DNA of 64,000 bases from Planctomycetaceae bacterium (GTDB lineage: Bacteria > Planctomycetota > Phycisphaerae > Sedimentisphaerales > UBA12454), in NCBI GenBank assembly GCA_021371795.1, contig JAJFVK010000019.1, positions 1 to 64,000 on the forward strand, written 5' to 3'. The notes under the pieces are model-generated. The model worked only from the letters and a program-made list of their open reading frames with translations. It ran no database searches and was not told where the DNA came from. The translations under genes were made by a program, and so were the position numbers. Shown in pieces: positions 1-64,000 of the stretch (the first letter of the stretch is position 1; each line of letters starts with the position of its first letter).

Positions 1-348
1 ACGTGGTCTGGCGAATTATGACCGACTGCAGAGACTATATCCCAAAAGGTTATAATCCTAAATCCTGAGAATCTTTACTTGTCAAAGAGCTATATAAAAA
101 AATTTGTTATTTTATTCTTGACTCTCTATAGCTGGTCTTTCTCATAATTGATGCTAACTATATAGCCGATTTTTTGTAAAAATATCATAAAAACAATTTA
201 TAAAATTTGGAGCAAAACAGACCAAAGTATTAAGAAATAATTTGAGCATAACAATAAAAAGTCAGTGCTGTAAATTTTATTGTTTTTTTGCAATAATTGG
301 TTTACTATCAACCTGTATATTTTTCGGATAATCAAAAATATAGGAATT
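1..348. other. AT-rich intergenic region; possible tail of an upstream gene
   Basis: Very AT-rich and mostly noncoding. Two plus-strand frames enter from the left edge and end at once: one stops at TAA 53-55, the other at TGA 66-68. One of them may be the C-terminus of the preceding gene, but 17 to 21 codons are too few to choose between them. No convincing sigma-70 promoter or terminator was found. Confidence 0.4.
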
Positions 349-368
349 GTTCACAATATCTGTGATAA
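349..368. promoter_or_regulatory. Small inverted repeat before the epimerase gene
   Basis: TCACA (351-355) and TGTGA (361-365) are perfect 5-nt inverted arms separated by 5 nt, just upstream of the ribosome binding site AAGGAG (373-378). The position fits a repressor operator. The cognate regulator is unknown; the decayed SorC-type gene next door is only a guess. Confidence 0.3.
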
Positions 369-385
369 TGTTAAGGAGTAACAAT

Positions 386-1507
386 ATGAAAAAGAGAGTA
401 TTGGTTTTGGTTTTAATCTGCAGCAGCTTTCTTTACGCTCAATCCGCATTTAAAGTTGAGAAAAAAGTGTTTGGTCAGACACCCTGTGGCCAAAATGTAA
501 ACCTTTATACTCTAACTAATGCCAAAGGCATAAAAGTCGGTCTGATGGACTTCGGCGCGGCTCTGGTGTCAGCGGTTGTTCCGGACAGCAAAGGCCAATT
601 TGCGGATATCGTTCTGGGCTATAATAATTTCAACGGCTATCTCTGCGAAAATCCGTATTTCGGCGGTATTGTCGGCAGATTCGGCAATCGCATCGCAAAC
701 GGCAGATTTACAATTGACGGTGTTGAATATATCCTCAATACAAACAATAACGGCCAGCATCTCCACGGCGGCATCAAGGGTTTCGACCGCGTGGTCTGGA
801 AAAGCGAATCGTTTGAAAATGAAAAAGGCATCGGCGTAAAGTTCAGCTATTTGAGCAAGGACGGCGAAGAAAATTATCCAGGCAATTTGAATGTTACAGT
901 TGTTTACACTTTGACCGCAGACAACGAATTGAAACTCGATTATACAATAACTACGGATAAAACGACTCCCGTGAACCTGACACAGCACGGCTATTGGAAT
1001 CTTGCAGGCGAAGGCAACGGCGATATTCTTAAACACGAGATGATGATTAATGCTGATAAAATTACGCCTGTTGATAAAGTTCTTATTCCAACCGGCGAAC
1101 TTCGCGATGTGAAAAATACTCCTTTCGATTTCACCGCACCGGCCGCTATTGGTGCAAGAGTTGACGCCAACGACCAGCAGCTTAAATTCGGCAAAGGTTA
1201 CGACCATAACTGGGTTCTGAACAAAACTGATAATTCGCTGACGCCGGCGTGCAAAGTTTCAGAGCCGACAAGCGGCAGAATTCTGGAAGTTTACACGACC
1301 GAACCTGCTATGCAGTTTTATTGCGGAAACTTTTTGGATGGCTCAATCACAGGGAAAAGCGGCAAACCATATAATTTCAGAAATGCGATAGTACTCGAGC
1401 CGCAACATTTCCCGGATTCGCCGAACCATCCGGAATTTCCGAATACTATTTTGAAGCCCGGCGAAACATACAAATCGCAAACTGTTTATAAATTTAGCTG
1501 TCGGTAA
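386..1507 (+). CDS. galM: Aldose 1-epimerase (mutarotase), exported
   Basis: Interconverts alpha and beta anomers of free hexoses. The 373-residue protein is family length plus a signal peptide (KKR followed by a hydrophobic stretch, residues 2-20), so it probably acts in the periplasm or outside the cell. Family motifs seen are NRIANGRF near residue 100, HLHGG near 124, the QHGYWNL histidine motif near 199 and the glutamate of LEPQHFPDSP near 335. ATG 386 is chosen over the frame opening at 347 because AAGGAG lies 7 nt upstream and the signal peptide begins there. It heads a sugar module with a GH20 hexosaminidase and a symporter, which suggests it equilibrates sugars released outside the cell before uptake. 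Confidence 0.9.
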   Translation: MKKRVLVLVLICSSFLYAQSAFKVEKKVFGQTPCGQNVNLYTLTNAKGIKVGLMDFGAALVSAVVPDSKGQFADIVLGYNNFNGYLCENPYFGGIVGRFGNRIANGRFTIDGVEYILNTNNNGQHLHGGIKGFDRVVWKSESFENEKGIGVKFSYLSKDGEENYPGNLNVTVVYTLTADNELKLDYTITTDKTTPVNLTQHGYWNLAGEGNGDILKHEMMINADKITPVDKVLIPTGELRDVKNTPFDFTAPAAIGARVDANDQQLKFGKGYDHNWVLNKTDNSLTPACKVSEPTSGRILEVYTTEPAMQFYCGNFLDGSITGKSGKPYNFRNAIVLEPQHFPDSPNHPEFPNTILKPGETYKSQTVYKFSCR

Positions 1508-1524
1508 TATATACGGATTTTAAT

Positions 1525-1692
1525 TTATTCTAAAAGTTTTTCAGCGGTTTGGTCGTCTGTTATCAGCGTTTTGATATATCCGCCTTTAATTGCGCCTTTT
1601 ATGGAGGCTATGCGGTTTGTGCCTGACGTTACAGCTACTACTGCCGGCGTGTTTTTTTACTGCTCAAGTGAATTGTTTTGGATGTCATTGAG
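1525..1692 (-). pseudogene. Remnant of a SorC-family sugar-binding transcriptional regulator
   Basis: Read on the minus strand, this gap encodes the last part of a SorC/CggR-type effector-binding domain: SLEQ, a TAA stop (1657-1659), then KNTPAVVAVTSGTNRI, and finally KTLITDDQTAEKLLE before TAA 1525-1527. The frame is unbroken on both sides of the internal stop, and leucine is expected at that position (SLEQLKN-P), so a single TTA to TAA change explains it. Everything N-terminal, including the DNA-binding domain, is missing; the hexosaminidase gene starts at 1701. Probably a former regulator of this sugar locus. Confidence 0.7.
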
Positions 1693-1700
1693 GTAAGATT

Positions 1701-3299
1701 ATGTTAAAAAATGCTTTCTTGTTTCTAATTTTAGTGTCATTTTCAGCAGCATTCGCCGACGTTAATGTTGTTCCGCTGCCAAATTATGTGCAAATTTCTG
1801 ATGCAGGCGCATTTAATATTGACAGCAATACAATTATTGTCGCGTCTGACGAGTTGGCCGCTATCGCAAAACAATTAGATGGATATTTGTCGCCTGCACT
1901 GGGTTATCATTTAGCTGTAAAAAAAACTGTGCATCCAAATTCGATTTGTCTTGGCATAGTCGATGATAATGAACTTGGCGATGAAGGTTATTGTCTTGAT
2001 GTTAAAGCAGACGGAGTGAGTATTACAGCCAATACTTCAGCGGGATTATTTTACGGCATACAGACTTTAAGGCAGTTATTGCCTTATTATATTTTCAGTC
2101 GTGAAAAAATATGCGGCGTTGAATGGGGAATCCCGTGTCTGGCAATCCGCGATGTTCCGCGATTCAGTTGGCGAGGTATGCATCTGGATGTCAGCAGGCA
2201 TTTTATGTCTGTCGAATTTGTAAAAAAATATATCGATCTGCTGGCGGTTCATAAAATGAATCGATTTCACTGGCATTTAACAGACGACCAGGGCTGGCGT
2301 ATCGAAATTAAGAAATATCCCAAACTGACAAGCGTCGGCGCCTGGCGCGACAAATCACAAATAAGCCCCCGAAAGCAACCGCTGGTATATGAAGAGAAAC
2401 GTTACGGCGGATACTACACGCAGGAACAAATACGAGATGTTGTTCAGTATGCCAAAGAACGGTATATAGAGATTCTGCCGGAAGTGGAAATGCCCGGCCA
2501 TTGCGCTGCGGCTGTGGCTGCATATCCGCAGTTGTCCTGTCGTGGAACGGAAGGCACTGTAATGACGAAGTGGGGTTCAACTCTGGAGGTTTATTGCCCC
2601 GGCAAAGAAGAAGTGTTCAATTTTAACCAAAACGTGCTCGAAGAAGTGATGCGGCTTTTCCCATACGAATATATTCATATCGGCGGAGATGAGGTGAGAA
2701 AAGACAGATGGCGAGAATGTCCGCTGTGTCAGGCAAGAATGAAACATAAAAATCTGCAGGATGTCAACGAATTGCAGAGCTATTTTATAAAACGCATTGA
2801 AAAGAATCTGATGGCAAATAATCGCAAGCTCATCGGCTGGGATGAAATACTTGAAGGCGGTCTTGCTCCGCAGGCGACGATGATGTGCTGGCGCGACGCG
2901 AAATACGCTGTTGAAGCTATCAGGCAGGGACACGATGTTGTTATGTCGCCGACATCTCATTGCTACTTCGATCATTATCAGGGCGCCAAAGAGATTGAAC
3001 CTTCGGCCATTGGCGGATTTTTGCCGTTAAGCAAAATATATGATTATAATCCGGTTCCCGCGGAAGTGACGGCCGAACAAGTCAGACATGTGCTCGGCGT
3101 TCAGGCTAATTTGTGGACGGAGTATATTCCAACGCATAAGCAGGCGGAATATATGGCTTATCCGAGAGGTTGTGCCTTGTCTGAAGCGGGATGGACGCAG
3201 CCGGAGAAAAAAAGTTATGACAATTTTATTTTAAGACTTAGTGAACATCTTAAACGGCTTGATAGTTACGATTTGAATTATCGGCGTTTATACAATTAA
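1701..3299 (+). CDS. Beta-N-acetylhexosaminidase, glycoside hydrolase family 20, exported
   Basis: Removes terminal beta-linked GlcNAc or GalNAc from chitin oligomers or glycans by substrate-assisted catalysis. It has 532 residues: a signal peptide (1-19), an N-terminal GH20b-like domain (about 20-145) and the catalytic barrel (about 150-510). Visible motifs are HWHLTDDQGWRIE near 189, EMPGH near 260, the catalytic Asp-Glu pair in HIGGDE near 329, and a C-terminal VQANLWTEY that lines the substrate pocket in the family. A GAGG ribosome binding site precedes ATG 1701. The symporter begins 13 nt downstream, so the two are probably co-transcribed and the enzyme feeds the transporter with amino sugar. 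Confidence 0.92.
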   Translation: MLKNAFLFLILVSFSAAFADVNVVPLPNYVQISDAGAFNIDSNTIIVASDELAAIAKQLDGYLSPALGYHLAVKKTVHPNSICLGIVDDNELGDEGYCLDVKADGVSITANTSAGLFYGIQTLRQLLPYYIFSREKICGVEWGIPCLAIRDVPRFSWRGMHLDVSRHFMSVEFVKKYIDLLAVHKMNRFHWHLTDDQGWRIEIKKYPKLTSVGAWRDKSQISPRKQPLVYEEKRYGGYYTQEQIRDVVQYAKERYIEILPEVEMPGHCAAAVAAYPQLSCRGTEGTVMTKWGSTLEVYCPGKEEVFNFNQNVLEEVMRLFPYEYIHIGGDEVRKDRWRECPLCQARMKHKNLQDVNELQSYFIKRIEKNLMANNRKLIGWDEILEGGLAPQATMMCWRDAKYAVEAIRQGHDVVMSPTSHCYFDHYQGAKEIEPSAIGGFLPLSKIYDYNPVPAEVTAEQVRHVLGVQANLWTEYIPTHKQAEYMAYPRGCALSEAGWTQPEKKSYDNFILRLSEHLKRLDSYDLNYRRLYN

Positions 3300-3311
3300 C
3301 GAAAGGGATTT

Positions 3312-5126
3312 ATGTTATTGCACGCAATAGACTGGATTATTATTGGCACATACATTGTTATCAGTCTGCTTATCGGCGTTATACTTTCAAAGCGAGCCGG
3401 CAAGAATACTGACAATTTTTTCTTAAGCGGCCGCAAACTGCCGTGGTGGATTGCCGGTACGAGTATGGTCGCGACCACTTTTGCCGCTGATACGCCTTTG
3501 GCTGTAACGGAACTTGTCACGCAGAAAGGAATCGCCGGCAACTGGCTTTGGTGGAATATGGTGTTCGGCGGTATTCTTACCGTGTTTTTCTTCGCGCGTC
3601 TTTGGCGAAGGGCGGGCATTATGACAGACTGTGAATTTGTGTCGATTCGATATTCCGGCAGTGCCGCGAAATTCCTTCGCGGTTTCCGAGCAGTATATAT
3701 CGGCGTTGTTATGAATATGATTGTGATGGCGTGGGTTAATCTGGCGATGGTAAAAATTTTGGCTGTCGTGTTTCCGAATATGACATTTTTTGGAATCAGG
3801 GAATTGGCATTCGCCGGCTTTACCTTTTCAAGTCATTTTCTCGCGGTTGTCTGCCTGATGTTTTTGGTGGCTATATATTCATCAATGTCCGGGCTGATGG
3901 GCGTTTCAATAACTGACGCGTTTCAATTTACAATGGCGATGACGGGCTGCATAGTTCTGGCTGTTTATGCCGTCAAGAACGACGCAATCGGCGGAATCGC
4001 AGGACTAAAAGAAAAATTACCGCAATGGGTCTTCCATTTTACTCCGGATATTCAAAATGCGTCTGATGTTGCTGCTGGTTCGGCCGGCCTGCTGAAAATG
4101 AGCGTTACAGCATTTGTTGCTTATCTCGGCGTTCAATGGTGGTCCAGTTGGTATCCCGGCGCAGAGCCGGGCGGCGGCGGTTATGTCGCGCAGCGTATGA
4201 TGTCGGCGAAAAATGAAAAACATTCTCTTTTCGCGACCTTATGGTTCAATATCGCTAACTATGCGGTTCGTCCCTGGCCGTGGATTATTGTCGCGTTGTG
4301 TTCGCTGGTGATGTTTCCCGAACTTTCCCAGGCGGACAAGGGCAAAGGTTTTGTGATGGTTATGGTCAAAGTTTTGCCGCCGGGGTTGATAGGGCTTCTT
4401 ATCGCAGCTTTCTTTGCCGCGTATATGTCAACAATCGCATCACAGACGGTGTGGGGAACTTCATATATCATCAATGATTTGTTCCGTCCGTTTATCAAGC
4501 CAAACGCCGATGAAAAATATTATGTAATGGTTTCAAGAATTACAACGTTTCTGCTGATGGTTTTGTCGTTGTTTGTTACTTCTAAGCTCGAAACGATAAG
4601 CGGGGCGTGGAAGTTTGTGCTTGCATGCAGCGGCGGTATCGGACCGGTTTTGCTGTTTCGGTGGTTCTGGTGGCGAATTAACGCATGGTCTGAAATATCT
4701 GCAATGCTTGCTCCATATTTTATATATCCGTGGCTGCTGTACAAGGGAGTATCTTATGAATCTTCGCTGATGATTATTGTCGGCTGGTCAACAGTCGTCT
4801 GGCTGCTTGTAACATTCCTGACAAAGCCCAGCGATGAGAAGGTACTCAAGGAATTTTATGCGAAGGTTCACCCCGGCGGATTCGGCTGGAAACCGATTGC
4901 GGATAAAATGCCGGAAGTTAAAGCGGATAGCGGTTATTTTGCGCTGTTTGTAAACTGGATAGCCGGCTGTATAATGGTGCTTTGTGTACTTTTTGGAATT
5001 GGTAAACTGCTTTTTGTTGGAACTGTGCAGGGACTGGCTTATTTCGCAGTGGCATTGGTTGCAACCGGTGTTATTTATTTTAACATGTCCAAGACAAATT
5101 TTAGTGATAAAGAAGCAAGTGCATAA
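3312..5126 (+). CDS. Sodium:solute symporter (SSS family), probable sugar carrier
   Basis: Secondary transporter coupling sodium influx to uptake of a small organic solute. The 604-residue protein is a typical SSS member: it opens with a hydrophobic helix (DWIIIGTYIVISLLIGV), carries the FFLSGRKLPWW motif near residue 36, and has about 13 hydrophobic segments. SGLT/NagX-like neighbours of GH20 enzymes usually carry sugars, so the product of the upstream hexosaminidase is the likely substrate (inference from context). AAAGG lies 6 nt before ATG 3312. The gene ends the sugar module; the next 234 nt hold a new promoter and leader. Confidence 0.88.
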   Translation: MLLHAIDWIIIGTYIVISLLIGVILSKRAGKNTDNFFLSGRKLPWWIAGTSMVATTFAADTPLAVTELVTQKGIAGNWLWWNMVFGGILTVFFFARLWRRAGIMTDCEFVSIRYSGSAAKFLRGFRAVYIGVVMNMIVMAWVNLAMVKILAVVFPNMTFFGIRELAFAGFTFSSHFLAVVCLMFLVAIYSSMSGLMGVSITDAFQFTMAMTGCIVLAVYAVKNDAIGGIAGLKEKLPQWVFHFTPDIQNASDVAAGSAGLLKMSVTAFVAYLGVQWWSSWYPGAEPGGGGYVAQRMMSAKNEKHSLFATLWFNIANYAVRPWPWIIVALCSLVMFPELSQADKGKGFVMVMVKVLPPGLIGLLIAAFFAAYMSTIASQTVWGTSYIINDLFRPFIKPNADEKYYVMVSRITTFLLMVLSLFVTSKLETISGAWKFVLACSGGIGPVLLFRWFWWRINAWSEISAMLAPYFIYPWLLYKGVSYESSLMIIVGWSTVVWLLVTFLTKPSDEKVLKEFYAKVHPGGFGWKPIADKMPEVKADSGYFALFVNWIAGCIMVLCVLFGIGKLLFVGTVQGLAYFAVALVATGVIYFNMSKTNFSDKEASA

Positions 5127-5215
5127 AATAACTGAAAAATAATATGGAAGTCAAAATTGATAATAGAACAAAAAAAGTCTAAAAAAAAGCGGCTTTAAAA
5201 GAAAAAGGTTTTTGC

Positions 5216-5245
5216 TTGCATTAATTGTGTGTTTTTTTGTATAAT
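5216..5245 (+). promoter_or_regulatory. Sigma-70 promoter of the glpTQP operon
   Basis: TTGCAT (5216-5221) and a perfect TATAAT (5240-5245) are separated by 18 nt. Transcription would start near 5252, about 110 nt before glpT, leaving an untranslated leader that contains the GlpP-type terminator. Confidence 0.6.
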
Positions 5246-5278
5246 GACTCACAGTAAGCAGTTATATGATTTATGGCT

Positions 5279-5333
5279 GAGAAATTGAGAGCCGTACACT
5301 TGTCCATCGCTGGAAGAGTGTACGGCTTTTTTT
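5279..5333 (+). promoter_or_regulatory. GlpP-type antitermination leader 1 (before glpT)
   Basis: The box GAGAAATTGAGA (5279-5290) runs straight into a strong intrinsic terminator. The arms AGCCGTACAC (5290-5299) and GTGTACGGCT (5318-5327) are perfectly complementary over 10 bp, and a run of seven T ends at 5333. The same box with the same arrangement precedes the oxidoreductase operon at 8173. GlpP of Bacillus acts by antitermination at leader terminators of glp operons, so this is the probable GlpP target. A third GAAATTGAGA copy (5352-5361) overlaps the glpT start codon and may be chance. Confidence 0.75.
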
Positions 5334-5360
5334 ATGGCTATTAAGAAATAGGAAATTGAG

Positions 5361-6713
5361 ATGGATCTATCAGCGATACGTACATTTTTTGCACCGGCGC
5401 CTCATATTCCGCGATTGCCGGATGAACAGGTGAAGAGGCTGTATCCCCGTTTCCGCTGGAGCATCATTGAATCGACATTCATCGGCTATGGCACTTTTTA
5501 TCTTGTTAGAAACAATCTCGCAGTTGTTGCCAAAGATATGGAAGGCGCATTGCATTATTCGCATTCGATGATAGGCAGTATACTTGCGATATCTGCCATA
5601 ACTTATGGTATTGGCAAGTTTCTTATGGGGGCGGTTTCCGACAGAAGTGATGCCCGCAAATTTATGGCATTCGGGCTTATTCTTACTGCGATATGTAACT
5701 TGTTTTTCGGTGCTGTGAGCAATTACTATATGCACCTTTTTCTCTGGGGCTTGAATGGTTTTGTACAGGGAATGGGCTGGCCGCCATGCGGGAGGTCTCT
5801 GGGACACTGGTACAGCGTGCGTGAAAGAGGCACTATTTTCAGTACGTGGAATACTTCGCACAATGTTGGCGGGGGCATAGCCGGTGTATTAGCTGCGGAA
5901 GCTGCCGTGGCATTTGGCTGGCGAAATGCGTTTTATTTTCCTGCGTTGATAGCAATTGTGGGTGCGGTTTATTTATTTTGGAGATTGAGAGATACACCTC
6001 AATCGGTAGGACTACCATCGATTGAAGAATATAAAAATGATTTTACAGAGGCTGAAAAGCTGCATGGTACTCTTGAAAAAGAGCTAAGCACAAAAGAGCT
6101 TTTTGTAGACTATGTTCTGAAAAACAAATATATCTGGATTTTGGCAATAGCCAACTTTTTTGCATACATTGTCAGGTATAGTATGTTGGATTGGGGATGT
6201 ATGTATCTTCGTGAAGTTAAAGAAGCTACGTTGAGTGACGGCGGTATAGCGGTTTTCGCTCTTGAGTTTGGCGGGATTCCTTCTACGATACTTTTTGGCT
6301 GGCTGTCTGACAAGCTCGGGGGCAGACGCGGGATGGTTTCTGTTTTTTGTATGGTTCCAATAGTGCTTGCGTTTATTGGGATTATTTTAAATCCTGTCGG
6401 TCGTCTCTGGGTTGATATGTGGCTGCTTGTGCTTATCGGTTTTTTCATTTATCCTGTCATCAACCTGATAACAATTATCGCGCTAGATTTGTCGGGCAAA
6501 AAAGCTATAGGTACTGCCGCGGGATTTATCGGCTTGTTCGGTTATATCGCCAGAACTGTTCAGGCGGCAGGGTTTGGTACAATGTTGGATCGTTTTACTA
6601 AAACATACGGCAGTAAAACCGCGTGGGATATTATTTTGTGGTCAATTGTTGGCTGCGCTGTGCTTTCGATTATTTCGCTGGCATTTACATGGAAATTGAA
6701 ACCAAAAGTGTAA
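5361..6713 (+). CDS. glpT: Glycerol-3-phosphate transporter, MFS organophosphate:phosphate antiporter
   Basis: Exchanges external glycerol-3-phosphate for internal phosphate across the inner membrane. The 450-residue, 12-helix protein carries the OPA-family signature FSTWNTSHNVGGG near residue 160. The two phosphate-binding arginines known from E. coli GlpT have counterparts here: Arg50 in FYLVRNN and Arg about 272 in YIVRYSMLDW. The next gene is a glycerophosphodiester phosphodiesterase and then glpP, the glpTQ arrangement of Bacillus with the regulator added. Expression is probably gated by the leader terminator at 5279-5333. A sugar-phosphate carrier of the same family (UhpT/PgtP) is possible, but the context strongly favours G3P. 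Confidence 0.88.
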   Translation: MDLSAIRTFFAPAPHIPRLPDEQVKRLYPRFRWSIIESTFIGYGTFYLVRNNLAVVAKDMEGALHYSHSMIGSILAISAITYGIGKFLMGAVSDRSDARKFMAFGLILTAICNLFFGAVSNYYMHLFLWGLNGFVQGMGWPPCGRSLGHWYSVRERGTIFSTWNTSHNVGGGIAGVLAAEAAVAFGWRNAFYFPALIAIVGAVYLFWRLRDTPQSVGLPSIEEYKNDFTEAEKLHGTLEKELSTKELFVDYVLKNKYIWILAIANFFAYIVRYSMLDWGCMYLREVKEATLSDGGIAVFALEFGGIPSTILFGWLSDKLGGRRGMVSVFCMVPIVLAFIGIILNPVGRLWVDMWLLVLIGFFIYPVINLITIIALDLSGKKAIGTAAGFIGLFGYIARTVQAAGFGTMLDRFTKTYGSKTAWDIILWSIVGCAVLSIISLAFTWKLKPKV

Positions 6714-6722
6714 AGGATTAAA

Positions 6723-7568
6723 ATGATGAAAAGAAGTATATTTTGTTTGATAGTACTGTTTATTGGTTTTATAGTAAGCGGCTGTATGGCTGAAACATCA
6801 AAAAACAGTGTTTGTCCCGAAATTGTGGGCCATCGCGGCTCGTCGTTCACTGCTCCTGAAAATACACAGGCGTCTTTTATGCTTGCCTGGCAGCAGGACG
6901 CGTATGCGGCTGAATGTGATGTCTATCTGACAAAAGACAAGCAGATTATGATTATGCACGACAAGTCTGCCAAACGCACCGGCGGCGTCGATGTGAATAT
7001 TACAGATGCCAATTCAGATACTCTTGCAAAAATAGATATCGGTTCATGGAAAGACGCAAAATACAAAGGCGAGAAAATTCCCTTTCTTAAAGATGTCATC
7101 AAATCAATTCCCGAAGGCAGAAAACTTATTATCGAAGTGAAAAGCGGTACTGAAATTCTGCCTTATCTGGAAGAAATAATAAAGAAAAGCGGCAAAAGAA
7201 AACAATTAGAAATAATTTCCTTTAATTTCGATGTTGCCCTCGGCTGCAAAAAGCTGATGCCGGATATTCCGTCATATTGGCTTATAACCACTGAACAAAA
7301 CAAGGAAACCAAACAGCCGATACCGCACAGTTTGAAGGATGTTGACAAAGTCAAAGCCGCGGGGCTTGACGGTATAGATTCGCATTACGCGGGCGTTACA
7401 AAAGAATTCGCAGACAAACTTCACGCTGATGGTATGAAGCTGTATGTCTGGACGGTTGATGAATTAGCTGACGCACAGAAAATGAAAGATATGGGTGTTG
7501 ACGGAATAACTACCAATAAGCCTGACGTTATGCTGGAGTATTTTAAAAATCAGAAAGAAGCCAAATAA
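6723..7568 (+). CDS. glpQ: Glycerophosphodiester phosphodiesterase, lipoprotein
   Basis: Hydrolyses glycerophosphodiesters such as deacylated phospholipid head groups to an alcohol and glycerol-3-phosphate, the substrate of the upstream transporter. It has 281 residues. A lipobox (FIVSGC, Cys21) predicts a membrane-anchored lipoprotein on the periplasmic side. Catalytic and metal-binding motifs of the GDPD family are complete: GHRGSSFTAPENT from residue 36, AECDVYLTKD near 62 and MHDKSAKRTGG near 78. AAGGA precedes the start; ATG 6726, one codon later, is equally possible. The stop codon overlaps the glpP start by 1 nt, which indicates translational coupling. Confidence 0.92.
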   Translation: MMKRSIFCLIVLFIGFIVSGCMAETSKNSVCPEIVGHRGSSFTAPENTQASFMLAWQQDAYAAECDVYLTKDKQIMIMHDKSAKRTGGVDVNITDANSDTLAKIDIGSWKDAKYKGEKIPFLKDVIKSIPEGRKLIIEVKSGTEILPYLEEIIKKSGKRKQLEIISFNFDVALGCKKLMPDIPSYWLITTEQNKETKQPIPHSLKDVDKVKAAGLDGIDSHYAGVTKEFADKLHADGMKLYVWTVDELADAQKMKDMGVDGITTNKPDVMLEYFKNQKEAK

Positions 7569-8125
7569 TGAGCGATGCGGATAAAAAAGACGTAATTATC
7601 GCGGCAGTGAGCTCGGTGGAAAAATTAGATGCGGCGATTGCTTCCGGCTGTAAAACTCTTTTCCTGCTGACCGGTAATGTGTTTAATCTTCATGGGTTGA
7701 TTGAAAAAATACACAAAGCTGATAAGAAAGTTTATGTCGATATTGATTTCATTGAAGGTTATGGCAAAGACGTTGTGTTTTTGGAATACCTGCATCAGGT
7801 GTTAAAACCGGACGGGATTATTACGACGCGCGGGAATTTAATAAAAAAAGCGAAGAGTCTTGGTCTTTTCGCAGTGCAGCGGATTTTTGTATTTGATTCG
7901 ATGTCGCTCGATTCCGGCATAGATTCCGTGCAGAATATAAAACCCGATGCGGTGGAGATATTGCCGGGTATTATGCCGAGAATTATACAGAAAGTCCGTG
8001 AAAAGACGAAGCTTCCCGTGATAAGCGGCGGGTTAATATCTGAAAAAGAAGATGTTGATGCTGCGGTAAATGCAGGCGCTATTGGAATTTCCACCGGCAA
8101 TATAAATCTTTGGAATTCGTATTAG
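7568..8125 (+). CDS. glpP: Glycerol-3-phosphate responsive antiterminator GlpP
   Basis: RNA-binding regulator that, in Bacillus, prevents termination in glp leaders when glycerol-3-phosphate is bound. The 185-residue protein is full family length, a single TIM-barrel-like domain with the conserved segments FLLTGNV near residue 33, DIDFIEGYGKD near 58, ITTRGNLIKKAK near 80, VEILPGIMP near 130 and VISGGLI near 150. It is the last gene of glpTQP, so its own expression sits behind leader 1, giving positive feedback. The second matching leader terminator begins 47 nt after its stop codon. No G3P repressor of the GlpR type is visible in the window, so antitermination is the likely control. Confidence 0.92.
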   Translation: MSDADKKDVIIAAVSSVEKLDAAIASGCKTLFLLTGNVFNLHGLIEKIHKADKKVYVDIDFIEGYGKDVVFLEYLHQVLKPDGIITTRGNLIKKAKSLGLFAVQRIFVFDSMSLDSGIDSVQNIKPDAVEILPGIMPRIIQKVREKTKLPVISGGLISEKEDVDAAVNAGAIGISTGNINLWNSY

Positions 8126-8172
8126 TAATAAGGGAATACTGTTTTAATAAAAAGTAAATAACACTTTAGGTC

Positions 8173-8239
8173 GAGAAATTGAGAACCGTATAGTGTTATC
8201 CGCAATGAAAGTTGCGTGATAGCGTTATACGGTTTTTTT
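8173..8239 (+). promoter_or_regulatory. GlpP-type antitermination leader 2 (before the GlpA-like gene)
   Basis: The box GAGAAATTGAGA (8173-8184) is identical to that at 5279. It leads into a long hairpin: AACCGTATA (8184-8192) pairs with TATACGGTT (8226-8234), with further pairing inward and an inner CGCAA/TTGCG stem (8201-8205, 8212-8216), followed by seven T (8233-8239). The loop and inner stem differ from leader 1, so the shared part is only the box and the base of the terminator stem, as expected for a protein-binding site. No clear promoter was found between glpP and this element, so it may gate read-through from the glpTQP transcript. Confidence 0.75.
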
Positions 8240-8263
8240 ATTGGTTGATTTGTGAAAGGTAAT

Positions 8264-9688
8264 ATGTACGACATTGCGATTATTGGCGGCGGAATCACAG
8301 GCTGCTTTATAGCTCGGCAGTTGAGCCGATATGAGTTGAAGACTGTAATATTGGAAAAGAACGACGATGTTGCCGATGAGACGACAAAAGCCAACAGCGG
8401 TATAGTTCACTCCGGCTATGACGCCAAGCCGGGCACACTCAAGGCGGAACTCAACAGACTCGGCAATCCGATGTTTGAGCAGGTTTGCAGCGATTTGGAT
8501 GTTGCGTTTCAAAGAAACGGGTCATTAACGATTGCGACAAACGATGAGGAAACGGCCTTTTTAAGGGAACTTTACGAAAGAGGTCTGGCGAATAAAATTC
8601 CGCAAATATCATTAATCTCAAGCGATGTGATTCAGAAGATTGAGCCTAATCTTAATCATAATGTACAGTGCGCTCTGCTTGCCGGAACGGCAGGCATTGT
8701 TGACCCGTTCGGGCTTGCAATCGCGCTGGCGGAAAATGCCGTTGATAACGGCGCAGAATTGAAACTCCAAACGCAGGTTACAGGCATCAGTCTGCGGAAT
8801 GGCGTTTACGAACTGCAAACTGACAACGGTGTTTATCGGGCAAAATATGTGATTAATTGTGCAGGCGTGCATGCTGATAAAGTGAACGAATTATTGTGTC
8901 CGGCTTCTTTCAGGATTGTGCCGCGAAAGGGCGAATATCTGGTTTACGACAAGAAATGCGCAAGTTTTGTAACCCGTGTTATATTTCAATGTCCGTCATC
9001 AAAAGGCAAAGGCGTATTGGTTTCGCCGACAGCACACGGCAATCTTTTGGTTGGTCCTAATTCAACAGAAATCTCGGACAAAGACGATGTTGCGACAACG
9101 CCTTGCGGAATTGAGGAAATTCTTTCTGTCGCGGCCAAAAGCGTTGAAAAGCTGCCGAACCTGCCGATAACGAATTTCGCGGGTCTGCGGGCAACGGCTG
9201 ATACAAACGATTTTATTATCGAAGAGCTCAAAACTCATAAAGGTTTTGTAAATGTCGCCGGTATTGAATCGCCGGGGCTGACGGCATCGCCTGCGATAGC
9301 GGAATATGTGATAGAAATTTTGAAATCTTCCGGATTGCAGTTGAAAGAAAACCCAAAATTTAATCCGAAGCGCAAGCCTATGATACATTTTATGGAGCTT
9401 ACAGACGCACAGAGAAATGAATTGATTAACAAAGACAGGCGTTTCGGCAGGATTATATGCAGATGTGAAAACATAACGGAAGGCGAAATCGTTGATGCGA
9501 TTCATCGCAACGCAGGCGCTCGCAGCGTTGACGGCGTAAAACGCAGAATTCGCGCGGGTATGGGACGCTGCCAGGGCGGTTTTTGTTCGCCGAGAGTGAT
9601 TGAAATTCTTGCAAGAGAACTCGGCAAAGATGAAACCGAAATTTTAAAGGACGGCAGGGGAACATATATTACAACCGGAAAGAATTAA
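8264..9688 (+). CDS. GlpA-like FAD-dependent glycerol-3-phosphate dehydrogenase with BFD iron-sulfur domain
   Basis: Probable flavin subunit oxidising glycerol-3-phosphate to dihydroxyacetone phosphate. The FAD-binding GGGITG motif lies at residues 8-13, the DAO-fold domain covers about residues 1-370, and a C-terminal Fer2_BFD-like domain has a C-R-C pair near residue 406 and CQGGFC near 445 as [2Fe-2S] ligands. I start at ATG 8264 because AAAGG (8256-8260) gives a proper spacing; the frame also opens at GTG 8252. Leader 2 lies just upstream and two partner genes follow at 2- and 3-nt gaps. This three-gene set (GlpA-like, second oxidoreductase, DUF1667) occurs in anaerobes such as clostridia and Thermotoga. 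The symbol is withheld because close relatives with other 2-hydroxy substrates exist. Confidence 0.8.
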   Translation: MYDIAIIGGGITGCFIARQLSRYELKTVILEKNDDVADETTKANSGIVHSGYDAKPGTLKAELNRLGNPMFEQVCSDLDVAFQRNGSLTIATNDEETAFLRELYERGLANKIPQISLISSDVIQKIEPNLNHNVQCALLAGTAGIVDPFGLAIALAENAVDNGAELKLQTQVTGISLRNGVYELQTDNGVYRAKYVINCAGVHADKVNELLCPASFRIVPRKGEYLVYDKKCASFVTRVIFQCPSSKGKGVLVSPTAHGNLLVGPNSTEISDKDDVATTPCGIEEILSVAAKSVEKLPNLPITNFAGLRATADTNDFIIEELKTHKGFVNVAGIESPGLTASPAIAEYVIEILKSSGLQLKENPKFNPKRKPMIHFMELTDAQRNELINKDRRFGRIICRCENITEGEIVDAIHRNAGARSVDGVKRRIRAGMGRCQGGFCSPRVIEILARELGKDETEILKDGRGTYITTGKN

Positions 9689-9690
9689 AT

Positions 9691-10977
9691 ATGATAAATG
9701 CAGTCAGTGAAAATAAATTGTCTTATGATGTCGTGGTTATCGGCGGCGGGCCGGCAGGATTGGCCGCGGCGATAGAAGCCAGAAAAAACGGCATCGAAAA
9801 AATTCTGCTGCTCGAACGCGACAGGGAACTGGGCGGTATTTTGCAGCAGTGCATTCATAACGGTTTCGGCCTGCATATTTTCAAGAAGGAATTAACCGGC
9901 CCGGAATATGCGGAAAATTTTATAAATGAGCTGAAGTGTTTAAATATAGAATATATGCTCGATACGATGGTTCTCGATGTCAGCAAAACGCGAGTCATTA
10001 CGGCGGTTAATCCTGCGAAAGGTCTGCTGAAGATTCAGGCAGGGGCGGTAATTCTCGCGATGGGATGCAGAGAACGCACACGCGGAGCGCTTTGTATCGC
10101 CGGAACAAGACCGTCCGGCGTTTTCACAGCAGGTGCCGCGCAGAGATTGGTGAACATCGAAGGCTGTATGGTAGGAAAGAAAATCGTAATTCTCGGCTCC
10201 GGCGACATAGGTTTGATTATGGCGCGAAGACTTACATTGGAAGGTGCGAAAGTTGAGGCTGTGCTTGAGGTGATGCCGTATCCAGGCGGACTGACTCGCA
10301 ATATCGTGCAGTGTTTGCAGGATTTCGATATTCCGCTGCTTCTTAGCCATACCGTAGTGAATGTTTACGGACGCAAACGCGTTGAAGGCGTTGATATTGC
10401 GCAAGTGGACAAAAGCCGCAAAGTAATACCCGGCACAACAAGGCATATCGAATGCGATACAATGCTGCTGTCGGTGGGATTGATACCTGAAAACGAACTT
10501 TCATCGAATTGCGGTATAACGCTTGATGCCGTGACGGCAGGGCCGATAGTCGATGAAAAAATGCAGACCAGTATCGATGGAGTTTTCGCGTGCGGAAATG
10601 TCGTGCACGTTCATGATTTGGTTGATTATGTTACCGACGAGAGCAGAAGAGCCGGCAAAAGCGCCGCTGAATATGTTCGATGCGATTCAACGTATACGGT
10701 AACTAAAATCAAAGCGGTTGCTGACAAGAAAGTGCGATATGTTGTTCCGCAAATAATTCGGCTGAATGGTGAAAAAGGCGATTTGGAATTTTTCCTTCGG
10801 AGTCAGGATGTCTATTATGACGCGTCAGTCGTTATCAGTATGGATGGCAAACAGATTAAAACTATAAAGAAGAAACATCTTGTGCCCGGCGAAATGCAGC
10901 ACATTAAACTCGAAAGAAAATCTTTGCTGCCGGTGCACTCTGGAAGTTCAACTATCTCGATATCAATTGAAAGTTAG
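9691..10977 (+). CDS. NAD(P)/FAD-dependent oxidoreductase, partner of the GlpA-like subunit
   Basis: A 428-residue pyridine-nucleotide-disulfide-type flavoprotein. The FAD dinucleotide fold is VVVIGGGPAGLAAAIEA (about residues 15-31), a second dinucleotide fold is IVILGSGDIGLIMARRL near 166, and the FAD-closing GVFACGNVVHVHD lies near 295. A C-terminal beta-rich domain (about 340-428) follows. It probably passes electrons from the GlpA-like subunit to NAD or to an electron carrier. It begins 2 nt after its partner and ends 3 nt before the DUF1667 gene, so the three proteins are probably made together as one complex. It resembles the electron-transfer rather than the membrane-anchor subunits of E. 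coli GlpABC. The exact electron acceptor cannot be read from sequence. Confidence 0.8.
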   Translation: MINAVSENKLSYDVVVIGGGPAGLAAAIEARKNGIEKILLLERDRELGGILQQCIHNGFGLHIFKKELTGPEYAENFINELKCLNIEYMLDTMVLDVSKTRVITAVNPAKGLLKIQAGAVILAMGCRERTRGALCIAGTRPSGVFTAGAAQRLVNIEGCMVGKKIVILGSGDIGLIMARRLTLEGAKVEAVLEVMPYPGGLTRNIVQCLQDFDIPLLLSHTVVNVYGRKRVEGVDIAQVDKSRKVIPGTTRHIECDTMLLSVGLIPENELSSNCGITLDAVTAGPIVDEKMQTSIDGVFACGNVVHVHDLVDYVTDESRRAGKSAAEYVRCDSTYTVTKIKAVADKKVRYVVPQIIRLNGEKGDLEFFLRSQDVYYDASVVISMDGKQIKTIKKKHLVPGEMQHIKLERKSLLPVHSGSSTISISIES

Positions 10978-10980
10978 ACA

Positions 10981-11337
10981 ATGAATAATAAAGAAATGAT
11001 ATGTATTGTATGTCCGATGGGGTGTCGTATGACGGTGTCTGTTAATGGCGAAGTTTGTTCTGTTGATGGTAATAAGTGCGACAGGGGCCAAAAGTACGCA
11101 ACTGATGAGACGACTAATCCGCTGCGTACGGTAACATCAACTGTCAGGATTGCCAACGCCGAAATTAGAAGGCTTCCGGTAAAAACTGTACAGGCATTTC
11201 CAAAAGGTAAAATGTTTGAGTTGATGAGTGTGTTAAAACAGGTGGAAGTCAAGACGCCGGTAAAGATGGGGGACGTAATACTGCAAAATGCACTGGGTAC
11301 CAATATAGATGTCGTGGCATCGCGCACCGTTAAGTAG
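10981..11337 (+). CDS. DUF1667 cysteine-rich protein of the GlpA-like complex
   Basis: A 118-residue protein with an N-terminal cysteine cluster (CIVCPMGC, then VCSVDGNKCDRG, residues 8-37) that looks like an iron-sulfur or zinc site. The remainder is a small beta-rich domain containing VKTVQAFPKGKMFELM. This matches DUF1667, found almost always next to the two oxidoreductases encoded here, so it is presumably a third subunit with an electron-transfer role (inference from conserved neighbourhood; no function is established). Its stop codon lies inside the hairpin at 11332-11362 that closes the operon. Confidence 0.8.
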   Translation: MNNKEMICIVCPMGCRMTVSVNGEVCSVDGNKCDRGQKYATDETTNPLRTVTSTVRIANAEIRRLPVKTVQAFPKGKMFELMSVLKQVEVKTPVKMGDVILQNALGTNIDVVASRTVK

Positions 11338-11362
11338 TAATTGTAAAAAACAATTACTACTT
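11332..11362. terminator. 12-bp hairpin between convergent operons
   Basis: AAGTAGTAATTG (11332-11343) and CAATTACTACTT (11351-11362) form a perfect 12-bp stem with a 7-nt loop, overlapping the DUF1667 stop codon. No T-run follows on either strand, so it is either a poor terminator or an mRNA 3'-end stabilising structure. The genes on the two sides converge here. Confidence 0.5.
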
Positions 11363-11397
11363 ATGGCTGAAAGTTGCTTTTTATGAAGATGATAAAT

Positions 11398-12606
11398 TTA
11401 TTTTGCAGCCAGTGCAAGTTCCGCTTGTTCCTGTGGAACCTGCGTTAAACTGTGTACCTGTAGAAATTCGTCGTATCTTCTCACAAACGCGTCAACGACT
11501 ATCGGGTCGAAATGTTTGCCGCGTTCTTCCTTTATCATAGTAAAGGCAAGTTCCGGCCTGAAAGCGACCTTGTAAACGCGAGAACTTGTGAGCGCGTCGA
11601 AAACGTCTGCAATCGCGACAATTCGCGCGGCCAAAGGTATTTCCTGTTCTCTTAAGCCTTCAGGATAACCGGCACCATTGTATTTTTCGTGATGATATTT
11701 TGCGATATCGGCTGCCATATCAAGGAAGCTTTCGCCGGCGGCAAGTATCGTACTGCCTAATGCCTGCCAGCCGATAACCGTATGCTGTTTCATTACCTCA
11801 AATTCTTCATTGGTAAGCGTTCCCGGCTTTAACAGGATATTGTCGGGTATGCCGATTTTGCCGATGTCGTGCAGCGGACTCGAACGATAAAGATTTTCAA
11901 GAAATTTATTGTCGATCCATTGCGAATACGGGCCTTTGCGTCTCAACTCTTCGGCAAGAATGTGCGAATAGCTGCGGATGCGTTCGAGATGTTCGCTGTT
12001 TTCCGGGTCTCTCGATTCGGCAAGCGAAGCCAATACGAACACTGCGGCGTCACGAGTTTCTTCAATCTGCTGCGTTCTGTCTTTCACAAGTTTGTCGAGA
12101 TCGTTCAGAAGCTCCCATTTTTCCGTCAGTGAACATGCCATCTGGCGGACTTCGATATTATCGAAAGGTTTTTTCAAAATCAAAAACCGTTCAGTTTGTC
12201 CGAGTTGTTCGGCAATTTCAGACCATGTGTAATCGGAATATGCCGAGCATATAACGACCTGCAATGAAGGCTGAACTTTCCAGAGTTTTTCGATTGTCTG
12301 CAAACCGTCCCAGCCGGACTCCATTCTCATATCGACAAAGGCAAGCGCGTAAGGTTTGCCTGTTCTTGCGGCCTCTACAATTTTTTCCAATCCTTCGTGG
12401 CCGTCAAATGCGCAATCGACAGTAAAATCAGCGGCATTTTGTATATTAGCATTGCCGGCGGAGTTTCCGAATACCGCGGTTCTGGCTTTGTCCAGCAGTG
12501 TGTGCTGCGAATTTTCAGAGAGAATCTTTCTGAAATCGTCATGTATCGATTGCTTATCGTCGACGATGAGTATTCTTTTATTTTTGTTTTCATTTTTTAT
12601 TTGCAT
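11398..12606 (-). CDS. Response regulator with HD-GYP phosphodiesterase output
   Basis: Two-component effector that probably degrades cyclic di-GMP. In its 402 residues, a receiver domain (about 10-160) has VDDKQS and the phosphoacceptor Asp92 in AFVDMRMESGWDG; an insert of about 30 residues separates its first two strands. A short helical linker leads to the HD-GYP domain (about 180-380) with HDIGKIGIPDNILLKPG and YHEKYNGAGYPEG, so metal ligands and the GYP signature are intact. Its start overlaps the end of the upstream kinase gene by 17 nt, so the kinase is its likely phosphodonor. Confidence 0.9.
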   Translation of the reverse strand: MQIKNENKNKRILIVDDKQSIHDDFRKILSENSQHTLLDKARTAVFGNSAGNANIQNAADFTVDCAFDGHEGLEKIVEAARTGKPYALAFVDMRMESGWDGLQTIEKLWKVQPSLQVVICSAYSDYTWSEIAEQLGQTERFLILKKPFDNIEVRQMACSLTEKWELLNDLDKLVKDRTQQIEETRDAAVFVLASLAESRDPENSEHLERIRSYSHILAEELRRKGPYSQWIDNKFLENLYRSSPLHDIGKIGIPDNILLKPGTLTNEEFEVMKQHTVIGWQALGSTILAAGESFLDMAADIAKYHHEKYNGAGYPEGLREQEIPLAARIVAIADVFDALTSSRVYKVAFRPELAFTMIKEERGKHFDPIVVDAFVRRYDEFLQVHSLTQVPQEQAELALAAK

Positions 12607-13900
12607 TTTGTACCTCTATGTTGGTCAATGGAAGTTCAAGTGTAAATGCGGCCCCTCTATTGTTGCCGAGGCTTTGGACGCTAATTGTTCCGTGCATATC
12701 GTCAATAGCCATTTTACAGCTGTGCAGTCCAAAGCCGTGACCAGTAGGCTTTGTTGTAAAACCGCTTGAAAAAATCTTGCTCAAATCTTCCGGCTTTATG
12801 CCGGTTCCATTGTCAGAAATTTCAATTTTTATTGTATTTTCAGCCGTTTTGGCCGTGCGTATCATTAAAAGCCTCGGTCTGTTCTGACTTTCCGCCAAAG
12901 CCTGCTGTGCGTTGTCAATAAGGCTTACAAGAATCTGCAAAACCCGCTGCTTATCGATTAGGATTTTGCCGAGATCCTGAAATTCGCGTATAACATCTAT
13001 TTTATAGTATTCCAACCCCGCGTTGTTTATTTGAATGGAGTTTTCAATAAGGTCGCACAGGCTAACCAAATCTTTCGGATTATCCTGCGTGTAAAGCCTT
13101 TGGGAATTGACGACGGCCTTGACGTGTTCAATGTTTTTTATCAGCGAAGTGAGATTGTCAAGAATTTCATCTTTCTGCTTTGCAGAGTGACTTGCCGCCT
13201 CGAAAAGATATTCCGGAATGTGTTTTCCGCCGGCGTCGTTTGTAAGGTAGTCGGCCAGATTACCGCTGTTCTGTTTGAGCATTTCAGCGAGCTTCTGAAT
13301 ATTGGCCAGTTCCGAACGGTGAACCTTTTCGTAAGCAAGTTCCGCCGATACGTTGACGCTGTTTAAAAGATTTCCAACGTTGTGCAGAACGCCGGAAGCG
13401 ACTTCGGCCATACCGGCACGATGTGCCGTTTCCATCAGTTTTTTATATGTAAGCTCTAACTGCAGATTGACCTGATCGAGTTGTTTCTGGGAATCCTGGG
13501 TTTTCTGGCGGGATTTCCGCATTTCATCTTCATAATATATGACCTTTTCGCCGACTTTGATGCGGCTCCTGATAATATTCTTGTCGAACGGCTTGCAGAG
13601 ATAGTCGTCCGCACCGCTGTCAAGCGCGTTTACGATTTCGCGATTGTCAGCTTCATTTGTCAGGAAGATTATATATGTATATTTGTCGTTATCGAGTTTG
13701 CGGGTTTTGCTGCACAGTTCCAGCCTGTCCATTTCAGACGCAACCCAATCGATGAGAACGATTTCCGGCCTTTGAGCTGTAATCATGTCCCATGCCTGAT
13801 TAATATCGTCCGCCGTAAGAACCTGGTAGTTCCAGCTCTCAAGATGGTTTTGCAGTATCATCCTTGATGATGTATCATCTTCAACTATTAGTACTTTCAT
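12590..13900 (-). CDS. Receiver-histidine kinase hybrid
   Basis: Signal-transduction kinase lacking membrane segments. The N-terminal receiver (about residues 1-120) begins MKVLIVEDD and has phosphoacceptor Asp51 in VLIDWV. A coiled-coil linker leads to a dimerisation helix with the divergent phospho-His motif LHNVGNLLNS, then a HATPase_c domain with LIDNAQQAL, ISDNGTGI and GHGFGLHSCKMA. I start at 13900, where the receiver fold starts; an open frame reaches 14020 but its extra 40 residues look like noncoding sequence. It is translationally coupled to the HD-GYP regulator and probably phosphorylates it. The input signal is not apparent; it may be relayed from another kinase through Asp51. Confidence 0.85.
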   Translation of the reverse strand: MKVLIVEDDTSSRMILQNHLESWNYQVLTADDINQAWDMITAQRPEIVLIDWVASEMDRLELCSKTRKLDNDKYTYIIFLTNEADNREIVNALDSGADDYLCKPFDKNIIRSRIKVGEKVIYYEDEMRKSRQKTQDSQKQLDQVNLQLELTYKKLMETAHRAGMAEVASGVLHNVGNLLNSVNVSAELAYEKVHRSELANIQKLAEMLKQNSGNLADYLTNDAGGKHIPEYLFEAASHSAKQKDEILDNLTSLIKNIEHVKAVVNSQRLYTQDNPKDLVSLCDLIENSIQINNAGLEYYKIDVIREFQDLGKILIDKQRVLQILVSLIDNAQQALAESQNRPRLLMIRTAKTAENTIKIEISDNGTGIKPEDLSKIFSSGFTTKPTGHGFGLHSCKMAIDDMHGTISVQSLGNNRGAAFTLELPLTNIEVQNANKK

Positions 13901-14080
13901 CAAGAGTTCTTCGGCAAAAAAGCAGGGCAGGTTCACTGGATTATCAGTGTTTTTTGTCAAAAAACGCGGTTTTGTACTCAATTCAAAGAAAAAGTACTGT
14001 TTTTCGGACAGCAAATTCAAGATTTTTCAGGAAAAGTCCGAAAATATATATGGTTTAATACTTTAATTCAGGATAATGCT

Positions 14081-14983
14081 ATGCTTCAGGACAATAATAA
14101 CCATGCTGTCGAAGACAAGATTTTCAGTCGCAAGAAGTCGCTCATGACTGTTCAGCAGTACGCCAGCAGTCAGGGAATTTCCACCGGCGTGGTAGATGAA
14201 TGCGCAAAACTGGGCGTTGTTCAGGTCAGAAAGCATAAGAATAAGATGTTCATAGTGGATTTGCCGCTTGATGCGAACAAAAACGCTCGTCGGCAGGAAG
14301 ATGATAAGCCGGTTGAGCAGATAAACACTATTGAACAGGCACAGAAGATTACCGATATGGTGAACAAAATTTTCCAGCCCAGCCGTCAAATCAGTAAGCC
14401 GGCCGCTGCCGCCAAACCTGTTTTGTCCAAGCCGGAATCTATATCGAAGCCTTCCGCTGCAATTCCAGATTTGAAGTTGTTTGCGCAGGAAGAAAAAGAA
14501 GCGCCGACGGTTAAATTCGAAAAATTTGAGCCGGCGCCGCAGTTTAAAGTTTCATCGATGCGGAAAATTTCAGACGCATTTAAAGTTGCTGCCGGCAGCA
14601 GAGTTCTGCTTGGTATTCTGTCAATCGGAATAATTGCCAGTCTTTGCGTGTATTCCTTGACGAGCTATCAAAATCAGATTCAGCAGAAAAAACTTCAAAG
14701 AGCCTACGCAAGCATTACCCAACTGATTAACGAATACGACAATGCAAACCGCAAGGTGAAACTATACGAACTTGATACCGCCAACTGGCGTGCCGAAGCG
14801 CAAAGGAGCAAAAAATCCATTGCCTCGCTCGAAGTTGAGTTGGTACAGACAAAAGAAAGACTTTCGCAGACACAGGACGATCTTGCTACAACACAGCAAA
14901 ATCACGTCGATACCCTGAAAAAACTCAATGAGCAGATTCAGGCAATCACCACAAAAATTAAGTCTTCAAAAAAAGAAAATTAG
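14081..14983 (+). CDS. Unrecognised membrane protein with winged-helix-like N-terminus and coiled coil
   Basis: I do not recognise a family for this 300-residue protein. Residues about 20-65 (SLMTVQQYASSQGIS, then VVQVRKHKNKMFIVDLP) read like a small excisionase-type helix-turn-helix. A Pro/Lys/Ala-rich linker (about 95-165) leads to one membrane helix (VLLGILSIGIIASLCVYSL, about 181-200). The C-terminal 100 residues are heptad-like and form a coiled coil, probably outside the membrane. The gene diverges from the kinase operon with about 180 nt between starts. A role linking a cytoplasmic site to the envelope is conceivable, but no function is claimed. Confidence 0.6.
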   Translation: MLQDNNNHAVEDKIFSRKKSLMTVQQYASSQGISTGVVDECAKLGVVQVRKHKNKMFIVDLPLDANKNARRQEDDKPVEQINTIEQAQKITDMVNKIFQPSRQISKPAAAAKPVLSKPESISKPSAAIPDLKLFAQEEKEAPTVKFEKFEPAPQFKVSSMRKISDAFKVAAGSRVLLGILSIGIIASLCVYSLTSYQNQIQQKKLQRAYASITQLINEYDNANRKVKLYELDTANWRAEAQRSKKSIASLEVELVQTKERLSQTQDDLATTQQNHVDTLKKLNEQIQAITTKIKSSKKEN

Positions 14984-15088
14984 GCTTTTTGCATAAAAAT
15001 CGTTAATTTCCTGCTCACACACACTTTACGCGCACAATCTCTGTAAAAATATCACATTTTTTAAGGCAAACACGGAATTTTTGTAATA

Positions 15089-15116
15089 TTGTGTTGGGCG
15101 TTACGACTAATATAAT
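15089..15116 (+). promoter_or_regulatory. Possible promoter of the ECF operon
   Basis: TTGTGT (15089-15094), a 16-nt spacer and a perfect TATAAT (15111-15116) lie 35 nt before the sigma factor start. The -35 box is poor. The noncoding gap 14984-15150 shows nothing else recognisable. Confidence 0.4.
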
Positions 15117-15150
15117 AACAAAAGACGTTTTTTGGAGTTTGCGGAATTTA

Positions 15151-15654
15151 ATGACCAACTGGCAGGTTATCCTGAACGAACACGGCAGGGCTGTATGGAA
15201 TACCGCGTACAGACTGCTCGGCAATGACGCTGATGCTGCCGATTGTTTTCAGGAAACCTTCGCCGATGCGTTGACGTTCTCCAGACAACGACAGGTGAAA
15301 AATTTCAGAGCGTTGCTTCTGCGATTGGCAGCGTGCAGAGCACTTGATGTTCTTCGGCAAAGAAATAAAAAGACAACGCCGATATCGTTCGAGCAAATTC
15401 CGGATTTTGATGTGCCTTCGTCTGATTGTCCGGCTTGCGATGCTGAAAATAAAGAACTCGGCGAAACTCTTATAAAAGCATTTGCCAAACTCGACAAAGA
15501 TGAAGCGGAAATTTTTTACCTTAGGCACATTGAAAATTTAAGTGCGTCAGAAATTGCGCAAACATTCGGTCTGAAAGAAAATCATATAGGCGTGATTATA
15601 CACAGAACAAAAAATAAATTGAAAACATTACTGCAAAATTCTTACGGTGATTAA
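15151..15654 (+). CDS. ECF-type RNA polymerase sigma factor
   Basis: A 167-residue extracytoplasmic-function sigma factor that redirects RNA polymerase to a small regulon. Region 2 (about residues 10-75) contains DADAADCFQETFADAL, and region 4 (about 108-160) contains the helix-turn-helix ENLSASEIAQTFGLKENHIGVI. The cysteine pair CPAC sits in the linker. ATG 15151 is used because CGGA lies 6 nt upstream and region 2 begins right after; the frame also opens at 15091. The next gene, 12 nt downstream, encodes a single-helix membrane protein, the usual position of an anti-sigma factor. Confidence 0.88.
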   Translation: MTNWQVILNEHGRAVWNTAYRLLGNDADAADCFQETFADALTFSRQRQVKNFRALLLRLAACRALDVLRQRNKKTTPISFEQIPDFDVPSSDCPACDAENKELGETLIKAFAKLDKDEAEIFYLRHIENLSASEIAQTFGLKENHIGVIIHRTKNKLKTLLQNSYGD

Positions 15655-15666
15655 TCGGAGATTAAT

Positions 15667-16431
15667 ATGGAAAATAATGATGACATTCTGAACAGGGCTA
15701 TTGATGCGTTTAAAAATCGTCCGACAGGCGAATTGCCGAATGATGTTGTCAAACAAACCGCTCATTGGCTCAAGGCTTCACAGAATCGCGGCAATCATTT
15801 ATGGTCAATCTTCAGGCCGTCACTTGCCGCTGCGGTAGTGTTAATAGCGGCTTCTGCGCTTATCTATTTTTTTGTCTCGAATTTCAACACAGGCTCCGTT
15901 GCATGGGCAGATGTGCAGCACTGCATTCAGCGAATAACGTTTGCGCATTGTTATAACACTCGCGGCAGAGATACCGAAGCGTGGTACATCAATGGCGTGC
16001 TTTATTTTATGGAAGAAGATACAATTTCCAAAGACGACGGCAAAACGAAATATGTTTATAATACCGCAGGTGAACTGCTGTCGTACAGTCCTTCGGATTT
16101 TGGCGAATTAATGCTTGGCGAAAATGCTTCGCCGTTTGTCCTCTTGACGCAGGGCGTTTTTGAATACGACAGTAACGAGGTGAACAGCAAAGTACCGGTT
16201 TATATAGGTGAAGATTTGCTGGTCTATAAATTCGATGCGTCGAAATCGATGGAAAGCTGGGCGAAAGGCGTTGTAATCACTGCCGGCAGACAATCAAAAC
16301 TGCCTATTTATATAAAACTTATTCCCAAAGATTCGACAAAACAGACTGATATTTTCATCTTCGATTATGAAAAACAGGAACTGCCCGAAGCGGTAAATCG
16401 AATCGCTGCCAAACCACAGGAAACAAAGTAA
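15667..16431 (+). CDS. Membrane protein partnered with the ECF sigma factor (possible anti-sigma)
   Basis: A 254-residue protein with a cytoplasmic N-terminus (about 1-45), one membrane helix (PSLAAAVVLIAASALIYFFVS, about 50-70) and an extracytoplasmic domain of about 180 residues with no domain I recognise. The N-terminal segment lacks the HXXXCXXC zinc motif of classical anti-sigma factors. Topology and position directly behind an ECF sigma gene suggest a sensor or anti-sigma role (inference). A GGAG ribosome binding site precedes ATG 15667. The exported part could instead be a LolA/MucB-like lipid-sensing fold; only structure prediction would tell. Confidence 0.6.
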   Translation: MENNDDILNRAIDAFKNRPTGELPNDVVKQTAHWLKASQNRGNHLWSIFRPSLAAAVVLIAASALIYFFVSNFNTGSVAWADVQHCIQRITFAHCYNTRGRDTEAWYINGVLYFMEEDTISKDDGKTKYVYNTAGELLSYSPSDFGELMLGENASPFVLLTQGVFEYDSNEVNSKVPVYIGEDLLVYKFDASKSMESWAKGVVITAGRQSKLPIYIKLIPKDSTKQTDIFIFDYEKQELPEAVNRIAAKPQETK

Positions 16432-16464
16432 ATTAAAAGTTCAAAAATTTTCTACGGAGATACT

Positions 16465-17244
16465 ATGCGCACTAATAATAAACTTAACGGTTTTACACTT
16501 GTTGAACTGCTTGTCGTAATTTCAATAATCGCTATGCTTTTGGGCATTCTGCTGCCGGCGTTGAGTTCTGCAAGGGGATTGGCGCAGCGTACCGTCTGCA
16601 CATCTAATATTCGCCAGTGCGTTATCGCCTGCGGACTTTACGCTCACGATTATAGCGGCTATCTCCCGCTTGGAAATCTCTGGGACAAAGATGATGAGCC
16701 GGAAGGCTGGCTGGATGTAAATTACAAAACTGCCCTTAAAATACATTTAAACTACGGCGTTGCCGAAACCAGCGCGATGTGTACATCGTGGAATTTTGAG
16801 CGTGATAAATATTTTTACGAGCCGGAGAACAATTCCGACACTAATATCAAACTCGGCGGAACAAGAATCGGCTACATATATTACGGCAGACGTTTTGATA
16901 AAGAGGGCAATACTTACAGCCCGCAACTGCCGGACGGTTCGATCTATAAGTCTCCGAAAAAATTGGAAAACTGTACGAAAAAATCCGTAACATCGCCGAC
17001 GCTGTTCACCTGTTTCCATTGGGACAGCGTAAGCACCGGCGGAAAATGGGGCGCGAAAATTCCTCACACAACTAACGGCAGGGGTGTATTTTACCCGGCC
17101 GGCACGAAAAAATTCACACCCGCTCCTCGCGGCCTTGTAACCGGATACATCGACGGCTCGGCCGAATGGGTCAAATGGAAAAACCTTAAATGGTTCGAAC
17201 AGGCCGGCAGCCTTCGCATATATTACAGCCCAAAAATAAACTGA
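16465..17244 (+). CDS. Prepilin-type N-terminal methylation protein (pseudopilin-like)
   Basis: A 259-residue type II secretion/type IV pilin-like protein. The prepilin peptidase site is [25 protein letters not shown] (Gly about 9, methylated Phe and Glu+5), followed by the long hydrophobic helix. The C-terminal domain carries several Trp/Gly-rich strands and [10 protein letters not shown] near residue 227, close to the H-X9-DG type tail motif common in planctomycete paralogues. Such proteins are present in many copies in planctomycetes and mostly have unknown roles in envelope or export systems. It follows the ECF pair by 33 nt and may be part of the same transcript. Confidence 0.85.
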
Positions 17245-17301
17245 TATTTCCAGTTCTGTCAGGCACTTATAAAAATTTGTAAATAATTTTTAAAAATTCC
17301 G

Positions 17302-17345
17302 TTGACAACTTCTACAAGTGTAGTAGTATGCTTCTAAATATGTAG
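17302..17345 (+). promoter_or_regulatory. BlaI-type promoter with two operators
   Basis: TTGACA (17302-17307) and TAGTAT (17324-17329) form a promoter with a 16-nt spacer. A perfect palindrome CTACAAGTGTAG (17312-17323) fills the spacer, and a second near-palindrome CTAAATATGTAG (17334-17345) lies just after the -10 box. The operators are 22 nt apart, two helical turns. TACA/TGTA half-sites are those of BlaI/MecI repressors, so the blaI-M56 pair is probably autorepressed. Confidence 0.75.
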
Positions 17346-17358
17346 TAAGGAGTTCGCT

Positions 17359-17736
17359 ATGAAACTGACGGAAACAGAATGGCAGATAATGAATGTGCTG
17401 TGGGAGCGATACCCGACGACCGCACGAGGAATCGCCGAGAGGCTGCCTGCGGATGTTGAATGGGCGTACACAACGATAAAAACTCTCCTGGCCAGGCTCG
17501 TCGAAAAAGGCGCAGTCAAAGAAAACAAAAAGCAAAACACCAGCCTTTACGAGCCTTTAATCACCAAGCAGAACGCAAGGCGAAGCGCTTTGAAGATATT
17601 GGCCAATCAGGCGTTCGATGGTGCGTTTGGGCCTTTGATGCACTTTCTTCTCGAAAATGAGAAATTGACAGGTACTCAAAAAAATGAGTTACTCAAAGCA
17701 ATTCAAGAACACGATAAGAAGGAGAAAACAAAATGA
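17359..17736 (+). CDS. BlaI/MecI family transcriptional repressor
   Basis: A 125-residue winged-helix repressor, family length. The DNA-binding domain (about 1-75) contains LTETEWQIMNVLWERYP and the recognition region EWAYTTIKTLLARLVEKGAV; the C-terminal helices (about 75-125) dimerise. In staphylococcal BlaI, repression ends when the partner M56 protease triggers its cleavage. AAGGAG (17347-17352) precedes ATG 17359. The stop codon overlaps the start of the M56 gene by 4 nt, and two BlaI-type operators sit in the promoter. In planctomycetes such pairs are common and are not restricted to beta-lactam resistance; no beta-lactamase is encoded nearby. Confidence 0.92.
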   Translation: MKLTETEWQIMNVLWERYPTTARGIAERLPADVEWAYTTIKTLLARLVEKGAVKENKKQNTSLYEPLITKQNARRSALKILANQAFDGAFGPLMHFLLENEKLTGTQKNELLKAIQEHDKKEKTK

Positions 17737-20700
17737 TGAACTTATTAAATCAATTCGCGGAAGGGTGGTTTAGTTGGCAGATTTCAATGTTGTGGCAGGT
17801 CGCGATATTAATTGCGATTGTCGCCGCTGCGGATTTTATTTTGCGAAAATGGGCTTGGCCGCAGGTGCGCTATGCGCTGTGGCTTTTAATTCTTGTAAAA
17901 CTCGTTTTGCCGCCTTCGCTTACTTCGCCGGCAAGTTTCACTGCGGAAATACCGTTTGTTGTTCAACAAACACTGACTAACACTGACGATAACACTGACA
18001 TACACAGACGCATACCAAATTTGAATTCCGAATTACCGAAATTTGAAATTCAAAATATCCAAGAGATTGCTTCGCCGGTGGTTCGCAATGACAGTATTGT
18101 GCCGACGACGATAGAACCCCGTCATAGTGATGACGGGGCTAATCCTGTTGTTTCGTGGAAAGTCTATGCCTTGTGCGTTTGGGCGTTTGGAGCGGTTTTA
18201 TTAACGTTATGGCTTGTTTTGAGATTGCATTCACTTCGCAGAGAGCATCTGAAAAGCGAATCGAAACTGCCGACAGATTTGGAAAATTTGTTACAGACAA
18301 CCGCGCAAAGAGTTAGTTTGAAAAATGTGCCGCAGATTATTTTGACAAATAAAATCTGCTGCCCGGCGGTGTTTGGAGTTTTTAATCCTGTGCTGCTGAT
18401 GCCTGCTGAAAAACTAAAGGATATGACCGCGCAGGATGCCGAGCATATATTTTTGCACGAGCTTTCGCACATAAAGCGGGGCGATTTGCTGGTGCATGCG
18501 ATTTATATGATTCTGCAAATTGCGTATTGGTTTAATCCGCTGCTTTGGATAATACGCAAACATATTCAGAATCTGCGTGAGCTTTGCTGTGATGCCGCTG
18601 TCGCGAGTGTTTTGAAGGAGAAAACGGCCGCCTATAGACAGACTCTGCTTGAGACTGCCCGGCGTTTGGTGGCCGAACCGGTTGACCCGGGACTTGGACT
18701 GCTTGGGCTTTTCGAGAATTCAGGCCGGCTTATAGACAGGCTGCGCTGGCTTGAGAAAAAAAGCTGGAAGTATAGGCCGCTTCGAATCGCGACAGTTTTT
18801 ATTGTAATTTGTATTATGTCGGCGTGTGTGCTGCCGATGACAAAAAATAAGGCCACAGAGAATAAAAATGGAAAAAATACTTTAGCCACAGAGAACACAG
18901 AGGTCACAGAGGTAAAAAAAATAAAACAAATGGATTTTGTGATTAAAGGCAGAGTAACAGACGCACAGACAGGAAAGCCGATAGCGGACGCAAAGGTTGG
19001 TGATGTGGATGAGTATGCAGGCGGCAAGTTTTTTGCGGTTACAGATACAAACGGCGATTACAGTTATAAAACATATTATGAAGAGCATAACGTAAAATGC
19101 ACCGCAGCAAGTTATAAAAGCGAAAATGAAACGCTGCTTACTAAATTTTTCGGCAGCGAAAAAGAAAAAGTAATAAATTTCCAATTAGCCACAGAGAAAA
19201 ATAGAAACTCTAAATATCAAAATTGGGTTGACAAGATTTGTGCTTTGAAAAATCATAAACAAGCTGCCTTTGTGGTTATACCGCAACTGTTGGACGAATC
19301 TCCTGATTTTGCCTTAAAGACGGTACAAGAAGCTTGGCCGAAACTTACTAATTATAAAGTCAAACAGGGGATTCTCAAGGCATTCCATTTTGCAAAACAT
19401 CCGTATGTGCTAACGGTATTGAATTTAGGTGTTCATGACTCAAACGGCCAGGTAGTAGCGTATGCTTTAACTTATGTTTCAGAATATTCCGGTGTCAAGT
19501 TTCCCGGCTTTGGCGATGAGTATCTCCAATGGTATGAACAAAATAAGAACAAGACGCCTGACCAGATATTTAGCGAAAATAAAACAATTCGAAATGCGAA
19601 TCTTGATCAGACGTTAGACAAAATGCTTGATAGTTTTAAAAAGGGAAGTGATCGAACTGATTTGTGGAATTATGCCGGGACTTTGGGTGATGCTAAATAT
19701 GTATTTGCGATTCCGGCAATGATTGGGATTATTGATGCTGACAATTCTTATGATACAATCTATGGCGTGGGGTATTTTGGGTTGACCAAGATTACTGGTG
19801 TTGATTATAGCCCATTCCATGATGGTACATGGTGGCACAGATGGTGGCAGAAGAATAAGACTAACTATCCGCAACAAGTTCAGGGAACTTCAATTCCCGA
19901 ATTGCCAAAGACATCTAACGGCCGTTCTTACACTCCGTACCCGGATGATATCGATATGGTTGATGGTTTGATTCGTTGGATACTGCCTCGCTACTTGCAA
20001 CTTATGAATGGATATCCAGATTGGAATAGTGTCGGGCAGGAATTTACAAAGTGGCAGGCACACAAAGCCATTCCTTATTTAATTGCTGCTATTGATGCAG
20101 ATAGCAAAGGCACACTGGTTTATAATATCGGGTACTATGGATTAGTGGGATTAACAGGAGTTCCGTATGATAAAAGCCATGATGCTGCTTGGTGGAAAGA
20201 CTGGTGGCAAAAAAATAAATCTCGTTATCCTGAAGAAATTCAGTCTTTGGATATTGAACAAATCAAAAAAGATTTTTTAAACAGTTCACAATCTGAAGCT
20301 GCCGAGAAAAATGATGATTCACGCAGTTTGTTAATGGAACGTAAAGAGATATTAGAAAAGACATTGCGAACTGTGGAGATGAAACATCAGACCGGTCAAG
20401 CGGACTCCATAGAACTTTTAAATGCCAAAATAGATTTACTGCGTGCTGAAAGTGAATTGGCACAAACTCCTCAAAAACGAATTGAAATTGCAGAGCAAAT
20501 TGCAGATTTATATAAAGAGCAGGAAAAAATAACAGAGACATTGGTAGCTGCCGGTCGGGCTACTCAAGATGAACTGAACAAAATAAAACTTCAGAGATTA
20601 GATGCTGAAAAGGAGCTTGCCGAAGCAAAAACTAATCGGGATGTAGGTTTCAATGGTAAATTACCGCTGCATCTTGCTGTAATGGGCAATCATCAGGATA

Positions 20701-21653
20701 CTGCGGAGATGCTTATTTCCAAAGGTGCGGATGTGAACGCAAAGGATTCTGACGGCAACACACCTTTGCATTTGGCCGCATCAAACGGCAGTCCGCCTAT
20801 GTGCGAATTTCTTATTGGAAAAGGGGCGAATTTAAATGCGAAAAATATGAAAGGCCGCACGCCGCTTGATTTGGCTTCTGCCAACGGCCATCGCCAAACA
20901 GCCGAACTGCTGATTTCAAAAGGTGCGGAAGTATCGCTTGATAGTCAGAAAATAGAAAGTCTGATAAACGATTATAAGAAAGTTATTTCCAACGGTCCGA
21001 CGATTGAGCTTGTAGGCATCTGTCAATATCCGAGCAAAGGCAAACAGTGGTGGCGGTCGGACGGCACGCCTTTGGGCTATGAAATTGAGACAAAGGACAA
21101 CAGTAAATATACATCCAAAGACCTCGGCTATGAATTTGTATTTAAACCATTAGCGGCTGGTTATTACGGAATAGTTGAAGTACAAGACTCTACAATGAGG
21201 AGCACGATTGAGGTAGTGAAGCCGGATGAATGTATGTTTGCAGTAAGATCGCATATCAAAAAAAATGTAAATAAAACAAACATAAAAGTCAAATTTGCAA
21301 GTGATAATGCTCAATGGCAAACAGTTGCCGAACATAATGGCAAAGGCGCAACCGTCAAATTTTATAAAGGTAAAAAAATTATTTTCTCGCAGGCGAATGA
21401 TTCCGGCGATGGAGTGATAATCACAGTTACAGACAATTTGTCGGATGACAATGCTAACAAGCTGATTGCGAAGACTAAAGACGGCAAAGATGTCCGTGTG
21501 GATTTGCAGACTTGTCTTGGGGTCGATGGTATGCGTCAGCAGACATTTGTAATAAAAGACACCAAAAAAGCTGATATAAAATCATATCAGTTCCAAATAA
21601 CACCTTTTGAGTCTGTAACTTTTAAAAATATTTTCCTAAGGCTGAAAAAATAA
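17733..21653 (+). CDS. M56 (BlaR1-type) membrane protease fused to a mosaic of sensor modules
   Basis: A 1306-residue multidomain protein, about twice the size of BlaR1. Four N-terminal membrane helices hold the M56 metalloprotease domain with HELSH near residue 242 and ELCCDAA near 286 (zinc ligands). After the last helix (about 350-368) come, in order, a carboxypeptidase-regulatory-like beta domain (about 397-480), a helical repeat region (about 495-640), two copies of a module of about 60 residues ending in WW-RWWQKNK/WW-DWWQKNK (about 670-715 and 780-830), a coiled coil (about 860-970), three ankyrin repeats (about 972-1070) and a beta-rich C-terminal region. The protease would act on BlaI, with the rest as an external sensor. 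Two repeat copies bracket the carboxypeptidase-like domain. Confidence 0.8.
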   Translation: MMNLLNQFAEGWFSWQISMLWQVAILIAIVAAADFILRKWAWPQVRYALWLLILVKLVLPPSLTSPASFTAEIPFVVQQTLTNTDDNTDIHRRIPNLNSELPKFEIQNIQEIASPVVRNDSIVPTTIEPRHSDDGANPVVSWKVYALCVWAFGAVLLTLWLVLRLHSLRREHLKSESKLPTDLENLLQTTAQRVSLKNVPQIILTNKICCPAVFGVFNPVLLMPAEKLKDMTAQDAEHIFLHELSHIKRGDLLVHAIYMILQIAYWFNPLLWIIRKHIQNLRELCCDAAVASVLKEKTAAYRQTLLETARRLVAEPVDPGLGLLGLFENSGRLIDRLRWLEKKSWKYRPLRIATVFIVICIMSACVLPMTKNKATENKNGKNTLATENTEVTEVKKIKQMDFVIKGRVTDAQTGKPIADAKVGDVDEYAGGKFFAVTDTNGDYSYKTYYEEHNVKCTAASYKSENETLLTKFFGSEKEKVINFQLATEKNRNSKYQNWVDKICALKNHKQAAFVVIPQLLDESPDFALKTVQEAWPKLTNYKVKQGILKAFHFAKHPYVLTVLNLGVHDSNGQVVAYALTYVSEYSGVKFPGFGDEYLQWYEQNKNKTPDQIFSENKTIRNANLDQTLDKMLDSFKKGSDRTDLWNYAGTLGDAKYVFAIPAMIGIIDADNSYDTIYGVGYFGLTKITGVDYSPFHDGTWWHRWWQKNKTNYPQQVQGTSIPELPKTSNGRSYTPYPDDIDMVDGLIRWILPRYLQLMNGYPDWNSVGQEFTKWQAHKAIPYLIAAIDADSKGTLVYNIGYYGLVGLTGVPYDKSHDAAWWKDWWQKNKSRYPEEIQSLDIEQIKKDFLNSSQSEAAEKNDDSRSLLMERKEILEKTLRTVEMKHQTGQADSIELLNAKIDLLRAESELAQTPQKRIEIAEQIADLYKEQEKITETLVAAGRATQDELNKIKLQRLDAEKELAEAKTNRDVGFNGKLPLHLAVMGNHQDTAEMLISKGADVNAKDSDGNTPLHLAASNGSPPMCEFLIGKGANLNAKNMKGRTPLDLASANGHRQTAELLISKGAEVSLDSQKIESLINDYKKVISNGPTIELVGICQYPSKGKQWWRSDGTPLGYEIETKDNSKYTSKDLGYEFVFKPLAAGYYGIVEVQDSTMRSTIEVVKPDECMFAVRSHIKKNVNKTNIKVKFASDNAQWQTVAEHNGKGATVKFYKGKKIIFSQANDSGDGVIITVTDNLSDDNANKLIAKTKDGKDVRVDLQTCLGVDGMRQQTFVIKDTKKADIKSYQFQITPFESVTFKNIFLRLKK
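18851..18913 (+). repeat. CACAGAG dispersed repeat, copy inside the M56 gene (left)
   Basis: TTAGCCACAGAGAA starts at 18882 and continues as 9-nt units ending in CACAGAG up to 18912; a single unit also lies at 18852-18860. Translated it gives LATENTEVTEV. The same sequence recurs at 19185, near 28072-28203 and, reversed, at 61418-61448. It lies between the last membrane helix and the carboxypeptidase-like domain. Confidence 0.8.
19185..19198 (+). repeat. CACAGAG dispersed repeat, copy inside the M56 gene (right)
   Basis: TTAGCCACAGAGAA (19185-19198) is identical to 18882-18895, in the same orientation and the same reading frame, exactly 303 nt (101 codons) away. It encodes LATEK at the end of the carboxypeptidase-like domain. 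Confidence 0.8.
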
Positions 21654-21978
21654 ATTAAACGTGGATTCCTCCGCAGGAGTTTACGCCACGCTCCAACCAA
21701 TCAAGTCGGGAGTGACATTGGTATCATTTTTCTTGTTTTTCCGGCTTTATAAGGACGGACAGAGGCAAATATTTCGGAATTTTTGACGGCACAAGTGCAG
21801 TTCAGGTCAACAGCATACCTATCAGCCTAAATGTTATTGTGTATAAAAAATAGCTCTAATTAAAAACTTTCAAAATCCTCTGAATTTAAGTGTTTGACAA
21901 ATAACGGATTTATAATAAAATATCCGTAGTTTTTTATATGGAATATTACTGTTTTGAGGTTGAAAGTCGAAAAAATCA
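21654..21978 (+). promoter_or_regulatory. Intergenic region before thrS with hairpin and promoter
   Basis: After the M56 gene comes a compound hairpin (CGTGG 21660-21664 with CCACG 21686-21690, inner CTCC/GGAG at 21669-21672 and 21676-21679), perhaps a terminator remnant. A strong promoter follows: TTGACA (21894-21899), 16 nt, TAAAAT (21916-21921). The -10 region lies within an inverted repeat ACGGAT (21904-21909)/ATCCGT (21922-21927) that could be an operator. No T-box specifier structure was recognised. The stretch 21700-21880 shows nothing I can name. Confidence 0.5.
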
Positions 21979-23904
21979 ATGGCGAAAGTAACGCTGCCTG
22001 ACGGCAAAGTATTGGACATCGAAAACGGCCTGACATTGTATCAGGTGGCGGAAAAAATTGGGGCAGGGCTTGCGAAAGCTGCTCTGGCCGCGGTTGTCAA
22101 TGACCAAACGGTCGATTTGAGCACTCCGGTAACAGGCGATATCAAAATACAAATCATCACAGCTAAAAATCCAGGCGGACTTGAGATTATTCGCCATAGC
22201 TGCGCGCACGTAATGGCAGAGGCAATTTGCACCATCTGGCCGAATGCACAATTAGTTTACGGCCCGACGGTTGAAGACGGTTTCTATTATGACATTGACC
22301 TTGACGACCCGATTAAGCCCGATGATTTTGCGAAAATAGAAGCGAAGATGGCTGAAATTGTAAATCAGAATCAGCCGTTTGTTCGCAAGGAATTTAGCAG
22401 AGAACAGGCTCTTGCGCACGTTGCCGGCAACAGATACAAAGTTGACAACGCCAATCGTGCACAGGGCGATACGATAAGTTTCTATTCGCACGGCCAGGGC
22501 GGATTCGAGGATTTATGCCGCGGCCCGCACGTACCGAGCACCGGCAAAATCGGATTCTTCAAGATTATGTCTGTCGCGGGGGCTTATTGGCACGGCGATG
22601 CGAAAGAAAAAATGCTCCAGCGTGTTTACGGTACTGCCTGGGCAACGCAGAAAGACCTCGATGCGTATCTGTTCAGGCTTGAGGAATCGAAAAAACGCGA
22701 CCACAGATTCCTCGGCAAACAGCTTGATATTTACAGCGTAAATGAAGATATTGGGCCGGGACTGATTCTCTGGCATCAGAAGGGTTCGCTGATTCGGCAC
22801 ATTATCGAGACGTTCTGGAAAGAGGAACATCTCAAACGCGGATATGATTTGATTTACACGCCGCACATCGCGACCGAAACGATTTACAAAAAAAGCGGAC
22901 ATCTTGAAAAATACGCAGATATGATGTATTCGCCGATGCAGATTGATGAGCAGAATTATTATCTCAAGCCGATGAACTGCCCGGGTCATTATATGATTTA
23001 CAATAACAGCCCGCGAAGTTATCGCGATTTGCCGATGAGATTCTGCGAGTTGGGTATGGTTTATCGCTATGAGCCAAGCGGCACGCTGCACGGTATGTTG
23101 CGGGTTCGCGGCTTCACACAGGATGACGCACATACGTTCTGCACACCCGACCAGCTCGGCAAGGAAATTGACCTTATCCTCGAACTGATGCACTTTATGA
23201 TGACGACGTTCGGATATACTTACAAAGCGTACCTTGCGACGCGCCCTGCGAAATTCCTCGGCACCGAAGAAGAATGGGCAATGGCGACCAAAGAACTGCG
23301 TATGGCGATGGAACGCAGAGGCTTGGCCTATGAAGTTGACGAAGGCGGCGGTGTGTTTTACGCGCCGAAGATTGATATTAAATTGATTGACTCGCTTGGC
23401 CGTGAATGGCAGGGCCCGACGCATCAGGTTGACCTGCAGGCGGCGAAGAGGTTTAATATTCGTTACGTCGGTGCGGATAATCAACTGCACGAGCCGATTA
23501 TTATTCACCGCACAGTGCTTGGCAGTATGGAGCGATTCATCGGCGGGCTTATCGAGCATTACGGCGGCAATTTTCCGCTGTGGCTCTCGCCCGAGCAGAT
23601 GCGTGTGCTGACGATTAGTGAAAAGACAAATGATTACGCGATGAAGCTTCAGCAGAGTTTGAAGGCTGACGGACTGCGGTGCGGAATTGATAATAGTCCT
23701 GAAAAAGTTGGTGCGAAAATTCTGCACGGCCATAACGAAAAAGTACCTTATATGGTAGTTGTCGGGCCGAAAGAAGCTGAAACGCAAAGCGTCAATGTTC
23801 GCATTCGCGGGACGAATGAAAGCAAGAGTATGTCCGCCGAGCAGTTTATTGCTGCGGTAAAAGAAAAGGTAAAATCCAGAACAGCGGATTTGCAATTAGC
23901 TTAA
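21979..23904 (+). CDS. thrS: Threonine--tRNA ligase
   Basis: Charges tRNA-Thr and edits misactivated serine. The 641-residue protein is standard length: TGS domain (about 1-62, MAKVTLPDGKVLDIENG), editing domain (about 65-225, with HSCAHVMAEA near 75 and a CRGPHVPSTGK segment near 180), the class II catalytic core (about 245-535) and an anticodon-binding domain (about 540-641). Core motifs are MNCPGHYMIY near residue 333, RYEPSGTLHGMLRVRGFTQDDAH near 362 and HRTVLGSMERF near 511, which include the zinc-ligand cysteine and histidines. First gene of the thrS-infC-rpmI-rplT-pheS cluster, with its own promoter at 21894. Confidence 0.97.
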   Translation: MAKVTLPDGKVLDIENGLTLYQVAEKIGAGLAKAALAAVVNDQTVDLSTPVTGDIKIQIITAKNPGGLEIIRHSCAHVMAEAICTIWPNAQLVYGPTVEDGFYYDIDLDDPIKPDDFAKIEAKMAEIVNQNQPFVRKEFSREQALAHVAGNRYKVDNANRAQGDTISFYSHGQGGFEDLCRGPHVPSTGKIGFFKIMSVAGAYWHGDAKEKMLQRVYGTAWATQKDLDAYLFRLEESKKRDHRFLGKQLDIYSVNEDIGPGLILWHQKGSLIRHIIETFWKEEHLKRGYDLIYTPHIATETIYKKSGHLEKYADMMYSPMQIDEQNYYLKPMNCPGHYMIYNNSPRSYRDLPMRFCELGMVYRYEPSGTLHGMLRVRGFTQDDAHTFCTPDQLGKEIDLILELMHFMMTTFGYTYKAYLATRPAKFLGTEEEWAMATKELRMAMERRGLAYEVDEGGGVFYAPKIDIKLIDSLGREWQGPTHQVDLQAAKRFNIRYVGADNQLHEPIIIHRTVLGSMERFIGGLIEHYGGNFPLWLSPEQMRVLTISEKTNDYAMKLQQSLKADGLRCGIDNSPEKVGAKILHGHNEKVPYMVVVGPKEAETQSVNVRIRGTNESKSMSAEQFIAAVKEKVKSRTADLQLA

Positions 23905-23921
23905 AAGTTAAAACTATTGGA

Positions 23922-23947
23922 TCGGCCTGTGGCCGAGATTGTTTTTT
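23922..23947 (+). terminator. Short hairpin with T-run between thrS and infC
   Basis: TCGGCC (23922-23927), loop TGT, GGCCGA (23931-23936), then GATTG and six T (23942-23947). This is probably a partial terminator or attenuator lowering read-through from thrS. Nearly the same element (TCGGCCTGAAGGCCGAGATTG) occurs on the minus strand at 58515-58535. Confidence 0.55.
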
Positions 23948-23961
23948 GAAAGGAAAAGGTT

Positions 23962-24480
23962 ATCGGAAAGTTAAAACTTAGAATCAACGAGCAAATCAAC
24001 AGAAGCCCGGTTCGCCTGATTGGCGATGATAACAGCCAAATTGGCGTTGTGACTATCGACCAGGCGCTGGCGCACGCCAGAGAAGTAAACCTTGATTTGG
24101 TCGAGATATCTCCCGAGAGCAGCCCGCCGGTGTGCAGGATTATGGATTTCGGAAAATATCTTTACGAGCAGAAACGTAAAGATAAGCTGAATCTCAAAAA
24201 GCAGCACACGGTAACGTTGAAGGAGCTTCGGATTCGGCCTAAAACAGACAAGCATGATTGTGATACTAAAGTTAACCATGCACGTGAGTTTTTCCGCAAA
24301 GGACATCGCGTACAATTTACTATGATGTTCAGAGGTCGTGAAATGGCGCACACAGAGCTTGGGCAGGCATTGATGAATAAAATAATTACTGACCTGGAAG
24401 ATGTGGCAAAGGTTGAACAGCCGCCGCTTATGCAGGGCAAGCGTCTGACGGTGCTGATGATGCCGAAAGCAGAAAAGTAA
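23962..24480 (+). CDS. infC: Translation initiation factor IF-3, non-canonical AUC start
   Basis: IF-3 binds the 30S subunit and rejects wrong start codons. The N-terminal domain opens with KLRINEQINRSPVRLIG and the C-terminal domain runs from about residue 85. Upstream of GTG 24049 the frame encodes a clear IF-3 N-terminus but holds no ATG, GTG or TTG back to the in-frame TGA at 23947-23949. ATC at 23962 lies 7 nt after the Shine-Dalgarno AAGGA (23950-23954), so I take AUC as the start, giving 172 residues, the usual length. Rare starts in infC (AUU in E. coli) allow IF-3 to repress its own synthesis; the same is likely here. Starting at 24049 would remove 29 conserved residues. Confidence 0.9.
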   Translation: MGKLKLRINEQINRSPVRLIGDDNSQIGVVTIDQALAHAREVNLDLVEISPESSPPVCRIMDFGKYLYEQKRKDKLNLKKQHTVTLKELRIRPKTDKHDCDTKVNHAREFFRKGHRVQFTMMFRGREMAHTELGQALMNKIITDLEDVAKVEQPPLMQGKRLTVLMMPKAEK

Positions 24481-24608
24481 CGCCGGGTATCCCGGAAGGG
24501 ATAATAATTTAGTATTTTTAGATTTATTTTAATGTTGACCTTCCGATAGGAGGGTGATAATATACCGTTCTTAATTTTTTATAAACAAGAGTTGTAAGGT
24601 TGTGAAAT
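24481..24608 (+). promoter_or_regulatory. Structured leader before rpmI-rplT
   Basis: Two hairpins lie between infC and rpmI: CCGGG-TAT-CCCGG (24483-24495) right after the infC stop, and ACCTTCC-GATA-GGAGGGT (24538-24555) with a 7-bp stem. The position matches the L20-binding autoregulatory leaders known for infC-rpmI-rplT operons, but no specific L20 motif was matched, so this is inference. Confidence 0.45.
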
Positions 24609-24806
24609 ATGCCTAAGAAAAAAACACATAAAGGTTTGAAGAAACGCGTAAAAGTAACAGGCCGCGGTAAAATTAAAGTTCATACGAGCTTTACCGGCCA
24701 TTTGATGAGCGGTAAGACTGCGAAAAGATGCCGGAAATTGCGAAAACCAATCGTTATTCCGGAAGTTTACGCGAATGTAATGAAAGAAATGTTGGACATT
24801 GATTAA
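24609..24806 (+). CDS. rpmI: 50S ribosomal protein L35
   Basis: A 65-residue, strongly basic protein of the large ribosomal subunit. It begins MPKKKTHKGLKKRVKVTGRGKIK and contains SGKTAKRCRKLRK, as in the L35 family, and it has the usual length. Position between infC and rplT is the conserved bacterial order. Confidence 0.97.
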   Translation: MPKKKTHKGLKKRVKVTGRGKIKVHTSFTGHLMSGKTAKRCRKLRKPIVIPEVYANVMKEMLDID

Positions 24807-24821
24807 TAAGGACGAGCTGAT

Positions 24822-25172
24822 ATGCCACGTGTAATAAAAGGGTCAGCAACCCGTAAAGCTAGAAAACGTATCCTTAAAAGAGTTAAAGGACATCGGGGCG
24901 GTCCCGGCAGACAGTATCGTCTGGCCAAGGAACGAGCAGTAAGGTCTGAAGTTTTCGCAAGAGTCGGCAGGAAACTCAAAAAACGCCAGTACAGGGCGCT
25001 TTGGATTATCCGTTTAACAGCGGCCTGCAGGATGCGAAAAATCAGATACAGCCAGTTGATTAATGGTCTGAAGAAGGCCAGTATCGCTCTGAACAGAAAA
25101 ATGTTAAGTGAAATAGCTATTTTCGACCCGGCTGCGTTTGATGCCATTGTTGAAAAAGCAAAAATCGCTTAA
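24822..25172 (+). CDS. rplT: 50S ribosomal protein L20
   Basis: A 116-residue basic protein needed early in 50S assembly; it binds 23S rRNA and, in other bacteria, its own mRNA leader. It begins MPRVIKGSATRKARKRILKR and contains GHRGGPGRQYRLAKE near residue 25 and LWIIRLTAACR near 60. It lies 15 nt after rpmI with AAGGACGAG in between as ribosome binding site. It is a candidate regulator of the leader hairpins at 24481-24608. Confidence 0.97.
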   Translation: MPRVIKGSATRKARKRILKRVKGHRGGPGRQYRLAKERAVRSEVFARVGRKLKKRQYRALWIIRLTAACRMRKIRYSQLINGLKKASIALNRKMLSEIAIFDPAAFDAIVEKAKIA

Positions 25173-25193
25173 TCTGGTCTTTGATACAAGAGC

Positions 25194-26183
25194 GTGCTTG
25201 AGACATTCAAACAAATCGGTAAGGAAGCACTCGAATCGCTCAAGTCGGTAACAACCCCCGCCGAGCTTGAGGAATTCCGCATACGCTTTTTAGCAAAAAA
25301 AGGCGCTGTTACCGATATGTTAAGCAAAATCGGCAGTTTCCCCGCTGAACAGAAAAAGGATGCCGGTGCGCTTGCGAATAAGGTCAAGCAGGAAGTAACC
25401 GAGGCTTTCGAAAAAGTCAAATCGTCATTGTCAAGCCATAGTGTTCAAAAAGGCCCAATGGTAGATGTTACTTTGCCGGGCGTTGATTTTCAGCAGGGCA
25501 AGGCTCATATCATTTCGCAAACCATTAACGAACTTATCGAGATTTTCGGCAGGATGGGATTTGGCATCGCTTACGGCCCGGAAGTCGAGGACGAATGGCA
25601 CAACTTCGTCGCGTTGAATATTCCCGAAGGACATCCCGCAAGAGACCCATCGGATAATTTCTGCCTCGAAGGCAATATAATGCTTCGCAGTCAGACATCA
25701 ACTATGCAGATTCGTACAATGGAAAAACAAAAGCCGCCAATCAGGGTTATTGCACCGGGCAGAGTTTACAGACCCGATACGGTTGACGCAACGCACATGT
25801 ATATGTTCTATCAGCTCGAAGCGCTTGTCGTAGATGAAGGCGTTTCGATGGTCGATATGAAAAGCACAATCGCGCAGTTCATTTCCGTATTCTTCGGCAA
25901 AGACGTTAAATGGAGATTGCGTCCGAGTTTCTTCCCATTCACAGAGCCAAGCGCAGAAGTGGATTTGTTGTTCGTTACAAAAGACGGCAGCGAAAAATGG
26001 ATTGAAGTCGGCGGCTGCGGCATGGTTGACCCGAACGTATTTAATGCAGTCGGGATTGACAGCGAAAAATATACCGGCTGGGCTTTCGGCTTCGGCATTG
26101 AAAGACTCGCGATGCGAAAGTACGGCATAACCGATATCAGATTGCTGTTCGAAAATGATATCCGCTTCTTAAAACAATTCTAA
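25194..26183 (+). CDS. pheS: Phenylalanine--tRNA ligase alpha subunit
   Basis: Catalytic subunit of the (alpha-beta)2 enzyme charging tRNA-Phe. It has 329 residues: an N-terminal coiled coil (about 1-85) that binds the tRNA and a class II core with FGIAYGPEVEDEWHNFVALNIPEGHPAR near 123, MLRSQTSTMQIR near 163, and the C-terminal GGCGMVDPNVF and GFGIERLAMRKYGI. It starts at GTG 25194, 21 nt after rplT, with only a weak ribosome binding site. The beta-subunit gene pheT, normally next, is not in this window: two minus-strand genes and a repeat cluster follow instead. Confidence 0.96.
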   Translation: MLETFKQIGKEALESLKSVTTPAELEEFRIRFLAKKGAVTDMLSKIGSFPAEQKKDAGALANKVKQEVTEAFEKVKSSLSSHSVQKGPMVDVTLPGVDFQQGKAHIISQTINELIEIFGRMGFGIAYGPEVEDEWHNFVALNIPEGHPARDPSDNFCLEGNIMLRSQTSTMQIRTMEKQKPPIRVIAPGRVYRPDTVDATHMYMFYQLEALVVDEGVSMVDMKSTIAQFISVFFGKDVKWRLRPSFFPFTEPSAEVDLLFVTKDGSEKWIEVGGCGMVDPNVFNAVGIDSEKYTGWAFGFGIERLAMRKYGITDIRLLFENDIRFLKQF

Positions 26184-26189
26184 ATCTGC

Positions 26190-26250
26190 ATAGCCGCATA
26201 GCCACGAATATTTTTAATTAGCCACGAATTTACACGAATTAACACTAATT
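26190..26250. repeat. CACGAATT dispersed repeat after pheS
   Basis: TTAGCCACGAATT (26217-26229) is followed by TACACGAATT and AACACTAATT, three 10-nt units of the form NNCACNAATT. A shorter copy, TAGCCACGAATA, starts at 26198. Related copies lie at 27311-27338, 28213-28250 and 63652-63684. The unit structure parallels the CACAGAG repeats. Confidence 0.75.
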
Positions 26251-27328
26251 ATTTTTTATAATCTTTCACCATCTGAATAAATCTGACAGGGTTGATAATT
26301 TTTGCGTTATTTTTAATATATGCAGATTTAAAGAGCAGTTCTTTCATTTGCTGTGGCGTAAGTTCTGGTCTGATTTGCCATCCCATAGCAAGAACACCGG
26401 CGCAATAAGGCCTTGTCCAGCTTGTTCCGCTATTGCCCCAATATATATATGTGAAAACATTTCTTTGTTTTTCTTCAGCCGTGGTTCGTACCGAAGCAGG
26501 TATAAGGATTTCATCAGGATTGAACCAGGAATCTCCAATGCGAGAACCAGGCGTGCATTGCACAAAATTATCTGGAGAATTTATGCTGTACCAGCATCTG
26601 CCGATAAAACCGTGATGTCCTGTGCAGTCAAGAACCATTATTCCGTTTCTTTCGGCACGTTCGTAAGCCTCATCCCACATTTGGGTGTTTTTTTCAAAAG
26701 GAGTGCCTTTGCCTGAAGGCCACGCTGAAACAGATATAACCCTTATTTTTTGGCCAAGCGGAAGTTTATTATTTTGCTCTATTATCCAATCAATCGCTTT
26801 CGCATAATAAGCCGAATCTTTGTTCCATGAAGGCACAGCGGCGTAATACACTTTTGCATTGGGAGCAGTGCCGCAATTTGTACCAACCAGCAGGCTTGTA
26901 ACCGCCGGCCCGTGCATACTGGTTTTTTCATTGCCGCAACCTGTGTCGTAATATGCCGCAATTTTGCCCGCGTATTCAGGATGTTCACCAAACAAGGGCT
27001 GATCAATAATAGCGACATTAACACCCTTGCCGGTGATTCCCTGTTTGTGCAGTTGACGCACGCCGAGGCCGGGATTCATTGCAGTTTGCATTATTTGTTC
27101 AGGGCTTATATTGGTCGGTATTTTATCGGGCGAAGGCCAGATGGTGTTATTGTTAAATATCAGGGTTCGAATTATATTACCCTTTGCTGACAGGCTAAGC
27201 TGGCTTAAGTCTTTATTGCGAACATCGTCAAACTTTTTTACAGCAGTTACAAAATTGTCGACTGCGGCGAAACTGACCACATTCAAATAAAAAAGCAAAA
27301 CAACAAATAAGTGTTTATTTGTGTCCAT
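26249..27328 (-). CDS. Subtilisin-like (S8) serine protease, exported
   Basis: A 359-residue secreted protein with a signal peptide (about 1-24, LFVVLLFYLNVVSFAA). The S8 fold carries its three catalytic residues: Asp in GVNVAIIDQPL near 113, His in SMHGPAVTSLLVG near 142 and Ser in NSGTSWTRPYCAGVLAMG near 302. The usual D-T/S-G becomes D-Q-P, and there is no clear propeptide inhibitor domain beyond about 70 residues after the signal. ATG 27328 lies within a CACGAAT repeat, so the first half-dozen codons come from the repeat. It lies 8 nt downstream of the LPS-kinase-like gene. Target unknown. Confidence 0.8.
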   Translation of the reverse strand: MDTNKHLFVVLLFYLNVVSFAAVDNFVTAVKKFDDVRNKDLSQLSLSAKGNIIRTLIFNNNTIWPSPDKIPTNISPEQIMQTAMNPGLGVRQLHKQGITGKGVNVAIIDQPLFGEHPEYAGKIAAYYDTGCGNEKTSMHGPAVTSLLVGTNCGTAPNAKVYYAAVPSWNKDSAYYAKAIDWIIEQNNKLPLGQKIRVISVSAWPSGKGTPFEKNTQMWDEAYERAERNGIMVLDCTGHHGFIGRCWYSINSPDNFVQCTPGSRIGDSWFNPDEILIPASVRTTAEEKQRNVFTYIYWGNSGTSWTRPYCAGVLAMGWQIRPELTPQQMKELLFKSAYIKNNAKIINPVRFIQMVKDYKK

Positions 27329-27338
27329 TCGTGGTTTT
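27311..27338. repeat. CACGAAT dispersed repeat spanning the subtilase start codon
   Basis: On the minus strand this reads AACCACGAATGGACACAAAT then AAACAC, matching 63652-63684 in architecture. It fills the whole gap between the kinase stop (27337-27339) and the protease, and it supplies the protease start codon (27326-27328). Confidence 0.7.
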
Positions 27339-28071
27339 AATTTTTTTCGTCCAATCTTTTCGTGGTTTTAAAATCCACCTCTTTTAAGAGTTCTTCAGCA
27401 TCGACAGGTTTTGTTAGCTGTGCGAGATATGTCTTGAAAAATGACTCCTGGCACTGTTTTCCAATGGCATCGCGGTTCATACAGACCTGCACAAGGTTTT
27501 TGACTCTCAATTTCCACGGAATTGAATCGAATTTTTTCGTTCGCTCATTATCGAGAAAGTAAAACTCGAAATTTTCATCTTTTTCTTTAACGAGAATATT
27601 GCCGAGTCTTAAATCGCCGTGAAAAATTCCTTTATCGTGCATTTTTCCGATAGTCTGCGCGAACTGCTCAATCATTTTTTTCTTTTTTTCAGCAGGCAGG
27701 GTACCGAGCATTTTATAAAATGGCGTGCTGTCGGTAACTTCCATTGTCATAAGGAATTTTCTGCCGTAAGCGACGGTCTGCGGAGTCAGGAATCCGTTTT
27801 CTATGAGCATTTGACCAGCTTTAAATGCCCTTTGTGCGCGGGATGGTAAAATCAGAGATTTGAAGAAATCCGAAATATTGCGGACGAAATATTTTTTCAG
27901 AATTATACTGTAAACTTTTGCTTTTAATAAAATCTGAAACTTTAAAACCAGAGCTGTTTTGGACGAGCCGAGTTGCTCAAAGTCCGCTCGTGTGCCGTCA
28001 GGAATTTGAATGTTCGAAGATTCAAACCCTTGCGGAAAATTGTCAGCGATGATAATTTTTTTGTTAAACAT
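27337..28071 (-). CDS. Lipopolysaccharide kinase (Kdo/WaaP) family protein
   Basis: Protein-kinase-like fold that probably phosphorylates a sugar of the LPS core or inner Kdo. It has 244 residues: an ATP-binding lobe (about 1-110), then the catalytic loop HGDLRLGNILV near 166 and the metal-binding aspartate in FYFLDNERTKKF near 187. I start at ATG 28071 (MFNKKIIIADNF); the open frame continues upstream, but those 28 codons are made of CACAGAG repeat (CSLWLYNKNKTLWL) and are unlikely to be protein. No clear ribosome binding site is visible, because the repeat abuts the start. Adjacent lpx and heptosyltransferase-like genes support an LPS role. Confidence 0.8.
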   Translation of the reverse strand: MFNKKIIIADNFPQGFESSNIQIPDGTRADFEQLGSSKTALVLKFQILLKAKVYSIILKKYFVRNISDFFKSLILPSRAQRAFKAGQMLIENGFLTPQTVAYGRKFLMTMEVTDSTPFYKMLGTLPAEKKKKMIEQFAQTIGKMHDKGIFHGDLRLGNILVKEKDENFEFYFLDNERTKKFDSIPWKLRVKNLVQVCMNRDAIGKQCQESFFKTYLAQLTKPVDAEELLKEVDFKTTKRLDEKN

Positions 28072-28257
28072 TTTAAGCCACAGAGTTTTATTTTTGTTGT
28101 ATAGCCACAGAGAACATCCTCTCTGATTTTTGCTTTCAAGGAGCAAAAATCCCAAAGATTCAAGGACTTCCGCTCCGCTCCAGCAGAGTTCACAGAGAAA
28201 TAATTTTTATTTACAGTGTAAATCCGTGTTAATCCGAATCCGTGTCGATTTCATATT
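28072..28257. repeat. Cluster of CACAGAG and CACGAAT-type repeats before the kinase gene
   Basis: From left to right: TTAAGCCACAGAG (28073-28085), TAGCCACAGAGAACATCC (28102-28119), a segment with CTCTCTG and direct GAGCAAAAATC-like words, TTCACAGAGAAATAA (28189-28203), then a CACGGATT-type relative read in reverse (GTGTAAATCCGTGTTAATCC, from 28215). Degraded copies of both repeat types are stacked here between lpxI and the kinase gene. No gene is seen. Confidence 0.65.
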
Positions 28258-29094
28258 TCAGCAGCCGATTATAGCGATGCCGAGTTCGTCGGCCAGTTCG
28301 ATTGTCTGCGGTTTATCTATAATAATCGTTCGTTGTGCCTCAACGACAAGGCTTCTGCCGCCGTTTTTGTGCAGTGACTCAATGGTTTCTGGGCCAACGC
28401 ATGGCACATCGAAACGCATATCTAAATCCGGCCGCGGAGCTTTTAAAAGCGTCCAGTTGCCGCGTTTGCATAACTGGCCTGCACGTTCAATCATTGCGCC
28501 TGTGCCTTCAACGGCCTCGACCGCCAGAACAGTTTTTTCCTTAACGGCAATCGCCTGACCGATTCCGGTTTGTGTTATTTTTTTCAGCATTTGCCAGCCG
28601 AAGTCGATATCTTCCTGTACGCCCGCCGAAGGAGTGGTTTTTGTCATTACGCCTTTGTCGGCCAAATGTTCTTTGCAATATTTTGTTGAGTCCTGCAAAA
28701 TAATCCCTCCGCAGGCAAGTTCATCCGCGATTGCCTGCAAGATTGTCTGGTCAATTTTATTGTTTTTTCGTAACCGCCAATAATAAATTCGCAGTGCCCG
28801 CCAGTCCGGCAAAAATTTTAAAATTCGTTTCGGAGTATAAAGTTTCTCCTTGCGAACTTTGCCGACCATTATCGTGTCTGTAACGCCTTGCTTTTTTAAT
28901 TTGCGAATCCATGTGCCGGGCCGAGCCAAAGGAACCTCGGCGTAATAATCGACTGCGTTAATCAGACCGGGGTCGGGATTATCGCCCAGCCCTGCGCAAA
29001 CGATTTTCAAGCCTGCCTGCCTTGCTCCCTGTGCAATCAGAAACGGCAGCCTTCCGCCTCCCGCAATCAAACCTATTATTTTTTTATCATCCAT
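28258..29094 (-). CDS. lpxI: UDP-2,3-diacylglucosamine pyrophosphatase LpxI
   Basis: Hydrolyses UDP-2,3-diacylglucosamine to lipid X in lipid A synthesis, replacing LpxH in many bacteria. The 278-residue protein has the family N-terminus IGLIAGGGRLPFLIAQGARQ, then MVGKVRKEKLY near 76, and the C-terminal catalytic domain with GVQEDIDFGWQMLKKI near 163 and VAVEAVEGTGAMIERAG near 200, where the essential aspartates and glutamates of the family lie. Its start codon overlaps the lpxD stop, so the two lipid A genes are co-translated. Confidence 0.93.
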   Translation of the reverse strand: MDDKKIIGLIAGGGRLPFLIAQGARQAGLKIVCAGLGDNPDPGLINAVDYYAEVPLARPGTWIRKLKKQGVTDTIMVGKVRKEKLYTPKRILKFLPDWRALRIYYWRLRKNNKIDQTILQAIADELACGGIILQDSTKYCKEHLADKGVMTKTTPSAGVQEDIDFGWQMLKKITQTGIGQAIAVKEKTVLAVEAVEGTGAMIERAGQLCKRGNWTLLKAPRPDLDMRFDVPCVGPETIESLHKNGGRSLVVEAQRTIIIDKPQTIELADELGIAIIGC

Positions 29095-30110
29095 TATTTA
29101 GGATTAGCATCTTTTTCAAGTCGTTGGATTGCTTTTTTCATTTCCGGCAAATCTTCAATCAGTGCGTATGCGCGTCTTGCTTTCGCGGCATCAATCGCAG
29201 GAGCACCGATGATATTTGACTCATCCGGAACGCTGTTAATCACGCCTGCCTGCGCGGCAATTTGTACGCAGTTACCGATTTTGATATGTCCGACGATGCC
29301 GGCTTGAGCGCCGATAACGCAGTGATGGCCGATAGTCGTCGAACCGGCAACGCCGATTTGGCTGACGAGCAGGCAATAAGGGCCGATTTTTGTGCCGTGG
29401 CCGATATTGATCAAATCGCCGAGTTTACTGCCTTTACCGATAATGGTATCGTCAATCGCGCCTCTTTGCAGGCAGCAGTTGCCGCCGATTTCGACTTCGT
29501 CTTCGATTACGACTTTGCCGACTTGCGGAATTTTGTGATGTACGCCTTTGTGAGTTGCGTAACCGTAGCCATCTTTACCGATTGTTGCGTTGGCGTTGAT
29601 GATAACATTATTGCCCAGAACGCAACCATCGTAAATTACGCAGCTCGGATACAAAATGCAGTTTGTGCCGATTTGAACATCCGGCCCGATGAATACGTTC
29701 GGATAAATTACCGTGTCGTCGCCGATAACCGCGTTGTCGCTTACAGTCGCGAAATCATGGATATGGCAGTTTTTGCCAATTTTTGCCGACGGCGATACAT
29801 TCGCATTTGGCGCGATGCCGTCCTGTCTGTGTTTTCTATGGCCGTGCAGCAGAATCACTATTTGCGCAAACGCGTAATACGGGTCGGCAGCGATAAGCAA
29901 TGGAACGTTGCATTCGGCTTCCTTGCCGACGATAATCGCGCCGGCTTTTGTGGTCTTAATCGCACGCGAATATTTCGGATTCGCAAGAAAGCTGATATCC
30001 GAAGCCGTAGCGTTGTCGAGTGTCGCAACCGAAGAAATCTTAACATTGGCATCGCCTACGACTTTGCCGTTTACATATTCTGCTAATTGTCCGAGAGTCT
30101 TTGACATCAA
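29094..30110 (-). CDS. lpxD: UDP-3-O-acylglucosamine N-acyltransferase LpxD
   Basis: Adds the amide-linked hydroxyacyl chain to UDP-3-O-acylglucosamine in lipid A synthesis. It has 338 residues: a uridine-binding N-terminal domain (about 1-100, TLGQLAEYVNGKVVGDANVKISSVATLDNA) and a left-handed beta-helix of hexapeptide repeats (about 105-310) with the catalytic histidine in INIGHGTKIG near 233, then a short C-terminal helix. ATG codons at 30110 and 30107 are both possible. It is coupled to lpxI, and the pair shows that the organism makes lipid A, as other planctomycetes do. Confidence 0.95.
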   Translation of the reverse strand: MMSKTLGQLAEYVNGKVVGDANVKISSVATLDNATASDISFLANPKYSRAIKTTKAGAIIVGKEAECNVPLLIAADPYYAFAQIVILLHGHRKHRQDGIAPNANVSPSAKIGKNCHIHDFATVSDNAVIGDDTVIYPNVFIGPDVQIGTNCILYPSCVIYDGCVLGNNVIINANATIGKDGYGYATHKGVHHKIPQVGKVVIEDEVEIGGNCCLQRGAIDDTIIGKGSKLGDLINIGHGTKIGPYCLLVSQIGVAGSTTIGHHCVIGAQAGIVGHIKIGNCVQIAAQAGVINSVPDESNIIGAPAIDAAKARRAYALIEDLPEMKKAIQRLEKDANPK

Positions 30111-30160
30111 TAATCCTGATAATAATTAAACACTGTATTATAACGATTAGACATTGCAGG

Positions 30161-31237
30161 TCAAGAACTTAAGAATTTCAGTGCTGCCCGGCTGACCTGC
30201 TCGACGGCACTTGGACAAGGGTGCGTAAAATCGGATTCTTTCAGTTTGAAAGTCTTCACTTTAGGGCCGACAGGGGCATAAATGGTCGGGTCGGTAGGCC
30301 CGAAGCATGTGATTGTCGGCAGTCCTGTCGCCGCGGCGATATGAGATATTCCGCTGTCGTTGCCGACAAAACAGCCCGCGCAGGATAAAATCTGGAATGT
30401 GCGTGAAAGCGAAGTTTCGATTGCGACCGGAGCAAGAACTGAAAGCCGGTCGAAAACCTTTCGGCTCAAGCGTTCCTGTTCTGCCGGTCCGAGCAAAAAG
30501 ATTACGCTTTCGCCCGCATCGAGTAATTCTTCTGCGAGCAGATAAAAATTGTCTATGTTCCAGCATTTTTTTACGCCTCCGCTGCCGGGGTGAATCACGG
30601 CGGGGCGATACTTCTTTTTGATGCCGTAGGACTCGATAATTTCTCTGCCTGCGGCAAGGTCTGATTTTATCGGTTTGAGATATTTTTTTTTGCCCATCGT
30701 GTTCAGTGTCGGTTTGCGATGAATGTAATGCGAGCAGGAGTTGGCAATCGTATCGATATAAAATTTTGTTATATGATGTTTACAGTCGGCAGGCGGTTTG
30801 AGCGGCAGGGAGGTAACTTCGACGGAGTTGCTGCAATTTGCCGTGAAAATTAAATTACGTTCGAAATCACTGCCTGACGCGGCGAGAAAATTGAAAATAT
30901 GCTGATAGCCCGAAAAGGCTGTTATCAGCGGGTCGTCATCCTGCAATTCAAAATCTTTATGCGGCACAAAGAGTCTGTGCATTTCTATTGAATCCAAATC
31001 CCGCACGTTGTCTATGCAGCTTCTTGTCGGCATATAAAGCATATAATGACTTCTGCCGAGCATCGCGACTGTTCCAATTTTGAAAGTTTTTTTAATAAAC
31101 TCCGCGACCGGAAGCGTCAGCACGCAATCGCCTATCGCGCCGGGCTGAATTATCAGCGCACGTGTTGCCTGCCTGTCGGCATCGGCCTCTGCGGTCGAGA
31201 GCAGTTTCAGAATGTCATCGTCATCATCTTTGGTCAT
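30161..31237 (-). CDS. Glycosyltransferase family 9 (heptosyltransferase-like)
   Basis: Probably transfers a heptose or related sugar to the LPS core. The 358-residue protein has a GT-B fold, with RALIIQPGAIGDCVLTLPVAEFIK at residues about 25-48, the inter-domain IHPGSGGVKKCW near 215 and the nucleotide-sugar site FVGNDSGISHIAAATGLPTITCFGPTDP near 290. The acidic N-terminal extension of about 22 residues is unusual. It begins 2 nt after the mnmA stop and lies upstream of lpxD. The exact sugar donor cannot be read from sequence. Confidence 0.88.
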   Translation of the reverse strand: MTKDDDDDILKLLSTAEADADRQATRALIIQPGAIGDCVLTLPVAEFIKKTFKIGTVAMLGRSHYMLYMPTRSCIDNVRDLDSIEMHRLFVPHKDFELQDDDPLITAFSGYQHIFNFLAASGSDFERNLIFTANCSNSVEVTSLPLKPPADCKHHITKFYIDTIANSCSHYIHRKPTLNTMGKKKYLKPIKSDLAAGREIIESYGIKKKYRPAVIHPGSGGVKKCWNIDNFYLLAEELLDAGESVIFLLGPAEQERLSRKVFDRLSVLAPVAIETSLSRTFQILSCAGCFVGNDSGISHIAAATGLPTITCFGPTDPTIYAPVGPKVKTFKLKESDFTHPCPSAVEQVSRAALKFLSS

Positions 31238-31239
31238 AA

Positions 31240-32310
31240 TTAATTCACGGCTTCATCTATCCACGCGCCGCCGGCGAGTTTTGCCCCGTACGGAGAATCG
31301 ACATAAAAAACAACAGCCTGCCCCGGCGTTATTGCTCGAAGCGGCTGGTCGAAAGTAACTTTAACCGTATCGCCCTGCGGAAAAACTGTTCCGCTTACAG
31401 CTTTGTGATTGTATCTTATTTTTATTTTCGCCGCAAATGGTTCTTTCGGAGTATCGACAAGCCAGTTCGGATTGGAAGCGAGCAGCGATTTGTGAGTCAG
31501 TTCATCCGCCGGCCCAAGCACAACGGTATTTGTCGCCGCGTCGAGTTTCGTTACATACCACGGCGTACCCATTGCGACCCGTACACCTCTTCGCTGACCG
31601 ATGGTAAAACGATGAATCCCTGAATGTTCGCCGAGTACTTTGCCGGCCGAGTCGATGATTTTGCCTGCCCGCACAACTTCCGGACTGATTCGTTCCAATG
31701 TGCCTGCGTAATCATTATCGGGAATAAAACATATTTCCTGTGAATCGGCTTTTTGGCTTACGGCAATGCCGAATTTTTCCGCGGTTTGCCGCGTCTGTTC
31801 TTTGTTTGCGAAATCGCCGAGCGGGAAAAGCAAATGCGGAAGAACATTTCTATGAATCATAGCCAGTGCATAAGACTGGTCTTTTTCTGTATCGGCTGCG
31901 CAAAGGTTGTCGGCGGATGGGTTATGTTGGTCGTGACGTATTGAAACGTAATGACCTGTAGCGAAAAAGTCAGCGCCTTTACTGCGGGCATAATCGAAAA
32001 ATTTGCCGAATTTTATATTGCGGTTGCAAAATACACACGGATTGGGCGTGCGTGCCTGTTTGTACTGACCGCTGAAATAATCCAAAACGATCTTGAAATC
32101 CTCCCGCAAATCCAGTGCCTCGAACGGAATGCCGAGGTCGTCGGCGATTTTCTGCGCATCGGCGCAATGCTGTTGCGCGTAATCGTGGATAATCATAAAA
32201 ACAGCGTTGCAATCGTACCCGGCTTCAATAAGCAGCCCGGCTGCGGCTGCGCTGTCAACGCCTCCGCTTACCGCTATGAAAACCTTTTTGCCTTTTGTCA
32301 AAATTCCCAA
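31240..32310 (-). CDS. mnmA: tRNA-specific 2-thiouridylase MnmA
   Basis: Installs the 2-thio group on U34 of tRNA-Lys, -Glu and -Gln. The 356-residue protein has the PP-loop AVSGGVDSAAAAGLLIEAGY at residues about 13-32, the catalytic cysteine in NPCVFCNRNIKFG near 94 and the second cysteine in SQEICFIPDNDY near 195, with a C-terminal beta-barrel domain (about 265-356). All key residues are in place. It lies 5 nt after the AsmA-like gene and 2 nt before the GT9 gene on the minus strand, a run with no obvious functional link. Confidence 0.95.
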   Translation of the reverse strand: MGILTKGKKVFIAVSGGVDSAAAAGLLIEAGYDCNAVFMIIHDYAQQHCADAQKIADDLGIPFEALDLREDFKIVLDYFSGQYKQARTPNPCVFCNRNIKFGKFFDYARSKGADFFATGHYVSIRHDQHNPSADNLCAADTEKDQSYALAMIHRNVLPHLLFPLGDFANKEQTRQTAEKFGIAVSQKADSQEICFIPDNDYAGTLERISPEVVRAGKIIDSAGKVLGEHSGIHRFTIGQRRGVRVAMGTPWYVTKLDAATNTVVLGPADELTHKSLLASNPNWLVDTPKEPFAAKIKIRYNHKAVSGTVFPQGDTVKVTFDQPLRAITPGQAVVFYVDSPYGAKLAGGAWIDEAVN

Positions 32311-32315
32311 ACTCT

Positions 32316-33077
32316 CTATTTCTTTTTGAAGATATTTTTTAAGGTGTCTGTTGCTTTTTCAATTGCTTTGTCTGTATCGCCAAGCGAACCCTCAAGTGAG
32401 CCGAGCACGTCAGACGGAATTATATCTTTGCCCTGTGATGCTACTTCTTCGGAAATTTTCCGGAAGATTTTGCCGGTAACGTCAGCCAGCGATTCTTTTT
32501 CGCCGCCGACATCGGATAAGTGCAGCGATACAATATGCAGCGTTACAGCGTCGCTTTTGCCCGGCAGTGGCAGCAATTTGACTGTCACGTACACGTCGTT
32601 TATGTCAACTGAAGTAATGTGAACGCTTTTTGATTTTTCGTCGGCCTCTGTTGATTCGGTCTTTTTCGCGTCTTTTGCCGGCATAGCTTTCAGAATATCG
32701 TTCAGGTTGCTCGTCAGTCCTTTTTGCTCGATAACCATTTTAATGTTGTCAAGTTTGACCTGCTGAATCTCAATCGGATTGCCCAAAAGATTGCTGATAC
32801 TGGTTTGTACGAAAATAGAATTTGCCTCAAGAATATTTTCGAACTGATAACCTTCAGGGTTGCCGATTTTCAGGTTTGTAATTTCGATTGTGCCTGATGT
32901 TATACCCAGATGTGCTTTCGATACCGACGCATCCACCTTCAACTGTGTTTTTATCGCGGTTGGAATCGCGGCACGGATAATACCGTCGATTGAGAGCAGT
33001 CCGATTACCACAGCCAGAAAGACAATGATAATTATAGCGATAATGATGTTCGCGGCCTTACTACTTTTCTTTTCCAT
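32316..33077 (-). CDS. AsmA-like single-span envelope protein
   Basis: A 253-residue protein with a cytoplasmic KK start, one hydrophobic helix (ANIIIAIIIIVFLAVVIGLLSI, about 9-30) and an extracytoplasmic beta-rich domain resembling the N-terminal part of AsmA/DUF748 proteins (SGTIEITNLKIGNPEGYQFENILEA near 60-85). AsmA-type proteins take part in lipid traffic between membranes; this short version lacks most of the long lipid-transport groove, so its function is uncertain. A GGAG ribosome binding site precedes ATG 33077 and the next gene upstream ends 21 nt away. Confidence 0.65.
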   Translation of the reverse strand: MEKKSSKAANIIIAIIIIVFLAVVIGLLSIDGIIRAAIPTAIKTQLKVDASVSKAHLGITSGTIEITNLKIGNPEGYQFENILEANSIFVQTSISNLLGNPIEIQQVKLDNIKMVIEQKGLTSNLNDILKAMPAKDAKKTESTEADEKSKSVHITSVDINDVYVTVKLLPLPGKSDAVTLHIVSLHLSDVGGEKESLADVTGKIFRKISEEVASQGKDIIPSDVLGSLEGSLGDTDKAIEKATDTLKNIFKKK

Positions 33078-33098
33078 TTTTTGACTCCTTCAAAAAAA

Positions 33099-34796
33099 CT
33101 ATTGTTTTTCCATAACAAGTTTATTCAACTGGTTCAGTAAATCTTCTGAAACTTTATAACCCTGCTGTTTGGCGATTTTCACGTGATTGAGTGCCTGTGG
33201 ATATTTGCCTAAAGTATACAGCGTAACGGCAAGATTATTATGCGCAGCCGGGAAGTTCCATCGTTGTTCGATTGCTTTTAAATAATATTCTTTCGCAGGT
33301 TCATATATCTCTCTTGCCGAATATGAAACCGCCAGATTGAAATAAACATCTGCGTCTTTGGGATTGAGTTTTATTGCTGCCTCATAATATTCAGCCGCCG
33401 CGTCGTATTGCTTGCGTGCCATATAAATATTCGCCAGATTCTGGTATGCGCCGGCAAAATTAGCATCGGCGTTTATCGCGTTTTTATACGCCTGAATTTC
33501 TTCTTCCGGCCAATTGAGTTTATTATAAACCAATGCAAGTCCCATATGTGCGTTAGCGTTCAAAGGCTGATAATAAACAGCGGTACGGTATTGTTCAAGC
33601 GCCTCGTAATACATTTCCTTCTGAAAAAACACACAGCCAAGCCCATAAGCCGCGTCAGCCGAGTCTGTTTTAAGAATCAGTGCACGCCTGTAACTCGATA
33701 TTGCGTTATCCCATTTTTTTTGGTCGCGGTATATACTGCCAAGAGCTATATAAACGTCGGCGTCGCGGTTGTCAATATTTGCCGCAGTTTTCAAATATGC
33801 GATGGCTTTGTCGTCCAGTCCTTGCGAATGATATGCCCACGCCAAACCTTTGTAAGTCTCGATGTAATTTGGGTCGAGATGCAGTGCGGTCATATATTGC
33901 TTGATCGCCGCGTCTAAAATTCCCTTCTTGCGGTATGCGTTGCCGAGATTGTGATATGTTTTCGCATCCGATGGATTTATTTCAAGAGCTGTTTTATACT
34001 GCTCGATTGCAAGGTCGGTCATATTCTTGCGAAGGTAGATATTGCCCAGATTCGTTCTTGCCTCGGCAAGCATTGGCGTCAGCGCAACGGAAAGTTTTTG
34101 ATAATAAAAAGCGTACTCAACCTGCTCTTTGTTCATATAAACATTCGCAAGATTATTGAACAGACAGCCGATAGTTTCTTTCTTCGTGAGATTCCGCATA
34201 TAAACGCCTTGCGAGCCGTTATCGGGAATGTTGAATTTTTCGATATAATGAGCATCTGGCGGATTTACGCCGAGTTGTGTTGTTTCGATATTGAAACGAG
34301 TATGGCCGTCATCGCAGCGGACAAAAAAATGTCCCGGCGCTACGACTCCGTATAATGGCAGGCCGAGTTTTTCGCCGACCGAAAGATACAGAATCGACAG
34401 GCTCAAACAGTAGCCTCTTTTGTTGTCAATGACGGTGTTCAAAAACAAATCGTCAGGATTGTCTGCATTATCGATTGCCTTAAAACCCATCTTGCGGAAC
34501 AAAAGATCGCTGACGGCCTGACAGGTTTTGTAATTGCCTGCGTTTGTTCCGACTTTTTCGCTAACTTCGTTCGCCAGTCGATCTATCATATTCATATAAT
34601 AAACGGTATTTAGCTGGTTGTTCCAGCGTTTGCTGACCAGCAGCACGCTTGCCGCAAGGTCGATATCGTCATTGTCGAGTTTGAGAACCTCTTCGATGGA
34701 ATTGGGATAATAGCTGCTGCTGCTGCTGCGCACAACTCCGTCGCACGGCAAAACAGCCAAAACTGCAAGAAACAGAAATGTAAATCCAATCTTCAT
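33099..34796 (-). CDS. Exported TPR protein with a transglutaminase-like domain
   Basis: A 565-residue protein. It has a signal peptide (about 1-20), a short Ser-rich stretch, a SirB1/transglutaminase-like domain (about 40-190) with the Cys of KRGYCLSLSILYLSVGEKLG near 131, the His of VVAPGHFFVRCDDG near 156 and FNIETTQLG near 170, and then about ten tetratricopeptide repeats (about 210-555) such as AKTYHNLGNAYRKKGILDAAIKQY. The conserved Cys-His arrangement suggests hydrolase or amidase activity, though SirB1-type members often have no known reaction. TPRs imply a role as protein-binding scaffold in the periplasm. Confidence 0.75.
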   Translation of the reverse strand: MKIGFTFLFLAVLAVLPCDGVVRSSSSSYYPNSIEEVLKLDNDDIDLAASVLLVSKRWNNQLNTVYYMNMIDRLANEVSEKVGTNAGNYKTCQAVSDLLFRKMGFKAIDNADNPDDLFLNTVIDNKRGYCLSLSILYLSVGEKLGLPLYGVVAPGHFFVRCDDGHTRFNIETTQLGVNPPDAHYIEKFNIPDNGSQGVYMRNLTKKETIGCLFNNLANVYMNKEQVEYAFYYQKLSVALTPMLAEARTNLGNIYLRKNMTDLAIEQYKTALEINPSDAKTYHNLGNAYRKKGILDAAIKQYMTALHLDPNYIETYKGLAWAYHSQGLDDKAIAYLKTAANIDNRDADVYIALGSIYRDQKKWDNAISSYRRALILKTDSADAAYGLGCVFFQKEMYYEALEQYRTAVYYQPLNANAHMGLALVYNKLNWPEEEIQAYKNAINADANFAGAYQNLANIYMARKQYDAAAEYYEAAIKLNPKDADVYFNLAVSYSAREIYEPAKEYYLKAIEQRWNFPAAHNNLAVTLYTLGKYPQALNHVKIAKQQGYKVSEDLLNQLNKLVMEKQ

Positions 34797-34912
34797 AATT
34801 TTATATCAAAAATCAAATATCAAAAATAAAAATGACAAATCAAAATTAAAAATTAATATGCCGAAGGCACTCCACAATTTTGATATTTAATCTTTGATTT
34901 TTAATTTTCGTA
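34797..34912. repeat. AT-rich imperfect inverted repeat with a central GCCGAAGGCAC hairpin
   Basis: Words such as ATATCAAAA and AAAAATCAAA on the left (34803-34850) are matched in inverse on the right (TTTTGATATTTAATC, TTTGATTTTTAATTTT, 34877-34907). The arms enclose TATGCCGAAGGCACTCC (34857-34873). The right arm overlaps the last codons of the DUF167 gene (KLKIKD). It looks like a degenerate dispersed element rather than a terminator. Confidence 0.55.
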
Positions 34913-35195
34913 ACGTCTCTTTTGCTTCCGACGTCGCCGGCATCGTAACCTTTTTAACTTTTGACGTTTGTCCCGATATAATAGCGATAGAGTTTTTCGG
35001 AATATTAAATTTTTCAGCCAGCAATTCGATTAGTGCCTGGTTGGCTTTCCCTTTTTCCGGCGGAGCCGCAAGCCTGACCTTTAACATTCCATTATAAAGT
35101 CCCGCGACTATTGTTTTGCTGCTGCCGGGAACGACCTTAATATTAAAAATTATTCGTCCGTCTTTTTCGGCGAAATTAATGGAATTTTCAGACAT
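34887..35195 (-). CDS. DUF167 (YggU family) protein
   Basis: A 102-residue protein of the DUF167/YggU family, with the conserved core FNIKVVPGSSKTIVAGLYNGMLKVRLAAPPEKGKANQALIELLAEKF and a C-terminal ISGQTSKVKKV. The family is widespread; its molecular function is unknown. The frame opens further upstream, but I start at ATG 35195 because its ATG overlaps the stop of the preceding gene (ATGTCTGA), and homology starts there. Its last codons lie in an AT-rich repeat. Confidence 0.85.
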   Translation of the reverse strand: MSENSINFAEKDGRIIFNIKVVPGSSKTIVAGLYNGMLKVRLAAPPEKGKANQALIELLAEKFNIPKNSIAIISGQTSKVKKVTMPATSEAKETLRKLKIKD

Positions 35196-35496
35196 TCTCG
35201 GGATATTCCCTGATATTTTTGCCGACAGCGGCCTGAATATATCGTTCAATTTGCGAAGCCAGTTCGCCAACGGCATCGATTTGGAAATCCTCATAATGTC
35301 CCGGCAGGAATTCACCGTTTAACGCTCGTTTGTAAATTTTAACCCTTATAATCGGACAGCCGCTACTTCGTTTGCTGAAGTCAGCGTTCTGATGTTCGGT
35401 TAGTTCGACCTTCCAATCCTCACTTATAAAGACAAGTGCCTTGCCTGTGTAAACAGATGTTGGAAAATATTCGTAAAGTTCTTTCAGTGTTACCAT
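35188..35496 (-). CDS. Small protein of unknown function
   Basis: A 102-residue protein I cannot assign. It begins MVTLKELYEYFPTSVYTGKA and contains KVELTEHQNADFSKRSSGCP and a C-terminal helix (AVGELASQIERYIQAAVG). No signal peptide or membrane helix is seen, so it is probably cytoplasmic. It is sandwiched between pyrD (26 nt away) and the DUF167 gene (8-nt overlap), in what looks like one transcript from the pyrKD promoter. Confidence 0.65.
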   Translation of the reverse strand: MVTLKELYEYFPTSVYTGKALVFISEDWKVELTEHQNADFSKRSSGCPIIRVKIYKRALNGEFLPGHYEDFQIDAVGELASQIERYIQAAVGKNIREYPENV

Positions 35497-35522
35497 CGGA
35501 GCTATTATAACCTATTATTTTG

Positions 35523-36449
35523 TTATTTCAAGCTGCCGATAAGTTCGGCAATAGAAGATATATTGTGTCTTTGGCAATAATCCTTGATTCCGGCCGGTAT
35601 TTTACTTGCGCAGTCTGGATTTATGAAGCTTGCGGTGCCTATGGTAACGGCTGTCGCGCCGGCAATGATGAATTCCAGAGCGTCGGAGGCCGTTCGGATT
35701 CCGCCCCCGCCTATAAGCGGGATATTTGCCGGTTTTGCGACCTCATTGTACACTTTATTCACAAGATAAACCGCAATCGGCCTTATCGCAGGCCCCGAAA
35801 GCCCGCCGGTACGATTCGCCAACACAGGTTTTCGCGTCTCAATGTCGATTACCATTGCGGTAAAGGTGTTAATCAGACTCAAAGCATCGGCGCCATTGTC
35901 AACCGCAACTTTCGCGATTGTGCTTATATTAGTTACGTTTGGCGTCAGTTTTACGATAAGAATTTTATCGCGAACGACCTTTTTTACCTCACAGGTTATC
36001 TGTTTAACAACCGCAGGGTCGGTTCCGAACGTAATTCCGCCTTGTTTGACGTTCGGGCAGCTTATATTCAGTTCCATTCCCGCTATCTGTTTGCACTGCG
36101 AAAGTTTATCCGCAACCGCGACATAATCTTCGATTTCACGCCCCGCGATATTTACAAAAAATGGCGTTTTATACCGCTCCATCATCGGCACTTTTTCCGC
36201 TATAAATTTTTCAACGCCGATGTTAGCCAGACCAATCGCGTTGAGCATTCCAGAATCAGTTTCCACTATTCGCGGCACGTCATTGCCCATCCTCGGCTGC
36301 ATAGAAATGCTTTTTGTAATATAGCCGCCAAGTTGGTTTATATCCATAAAATCGTCAAGCTCGTCAACATAGCCGCACGTGCCCGAAGCCGTCATCAGCG
36401 GATTCTTAAGCTTCACCGAACCGAGATTAATTGAAATATCTATTGCCAT
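35523..36449 (-). CDS. pyrD: Dihydroorotate dehydrogenase B, catalytic subunit
   Basis: Oxidises dihydroorotate to orotate in pyrimidine synthesis, as the FMN-binding subunit of the NAD-linked heterotetramer. The 308-residue TIM-barrel protein carries LGSVKLKNPLMTASGTCGY at residues about 8-26, the NISCPNVKQGG motif near 129 with the usual class 1B active-site cysteine, KLTPNVTNI near 168 and PLIGGGGIRTASDALEFIIAGA near 245. It overlaps pyrK by 10 nt, which couples translation of the two subunits. The pair is the form that needs no quinone or oxygen. Confidence 0.95.
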   Translation of the reverse strand: MAIDISINLGSVKLKNPLMTASGTCGYVDELDDFMDINQLGGYITKSISMQPRMGNDVPRIVETDSGMLNAIGLANIGVEKFIAEKVPMMERYKTPFFVNIAGREIEDYVAVADKLSQCKQIAGMELNISCPNVKQGGITFGTDPAVVKQITCEVKKVVRDKILIVKLTPNVTNISTIAKVAVDNGADALSLINTFTAMVIDIETRKPVLANRTGGLSGPAIRPIAVYLVNKVYNEVAKPANIPLIGGGGIRTASDALEFIIAGATAVTIGTASFINPDCASKIPAGIKDYCQRHNISSIAELIGSLK

Positions 36450-37378
36450 ACCACTTCATCAGACCAGAAAACCGGGCCGTCCTTGCAGCAGAGTTTGTAG
36501 AATTCTGTATTTGTTTTTTTGTCAATACACTTAACCGCGCAACCCTGGCACAAACCCGTCCCACAAGCCATTCGACGCTCTAAACTGACTTGGCAGGGGA
36601 TTTTAAATTCACTGCTCACAGCCGCAGAAGCACGAAGCATCGGCTCCGGCCCGCAGGCATACATAATAGTATTGTTAATATCAGGCTTGTTTTCTTTGAG
36701 CCATTGTTTCAAAATTTCTGTTACGAATCCTTTAGAACCGGCCGAACCATCGTCCGTGCTGATGTGTGCTTTAATTTTGTGCCTGTCAAATTCGCCGAGT
36801 GTGATTTTTTTCTTGTCGAACTTGTCGGCTTTTACTTCAAAGAAAGCTAAATCAGAAACAGATTTTGTGCCGACAAACACAACTATTTCTGTGTCTGGAC
36901 ATTGCGATTTGATAATAGAGGAAAGATGCACAAGCGGGGGAGCACCCATTCCGCCCGCGACTAAAATTGCTAATTTTTTATCAGGCAGTGAAAACCCATT
37001 CCCCAGCGGCCCAATAACGCTGACTTTGTCGCCGGTTTTGAGCGTTTTCATTCTAATAGTTGCCGCTCCGACAACTGCGTAAAGAATTTCGACCACTACG
37101 CTGTCTTTGCCTGTAACAACATCTGCAAAACTAAATGGCCTGCGGAGAATGACGTTTCTTTGAGAAACATCTGTAAGTTGTTGTGGAATAGAGTTTTGCG
37201 CAGGTAAAGCAAGGCCGGCTACCTCAATTTCGGCAAACTGTCCCGCTGCAGCCTTTGAAAATATGGTTTTTGCCTTCTTTTCCAGCTCGAAAGTGATTCG
37301 GGAATATTTATCACTGAAGGCTCTGTTTTGCAGAACCGAGGCGTTAAAGATTCCTTTTTTTGGTGTTTTATGTTCCAT
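36440..37378 (-). CDS. pyrK: Dihydroorotate dehydrogenase B, electron transfer subunit
   Basis: Carries electrons from PyrD's FMN to NAD through FAD and a [2Fe-2S] cluster. The 312-residue protein contains a flavin-binding beta barrel (about 15-115, with the RRPFSFADV FAD motif near 76), an NAD-binding domain (about 125-255, LAILVAGGMGAPPLVHL, then MYACGPEPMLRA), and the iron-sulfur segment CGTGLCQGCAVKC plus CKDGPVF near 276-305. It is somewhat longer than Bacillus PyrK. First gene of the operon; the leader contains a terminator and the promoter lies at 37511-37538. Confidence 0.93.
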   Translation of the reverse strand: MEHKTPKKGIFNASVLQNRAFSDKYSRITFELEKKAKTIFSKAAAGQFAEIEVAGLALPAQNSIPQQLTDVSQRNVILRRPFSFADVVTGKDSVVVEILYAVVGAATIRMKTLKTGDKVSVIGPLGNGFSLPDKKLAILVAGGMGAPPLVHLSSIIKSQCPDTEIVVFVGTKSVSDLAFFEVKADKFDKKKITLGEFDRHKIKAHISTDDGSAGSKGFVTEILKQWLKENKPDINNTIMYACGPEPMLRASAAVSSEFKIPCQVSLERRMACGTGLCQGCAVKCIDKKTNTEFYKLCCKDGPVFWSDEVVWQ

Positions 37379-37432
37379 AAGTGTCTATTAGTAATGCAAT
37401 TATGATTTTGGTGGCCGCAGGGTACAAAAAAA

Positions 37433-37488
37433 CTTCCGGAATAATCATCCACTGGTATTCCGGAAGCGCGCCACGGCTAAAATAGCCG
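37433..37488 (-). terminator. Leader terminator (attenuator) of pyrKD
   Basis: On the minus strand, CTTCCGGAATA and TATTCCGGAAG (37456-37466 and 37433-37443) form a perfect 11-bp stem with a 12-nt loop, followed at once by seven T (37426-37432). A smaller hairpin, CGGCTA-TTT-TAGCCG, lies just before it (37474-37488). No minus-strand gene lies upstream, and the pyrKD promoter is only 45 nt away, so this terminator acts within the pyrK leader, 47 nt before the start codon. Confidence 0.75.
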
Positions 37489-37510
37489 CAAAAATCATTT
37501 TCATATAAGG

Positions 37511-37538
37511 AGTATAACTATTCCTTGGGCGTTGTCAA
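37511..37538 (-). promoter_or_regulatory. Sigma-70 promoter of pyrKD
   Basis: On the minus strand a perfect TTGACA (37538-37533), 16-nt spacer and TATACT (37516-37511). Transcription would start near 37504 and run through the two leader hairpins. The remaining gap to dacB (37539-37639) is AT-rich with no further clear signal. Confidence 0.7.
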
Positions 37539-37639
37539 TCAAGCAACAAGAAAAACTTATGATTTTTATAAGTCTATATTTTATAATTAGTTATAAAATT
37601 TGTTGATTTGTTTAACGGAATTTGTTAGAAAAGCGACCT

Positions 37640-39007
37640 ATGTTAAAAATTACAAAGATTATCACAGCAATTATCGTTGCGGCAGCAATTGGGCAGGCTT
37701 CTTTTGGCTCAAACCTGCAGCAGAAAATAGAACAAATCCTCGCTCGCAAAGACCAGAAGAACGTCGAGTTTACAATCTCTGTAATCGACCCGCAAACCGG
37801 CAGCAGAATCTACGGCTATAATCCGTCAAAGCCTCTGACGCCTGCGTCGAATATGAAACTGGTTACAGGTTTCACCGCGTTGAAAACTCTCGGCAGCGAT
37901 TATAAATTTGTAACCAAAGTCGGCCTTGTCGGCGGAAAACTTGTCGTCGTCGGCGGAGGCGATCCGCTGCTCGGATACGATGGAAATGATTGCATCAGCC
38001 CGATTATCAATGCACTCAAAGCGAAAAATATTACTCAATTGGAAGTAATCGCAGTTGATAGTTCCATTTTCGAAAATATTCGCGTAAATCCAAACTGGCC
38101 GTTAAATCAGCTCAACAGAGATTATTCCTGTGAAATTTCCGGCCTTAATTACAACGGCAACTGCATAAAAATCACCGCGTCAGTGAACGGCGGTCATATT
38201 GTTTTGGACAAAACGCCGAATACGGAATTTGTTCAACTGATTAATAATGTAAGATATGTCAAAGGCGCCGGTGCTATCGGCTCAAACAGAACAGAACAGC
38301 CCAACTCGCTTATAGTTTATGGCAAATGCGGAAGAGAAACTTCATTTGACGTCGCGATCGAGAATCCGAGTTTATATTTCGGCACACTTCTTTCCGAAGC
38401 TGTTTATAGAGCCGGTATAAGCGTAGCTAACTCGCTGACAGAAGAAAGCGGCGTTCAGCAGCCGATGGAAATCATCGCGCAATTCGAGACGCCGATTACG
38501 GAAGTTTTACAGCACTGCAATAAAGACAGTTTGCAAATTGCGGCAGAATGTATGGGAAAAATGATTGCCGTAAAGACAAACGGCTGTCAGGGAAGCTGGC
38601 AGAGTGAAAGAGACGCTGTTGGCAAATATCTGATGTCGCTCGGCGCTGATAATACTGAATTTTTGCTTGATGACGGCTGCGGATTGAGCAATGCAAATAA
38701 ACTTTCATCAAATGTTCTTTCGCTGATTCTGCTGGACGCGTACAAAAGTCCGCTTTGGTCAACGTTCAAGCCGACGCTTGCCGTTGGCGGTATTGACGGA
38801 ACAATCAAAAAACAATTCTATAAAGAGAAATATAAGAACAGAGTCTTTGCCAAAACCGGTTACATCAGCGGTGTCAGGGCTCTTTCAGGCGTCTGTATCG
38901 GAGCGAGCGGCAGAGAATATATTTTCTCAATCATTACAAATAAGGCGAACTATCCCACCAAAAAAGCCATATCCGATATCGTCGAATCAATCATCGACGA
39001 AGGGTAA
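37640..39007 (+). CDS. dacB: D-alanyl-D-alanine carboxypeptidase/endopeptidase, PBP4 class
   Basis: Trims or opens cross-links of peptidoglycan in the periplasm. The 455-residue S13-family protein starts with a signal peptide (1-23, ending ASFG). The three penicillin-binding motifs are present: SxxK at Ser70-Lys73 (PASNMKLV), SxN in DDGCGLSNANK near 353 and KTG in FAKTGYISGVRAL near 403, with a large inserted domain (about 90-270) between the first two as usual for PBP4. ATG 37640 is preferred over the TTG-initiated frame at 37622. It is significant because many planctomycetes were once thought to lack peptidoglycan. Confidence 0.9.
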   Translation: MLKITKIITAIIVAAAIGQASFGSNLQQKIEQILARKDQKNVEFTISVIDPQTGSRIYGYNPSKPLTPASNMKLVTGFTALKTLGSDYKFVTKVGLVGGKLVVVGGGDPLLGYDGNDCISPIINALKAKNITQLEVIAVDSSIFENIRVNPNWPLNQLNRDYSCEISGLNYNGNCIKITASVNGGHIVLDKTPNTEFVQLINNVRYVKGAGAIGSNRTEQPNSLIVYGKCGRETSFDVAIENPSLYFGTLLSEAVYRAGISVANSLTEESGVQQPMEIIAQFETPITEVLQHCNKDSLQIAAECMGKMIAVKTNGCQGSWQSERDAVGKYLMSLGADNTEFLLDDGCGLSNANKLSSNVLSLILLDAYKSPLWSTFKPTLAVGGIDGTIKKQFYKEKYKNRVFAKTGYISGVRALSGVCIGASGREYIFSIITNKANYPTKKAISDIVESIIDEG

Positions 39008-39053
39008 ACGGATTTAATATTTTAAATTTTATATTTAATATTTTAATAATTTA
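39008..39053. repeat. AT-rich direct repeat
   Basis: The 13-mer TTTAATATTTTAA occurs at 39013-39025 and again at 39034-39046, 21 nt apart. It separates dacB from the transporter remnant; nothing else is visible. Confidence 0.6.
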
Positions 39054-39329
39054 TTGAATTTTATTTTCAAAAAAAACGTAATATATGTCTCACACAGAAT
39101 GGCGGAAATTTTCAGGCTCTGCGACAGAATAACCGTTCTTCGCGACGGCAAAACAGTCGCTTCATGCGATATTGGTCAGACTACGGAAAACAAACTGATT
39201 GAAATGATGATAGGCAGAAGTTTTGAAGCCTGTCTCGAAGTCCATTTACCCGACAAACAATACTTGCAGTCTCCGCAGCTTAAGGTTGTATTTATTGTTG
39301 ATACAGTGGAAAAAGATGCTTACAAATGA
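39054..39329 (+). pseudogene. Fragment of a sugar ABC transporter ATPase (RbsA/MglA type)
   Basis: The frame encodes VIYVSHRMAEIFRLCDRITVLRDGKTV and then TTENKLIEMMIGRSFE, which is the switch-histidine region and linker of the first ABC domain of ribose/galactose-type ATPases. Walker A, the Q-loop, the ABC signature and Walker B, normally N-terminal to this, are absent, and the second ABC domain is absent too. The start at 39054 lies in AT-rich repeat sequence and has no ribosome binding site. I read it as a decayed remnant next to an active PTS sugar cluster. Confidence 0.75.
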
Positions 39330-39398
39330 TAATGAAGAAAATGATGTGTAGTTCCAAACAACGTGTAGAAGCTGTTTGATAAGCTATGTTTTACAAGC

Positions 39399-40256
39399 TT
39401 AAAGGTGTATACGAGAGCTTAATTTGTACTGGGTCGGTGTTTTCTTGACAATTTTTTTGAATATTCTGCAAAAATAAGCGACATCAGAAAAGCCGCATCG
39501 GCCGGCAATTTCAGAAAGAGTCATATCATATTTTGACAGCATAAATTTGGCTCTGTCTATTCGCACATACGTTAAATAATCACAAAACCGCATCAGGCCT
39601 TCCTTTCTAAAAAGCCTCGAAAGGTGATTTGGCGTTATTTTAAACTCCGCAGCTACACTGTCTCGTGTAATTTCATTTTGAAAATTGTGCTGCATATACG
39701 AGCAGATTTCATCAAATAAAAAATTCGCTTTTCGCACAGTTACTTCTGTTTTTGTGTTCAGCATATCAAGACAGCATGCAGCCATCGCCTGAACAAGCTG
39801 CGGATAAGCGGAAAATTGTGAAGCGGTATTATTAAACTCCAAAATAGACTGCAAAATTTTCGCGGCCGGGCCGGCAACAGGTCGATTTATCGGAATTTTT
39901 TCAGCAATAATCGACGACTCCGAAGTGCCGTCGCTGCTGATTAAACTTATTCCTGTCAGTTTTTTTCCAAACAAAAACATCGCAACCCGCACAGGCTTTT
40001 TCCATGTCGGTCTCTCCCAGCAATTTGGCGGAGCAAATACAGCCTGTCCTTTTTCAATGCTTAATATGCTCGGTTGGCCGGCCTGCTCTATCTCAATCTC
40101 ATAACATCCGTCAAGCACAATCGACAGCAGTGGGAAGTTAACCATGTAACTTAAAACCGGAGGTTTTGTAACGCTGTTCGCGAAAAAAACCTTTGTAATT
40201 TGGTTGTTTTCGAGCCAGCAGCGTATTTGAGCAGCTATTTTTTCTGAATCAGCCAT
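39399..40256 (-). CDS. AraC-family transcriptional regulator
   Basis: Likely activator of the divergent PTS/mannosidase operon. It has 285 residues: an N-terminal cupin-like ligand domain (about 1-150) and a C-terminal double helix-turn-helix (about 185-283) with TRDSVAAEFKITPNHLSRLFRKEG and the signature MTLSEIAGRCGFSDVAYFCRIFKKIVKKTP. ATG 40256 is used; a TTG-initiated extension to 40283 would add nine residues. The intergenic region carries repeated TACAATAG words that may be its binding sites. The effector is probably a mannose-containing sugar or its phosphate (inference from the operon). Confidence 0.88.
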   Translation of the reverse strand: MADSEKIAAQIRCWLENNQITKVFFANSVTKPPVLSYMVNFPLLSIVLDGCYEIEIEQAGQPSILSIEKGQAVFAPPNCWERPTWKKPVRVAMFLFGKKLTGISLISSDGTSESSIIAEKIPINRPVAGPAAKILQSILEFNNTASQFSAYPQLVQAMAACCLDMLNTKTEVTVRKANFLFDEICSYMQHNFQNEITRDSVAAEFKITPNHLSRLFRKEGLMRFCDYLTYVRIDRAKFMLSKYDMTLSEIAGRCGFSDVAYFCRIFKKIVKKTPTQYKLSSRIHL

Positions 40257-40379
40257 AATTTGCAAAATGTTACAATAGTACAATAGATGGTACGATTTTA
40301 CTATTGTTATAGCGTTTTGTCAACATTACAATACAACTGTATTTATAGTACTCAATACATATTTGTGCCGGAGAAAAAT
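40257..40379. promoter_or_regulatory. Divergent regulatory region with candidate AraC sites
   Basis: TACAATAG is repeated in tandem at 40271-40278 and 40279-40286, and ACAATAGTA (40272-40280) has a perfect inverse, TACTATTGT (40299-40307). A further TTACAATA lies at 40326-40333. TTGTCA (40317-40322) with TATTTA (40340-40345) is a poor -35/-10 pair with 17-nt spacing for the PTS operon. Weak promoters next to such half-sites are typical of AraC activation. GGAG precedes the IIC start. Confidence 0.55.
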
Positions 40380-41408
40380 ATGAAAGAGTTTATAGTAAAA
40401 CACAAGCAGTATCTTCTTAGCGGCGTTTCTTTTGCAATTCCGTTTATTGCCTGTGGCGGTATTTTGATAGCGGCGGCAATAGCCCTTGCACCAATGGGGG
40501 CGACAGGACCTGATTTTTCAAACTCGCCCAAATTACAAGTTATTCTGGATATCGGTGTAACATCTTTTAAGCTGATGTTGCCTGTGCTTGCCGGGTACAT
40601 ATCCTATGCGATTGCAGGCAAGCCCGGTCTGGTGGCCGGTTTTATTGGTGGTTTTCTTTCGGGTGAAATTAACGCAGGTTTTCTTGGCGCTCTTCTGGCG
40701 GGCATAATAGCAGGGCATATCGTTAATCTTATAAAGAAACTGCCGGTTCCAAAAATACTTAAACCTGTTATGCCGATTTTAATCATTCCAATTATTTCAT
40801 CTCTGGCAATCGGAATACTGATGATGAAAGTAATAGGTGTGCCCATTGCGGACTTTATGGTTTTTCTGGGCGAATGGCTCAAGGGGTTGAGTGCCGGTAA
40901 TGCTGTTGTGCTTGCGGTATTGTTGGGGGCTATGATAGCGTTCGATATGGGCGGGCCTGTCAACAAGGCGGCGTTTTTCTTCGGCGCGGCAATGATAAAA
41001 GAAGGAAACGCTTTTGTTATGGGCTCTGTAGCGGCGGCAATATGCACTCCTCCGTTGGGAATGGGACTTGCGACACTGCTTGGCAGAAAAATGTGGGATG
41101 AACAGGAAAAAGAGGCCGGCATCGCTGCTTTGGGTATGGGGCTTATGGGCATTACGGAAGGCGCAATACCTTTCGCTGCGTCCGACCCGTTCCGTGTTAT
41201 TCCCTGCATAATGGTTGGTTCTATTACCGCCGCGGTTATCGCGATGCTCGGCAAGGCACAGGATCACGCGCCGCACGGCGGGCCGATAGTTCTGCCGGTT
41301 GTGGATAATAAAATTCTCTACGTCATAGCAATATTATGCGGTACGTTTGTAACCGCGGTATTAATAAATCTGGTGAAGAAAATAACTTCCGCTAAAAAAG
41401 GAGCGTAA
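40380..41408 (+). CDS. PTS fructose-family permease, IIC component
   Basis: Membrane channel of a phosphoenolpyruvate-dependent sugar transporter of the fructose/mannitol family. The 342-residue protein has about eight to nine membrane helices; it opens LLSGVSFAIPFIACGGILIA and carries the family motif GFIGGFLSGEINAGFLGALLAGI near residue 85 and FDMGGPVNKAAF near 180, ending GMGLMGITEGAIPFA near 255. It is a free-standing IIC, with the IIB 1 nt downstream and IIA fused to the general PTS proteins. ATG 40380 is chosen with its GGAG. Related IIC parts are found in MngA (mannosylglycerate) and FruA. Confidence 0.92.
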   Translation: MKEFIVKHKQYLLSGVSFAIPFIACGGILIAAAIALAPMGATGPDFSNSPKLQVILDIGVTSFKLMLPVLAGYISYAIAGKPGLVAGFIGGFLSGEINAGFLGALLAGIIAGHIVNLIKKLPVPKILKPVMPILIIPIISSLAIGILMMKVIGVPIADFMVFLGEWLKGLSAGNAVVLAVLLGAMIAFDMGGPVNKAAFFFGAAMIKEGNAFVMGSVAAAICTPPLGMGLATLLGRKMWDEQEKEAGIAALGMGLMGITEGAIPFAASDPFRVIPCIMVGSITAAVIAMLGKAQDHAPHGGPIVLPVVDNKILYVIAILCGTFVTAVLINLVKKITSAKKGA

Positions 41409-41409
41409 T

Positions 41410-41709
41410 ATGAAATTTGTTGCGATAACAGCTTGTCCGACTGGTGTGGCTCATACGTATATGGCTGCTGAACAGCTTGCAAAAACAGCGAAAAAGCTTG
41501 GACACGAAATAAAAGTCGAAACGCAGGGCGCGATGGGGATTGAGAACGAACTTACTGACAAGGACATAGCCTCTGCTGATGCGGTGATTTTTGCCGTTGA
41601 TATTATGATCGAAAAAGAAGAACGCTTTGACAATATTCCAAAAATCAGGGCGTCCGTGCAGGAGGCAATTAAAAATCCTGAAGCTGTTTTCTCGCGTCAG
41701 GCAAAATAA
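41410..41709 (+). CDS. PTS fructose-family IIB component
   Basis: Cytoplasmic phosphocarrier that passes phosphate from IIA to the incoming sugar. The 99-residue protein has the phospho-cysteine at residue 9 in the loop ACPTGVAHTYMAAE, then KVETQGAMGIENELT near 38, both diagnostic of fructose-type IIB. It begins 1 nt after the IIC stop codon and should be made with it. Confidence 0.95.
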   Translation: MKFVAITACPTGVAHTYMAAEQLAKTAKKLGHEIKVETQGAMGIENELTDKDIASADAVIFAVDIMIEKEERFDNIPKIRASVQEAIKNPEAVFSRQAK

Positions 41710-41735
41710 TAACTTAATTATTTATGGGTGCTTAG

Positions 41736-44240
41736 TTGTCATTGGAATATAGGTTTATATGTCCGTTAAAAAATGGGATTCACGCAAGGCCCGCAAACGC
41801 TTTGGAATTGATTGCGACAAAATATCGTTCCGATGTCTTACTGCAAAATGAACGAAATTCGCGAACGGCTAACGTAAAAAGCGTTCTTTCAATGATAAGT
41901 GCGGATTTCAAGTTGGATGATTCCTGCCGGCTGATTGTTAGTGGCGATGACGAACAGGTTGCTTATGATGCGGTCATTGTATATTTGAAGGATGGTTTTG
42001 CCGAGTCTGATGAGGATTTGCCGCAGGTCGAAGTGGAAGCGGGCGAAGTTTTGATTCCTCCTTCTCTGAAACTTCAGGCCGGAGACTATTATACCGGAAC
42101 AGTTGTCGTAAAAGGCCTTGCGATGGCCAAAGCGGTTGTTTTGAACAACCTGTTCACGGTGAGTATTCCGTCTGCTTGTATGAGTAAGGAGGAAGAACTC
42201 TTACGATTCAAAAAAGCGGTAGATACTTTAAAGTGCAAAATTGCTGACAGAATAACGAACAAGGCAAACAGGACAGAGGGGAAAATTCTTGAAGCTCATC
42301 TTTCAATTGCATCAGATCCTGAACTGGCTGTGAAGGTTTCGGAATTGATAACAGGCGGATTAAATGCCGGCAATGCGATCGTTAAAGCGTCAGAGTATTT
42401 TACTGATGTCCTGAAGAATGCGGAGAGCGAGCTGATTCAGCAGCGGATTTTTGATGTTCAGGAGGTATGTGCCTGTTTTGTTGAAGAGATTTATGGAACA
42501 AGGCAGAAAAAGACAGTTCTTACCGAGCCATGTATATGTGTGTCGCAAAATTTGACGCCGAGTCAGTTTCTTAGTCTGGATAAAAACTATATAAAAGGAC
42601 TTGTGCTGGCTTATGGCGGCTCCACATCGCATACGATAATACTTGCACGTTCATTCGGAATACCGACTATTGTCGGCGTTGAACAGGCGCAAACGAAAAT
42701 CCGCGGCGGTCAGGAAGTTATTTTGGACGCCAATCTTGGTGTTGTAATTTTACGACAAAGCGAGCAGGTGAAAAGGTATTATCTGTTTGAGCAAAGAAAA
42801 TTAAATAACCGCAAAAACAGATACGCCGGTTTTACAAAAGCGCAGGCACTAACGGCTGACGGCAGAAAAATCGACGTTGCGGCCAATATTGTTTCGTCGC
42901 AGGAGGCCGATATAGTTTTTAATAACGGCGCTCAAGGCATCGGACTGTTTCGTACGGAAATGCTTTATATGCAAAATGACAGCGTTCCGTCGGAAGATGA
43001 ACAGTTTGTAATATATCAAAAAGCTGCGGTTGCCGCCGCACAAAGGCCGGTTATTATTCGTACGCTCGATATTGGCGGAGATAAGCATTTAACTTGTCTA
43101 AATCTTGAGAAGGAGGCTAATCCATTCCTCGGATACAGAGCGGTTAGGATTTATCCTGAATTTGAAAAATTGATTACGGATCAAATTTGTGCGATTGTCA
43201 GGGCATCAGCTTTCGGCAATATAAAAATGCTGGTGCCAATGGTTTCCTCGGTTGAAGAAATTCGATGGGTTAAACAAAAAGTTTTAGATATTCAAAAGCA
43301 AATGGGTAAAAAAAATATTGCCTTTAATTCGAAGATGCCTGTCGGAATTATGATAGAAGTGCCTTCGACGATTTTTATTCTCGACCAGTTGTGCGATGAA
43401 GCGGACTTTTTCAGTATAGGCACAAACGATTTGGCACAGTATATTTTTGCTGTTGACAGGGAAAATAAAAAAATTGCCAAACTTGCCGACAATTTACAGC
43501 CGACGTTTTTGCGGGTTCTCAAAACGATTGTTCAGCAAATTCACGCCAGAGGCAAATGGGTCGGTATGTGCGGCGAAATGGCAGGTCAGGTAGAAACTCT
43601 GCCGCTGCTTATCGGTCTGGGGCTGGATGAAATCAGTCTTGCCAGTGACAATATTCCCGCGGTCAAGGCAGCTATCCATTCACTTTCATTTGAAAAGTGT
43701 AAGGAGATTCTCGAATCCGCGATTGAATGCACTTGTGCGGACGAGGTTCGCAATATACTGACGGCCAATCAGGGTACGCAGAGTTTTTCAATTATAGACA
43801 GGGATTTAATCATCACCGATTCCGACAGTATTAATAAGGAGGAGGCAATAAAGGAGGCGGCTGACTTGCTTTTCGCCACCGGCAGAACAGAAAAACCTGA
43901 ATTTGTTGAACGTGAAGTCTGGAACAGAGAAGCGGTTTATTCGACGGGGCTGGGATATGGTTTTGCCGTTCCGCACTGCAAAAGCGCTTATGCAAGAGCA
44001 AATTCAATTTGCCTGATGAAATTCAGGAATGGAATAAGATGGAACCCGAATGATGAAGAAAGTGTAAAAATTTTAATTATGCTGGTCGTCAGGCAGGAAG
44101 ACGCGGCGGGCGTACATATGCAGGTGTTTTCAAAACTGGCTCGCAAAATTATGTACAGTGATTTCAGAGATTTTCTGCTGGCAAGTGATGACGCCGGTGT
44201 GATTCTTAAATTTTTAAAAGAATCTCTTGAAATTAAATAA
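41736..44240 (+). CDS. Multiphosphoryl transfer protein: HPr-Enzyme I-EIIA fusion
   Basis: One 834-residue polypeptide carrying all soluble phosphocarriers of the PTS. HPr comes first (about 1-90, His16 in NGIHARPAN), then Enzyme I (about 115-665) with the phospho-histidine in GGSTSHTIILARSFGIPTIVG near 301, GIGLFRTEMLY near 405 and the C-terminal PEP site, and last a fructose-type EIIA (about 690-834) with AVPHCKS near 747. The start is TTG 41736, which gives the exact HPr N-terminus. With IIC and IIB upstream, phosphate can flow from PEP to sugar without any other gene. No separate ptsI or ptsH is in the window. Confidence 0.9.
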   Translation: MSLEYRFICPLKNGIHARPANALELIATKYRSDVLLQNERNSRTANVKSVLSMISADFKLDDSCRLIVSGDDEQVAYDAVIVYLKDGFAESDEDLPQVEVEAGEVLIPPSLKLQAGDYYTGTVVVKGLAMAKAVVLNNLFTVSIPSACMSKEEELLRFKKAVDTLKCKIADRITNKANRTEGKILEAHLSIASDPELAVKVSELITGGLNAGNAIVKASEYFTDVLKNAESELIQQRIFDVQEVCACFVEEIYGTRQKKTVLTEPCICVSQNLTPSQFLSLDKNYIKGLVLAYGGSTSHTIILARSFGIPTIVGVEQAQTKIRGGQEVILDANLGVVILRQSEQVKRYYLFEQRKLNNRKNRYAGFTKAQALTADGRKIDVAANIVSSQEADIVFNNGAQGIGLFRTEMLYMQNDSVPSEDEQFVIYQKAAVAAAQRPVIIRTLDIGGDKHLTCLNLEKEANPFLGYRAVRIYPEFEKLITDQICAIVRASAFGNIKMLVPMVSSVEEIRWVKQKVLDIQKQMGKKNIAFNSKMPVGIMIEVPSTIFILDQLCDEADFFSIGTNDLAQYIFAVDRENKKIAKLADNLQPTFLRVLKTIVQQIHARGKWVGMCGEMAGQVETLPLLIGLGLDEISLASDNIPAVKAAIHSLSFEKCKEILESAIECTCADEVRNILTANQGTQSFSIIDRDLIITDSDSINKEEAIKEAADLLFATGRTEKPEFVEREVWNREAVYSTGLGYGFAVPHCKSAYARANSICLMKFRNGIRWNPNDEESVKILIMLVVRQEDAAGVHMQVFSKLARKIMYSDFRDFLLASDDAGVILKFLKESLEIK

Positions 44241-44267
44241 AAGGTTGATTTTTAAAAGGATGTAACT

Positions 44268-47200
44268 ATGAAAAAGGCAGGGTTAGCATTGATGTTTATT
44301 GTGTTTTGTGCCGGCGCCTCGATAGCTGGTGTTTATACCGAAAAATCGAAATGGGAATTATCAAAAGATAAAGTGCTTTATACAGTCGGATATTCGCATC
44401 TTGATACGCAATGGCGATGGGATTATCAAAAGACAATCAATGATTATATCAAGGCAACGCTGTATGATAATATTGCTATGCTGGAAAAATATCCTGAATA
44501 CACATTCAACTTCACCGGTGCAGTCCGCTATGAAATGATGAAGGAATATTATCCTGAAAAATACGAAGAGATGAAAAAATATATCGAGCAGGGCAGATGG
44601 TTTGTTTCCGGTTCGAGTTTTGAAGAAGGCGATGCACTTGCTCCTTCCGTTGAATCGCTTATCAGACAGATTTTGCTCGGCAACGAGTATTTCCGCAAGG
44701 AATTCGGCAAAATGAGCAGCGATTATATTTTGCCCGACTGTTTTGGCTTTATGGCTCATACGCCTTCGATTTGGGCGCATTGCGGTCTGCTTGGTTTTTC
44801 AACGCAGAAACTTACATGGAATTGTGCAGTCGGCATTCCATTTAATATCGGTGTGTGGGAAGGCGTTGACGGTAAATCCTTAGTATGCGCATTCAACCCC
44901 GGACATTATTCCGAAGGATTGAACGACAAAGCAGATGCAAATGACCAATGGACACAGAGAATCGAAGAAAACGGTCAGAAGTACGGCTTGTATGCCGATT
45001 ATCATTATTATGGCATAGGGGACAGTGGCGGCGCTCCGAAAGAAGCATACATTCAAAACTACACCGACTGCGTGAAGAAAGGCGACGGAAAATATAAAAT
45101 CTTTCTCGCATCTTCAGACCAGTTTTATAAAGATGTTACGCCGCAGCAAAAAGAAAGGCTGCCAAGATACAAAGGCGATTTGCTGCTGATAGAACATTCG
45201 GCAGGCTCAATAACCTCGCAGGCGTATATGAAGCGTTTGAATTGTAAAGGTGAACAGCTCGCGGACTCCGCCGAACGCGCTGCCGTCGCGGCAAACCTGC
45301 TGGGCGGTATTGTTTATCCGAGTGAGAAATTCGACGCTGCATGGAAAAGAGTTCTGGCAAGTCAGTTCCACGATATTCTGCCGGGCACAAGTATTCCCAG
45401 AGCTTATGAATATTCCTGGAACGATGGCATTATCGCGCTTAATTTGTTTTCAGCGGGTCTGACTGATTCTGTCGGCGCAGTAGCAAGAACAATGGATACT
45501 AATGTTGACGGCAGAGCAGTGATTGTCTATAACCCTCTGGCGATTGACCGTCAGGATGTCGTTCAGGCGGAACTTGAATATCCGGCAGGCTGTCCGAAGA
45601 ATATTGAAGTCCTCGGGCCGGACAGGAAAGTCAAGCCGTCGCAAATCATTTCCGACAAAAATAATAAATTGCAAATTCTGTTTGTTGCCGATGTGCCGAG
45701 TGTTGGTTTTGCTGTTTACAATGTAAAGCCGAGCGAAACTGAACAGAAATTCGATACAGGCTTGAGTGTTGTCGGCAATACGCTTGAAAATAAATATTAT
45801 AAAGTTGTTATTAACGCAGCCGGCGATATCGAATCAATTTTTGACAAGCAGGCAAACAAGGAACTGCTTGCATCGCCGGCCAGACTTGCGTTCATGAATG
45901 GAAAACCGAAAGCCTGGCCAGCGTGGAATATGGACTGGAAAGACCAGAGTAAGCCGCCGGTCGGTTATGTCGATGGTCCCGCTGAAATCAAAATCACAGA
46001 GTCAGGCCCTGTCCGTGTGTGCATAAGAGTGGTTCGCAGTAGCAGAAATTCAGTATTTAAACAGTATATCAGACTTGGCGGCGGAGAGGCCGGCAAAATG
46101 GTCGAAGTTGAGAACAGAGTCGAATGGCAGACTGGCGGCTGCGCATTGAAAGCGGAATTCCCGCTGACGGTTTCCAATCCGAACGCGACATATAATCTCG
46201 GTCTTGGAACAATCGAAAGAGGCAATAACAACGAAAAGAAATACGAAGTGCCTTCGCACGAGTGGTTCGACCTTACAGACACAAGCGGCAATTACGGCGT
46301 GAGCATTCTCCAAGACTGCAAATACGGTTCAGATAAACCGGCAGACAATATCGTTAGACTTACATTGCTGTACAGTCCCAACACGGACGACAGAAACGAT
46401 TACACCGAGCAGTGCTGGCAGGACTGGGGCAAGCACGAAATTAAGTATGCAATTTACGGCCATAAAGGTAATTGGGCTGACGGGATGACATCATGGCAGG
46501 CTCGCAGATTTAATCAGCCTTTGACTGTGTTTGAAGCATCGGCTCACAAAGGTAAAGCGGGCAAAGCATGTTCTTTCGCATCACTTAACACAAATCAGGT
46601 TGAAGTGCTTGCGATTAAAAAAGCGGAACGTGAAGATGTCGTTGTAGTTCGCGTTAAAGAATTGCTCGGCAAACCCTTAAAGAACGTTCAGCTTTCACTT
46701 GGAAATGGCGTTAAATCCGCTTATGAAGTGAACGGTCAGGAATTTAAAATTGGCGAAGCTGTTGTAAAGGATTCGAAGCTGACTTTCGATATGGGCAGCT
46801 ACGGCATTCGCAGTTTCGCGGTTGAACTGAAATCGCCTGCGCAGAAAATTGCAAAGCCGAATTATGAATTTGTCAAACTTGACTATAACGCTGATGCAAT
46901 CAGCTCGGACAAGAATAAAGCTGACGGCAAAATGGCACAGGATTGTTCGTATTCGGCAGACCTTGTGCCGGATGTTATCGTAAGTGAAAGCGTTGAATTT
47001 GCAACAGGCCCTAAAGCTGACGGTCAAAACAACGTCGCTGTTTGCAAAGGTCAGGAAATTAAACTGCCTAAGGATAAATATAATCGTCTTTACGTCCTTG
47101 CCGCTGCTGACGAAGACACAAAAGGTGTTTTCAAAATCGGCTCGCAGGAAACATTATTAGGCGTGCAGAACTGGACGGGCTTTATCGGTCAGTGGTACAA

Positions 47201-47528
47201 TCGTGTATTTGACAGAGAATTTCCCGAAGTGTGTTATGATGGTCGGTTTACTTTAATGGCGATTGATGCGCCGTTTATCAAACGTGATACGATTGCGTGG
47301 TTTGGCAAACACCGTCATACGCCCACAGCAAACGATGCTTATAGATTCACTTATATGTTCAAGTATGCGTTGGATGTTCCGGCCGGAGCAAAGACGATTG
47401 TTCTTCCGAATAACGACAAGATAAAGATTTTCGCTATGACTGCGGCGAACAATCAAAATGACGCGACAAAACCGGCTTGTCTGCTGTACGATGATTTCAC
47501 AAACAGAAAGCCAATGGTTTTAAAATGA
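44268..47528 (+). CDS. Alpha-mannosidase, glycoside hydrolase family 38, exported
   Basis: Cleaves terminal alpha-mannosyl residues. It has 1086 residues with a signal peptide (1-20, ending ASIAG), so unlike E. coli MngB it is exported. The catalytic domain (about 30-370) shows SHLDTQWRWDYQ near 44 and the nucleophile aspartate in LPDCFGFMAHTPSIWAH near 155; a three-helix bundle and beta-sandwich domains (about 370-860) complete the GH38 fold, and roughly 200 extra C-terminal residues form another beta-rich domain of unknown role. AAAGGATG precedes ATG 44268. Its place behind a fructose-type PTS suggests that it releases mannose or a mannoside for PTS uptake. Confidence 0.9.
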   Translation: MKKAGLALMFIVFCAGASIAGVYTEKSKWELSKDKVLYTVGYSHLDTQWRWDYQKTINDYIKATLYDNIAMLEKYPEYTFNFTGAVRYEMMKEYYPEKYEEMKKYIEQGRWFVSGSSFEEGDALAPSVESLIRQILLGNEYFRKEFGKMSSDYILPDCFGFMAHTPSIWAHCGLLGFSTQKLTWNCAVGIPFNIGVWEGVDGKSLVCAFNPGHYSEGLNDKADANDQWTQRIEENGQKYGLYADYHYYGIGDSGGAPKEAYIQNYTDCVKKGDGKYKIFLASSDQFYKDVTPQQKERLPRYKGDLLLIEHSAGSITSQAYMKRLNCKGEQLADSAERAAVAANLLGGIVYPSEKFDAAWKRVLASQFHDILPGTSIPRAYEYSWNDGIIALNLFSAGLTDSVGAVARTMDTNVDGRAVIVYNPLAIDRQDVVQAELEYPAGCPKNIEVLGPDRKVKPSQIISDKNNKLQILFVADVPSVGFAVYNVKPSETEQKFDTGLSVVGNTLENKYYKVVINAAGDIESIFDKQANKELLASPARLAFMNGKPKAWPAWNMDWKDQSKPPVGYVDGPAEIKITESGPVRVCIRVVRSSRNSVFKQYIRLGGGEAGKMVEVENRVEWQTGGCALKAEFPLTVSNPNATYNLGLGTIERGNNNEKKYEVPSHEWFDLTDTSGNYGVSILQDCKYGSDKPADNIVRLTLLYSPNTDDRNDYTEQCWQDWGKHEIKYAIYGHKGNWADGMTSWQARRFNQPLTVFEASAHKGKAGKACSFASLNTNQVEVLAIKKAEREDVVVVRVKELLGKPLKNVQLSLGNGVKSAYEVNGQEFKIGEAVVKDSKLTFDMGSYGIRSFAVELKSPAQKIAKPNYEFVKLDYNADAISSDKNKADGKMAQDCSYSADLVPDVIVSESVEFATGPKADGQNNVAVCKGQEIKLPKDKYNRLYVLAAADEDTKGVFKIGSQETLLGVQNWTGFIGQWYNRVFDREFPEVCYDGRFTLMAIDAPFIKRDTIAWFGKHRHTPTANDAYRFTYMFKYALDVPAGAKTIVLPNNDKIKIFAMTAANNQNDATKPACLLYDDFTNRKPMVLK

Positions 47529-47924
47529 TAGTTACGAACCCTGCCAAAGTTCCCTGTGATTTTGTTTTTCAAGGCAACAAAATCCAAAAGATTCGGGAAT
47601 TTAAATGTTGGCAGGGCTAATCGCAATATGTCAAATTGGCGTTTATTCCTATAAAAAACCAATTTTGGCAGTTAAAATGGGTAAAACAGTAAAATGCAGT
47701 TGTTTGTTGGTAGTTGTTAGTCGTTAGTATATAACGACTTAGAGGAGATTTGAAAAATGGGAACACCGGGGGGTTAAACTGGTACCTTTTTTGCACTATA
47801 TCTATCACGAAGACACGAAGATTCTAATTATATAGTATAGATTCCCGCCTTGACGGGAATGACAGGGAAATCTTGGTGTTATCTAATTGAATTCGCAAAT
47901 ACTTTTTTTATAAGGAGTTATAGG
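47529..47924. repeat. Repeat-rich intergenic region before groEL1
   Basis: The region holds several unrelated elements: a nested inverted repeat (47539-47616, separate entry), GTTGTTAGTCGTTAG plus TAACGAC (47713-47738, related to 58541-58574), CACGAAGACACGAAG (47806-47820), and ATTCCCG-CCTTGA-CGGGAAT (47841-47860), a 7-bp palindrome of the type scattered in many genomes. AAGGAG (47912-47917) is the groEL1 ribosome binding site. No CIRCE operator (TTAGCACTC/GAGTGCTAA) is present, and no clear promoter was identified. Confidence 0.6.
47539..47616. repeat. Nested inverted repeat after the mannosidase gene
   Basis: Three pairs of arms nest inside each other: CCCTGCCAA (47539-47547) with TTGGCAGGG (47608-47616); AGTTCCC (47548-47554) with GGGAATT (47595-47601, one G-T pair); GATTTTGTT (47558-47566) with AACAAAATC (47576-47584). 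Unpaired bulges lie mostly on the right side. No T-run follows, so it is not a simple terminator. Confidence 0.65.
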
Positions 47925-49634
47925 ATGGCAGCGAAAAATTTAGCGTTTAACGCTGATGCACGAGCAGCTTTACTCACAGGCGTTGAGAAACTGGCGCGTG
48001 CAGTCAGGTCAACACTTGGACCACGCGGCAGAAATGCAATCATTGATAAAGGCTGGGGCGCACCAAACGTTACAAAAGACGGCGTTACCGTGGCTGAAGA
48101 AGTTGACTTGCTCGACAAAGTCGAAAATATGGGCGCAAAGCTCGTAAAAGAAGCGGCAAGCAAGACAAGCAAAATCGCCGGAGACGGCACAACAACTGCG
48201 ACCGTTTTGACCGAGGCAATTTTCAAAGAAGCATATCGCAATATCGCGGCAGGCGCAGACCCAATGTCTCTTAATAGAGGTATTGCACAGGCCGTTGACG
48301 CTGTAATGAAATCGCTTGTAAAACTCGCAAAGCCGGTGGATATCACAAAGAGCGACGATATTGAAAACATCGCATCTATCTCCGCGAACAACGACCACGA
48401 AATCGGCAAGATTATGGCCGATGCTTTCACAAAGCTCGGCAAAGACGGCGTTATCACAGTCGAAGAAGGCAAGAGTCTTGATACGACATTGAGTTATGTT
48501 GAAGGTATGCAGTTCGACCGCGGTTATCTTTCTCCGAACTTTGTTACAGATCCTGACAATATGAAATGCGAATTAGACAAGCCGTATATTCTTGTCTATG
48601 AAGATAAAATCAGCAGCGTTCAGAAACTCGTTCCAATTCTCGAAGCAGTTGCCAAAGCGAAAAAGCCGTTACTTATCATCGCTGAAGATATCGAAGGCGA
48701 AGCGCTGGCGACATTGGTTGTTAATAAACTTCGCGGCGTTTTGAATATCGCTGCGGTAAAAGCTCCGGGCTATGGCGACAGACGCAAAGCGATGCTTCAG
48801 GATGTTGCGATACTTACAGGCGCAGAGCCGATTTTCAAGGATTTGGGCGTTGAGCTTGATAAAGTAACAATCAAACAGCTCGGCCGTGCAAAGAAAGTTA
48901 CAATTGATAATGATAATACCGTAATCATCGAAGGCGCAGGCACACAGGACGCCATCAACGGCAGAATCAAAGAAATCAGAAATGAAATCGACTCGACCAC
49001 GAGCGATTATGACCGTGAAAAACTTCAGGAAAGATTAGCGAAACTGACCGGCGGCGTTGCACAGGTTAATGTCGGCGCGGCAACGGAATCTGAAATGAAG
49101 GAAAAGAAAGCACGCATCGAAGATGCACTGCACGCCACACGCGCAGCCATCGAGGAAGGTATTGTTCCCGGCGGCGGCGTTGCTCTTGTTCGCTGCATTG
49201 ACGCTGTAAAGAAATTGAAACTCGAAGGCGACGAAAAGACCGGTGCGGAAATTATCGCGCACGCTCTGAAAATGCCTTGCTATTATATCGCTGATAACGC
49301 AGGTGCTGTCGGCAATATCGTTGTCAATAAAGTATCCGAAGGCCAGGGCGGTTTTGGATATAACGCTGACAAAGACATCTACGAAGACCTCGTCGCAGCC
49401 GGCGTTATCGACCCTGTTAAAGTTACGAGAATCGCATTGCAGAACGCCGCATCTGTTGCGGGCTTACTGCTGACTTGCGATTGCGTCGTTACCGAAAAGC
49501 CAGAAGAGAAAAAAGCTGGTGCCGGTATGCCTGGTGGTGGTATGGGCGGCGGCATGGGCGGAATGGGTGGCATGGGCGGAATGGGAATGCCTGGCATGGG
49601 CGGCATGGGTGGTATGGGCGGAATGGACATGTAA
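47925..49634 (+). CDS. groEL: Chaperonin GroEL, GGM-tailed paralogue
   Basis: Sixty-kDa chaperonin subunit forming the double-ring folding chamber. The 569-residue protein starts [17 protein letters not shown], has the ATP-site motif [11 protein letters not shown] near 87, and ends in a long GGM-rich tail (about residues 526-569) with [15 protein letters not shown]-type repeats, longer than in E. coli. I start at ATG 47925, 7 nt after AAGGAG; the frame reaches back to 47850 but that part is repeat sequence. groES and a second groEL follow. It is likely the general-purpose chaperonin of the pair, because the tail is typical of that role. Confidence 0.96.
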
Positions 49635-49701
49635 TCCAAAAATTAGAAAAAGAATATCGAAATTCGAAAAATATAAATAAAAAATTAACGGAGATATAAA
49701 A

Positions 49702-49992
49702 ATGAAACTTAGACCTTTAGATGACAGGATTGTTGTTCAGCCGCAAGAGGCTGAAGCTAAAACCGCAGGCGGAATCGTTCTTCCTGAAACAGCGAAAGAA
49801 AAACCATTGATGGGCAAAGTTATTTCAGTCGGCCCGGGCAAAATGCTCGATAACGGCAAACGCAGCGATGTCGCTGTGAAAAAAGGCGACACTGTATTGT
49901 TCGGCAAGTACGGCGGAAACGACTTCAAAATTGACGGCGTTGAATATAAAATCCTGCATGAGAGTGATATACTCGGAATAGTTGAGAAGTGA
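49702..49992 (+). CDS. groES: Co-chaperonin GroES
   Basis: Ten-kDa lid of the GroEL chamber. The 96-residue protein has [29 protein letters not shown], where the mobile loop ends in GGIVLP, and the roof region [33 protein letters not shown] precedes ATG 49702. It is located between two groEL paralogues and could serve both. The gap from groEL1 (49635-49701) is AT-rich with no visible operator. Confidence 0.97.
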
Positions 49993-49999
49993 GGTTAAT

Positions 50000-51619
50000 A
50001 TGGCTAAACAAATGATGTTTGATGATGCGGCAAGAGCACACCTGAAACAGGGATTGTCTCGTCTGGCGGCGGCAGTAAAAGTTACTCTCGGCCCGACAGG
50101 CAAAAATGTTCTTCTGCATAAAAGTTACGGTTCACCAAAAATTACAAAAGACGGCGTTTCTGTGAGCAAGGAAATTGAACTGCTCGAGCCGTTCCAGAAT
50201 ATGGGCGCGAAAATGGTCAATCAGGCCGCCAGCAAGACAAGCGATGTTGTCGGCGACGGCACGACCACCGCGACGGTTCTTGCTGAAGCGATTTTTAACG
50301 AAGGTTTGAAAAATGTTACCGCGGGCGCAAATCCGATGGCAATCAAACGCGGCATCGATAAGGCCGTTCAGGTAGTTGTTGATTTCATTGCTTCGCAGAG
50401 CAAAAAAGTAAAAGGCCACGATGACATTGCCAAAGTTGCCGCAATCAGTGCGAACAACAATAAAGAAGTCGGCGAAATTCTGGCCAACGCAATGGACAAA
50501 GTCGGCAAAGAAGGCGTTATCGAAGTTGAAGACGGCAAAGGTTTGCAGACCGAATTGGAAGTTGTTGAAGGTATGCAGATTGACCGCGGATATATTTCGC
50601 CATACTTTATGACGAATACAACTACAATGGAAGCGGTTCTTGAAGACGCTTACATTTTGCTGTACGAGAAAAAACTTTCGAGCATCGCGGAAATCGTTCC
50701 TCTGCTTGAGAAAATCGCACAGGTCGGCGCACAGTTGATGATTGTCGCAGAAGAAGTCGAAGGCGAAGCTCTGGCGGCTCTGGTTATCAACAGATTGCAG
50801 GGCGTTTTGAAAGTTTGTGCTATCAAGGCACCAGGCTTTGGCGACAGACGCAAAGCGATGCTCGGCGATATCGCGGCTCTTACCGGCGGCGAGCTGATTA
50901 CCGAAGACCTCGGTGTAAAACTTGAAAAAATAGAACTCGCACAACTCGGCAAAGCGAAAAAGATTGTTGTCGGCAAAGAAAACACGACAATCATCGAAGG
51001 CGCAGGCACAAAGAAAGCGATTACTGCCCGCTGCGAACAGATTCGCAAACAGGCTGAAGCGACAACGAGCGAATATGACCGTGAGAAACTTCAGGAAAGA
51101 CTCGCGAAACTGACAGGCGGTGTAGCTGTTATTAAAGCAGGCGCTGCGACTGAAACTGAAATGAAAGAACGCAAAGACCTTTTAGACGACGCACTGCACG
51201 CAACGAAAGCTGCTGCGGAAGAAGGCGTTGTTGCCGGCGGCGGAGTTATTTATCTGCGGGCGATTGAAAAAGTCAAAGCGGCAGGAAAACAGGCCGGCGG
51301 CGATGAAAAAATCGGATACGATATTATCGCGGCGGCCTTGAAGGCTCCGACAAAACAGATTGCCGACAACGGCGATGAAGACGGCGATGTTATCGTCTCG
51401 AAATTGCTCGAACAGTCAGGCAATATGGGTTATGATGCAAACGCAGGCAAATTCGTCGATATGATTGAGGCTGGAATTATTGACCCGGCCAAAGTATCGC
51501 GAAGCGCACTGCAGAACGCCGCATCGGTTGCCGGTTTGATGCTGACGACTAATGTTTTGATTACCGATTTAAAAGACGATGACAAAGACAAACCTGCTAT
51601 TGAAGGCTCTGTTAGATAG
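50000..51619 (+). CDS. Chaperonin GroEL, second paralogue without GGM tail
   Basis: A 539-residue chaperonin subunit. It starts [23 protein letters not shown] and retains [22 protein letters not shown] and [16 protein letters not shown], so ATP binding is intact. The C-terminus ends [18 protein letters not shown]: the GGM repeats are replaced by a charged tail. Extra residues appear near 405-415 ([11 protein letters not shown]). ATG 50000 is used; the frame opening at 49982 overlaps groES. It starts 7 nt after groES and is followed by dnaJ after 4 nt. Such tail-less paralogues usually have narrower substrates; which ones here is unknown. Confidence 0.95.
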
Positions 51620-51623
51620 TTAA

Positions 51624-52766
51624 ATGGCTAAACGCGATTACTACGAAGTTTTGGGCGTGGAAAAAACCGCGAGTGCGGACGATATCAAACGTGCATATCG
51701 TCGGCTTGCGATAAAGTATCACCCTGATAAAAATCCCGGTGACAAAGAAGCCGAGGCAAAGTTTAAGGAATGCGCCGAGGCGTACGAAGTTTTGAGCGAC
51801 AGCGAAAAACGCGCTCGATACGACCAATACGGCCACGATGGTTTGCGAGGCTCCGGCATTCACGACTATTCAAGAATGAACGTTGATGATATCTTCGGGG
51901 CGTTGAACCTCGAAGATATCCTCGGCGATTTGTTCGGTTTAGGAGGCGGACGCGCAAGACGCGGCGGCGGGTCTGGCAGGGGCCCCAAAAAAGGCTACGA
52001 CCTCGAAACCGTAGTCGAGCTTACATTGGACGACGTAGCTAAAGGCGTTGAAAAGAGCATCGAGTTTACGCGTCAGGATTTATGCGAAGAATGCACAGGC
52101 ACAGGCTCCGCGAAAGGCAGCAGTCCGGCTAAATGCCCGACTTGCGGCGGTGCTGGGCAGGTAGTACGCGGCGGCGGTTTTTTCCAGATGGCATCAACAT
52201 GTCCGCAGTGCAAAGGCACAGGAAAGATTATTAAAGACCCGTGCAAAAAATGCAGAGGCGGCGGCAGGATGTCCAAAAAACGCCTTGTTACCATAAAGAT
52301 TCCCGCAGGCGTGCACGAAGGACAAAGTGTGCGAATCGGCGGCGAAGGCGAACCCGGCGCTGACGGCGGCCCGCGAGGCGATTTGTACTGTTATGTAAAA
52401 GTCAAAGAGCATCCGTTCCTGCAAAGAGACGGCATTGACCTTATCGCGACTATTCCTGTAAGCTTTACGCAGGCTGCGCTCGGCGGCGAAATCGAAGTGC
52501 CGAGCCTTACCGGTATGCGGGAATTAAAAATACCGCCCGGCACGCAATATGGCGATGTGTTCAGAATCAAAGGCCAGGGCTTGCCGGACATGCGCACAAA
52601 ACGCAGCGGCGATGAGCTTGTGCAGGTTATGGTCGAGATACCGAAAAAGCTAAACAGCCAGCAGGAAGAGCTTCTGCGGCAGTTTGCGAAAACTGAAGAC
52701 AAAATTGTTTTGCCGAAGACAAAAGGTTTTTTTGAAAAACTGAAGGAACATTTCAATAATAAATAG
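51624..52766 (+). CDS. dnaJ: Chaperone DnaJ
   Basis: Hsp40 that delivers unfolded proteins to DnaK and stimulates its ATPase. The 380-residue protein has a J domain (1-70, with YHPDKNPGD), a short Gly-rich linker (about 75-135), four CXXCXGXG-type zinc motifs ([32 protein letters not shown], about 155-215) and two C-terminal substrate domains ending FFEKLKEHF. It is complete, and type I. It starts 4 nt after groEL2, before grpE. dnaK is not in the window. Confidence 0.96.
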
Positions 52767-52774
52767 GTAAAAGT

Positions 52775-53347
52775 ATGAGTAAAGAAGATTCAAAAGAACC
52801 GGTTGAAAAGTCGGAAAATAAAGAAGACAAAAAAGAAAATCAGCTTGAAAAACTTCAGGCTGAAAAAGATGAAATTTTCGAAAGGCTCCAGCGCGTCAGC
52901 GCCGAGTTCGTCAATTATCAGAAACGTTCCGTTAGGCAGATTTCAGAATCCGTCGCTTATGAAAAGGAACATATATTAAAATCACTTCTGCCGGTACTGG
53001 ATAATTTCGAGCACACTTTGGCTCATATCGATAAAATTGAAGGCGCGGCCGAAGTAACAAAAGGCGTCAAAATTATTTATGACCAATGTGTGGCGGCGCT
53101 TAAATCGCACGGAGTTGAGCCGATAATAGCGGTCGGCGAAAAATTCGACCCCGCGTTTCATCAGGCTCTTACGCAGAGAAGCGAGCCGGACAAGGAAGAA
53201 ATGACGGTTCTCGAAGAGTTCAGAACGGGCTACAAACTCGGCGATAAAATTCTTCGTCCGTCGATAGTAATAGTGAATAAAAAAGCTGCCGAGCCGGCTA
53301 ATGACGAAGCACCTGCTGATGACAGCGGTAGTGAAAACGGAGATTAG
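52775..53347 (+). CDS. grpE: Nucleotide exchange factor GrpE
   Basis: Releases ADP from DnaK. The 190-residue protein has an acidic, Lys/Glu-rich N-terminus (about 1-35), a long dimerising helix (LEKLQAEKDEIFERLQRVSAEFVNYQKRS, about 25-53), the LLPVLDNFEHTLAHI four-helix segment near 73 and the beta-domain with KFDPAFHQAL and TVLEEFRTGYKLGDKILRPSIVIVNKK near 145. A short acidic tail follows. It is 8 nt after dnaJ, so the DnaK co-chaperones are co-transcribed with the chaperonins. Confidence 0.95.
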   Translation: MSKEDSKEPVEKSENKEDKKENQLEKLQAEKDEIFERLQRVSAEFVNYQKRSVRQISESVAYEKEHILKSLLPVLDNFEHTLAHIDKIEGAAEVTKGVKIIYDQCVAALKSHGVEPIIAVGEKFDPAFHQALTQRSEPDKEEMTVLEEFRTGYKLGDKILRPSIVIVNKKAAEPANDEAPADDSGSENGD

Positions 53348-53352
53348 CAGCA

Positions 53353-53700
53353 ATGCCGACTTACGATTATAAATGTGAAAACTGCGATCATGGGTTTGAG
53401 AAATTTCAATCGATGAGTGCACCTGTTTTGCGTAAATGCCCGAAGTGCGGCAAATCGACTTTGAAAAGACTCATAGGCATAGGCGCAGGAATTATTTTCA
53501 AAGGCAGCGGCTTCTATCAGACAGATTACAGAAGCGATTCGTACACACAATCAGCTAAAAAAGAAACCGACAAGAATACAAAAAAAGAAGAGAAGACAGA
53601 GACGAAAACAGAAACCAAATCCGAAACAAAAGTGGAAACAAAGAGCGAGCCGAAAAAAACTTCAGAACCAAAGACAGAGAAGAAAGAAAAGAAAAAGTAA
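53353..53700 (+). CDS. FmdB-type zinc ribbon protein with Lys/Glu/Thr-rich tail
   Basis: A 115-residue protein. The N-terminal zinc ribbon (1-45) has MPTYDYKCENCDHGFEKFQSMSAP and KCPKCGKSTLKRLIG, the FmdB family pattern of two CXXC pairs. GIIFKGSGFYQTDYR is the usual continuation. The last 50 residues are low-complexity (KTETKSETKVETKSEPKK) and probably disordered. The family is annotated as regulatory after FmdB of Methylophilus, but its true role is unknown. It lies 5 nt after grpE, last in the heat-shock cluster. Confidence 0.85.
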   Translation: MPTYDYKCENCDHGFEKFQSMSAPVLRKCPKCGKSTLKRLIGIGAGIIFKGSGFYQTDYRSDSYTQSAKKETDKNTKKEEKTETKTETKSETKVETKSEPKKTSEPKTEKKEKKK

Positions 53701-53863
53701 ATCAGAGCCCTAAGCGTCAGCGCAGGGGAAATAATGGTTTAGCGGTCGCCGGCACGGCGGCCAGTGTCTCAATATATTTCTTGTTGGTGAGACTGTTTGT
53801 AGATATAATCCGTCTAAACACTGTGTTTTATAATTTATTCAGTTTTAATCGTGTGAGAAAATT
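53701..53863. repeat. Structured intergenic region with GC-rich hairpin
   Basis: GGTCGCCG (53744-53751), loop GCA, CGGCGGCC (53755-53762) is an 8-bp GC-rich stem in otherwise AT-rich surroundings. CCCT/AGGG arms flank a GCGTCAGCGC word just before (53708-53728), and GTCTCA (53766-53771) pairs with TGAGAC (53788-53793). No T-run follows the main stem. It may be a dispersed palindromic element that also ends the heat-shock transcript. Confidence 0.5.
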
Positions 53864-54433
53864 ATGAAGCAGAAAATTAAACTTGGCATCGCATTCGTTT
53901 GCGGGGCAGTAATCGGAATAATATTATATGCAGATATTTTTTCTGGCCAAGAAAAGCCCGGTGTTTTAACTGGGCCGGTTACTTATGGAGATATTCAAAT
54001 TAAGCCGGTTACATTTCCTGATGCTGATAATAAAAGATTATTATGTGTTCAGAAAAACAACTACCACTTTGCGGCGTTTTATCAGGATGCAAACGGCACC
54101 ACAATAAACGGCCTTTTTTTAAATAAAAAAGGTGATATTATTTGCTGCATGAAACCCAAGAGAGAACCGACAGACAGATGGGTTTGTGATTATTCTAATG
54201 ATAATGAAGAAGGTGAACGATATATAGATATCGATCTTGACGGCAAATTTGATTCGAAATATTTACACGATGCAAATGGTAATATAAAAGAACGATGGAT
54301 ATTCTTTCAAGATGGCTGGATACAAGTCGAAAAAGCGAGTTTTGCAAGGGCGAGAGGACAACAAAATAACTATTATTTTGGCTACGACACAGGCTGGTTA
54401 AAAGATGCAAATTCAATTCAAAATGATAAATAA
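53864..54433 (+). CDS. Unknown exported or membrane-anchored protein
   Basis: I do not recognise this 189-residue protein. A basic start and hydrophobic stretch (KLGIAFVCGAVIGIILYADIF, about 5-25) act as signal or anchor. The exported part is rich in Asp, Asn and aromatic residues with YIDIDLDGKFDSKYLHDANGNIKERW near 125-150, a pattern of short beta strands with turn-like D-x-D-G-x-x-D segments that might bind calcium. It starts 163 nt after fmdB and lies 5 nt before a membrane protease-like gene, suggesting a pair. Base composition seems lower in GC than the neighbours (by eye). Confidence 0.55.
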   Translation: MKQKIKLGIAFVCGAVIGIILYADIFSGQEKPGVLTGPVTYGDIQIKPVTFPDADNKRLLCVQKNNYHFAAFYQDANGTTINGLFLNKKGDIICCMKPKREPTDRWVCDYSNDNEEGERYIDIDLDGKFDSKYLHDANGNIKERWIFFQDGWIQVEKASFARARGQQNNYYFGYDTGWLKDANSIQNDK

Positions 54434-54438
54434 CTGCC

Positions 54439-55404
54439 ATGATAAATAAATCCAATCCAGTATTGAATTACATATCTATGCATTGGCGTGGAGAGCTTCC
54501 ATTGAGTGTCTCGTTTTTGGTCAATGGGCTCTGGCCAAATCTTGCTTTATCTGTTTTGAATGTTTTGCTTAATAACGGTTATATTGACAATCCTGTGGTT
54601 GGCATGCACATATTTATTTTTTGTTTTGTATTTTGCATTTTTGTTTTATATCCATGGCAAATTATTGGAATATGGCGTTCAGCGGAAAAACGAATTGAAA
54701 AATCCGGAAAATATTTCTGGTCTCGCTGCATTCAAATCATTATTCTTTTAAGAATCGTTTGTTTTTTAGTTGCTATCCATTCCAAAATGCCGGCTTATAA
54801 AGATAATTTTCTTTGTATTTTACATTTAAATGAAAAGGCATCCTTAACACTGGAAAAAGATAATACAATTATACATTTGCAGGGCCGGTTAGGATTTGGA
54901 AATTCAAAAGATGTCAGTAATATTTTGAAAACTAATCCAGGTATAGATGGAATAATATTGGACAGTATTGGCGGGAGAAGTTATGAAGGCCGTGAACTTG
55001 CAAGGATAATATCGGATTATAATCTTAATACATATTCTTTCGAGCAATGCCTATCAGCGGCTACAACAGCATTTATTGGAGGAAGGCACAGGTATTTGGG
55101 GCCGGGGGCTGTAATGGGTTTTCATAAATGCGGTTTGGAATATGGCAGGAAAGATATTTTTGGATATCTTGAAAAAGAAAATGTCAAAGATATGTTGATT
55201 TTTAAAAAACATGGTATTAACGAAGAGTTCACAAAGAAATCGCATGCCTCTGATGTTCTATGGTATCCAACGACAAAAGAATTGCTGAATGCAGGCGTAA
55301 TTCATGGAATTGTAAATGAGGATTTGAAGGAAATAAACATTAACAGTGGGATAATAGACGAAAATGAAGTCTTTCAGAGGCCGTGTAATTATCTGCCAAA
55401 ATAA
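54439..55404 (+). CDS. Membrane-anchored ClpP/crotonase-fold protein (COG3904-like)
   Basis: A 321-residue protein with three membrane segments in its N-terminal third (LPLSVSFLVNGLWPNLALSVL, HIFIFCFVFCIFVLYPWQI, IIILLRIVCFLVAI) and a soluble domain (about 130-300) resembling ClpP-like periplasmic proteins: IIHLQGRLGFGNSKDVSNIL, IILDSIGGRSYEGRELARII near 173, and FEQCLSAATTAFIGGRHRYLGPGAVMGFHKCG near 200. The Ser in CLSAATTAF and the His in GFHK are where the ClpP nucleophile and base would be. Proteolysis is therefore possible, but unproven for this family. ATG 54439 has no strong ribosome binding site and may be coupled to the gene before. Confidence 0.6.
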   Translation: MINKSNPVLNYISMHWRGELPLSVSFLVNGLWPNLALSVLNVLLNNGYIDNPVVGMHIFIFCFVFCIFVLYPWQIIGIWRSAEKRIEKSGKYFWSRCIQIIILLRIVCFLVAIHSKMPAYKDNFLCILHLNEKASLTLEKDNTIIHLQGRLGFGNSKDVSNILKTNPGIDGIILDSIGGRSYEGRELARIISDYNLNTYSFEQCLSAATTAFIGGRHRYLGPGAVMGFHKCGLEYGRKDIFGYLEKENVKDMLIFKKHGINEEFTKKSHASDVLWYPTTKELLNAGVIHGIVNEDLKEININSGIIDENEVFQRPCNYLPK

Positions 55405-55433
55405 TTATAGTCATCTCTTATGCAATTTTATAG

Positions 55434-56453
55434 TTATTTTCCCTGCACGATAATCGTCAAATTTGCCGGGTCGGTGGAAATTTCAGCCTGCGGTTGTTCG
55501 TCGGTCTTTTCAGAGGATGTCAGAACAGGTTTGTCGACGGTCAGCAATTCCGAACCGCTGTTTTGTCGGGCGAAATAATTTTTCAAAATATCTGTATCCG
55601 ATGTTTTATTAATTACAGCCAAATCATTTGCGACTCTCATTCGCAGGTTATAATTGTCCGCTTTGCAGATGTCCAAAGTCTGGCGTGCGGAAATGTTGTT
55701 TACTGTAACGAATTTACCCGGCTGTTCGGTTCCGACTTCCATAATCGCATCGCTGCATTTCGGCCAGGCGGCGGTCAGTTCACCGAATAAGCCGGCGAGC
55801 AGTTTTCTGTCGCAGCTTAGCGAATATCTGACATAATCGGCTTTCCGCTCGACAGACGATGTTTTTTCGAAAAGCGATGTATTCATCAGAGCTTTGCCGA
55901 TGAGCCAGTCGAGTTCGATGGGATTTTCGGTTACAAGCGTAAGCCTTACGACAAGCGGAACAGCGGGGCCTTTAGGCATTTCGACCGGTTTGTCTTCGGC
56001 GGGTTTTGCTATTGCAGGGGTGTCTGCGGCGATAATCTGCGGCTTGGGTTTGCGCCGCAGGATATTATCCGCGAATTTCTGTTGAGTCGATTGTGGAACA
56101 AAAACATCCATCACAACATACGAAAGGGCTGCCAGCAGTGCAAACATCGCGGCTGTTGTAAGGAAATGTCTGAAAACGAGTCTGCGTTTCCCTTTTTTGT
56201 GCTGATAAAATCCGGTATCCGCAAGGAGCATTTCACGTTCGAGATTATGTGCTACACTTTCGCTGAAGCCTTCCGGTGCAGTAACAGAACGCAGCGAGCC
56301 GACCAGTGATTTGTGTCTGTTAATAGTCTCGAACAGCCGGCGGACTTCGGTGTCGTTGTCTATCAGACGTTTTACTTCATTGCTTCTGCGTTCATCGAGT
56401 TCGTTGTCGATGTAACTGTTGAGCAATTCTTCTGTGTTTTCAATGTCTTTCAT
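55434..56453 (-). CDS. Anti-sigma factor-like membrane protein
   Basis: Probable anti-sigma partner of the sigma-E-like factor encoded 7 nt upstream. It has 339 residues: a cytoplasmic helical N-terminus (about 1-90, TEELLNSYIDNELDERRSNEVKRLID), as in RseA/zf-HC2 proteins but without the zinc-binding HXXXCXXC, one membrane helix (FLTTAAMFALLAALSYVVMDVF, about 97-118) and an extracytoplasmic part of about 215 residues with a Pro/Lys-rich linker. The far end lacks known domains. Function is inferred from position and topology. Confidence 0.75.
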   Translation of the reverse strand: MKDIENTEELLNSYIDNELDERRSNEVKRLIDNDTEVRRLFETINRHKSLVGSLRSVTAPEGFSESVAHNLEREMLLADTGFYQHKKGKRRLVFRHFLTTAAMFALLAALSYVVMDVFVPQSTQQKFADNILRRKPKPQIIAADTPAIAKPAEDKPVEMPKGPAVPLVVRLTLVTENPIELDWLIGKALMNTSLFEKTSSVERKADYVRYSLSCDRKLLAGLFGELTAAWPKCSDAIMEVGTEQPGKFVTVNNISARQTLDICKADNYNLRMRVANDLAVINKTSDTDILKNYFARQNSGSELLTVDKPVLTSSEKTDEQPQAEISTDPANLTIIVQGK

Positions 56454-56460
56454 AAGTGAT

Positions 56461-57081
56461 TCAGCTTATCGCTGCCTCGACAATTTCGCGGAGATTTTTT
56501 CTGCCGCGGGCAATTCTGCTTTTTACCGTTCCAATTTCCATATCGAGCGTTTGTGCGATTTCAGCGTAGCTCATCTGCTCGATATCACGCAGAACAATTA
56601 CAGCCCTTTGCTGCGGGTCAAGCTTTTCGAGCGATTTCAAAATCAGGCTGTTTACTTCTTTTTTTGACGCCAGTTCCGAAGGATCCGCCGCTTTATAATC
56701 AATCAGATAATCTTTCAACTGCCTGCCTGATTCTTCGTCCAGTTCATTTTGCAAAGATTCAAAATGAACCTTGCGGTTTTTCTGGCAAAAGTTCAGCGTA
56801 TGATTAACCGCAATTCTGAACAGCCAGGTATAGAAACTGCTTTCAGCCCTGAAATCTTTCAGGCTCTGAATAGCTTTCACAAAGCTGTCCTGCGCAAGTT
56901 CGACGGCATCGGCTTCATTTCCGCAAAGTTTGAGAACAGTATTATAAATCCTGTCCTGATACTTCAGCAGCAGCTTCTCAACCGCCGCCATATTGCCGGC
57001 TATAGCCTGCGATACAAGCGATGCTTCGTCAATCGTAATGTTGCCGACCACTTTTAATTGTTCCTGTATAAATTTGACCAT
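56461..57081 (-). CDS. RpoE-like ECF sigma factor
   Basis: A 206-residue group IV sigma factor. Region 2 (about 25-95) contains LLLKYQDRIYNTVLKLCGNEADAVELAQDSFVKAIQ and SFYTWLFRIAVNHTLNFCQK; region 4 (about 140-200) contains LEKLDPQQRAVIVLRDIEQMSYAEIAQTLDMEIGTVKSRIARGRK. ATG 57081 gives the longest version; GTG 57051, preceded by AGGA, would drop ten residues without touching region 2. A GGAACTT...TCAAA promoter-like pair overlaps ATG 57081 and would favour the later start. The anti-sigma gene follows at once. Confidence 0.9.
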   Translation of the reverse strand: MVKFIQEQLKVVGNITIDEASLVSQAIAGNMAAVEKLLLKYQDRIYNTVLKLCGNEADAVELAQDSFVKAIQSLKDFRAESSFYTWLFRIAVNHTLNFCQKNRKVHFESLQNELDEESGRQLKDYLIDYKAADPSELASKKEVNSLILKSLEKLDPQQRAVIVLRDIEQMSYAEIAQTLDMEIGTVKSRIARGRKNLREIVEAAIS

Positions 57082-57100
57082 TGCCGTCTTAAAAAGTTCC
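57073..57100 (-). promoter_or_regulatory. Sigma-E-type promoter motif overlapping the sigma factor start
   Basis: On the minus strand GGAACTT (57100-57094), a 16-nt spacer and TCAAA (57077-57073) match the E. coli sigma-E consensus boxes. Transcription would begin near 57066, inside the longest reading frame, so translation would have to start at GTG 57051. This would make the sigma factor autoregulated. The match could be chance. Confidence 0.35.
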
Positions 57101-57155
57101 CGTGTTTATTAAATAATATCAGAATAGTAGTGGTAAATCCTTGTTTGTTAAGGTG

Positions 57156-58430
57156 TTACGCAGATTCTTTTCGTGCGGAATTTCCCGACTCAAACAGATC
57201 TTCTTTTCCCTCGACCACATCTTTGGTTAGTACATATTTCCCCGGTTTTGGTTCTTCGGGCAGTCTGTACATCAAATCAATCATTAATTCCTCTGTCAGT
57301 GCCCGCAGTGCTCGTGCGCCGGTATCGCGTTTGAGAGCCTTGCGAGCGATAGCCTTGAGCGCATCGTCTGTGAAGTCAAGTTCGGCCTGTTCCATTTTGA
57401 AAAACGTTTTATATTGTTTGACCAGCGCGTTTTTGGGTTTTGTGAGAATATCGATTAGCGCATTCTCGTCGAGCGCTTTTAGTGTCGTAATTACAGGCAC
57501 TCTGCCGACGAATTCAGGAATCATTCCATATTCGATAATATCTTCAGGTACAACTTCTTCGAGCACATTCGAATATTCGGTATGGGCATCAACAGCCTGC
57601 TGGTTTTCAGAGCCGAAGCCAATCATTTTTCTGCCGAGCCGTTTTTTAATGATATTCTCCAGGCCTGTGAAAGTTCCGCCGCAGATGAAGAGAATATGAG
57701 TCGTATCGAGTTGAATATACTGCTGCTCCGGATGTTTTCGTCCGCCCTGCGGGGGAATATTCGCGGTAGTACCTTCGAGCATTTTCAAAAGCGCCTGCTG
57801 AACACCTTCGCCTGAAACGTCGCGTGTTATCGAGACGTTTTGAGTTGTTTTTCCGATTTTGTCTATTTCATCGATATAAACAATTCCACGCTGGGCAGCT
57901 TCGACATCGAAATCGGCGCTCTGCAGAAGACGCAGTAAAAAGTTTTCAACGTCTTCGCCGACATATCCCGCTTCTGTAACGGTCGTAGCATCGCAAATCG
58001 CGAACGGTACGTTAAGTTCTCTTGCGAGAGTTTTTGCCAGCAGCGTTTTGCCCGAGCCTGTCGGCCCGACCAGCAGAACGTTTGATTTGTCAATTTCTAC
58101 ATCGTTGCTTTCCTTGTCGGTATGCAGAAGACGTTTATAGTGATTATGCACAGCAACGGCAAGGATTTTTTTCGCGTGGTCCTGACCGATGACGTATTCA
58201 TCGAGAAATTCCTTGATGTGTCTTGGTTTTGGTACTTCCTCAAGCAGAAAACCCGTATGAGTCATCCGCCTTTTTTCCTGCCTGACGATGTTATAGCAAA
58301 GCTCGACACATTCCGGACATATATAAACGCCGCCCGGGCCTTCCACAAATGCGTCAACTTGTTTTTTGCTTCTGCCGCAAAAGCTGCACGTTTCTTTACG
58401 TTTGCTGCCGCTATCTAAACCTTTTGCCAT
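57156..58430 (-). CDS. clpX: ATP-dependent Clp protease ATP-binding subunit ClpX
   Basis: AAA+ unfoldase that feeds tagged proteins to ClpP. The 424-residue protein has the N-terminal zinc-binding domain with Cys15, Cys18, Cys38 and Cys41, Walker A in [18 protein letters not shown] near 118, Walker B in [14 protein letters not shown] near 180, the [12 protein letters not shown] pore-loop region near 228 and the ClpP-contacting IGF loop as MIGFGSENQ near 265. It is complete. clpP is not in the window. The leader contains a 9-bp inverted repeat (58464-58489). Confidence 0.96.
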
Positions 58431-58463
58431 TCAATCTTACCTTTTCAAATTTACTCTTTTAAT

Positions 58464-58489
58464 ACAACTTTTTATAGAACAAAAGTTGT
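58464..58489. promoter_or_regulatory. Inverted repeat in the clpX leader
   Basis: ACAACTTTT (58464-58472) and AAAAGTTGT (58481-58489) are perfect 9-nt arms with an 8-nt loop, 34 nt before the clpX start on the minus strand. It may be a repressor operator or an mRNA hairpin; no T-run follows on the minus strand. Confidence 0.4.
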
Positions 58490-58514
58490 GTTAAAAAAAG
58501 TTTTTTATATAAAA

Positions 58515-58535
58515 CAATCTCGGCCTTCAGGCCGA
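58515..58535 (-). terminator. Terminator-like hairpin after the oxidoreductase operon
   Basis: On the minus strand TCGGCC, TGAA, GGCCGA (58535-58520) is followed by GATTGTTTT and, after a short gap, more T. It closes the 2-oxoacid oxidoreductase operon. The first 20 bases match the thrS-infC element at 23922 apart from the loop. Confidence 0.5.
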
Positions 58536-58540
58536 ATCCG

Positions 58541-58574
58541 CAACTAACGACTAAAAACTAACGACTAATGACTA
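58541..58574. repeat. CTAACGACTAA repeat
   Basis: Tandem words AACTAACGACTAA, AACTAACGACTAA and TGACTA run up to the stop codon of the oxidoreductase gamma gene (58572-58574), which they supply. A related stretch, in reverse, lies at 47713-47738. Confidence 0.6.
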
Positions 58575-59123
58575 TATTAGATCGTAACCCATTGTAAACG
58601 CGCTTTCATTGATGTAATACAGGCCTTTTTTGCCTTTGTAAAAAGCGCGTTTCATTCCGCTGACCACCGATTGCGGTTCGAGTATTCTCGTTTTCTTTAT
58701 CATCGCGCCGAGCATTATAATGTTCGCGACTTTGATATTACCCATTCGTATCGCGAAATTCGTGGCGTCGATTCCCACGATGTCGAGATTTTTCTTCGGC
58801 ACCTTGCCCAAGTCAATCATTGACGAATTGACAATCACCGGCGAACCCTGCATCAGCGTATCGACATATTTAATAAACGACGGTGCGTTCATTATCATCG
58901 CAAGATTCGGCCGTTCTATTATCGGCGAATCAATTTCATGGTCAGAAATGGAAATCAGCGCCTTGGCTGTTCCGCCGCGAACTTCAGCGCCGTAAGACGC
59001 CATCGCGCAAACATTTTTGCCCGCGTCGATGCACGCATAAGCAAGCACATTGCCGGCCAGAATCACGCCCTGACCGCCGAAGCCTGCTATTAACATATTA
59101 ATTTCATTCTGCATATTATTCAA
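58572..59123 (-). CDS. 2-oxoacid:ferredoxin oxidoreductase, gamma subunit
   Basis: Subunit of the pyruvate-type oxidoreductase superfamily that helps shape the thiamine-pyrophosphate active site and CoA binding. The 183-residue protein carries NMLIAGFGGQGVILAGNVLAYACIDAG at residues about 8-34 and MASYGAEVRGGTAKALISIS near 41, the classic gamma-domain motifs. Last gene of the operon; its start overlaps the beta subunit by 8 nt. Its stop codon is supplied by a short repeat. Confidence 0.9.
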   Translation of the reverse strand: MNNMQNEINMLIAGFGGQGVILAGNVLAYACIDAGKNVCAMASYGAEVRGGTAKALISISDHEIDSPIIERPNLAMIMNAPSFIKYVDTLMQGSPVIVNSSMIDLGKVPKKNLDIVGIDATNFAIRMGNIKVANIIMLGAMIKKTRILEPQSVVSGMKRAFYKGKKGLYYINESAFTMGYDLI

Positions 59124-59853
59124 CGTTTTTGTAAACCCCTAACGGGTAGTAGTTAAGCATTTGTTCTTCGATAAACTGCACCGCTTCGACAGGCGATACT
59201 TTCCAGCCGACAGGGCACATAGACAAAATTTCAACCATTGAAAAACCAATGCCGTTCATCTGGTTCTGGAAAATTTTTCTGATGGCCGCTTTTGTTTTGT
59301 TAATATTTCGCACGGAGTGAATGCTTGTGCGTTCGAGATATTTCGTTTCCTCAAGCGTCGAGAGCATTTCGCAGACTCGAATCGGTTTTCCCATTCCTTT
59401 TATCGTTCTGCCGAAAGGGGACGTGGTGGTTTTCTGGCCGACCAGAGTCGTTGGAGCCATTTGTCCGCCGGTCATACCGTAAGTCGCGTTGTTGACGAAT
59501 ATGGCAGACAGATTTTCGCCACGATTTGCAGCGTGCACAATTTCCGCGGTTCCGATTGCCGCAAGGTCACCGTCGCCCTGATAGAGCAGAATGAACTTGT
59601 CAGGATGAACGCGTTTTAATGCCGTGGCGACTGCCGGCGCTCTGCCATGGGCGCATTCGATAACGTCGCAGGATATATAATCGTAAAGAATAACAGCGCA
59701 CCCGACAGGCGCGGTTAGAATCATTCGTTCGCGTATGCCGAGTTCATCAATCGCTTCGCCGATAAGACGCAGAATTATTCCGTGCCCGCAGCCGGGACAG
59801 TACTTTGTCGAATCCTGTATTATCGATTTTGGTTGTGATTTTACAATATTCAT
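59116..59853 (-). CDS. 2-oxoacid:ferredoxin oxidoreductase, beta subunit
   Basis: Thiamine-pyrophosphate-binding subunit. The 245-residue protein contains KYCPGCGHGIILRLIGEAIDEL near residue 17, the TPP/magnesium motif LLYQGDGDLAAIGTAEIVHAANRGENLSAIFVNNATYGMTGGQ near 90-132, and MCPVGWK near 210. Iron-sulfur cysteines of the pyruvate enzyme are reduced, as in KorB/VorA-type proteins. It overlaps the alpha gene by 1 nt and gamma by 8 nt. The substrate (2-oxoglutarate or branched-chain 2-oxoacids) cannot be fixed from this subunit. Confidence 0.92.
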   Translation of the reverse strand: MNIVKSQPKSIIQDSTKYCPGCGHGIILRLIGEAIDELGIRERMILTAPVGCAVILYDYISCDVIECAHGRAPAVATALKRVHPDKFILLYQGDGDLAAIGTAEIVHAANRGENLSAIFVNNATYGMTGGQMAPTTLVGQKTTTSPFGRTIKGMGKPIRVCEMLSTLEETKYLERTSIHSVRNINKTKAAIRKIFQNQMNGIGFSMVEILSMCPVGWKVSPVEAVQFIEEQMLNYYPLGVYKNVE

Positions 59854-60959
59854 TATTTTTTCATTATCTCGCTGATTTTTTCATAAACGGAATCAGGAGT
59901 TGGATTCCATCCGCCGCCCATTCCGTAAAAATATATATTTTTTTTCGGCACAACGTCCATAAGCGTCAGCAGAACGTCTTCGAGCATTTGCCCCATACTC
60001 ATTTCGATGACGAGAAATTTCACGTTCTTGTTTTTACGTGCGATATCGACAAGCTCGACATCCGGCCACGGCCAAAGTGTCTTGGGCCTGAACATGCCAA
60101 TTTTTGTGCCGTTGGTATTATGTTTTTTAATCGCTGATTTCGCGATTCTGCTCGAAGCGCCGTAAGCGATTACGATAATGTCGGCGTTGTCGCAGTTGTA
60201 TGTCTCGCACCAGCGAAGTTCTGATTTGATTTTGTTGTATTTCTGTTCCAGCTTGCGATTCAGCAGTTCCAAACCGTTTGCAGGATTGAGATACAGCGTC
60301 CGCACAACGTTCGGCTTTCTGCCCGCGCAGCCGGTAAGTGCCCAGTCTTTCGGCGGGAATTTGTCGAACATTGGTTTGTACGGATGCATCTGAAACGGCT
60401 CGACAAGCTGACCGATAATGCCGTCGCTTTGAATTAGTACAGGCATTCTATAATAGTCCGCCAAATCAAACGCGTTGAGCGTCATATCGTAACATTCCTG
60501 CACGCTGTTCGGCGCAAGCACAATGCAGCGATAATCGCCGTGCCCGCCGCCTCGCGTTGATTGAAAGTAGTCGGCCTGCGATGCTTCGATATTGCCGAGT
60601 CCCGGCCCGCCGCGGCAGACATTTACTATAACGCAGGGCAGTTCGGCGCCTGCGATGTAGCTTATGCCTTCCTGTTTGAGACTGATGCCCGGCGACGACG
60701 ACGATGTCATTACCCGCACGCCCGCTGCCGATGCGCCGAATACCATATTGATTGCCGCCACTTCGCTTTCAGCCTGAATGAATACGCGGTTTTCTTCCTC
60801 CATTCTTTTGGAGAGGTATTCCGGCGTTTCAGTTTGCGGAGTGATTGGATATGCGAAATAGCAATAGCAGCCGGCCTTGATGGATGCTTCACCGACGGCC
60901 TCATTGCCTTTCATCAGCATTTGCTTATCTTGAGTTTCAGTTTTTTTTTCGTCAGCCAT
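59853..60959 (-). CDS. 2-oxoacid:ferredoxin oxidoreductase, alpha subunit (VorB/KorA-like)
   Basis: Catalytic partner of the beta subunit; the complex oxidises a 2-oxoacid to acyl-CoA and reduces ferredoxin. The 368-residue protein has MKGNEAVGEASIKAGCYCYFAYPITPQTETPEYLSKRM, then FGASAAGVRVMTSSSSPGISLKQEGISYIAGAELPCVIVNVCRGGPG and TRGGGHGDYR. These are closest, from memory, to VorB (2-oxoisovalerate) but KorA (2-oxoglutarate) is similar. It follows a separate ferredoxin-like gene, the VOR/KOR-type four-subunit order. It shows that the cell uses low-potential ferredoxin metabolism. Confidence 0.9.
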   Translation of the reverse strand: MADEKKTETQDKQMLMKGNEAVGEASIKAGCYCYFAYPITPQTETPEYLSKRMEEENRVFIQAESEVAAINMVFGASAAGVRVMTSSSSPGISLKQEGISYIAGAELPCVIVNVCRGGPGLGNIEASQADYFQSTRGGGHGDYRCIVLAPNSVQECYDMTLNAFDLADYYRMPVLIQSDGIIGQLVEPFQMHPYKPMFDKFPPKDWALTGCAGRKPNVVRTLYLNPANGLELLNRKLEQKYNKIKSELRWCETYNCDNADIIVIAYGASSRIAKSAIKKHNTNGTKIGMFRPKTLWPWPDVELVDIARKNKNVKFLVIEMSMGQMLEDVLLTLMDVVPKKNIYFYGMGGGWNPTPDSVYEKISEIMKK

Positions 60960-61080
60960 TAAGTCTCTTATACTGATTTTTAAATTTTTTCGTGCTGTAC
61001 TTCGCGGTTAAAGCGAAGCGGGCAACGAAGTTACAAACTTCACGACGCGCGAGTAATAATACCAAGTGGTATTATCCTGC
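60960..61080. promoter_or_regulatory. Palindromic gap inside the oxidoreductase operon
   Basis: ATAATACCA (61056-61064) and TGGTATTAT (61067-61075) make a perfect 9-bp-arm palindrome with a 2-nt centre, 6 nt from the ferredoxin stop. Two more hairpins lie nearby: CTTCGC/GCGAAG (61000-61005, 61013-61018) and GAAGTT-ACA-AACTTC (61027-61041). The palindrome looks like an operator; the others resemble a dispersed hairpin element. Confidence 0.5.
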
Positions 61081-61290
61081 TTAACCTGCGGCCTCGATTA
61101 TTGTAAAGCAGCAGTCCGGACAGATGATGTAGCATGCGCCGCAGCCGTTGCATTTTTCGTCGATAGCGACGTAATCGTAACCTTTTTTATTGCTGGTGCC
61201 GCTTTTATGAATGGCAGCCTGCGGACAGACGCCGATGCACAGATCGCAGCCCTTGCACTTTTCGAGATTCATTATTGCTTTTTTTGCCAT
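61081..61290 (-). CDS. 2-oxoacid:ferredoxin oxidoreductase, delta (ferredoxin-like) subunit
   Basis: A 69-residue bacterial-type ferredoxin with two [4Fe-4S] sites: CKGCDLCIGVCP near residue 13 and CNGCGACYIICP near 47. It passes electrons from the catalytic subunits to free ferredoxin. It is transcribed first, 121 nt before alpha, with a palindrome in the gap. Upstream on this strand lie 180 nt of noncoding DNA, including a CACAGAG repeat, before holA. Confidence 0.93.
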   Translation of the reverse strand: MAKKAIMNLEKCKGCDLCIGVCPQAAIHKSGTSNKKGYDYVAIDEKCNGCGACYIICPDCCFTIIEAAG

Positions 61291-61470
61291 AGTATTTTTC
61301 GTATTTATAATCCAATTAACTTACCACAAGATTGACAAGTTTGCAACAAAACTTAACGTCTTGTTAGTAAATAGTTTATGACCGCTTGTGAACGTGCAAT
61401 ATGTGATAAAAATAATTTCTCTGTGGTCTCTGTGTCCTCTGTGGCTAACAAAAAAGATTATCTCGGTGGC
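61291..61470. repeat. Noncoding gap with a CACAGAG repeat (61418-61448)
   Basis: On the minus strand 61448-61418 reads TTAGCCACAGAGGACACAG followed by AGACCACAGAGA, three 9-nt units matching 18882-18912 in the M56 gene. The remainder is AT-rich and must contain the promoter of the oxidoreductase operon, which I could not place with confidence. Confidence 0.7.
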
Positions 61471-62457
61471 TTATCTTCCAGCGAATTGAACTATCATCGA
61501 TTCGATAGCGGTTTGTGCGGACGCCTTACCGGTCTTGATTTCGTAATCGAACTGTGCAAGCTGCCGCAGGCAATCGCCGATTTTTTTCAAGCCGGTCTTT
61601 TTTAATGTGGCGAAAAATTCCTGCTGATTCCAGATGCGAAGTTTTTTTGCGACCATATCCGGCCGTTCGCCTTTTGCAATAAGGGCTGCCGCGCTGAACA
61701 TTCTGCGGAAGTGCCACGCAAATGCGCCGATGATCGTGTACTCAATATCTTTATCTGTCTGAAACATTTTTCGCAGTTGCTCCATTGCTTTGCCTGCGTT
61801 TGCCGCCATCATTGCGTCGATAACCTCAAACGCGTCGAATGCGCGATTGCGTCCGACAACTTCCGAGATATGTTTTTCTGTGATATTTTTTGCCGAGTTG
61901 ATGTAGGCTGCCAGTTTGTCGATTTCATTGCGAAGAATCCCCGGCTCTTCGCCGGCAAATTCGATAAGCATTTGCGCTGCGTTATATGAGAGGTTTTTGC
62001 CCGACTGACTTGCGTAATCGGTGATGTATGATGTAAGCTCACGCGATTTCATTTCAACGACTTCGATAAGTTCGCCGCCGGATTTCGGCAGCATTTTGGC
62101 AAGTCTGGTATTTGAAGGCCATGAGCTTACGGAAAGAATAAGCACGCCTTTTGGTGCGGGGTTTTCAAAATATTTTTCTAAAAGTTCGCGGTTATCGCTT
62201 ACGAAATCGTCCGCACCGGCGATAACAACTACGCGTTTTTCCGCCAGAAAGGGCAGTGTTCGCAGTTCGTCGAAAACCTCTGCTGCCGTAATTTTGTCGG
62301 CGTCTGCCCGCCAAAGGCTCATCTGCATTTGCTCCGGCGTAAGCAGTTGATTTACTAATGCGGTTACTTTCTCTGCGGAAAGAAATTCATCTTTGCCCGC
62401 AACGACATATATTCGACAACCTGAAAGGTTTTGTTTTGTATTTTTATCTTTTGCCAA
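61471..62457 (-). CDS. holA: DNA polymerase III delta subunit
   Basis: Clamp-loader subunit that opens the beta sliding clamp. The 328-residue protein has the family layout: an N-terminal RecA-like domain (about 10-140, IYVVAGKDEFLSAEKVTALVNQLL, and RTLPFLAEKRVVVIAGADDF near 67), a middle domain with LLIEFAGEEPGILRNEIDKLAAYI near 162 and a C-terminal collar domain. The GXXXXL-type clamp contact SWPSNTRLAKMLPK is near 105. It starts at ATG 62457, 10 nt downstream of the DUF4861 gene's stop. Confidence 0.88.
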   Translation of the reverse strand: MAKDKNTKQNLSGCRIYVVAGKDEFLSAEKVTALVNQLLTPEQMQMSLWRADADKITAAEVFDELRTLPFLAEKRVVVIAGADDFVSDNRELLEKYFENPAPKGVLILSVSSWPSNTRLAKMLPKSGGELIEVVEMKSRELTSYITDYASQSGKNLSYNAAQMLIEFAGEEPGILRNEIDKLAAYINSAKNITEKHISEVVGRNRAFDAFEVIDAMMAANAGKAMEQLRKMFQTDKDIEYTIIGAFAWHFRRMFSAAALIAKGERPDMVAKKLRIWNQQEFFATLKKTGLKKIGDCLRQLAQFDYEIKTGKASAQTAIESMIVQFAGR

Positions 62458-62467
62458 TTTTTAAATC

Positions 62468-63631
62468 TTAATATCTTCTTTTTACAAATACTTCTTTGAC
62501 ATCTATTTTGAGCGGACTTCCGACTATTTTCGAAGTTTTTCTGATTAACTCTTTCCAGTCTTTTTCGTATTTGTACCCTTTGGTTTGGTTCCAGCATGCA
62601 CCGGCGTAATACGTTACGACATTATTACTTCGTGCGTTGGCCAGCAGCAGGTAATGTTCTCCGTCTTCGGCGGCTTTATACGTTATCGACTCTTTGTCCA
62701 AAATAATGCCGCAGCCGATAGTTCCAAATTCTTTGTCCGGCTCCTGCCAGTAGCCGAGATATTCGTTAACAGTGCCGTAGGTTGGTTTGCCGCCTCGGTC
62801 GCATTTTACGATTCCGATTGCGAAAACAACATTGCTCACATCGCCGTCGAATCTGCTTTCGATTTTGCAGAAGTTCCAGCCTTTATCAAGAGTGATTCTT
62901 TTTATTTCCTGAAGTTTTCTGCCGTCGCCCATATCCCACGGCTTGTAGGATACCTCAAATATTGCTCTGATTGGTCCGTTGGCGATGACTTTGTGCTGGT
63001 CATAATTTTCCGACACCAGTAATTTGCCGTCAGCCCAAACGCCGATGCCTCCGCAGCCAAGCGTGTGAGCGACATTGAAGAAATCAATGGCATAAGGATT
63101 GTCAGAATGATAATAATCGTGTCCTTTTTTGTACAGGATGGGCATTACCGGCTTTGTGCTTTTCTTAACCCAAACGTCGATACCGCTGCTTGTAAGTTCG
63201 GTTCTTTGCAGTTCCTGACCGTAAATTCTGAACGCGATTTTGTCGTTCTCCCACGCAAAATCGTCTTTGCGTTGTGGAACGTAATAAGCTGCCGCACGGT
63301 CATAAACTTCGACTTTATTCGCCGCGTTTGCTTCGTAAACTGTGAAAGTTTGAGTTTGTCGTGCTCTGATGTCTGTCAGGAAAAGAATTTCATCATTTTT
63401 GCCGTCTTCATCTTTGTCGAGAAGCTGACTGGGCACGAATGTTTTTAGCGAGTCATTGTAAATCGCCGGCTTGACAGTCTCAAACATTGGCAGATCACCA
63501 AGATTAACCGCAACGACAGCAGAGTCTCTGCCAGTGTCGATTAGATTAGTTACAAATATTTTGGTATCTGCCTTTGCAGTTTGCACAAACGATAAAATTA
63601 CTGCAATCCATAAAACAACCAACTTATTCAT
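62468..63631 (-). CDS. DUF4861 exported protein
   Basis: A 387-residue protein with a signal peptide (about 1-21, LVVLWIAVILSFVQTAKA). It matches the DUF4861 pattern as I know it: RDSAVVAVNLGDLPMFETVKPAIYND near 34, DDFAWENDKIAFRIYGQEL near 122, GIDVWVKKSTKPVMPILYKKGHDYYH near 148 and GWNFCKIESRFDGD near 250. Such proteins are found in polysaccharide-use loci of Bacteroidetes and planctomycetes and are likely beta-sandwich enzymes or binding proteins; activity is not established here. A CACGAAT repeat lies between its start and the gyrA stop. Confidence 0.75.
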   Translation of the reverse strand: MNKLVVLWIAVILSFVQTAKADTKIFVTNLIDTGRDSAVVAVNLGDLPMFETVKPAIYNDSLKTFVPSQLLDKDEDGKNDEILFLTDIRARQTQTFTVYEANAANKVEVYDRAAAYYVPQRKDDFAWENDKIAFRIYGQELQRTELTSSGIDVWVKKSTKPVMPILYKKGHDYYHSDNPYAIDFFNVAHTLGCGGIGVWADGKLLVSENYDQHKVIANGPIRAIFEVSYKPWDMGDGRKLQEIKRITLDKGWNFCKIESRFDGDVSNVVFAIGIVKCDRGGKPTYGTVNEYLGYWQEPDKEFGTIGCGIILDKESITYKAAEDGEHYLLLANARSNNVVTYYAGACWNQTKGYKYEKDWKELIRKTSKIVGSPLKIDVKEVFVKRRY

Positions 63632-63651
63632 AATAAATCCTTTTACAATAA

Positions 63652-63684
63652 GTGTTTATTCGTGTTAATTCGTGGTTGAATCCG
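63652..63684. repeat. CACGAAT dispersed repeat at the gyrA stop codon
   Basis: On the minus strand this reads AACCACGAATT, AACACGAATA, AACACTT. It overlaps the last codons of gyrA, so the terminal residues (STTN) and the TAA stop at 63665-63667 come from the repeat. Confidence 0.75.
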
Positions 63685-64000
63685 TTTTTCCGTCGGTTTC
63701 TTTAGTATCTTCCGCCGGCGTATCATCATCTTTTTCTTCTTTGACGACACGTTCAACTGCGACAACTTTATCATCTTCATCGAGTTTAATCAGCCGAACG
63801 CCTTGGGTGTTTCTGCCGATTTCGCGCAGCTCATCCAGCCCTGTGCGGATGATGATGCCCTTTGCGGTGATAAGCATAATATCATCATCGCCCTTGACCG
63901 TTTTAATCGCGACAACGTTTCCGTTTCTGTCGGAAGTCTTGATATTAATCAGACCGATACCGCCGCGATTCTGCGACCTGTAATCTTCGAGTTCCGTGCG
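63665..64000 (-). CDS. gyrA: DNA gyrase subunit A, C-terminal part (runs off the window)
   Basis: Only the last 111 codons lie in the window. They encode the end of the GyrA beta-pinwheel: RTELEDYRSQNRGGIGLINIKTSDRNG, then GDDDIMLITAKGIIIRTGLDELREIGRNTQGVRLIKLDEDDKVVAVERV. QNRGGIG and RNTQGVRLI are repeat-blade motifs of the pinwheel that wraps DNA. An acidic tail (KEEKDDDTPAEDTKETDGKTDS) follows, as in many gyrases. The extreme end is encoded by a dispersed repeat. ParC is possible but the blade motifs and tail fit GyrA. Confidence 0.9.
   Translation of the reverse strand, partial: RTELEDYRSQNRGGIGLINIKTSDRNGNVVAIKTVKGDDDIMLITAKGIIIRTGLDELREIGRNTQGVRLIKLDEDDKVVAVERVVKEEKDDDTPAEDTKETDGKTDSTTN

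Follow-up and report, generated by a model that had tools for sequence, protein, structure and literature searches.

A purine-loop hairpin that shares a strand with leader terminators accompanies glpP in planctomycetes and in other phyla

The glycerol 3-phosphate (G3P) genes glpT, glpQ and glpP of a planctomycete are bracketed by two leaders, each with a small hairpin carrying a GAGA-N4-GAGA loop, and the 3' strand of this hairpin is also the 5' strand of an intrinsic terminator. Each leader is very probably a GlpP-responsive transcription attenuator in which GlpP bound to G3P holds the hairpin and lets the polymerase pass. A preliminary description of this DNA had proposed a recognition element for a planctomycete GlpP; the element is not confined to planctomycetes, as it also neighbours glpP in Bacillota, Fusobacteriota, Thermotogota, Actinomycetota and Escherichia coli. 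In Bacillus, GlpP together with G3P allows transcription to continue through leader terminators; the B. subtilis glpD, glpFK and glpTQ leaders are each described as having a terminator and a site bound by GlpP (PMC9604022). A review describes GlpP-G3P as binding the antiterminator (PMC7430163).

The window, that is the whole 64-kb stretch analysed, contains the features listed in Table 1. Its GlpP matches PF04309 over the full length of the model (positions 1-173 of 173) with 214.8 bits against a cut-off of 27, and resembles the solved GlpP proteins 3kts (E 1e-34) and 1vkf (E 3.6e-17). The glpT-like gene is 72-74% identical to the genes at the same place in the planctomycete loci L090 and L091. 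An automatic promoter scan of the window made 40 predictions, against 26.6 in shuffles; it gave nothing of use at either leader and did not list the promoter-like sequence spotted by eye upstream of element 1. No clear promoter was seen between glpP and glpA, and glpA may still have one of its own. From the glpP stop to hairpin 2 there are 32 nt in the window and roughly 100 nt in both GlpP-bearing relatives.

Table 1. Features of the two leaders and of the surrounding glp genes, with positions in the window
Feature	Position	Strand	Basis or remark
Promoter-like TTGCAT-18-TATAAT	5216..5245	+	Upstream of element 1, spotted by eye; -35 matches 3/6
Putative antiterminator hairpin 1: TATGGCT / loop GAGAAATTGAG / AGCCGTA	5272..5296	+	7-bp stem
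Purine loop GAGA-AATT-GAGA, equal to the 12-mer GAGAAATTGAGA, copy 1	5279..5290	+	Sequence match
Intrinsic terminator 1, 5' strand common with hairpin 1	5289..5333	+	Seven T at 5327-5333
glpT-like MFS transporter gene	5361..6713	+	Pfam MFS_1 3.8e-55
glpQ-like glycerophosphodiester phosphodiesterase gene	6723..7568	+	Pfam GDPD 3.1e-42
glpP, G3P-responsive antiterminator protein, 185 aa	7568..8125	+	Pfam PF04309
Putative antiterminator hairpin 2: outer and inner helix, purine loop	8158..8199	+	Truncated-RNA fold -12.1 kcal/mol
Purine loop GAGA-AATT-GAGA, equal to the 12-mer GAGAAATTGAGA, copy 2	8173..8184	+	Sequence match
Intrinsic terminator 2, 5' strand common with hairpin 2	8181..8239	+	Seven T at 8233-8239
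glpA-like FAD oxidoreductase with BFD [2Fe-2S] domain	8264..9688	+	Pfam DAO 2.8e-71, Fer2_BFD 1.2e-16
Second FAD/NAD oxidoreductase, glpABC-like set	9691..10977	+	Pfam Pyr_redox_2 5.3e-32
DUF1667 small protein, glpABC-like set	10981..11337	+	Pfam PF07892 1.2e-30

The 12-mer GAGAAATTGAGA had been described at 5279 and 8173, fused each time to an intrinsic terminator with seven T and bracketing glpT-glpQ-glpP, and this was confirmed. What had been overlooked is that the box forms the loop of a hairpin, and that the stem differs between the copies by a compensatory change, from GGC/GCC at site 1 to GGT/ACC at site 2. As RNA the sites read GGCU-GAGAAAUUGAG-AGCC and GGU-cGAGAAAUUGAGA-ACC. Hairpin 1 folds with -8.0 kcal/mol in an RNA that ends before the 3' terminator arm. 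In hairpin 2 the outer helix ATAACACT/AGTGTTAT pairs 8158-8165 with 8192-8199, while the inner stem GGT/ACC pairs 8169-8171 with 8185-8187, the site reading GGT-c-GAGAAATTGAGA-ACC.

At both sites an intrinsic terminator lies ahead of a glp gene, as expected of a GlpP-controlled leader, and the terminator folds have energies of -26.7 kcal/mol (z -7.6) at site 1 and -31.2 kcal/mol (z -9.6) at site 2. Since the 3' strand of the hairpin is the 5' strand of the terminator, the two structures are mutually exclusive: the complete leader RNA folds into the terminator, and RNA that stops short of the far terminator arm folds into the hairpin. The switch between folds is displayed to varying degree by six planctomycete leaders; at site 2 of L090 a 44-nt intermediate favours another pairing.

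The exact 12-mer occurs twice in the window (0 mismatches) and three times in the 2.85-Mb genome, while the reversed control pattern gives no match. A chance repeat was rejected as the source of the two boxes. The third genomic copy lies inside an mnmG-like coding frame and was ruled out as a regulon member. When up to two mismatches are permitted the window has 10 matches against 8.57 expected, and such loose matches are therefore uninformative.

GlpP scores over the Pfam cut-off in one of 392 Planctomycetota, which is the genome studied here, in three of 198 relatives (this genome, G438 and G449), and in none of six other genomes of the genus. G438 and G449 belong to the same order and have the arrangement element-glpT-glpP-element-glpABC, without glpQ between glpT and glpP, and the element accompanies glpP at all three planctomycete GlpP loci. 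The expectation that relatives would carry the box before their glp genes holds, in these GlpP-bearing relatives, for the element and fails for the exact 12-mer, the counterparts of which read GAGATCATGAGA, GAGAAAATGAGA, GAGACCATGAGA and GAGAAAAAATGAGA in the other planctomycete copies; because of these differences the exact 12-mer was ruled out as the conserved unit. The outer helix of the second site recurs as ATAACAC/GTGTTAT in L090 and as AACACT/AGTGTT in L091. DUF1667 is found in five of the 198 relatives, namely the three GlpP-bearing genomes and G409 and G497, in which no GlpP exceeds the cut-off. The glpABC operon of G409 has no element in its upstream region, and the contig of G497 ends within the operon. 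A gene judged by its sequence to be GntR-like is found upstream of the G409 operon. A tree of GlpP proteins groups the three from planctomycetes in a single clade (100/100), which sits on a long branch surrounded by sequences from Bacillota and Fusobacteriota. The patchy occurrence of GlpP among the genomes searched, with none in the six others of the genus, suits horizontal gain, and loss may also have produced it.

A covariation analysis had been suggested as a check, and it showed that the arms covary. The alignment comprises 39 distinct rows and six pairs, with rows anchored on the paired arms, which gives a bias towards structure; MAFFT on the natural sequences misaligned the hairpin arms. 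In these rows 76.1% of the cells are paired against 56.0% in shuffled alignments, 54 cells are changed on both sides against 21.8 (slid registers at most 19), and the covariation score is 0.600 against 0.225 (slid registers at most 0.220). None of 500 shuffles reached the observed pairing, covariation counts or score. The three inner pairs are intact in all 39 rows, while the outer three are broken in 15 to 23 rows. When 3' flanks were swapped among the sites of the hold-out described below, stems of at least 4 bp were present in 28 of 35 true pairings against a mean of 10.6 and a maximum of 18 over 500 swaps. The same swap was weak for the first set of loci (20 of 36; mean 12.5, maximum 20) because most stems there are GGC/GCC.

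These results bear on how GlpP might read the RNA. It could bind GAGA-N-GAGA single-stranded, much as HutP or TRAP recognise repeats, and mask the start of the terminator stem with no antiterminator hairpin involved. The GAGA pair is indeed the least variable portion of the element, GAG being invariant in both halves of the 39 rows, which were found by that motif, and some stems have only 3 bp. However, the arms covary far above the controls, the inner three pairs are unbroken in rows that were selected and anchored on pairing, and site 2 has an outer helix in each of three planctomycetes, all of which makes single-strand binding unlikely. The 12-mer itself, earlier proposed as the recognition element, is better seen as the loop of a hairpin composed of GAGA-N2-6-GAGA and a covarying stem.

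For the survey an element was defined as GAG[AT]-N2-6-GAG[AT] closed by three or more base pairs, two of them GC, with a terminator overlapping the shared strand. The first set of 33 loci was drawn from a plasmid collection (11 of 40 records taken, Listeria separately) and from genome contigs (19 loci), and includes the three planctomycete GlpP loci; a search of a phage collection gave five records that were kept outside the counts. The set contains 36 elements at 25 of the 33 GlpP loci, against three in total in 20 dinucleotide-shuffled sets. When the stem was not demanded there were 38 matches, 36 of them with a stem, while in the shuffles three of 17 had one. The same rule found no elements in other planctomycete loci, 136 kb in total, or in the rest of the window (50 kb).

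A large part of the first set had served to develop the rule, and a hold-out was therefore made from a clostridial pool of 199 genomes, 72 of which encode a GlpP that exceeds the cut-off. It consists of 40 of these 72 genomes, mostly the best-scoring ones; G575 was excluded, since the first set contained this locus. With the rule unchanged, 28 of the 40 GlpP loci had elements, 37 in all (39 without the stem demand), and ten shuffled sets had zero or one each. The earlier suggestion of a GlpP-linked control element stands as far as this linkage is concerned. None of 20 control stretches without GlpP (257 kb, some of them short) had an element, and only one match was found there without the stem demand. 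No element was found in the examined flanks of eight of the 33 first-set and 12 of the 40 held-out GlpP loci; three of four Fusobacterium GlpP loci are among those without, and the separately fetched Listeria locus had none. A looser rule gave extra candidates in L013, L019 and L039.

The next frame after 43 sites encodes DAO in 17 cases, MIP in 13, MFS in six, FGGY and SDR in two each, GDPD in one and other domains in two, so that 41 of the 43 are followed by a glp-like gene (DAO, MIP, FGGY, GDPD or MFS) or by SDR. Among 34 held-out next frames there are 20 DAO, seven MIP, two FGGY and five others, and 29 thus encode DAO, MIP or FGGY. One RuBisCO-like and two DUF6905 matches were also seen among these 34 frames.

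That the structures are ordinary terminators, site 1 serving the upstream symporter gene and site 2 glpP, with the box a product of chance or duplication, is hardly credible. Both do lie 3' of genes on the same strand. Nevertheless, hairpin 1 begins 146 nt past the symporter stop and behind the promoter-like sequence, the stem change is compensatory, two other planctomycetes have a matching layout, and the hold-out was enriched while the control stretches were empty. A small riboswitch binding G3P directly is equally improbable: leader position and mutually exclusive folds would fit, but the element is only 25-45 nt long, its presence tracks the glpP gene, and it has no Rfam match. Rfam matched nothing anywhere in the 64-kb window, and on seven GlpP loci it gave only an unrelated sok match.

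Model searches were carried out as well. R1, built on an N-padded alignment, was discarded: at an E limit of 1 it gave 14 matches and missed most known sites. R2 has 12 rows with mainly GGC stems and under-scores other stems. In the genome studied here it ranks sites 1 and 2 at the top, with 31.7 and 28.0 bits, the next match having 20.1. It misses some true sites, as the two sites of G438 score only 18.5 and 17.4. Among 58 relatives it reached at least 25 bits in G431 (28.4), G410 (26.5) and G407 (25.0); these matches have no T run behind them, and the genomes are not among the GlpP-positive ones. In ten records R2 also gave 17 matches with E no higher than 0.3, and of six new loci inspected L109, L111 and L112 carry box and terminator, while the matches in L114, L117 and L102 were unlike elements.

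The hairpins could in principle be read by a protein other than GlpP, since the BglG/SacY and ANTAR families act via antiterminator hairpins. As in the RAT sites of BglG, SacY and LicT, a hairpin predicted to be stabilised by a protein has a strand in common with a terminator, and as in ANTAR antitermination (EutV, NasR) antiterminator hairpins overlap terminators. RAT proteins are of another family, however, and the element here is a single purine loop, unlike RAT antiterminators; ANTAR sites are two-hairpin motifs, whereas here there is one hairpin with a GAGA-N-GAGA loop. CAT_RBD had no matches in the genome while a control search was positive in four of 14, and the elements accompany glpP and glp genes. 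Another reader is thus very improbable. The ANTAR-domain profile gave no matches in this genome, and its control matched nowhere either. GlpP itself is small and is not known to contain a recognised RNA-binding domain.

Control by GlpP would work as follows, its direction being modelled on Bacillus GlpP. The nascent RNA would form the short hairpin, the 3' strand of which is the first strand of the terminator. Without G3P the much more stable terminator would prevail and transcription would stop before glpT and again before glpA. With G3P, GlpP-G3P would grip the purine-loop hairpin and withhold the shared strand from the terminator, giving read-through. GlpT would import the inducer and GlpQ would free G3P from glycerophosphodiesters. 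With glpP placed after element 1 and the inducer supplied by GlpT, the circuit would be self-reinforcing until GlpABC consumes G3P; the positive feedback on glpP proposed earlier is consistent with this gene order. A serial checkpoint between the uptake genes and glpA is plausible, and needs a transcript running from glpP into glpA.

The GlpP protein and its antitermination type of control are already known from Bacillus. As in the B. subtilis system, a GlpP-family protein, G3P and glycerophosphodiester genes and a leader terminator are present. The differences, as judged from published descriptions of the B. subtilis leaders, are the planctomycete host, the glpABC-type dehydrogenase, the location of glpP inside the controlled operon and a further element that separates glpP from glpA. 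What is added, at the level of sequence, is the planctomycete case, an RNA element defined by covariation, and its reach across phyla. The hairpin was found neither in Rfam nor in the literature searched, which did not include the original Bacillus GlpP papers; it does not appear in the passages covered of PMC9604022, PMC3997798, PMC7430163, PMC2965389, PMC3750489, PMC6225680, PMC2864571 and PMC3766115.

On balance the element seems to be an uncatalogued RNA family that is the general target of GlpP in Planctomycetota, Bacillota, Fusobacteriota, Thermotogota, Actinomycetota and E. coli, where a paralogue would act through it on ygcW and on yqcE, an MFS gene, while planctomycetes would have gained the protein and its RNA targets jointly, as a two-gate serial operon. 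The uncharacterised E. coli paralogue is presumably YgcP. The covarying consensus hairpin is small enough to serve directly in binding assays, structure determination and mutagenesis aimed at how GlpP reads RNA. It may also enable annotation of GlpP regulons, and would give the E. coli paralogue a first testable function.

The E. coli locus L018 holds two divergently oriented elements of the predicted GlpP target type, which lie about 5.6 kb from the gene of a GlpP paralogue. The genes behind them are ygcW (SDR) and yqcE (MFS), and the stretch carrying both elements is shared by 5019 of 5426 genomes of this species. In the hold-out scan, tandem pairs of elements were found at the GlpP loci L178 and L179, each ahead of a single gene.

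Paired elements at GlpP loci outside the window
Element	Position	Strand	Spacing (nt)	Gene behind
L178 tandem	8439 and 8518		79	glpF-like
L179 tandem	8407 and 8500		93	glpF-like
E. coli L018	14117-14145	(-)		one of ygcW/yqcE
E. coli L018	14290-14318	(+)		one of ygcW/yqcE

At L017:13036 an element stands ahead of a non-glp gene. The frame there is 1141 aa long, and is apparently the one carrying CBM9 and 3-keto-disaccharide hydrolase domains. In the hold-out set, DUF6905 is found in two frames behind elements, and a RuBisCO-like frame follows one element. A candidate on a Planococcus plasmid (L019:8635; GGGT-gcacacagagag-ACCT with a terminator), picked up by the looser rule only, has glpP on one side and the gene of an ABC transporter substrate-binding protein on the other.

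Upstream of the glp operon, the window encodes at 1701-5126 an SSF symporter and a 532-aa frame that, judged by eye, looks like a family 20 hexosaminidase. The record MT835755.1, which is 19.4 kb long, labelled 'Bacteriophage sp.' and derived from human faeces, encodes a GlpP relative with 40.8% identity at 6728-7276.
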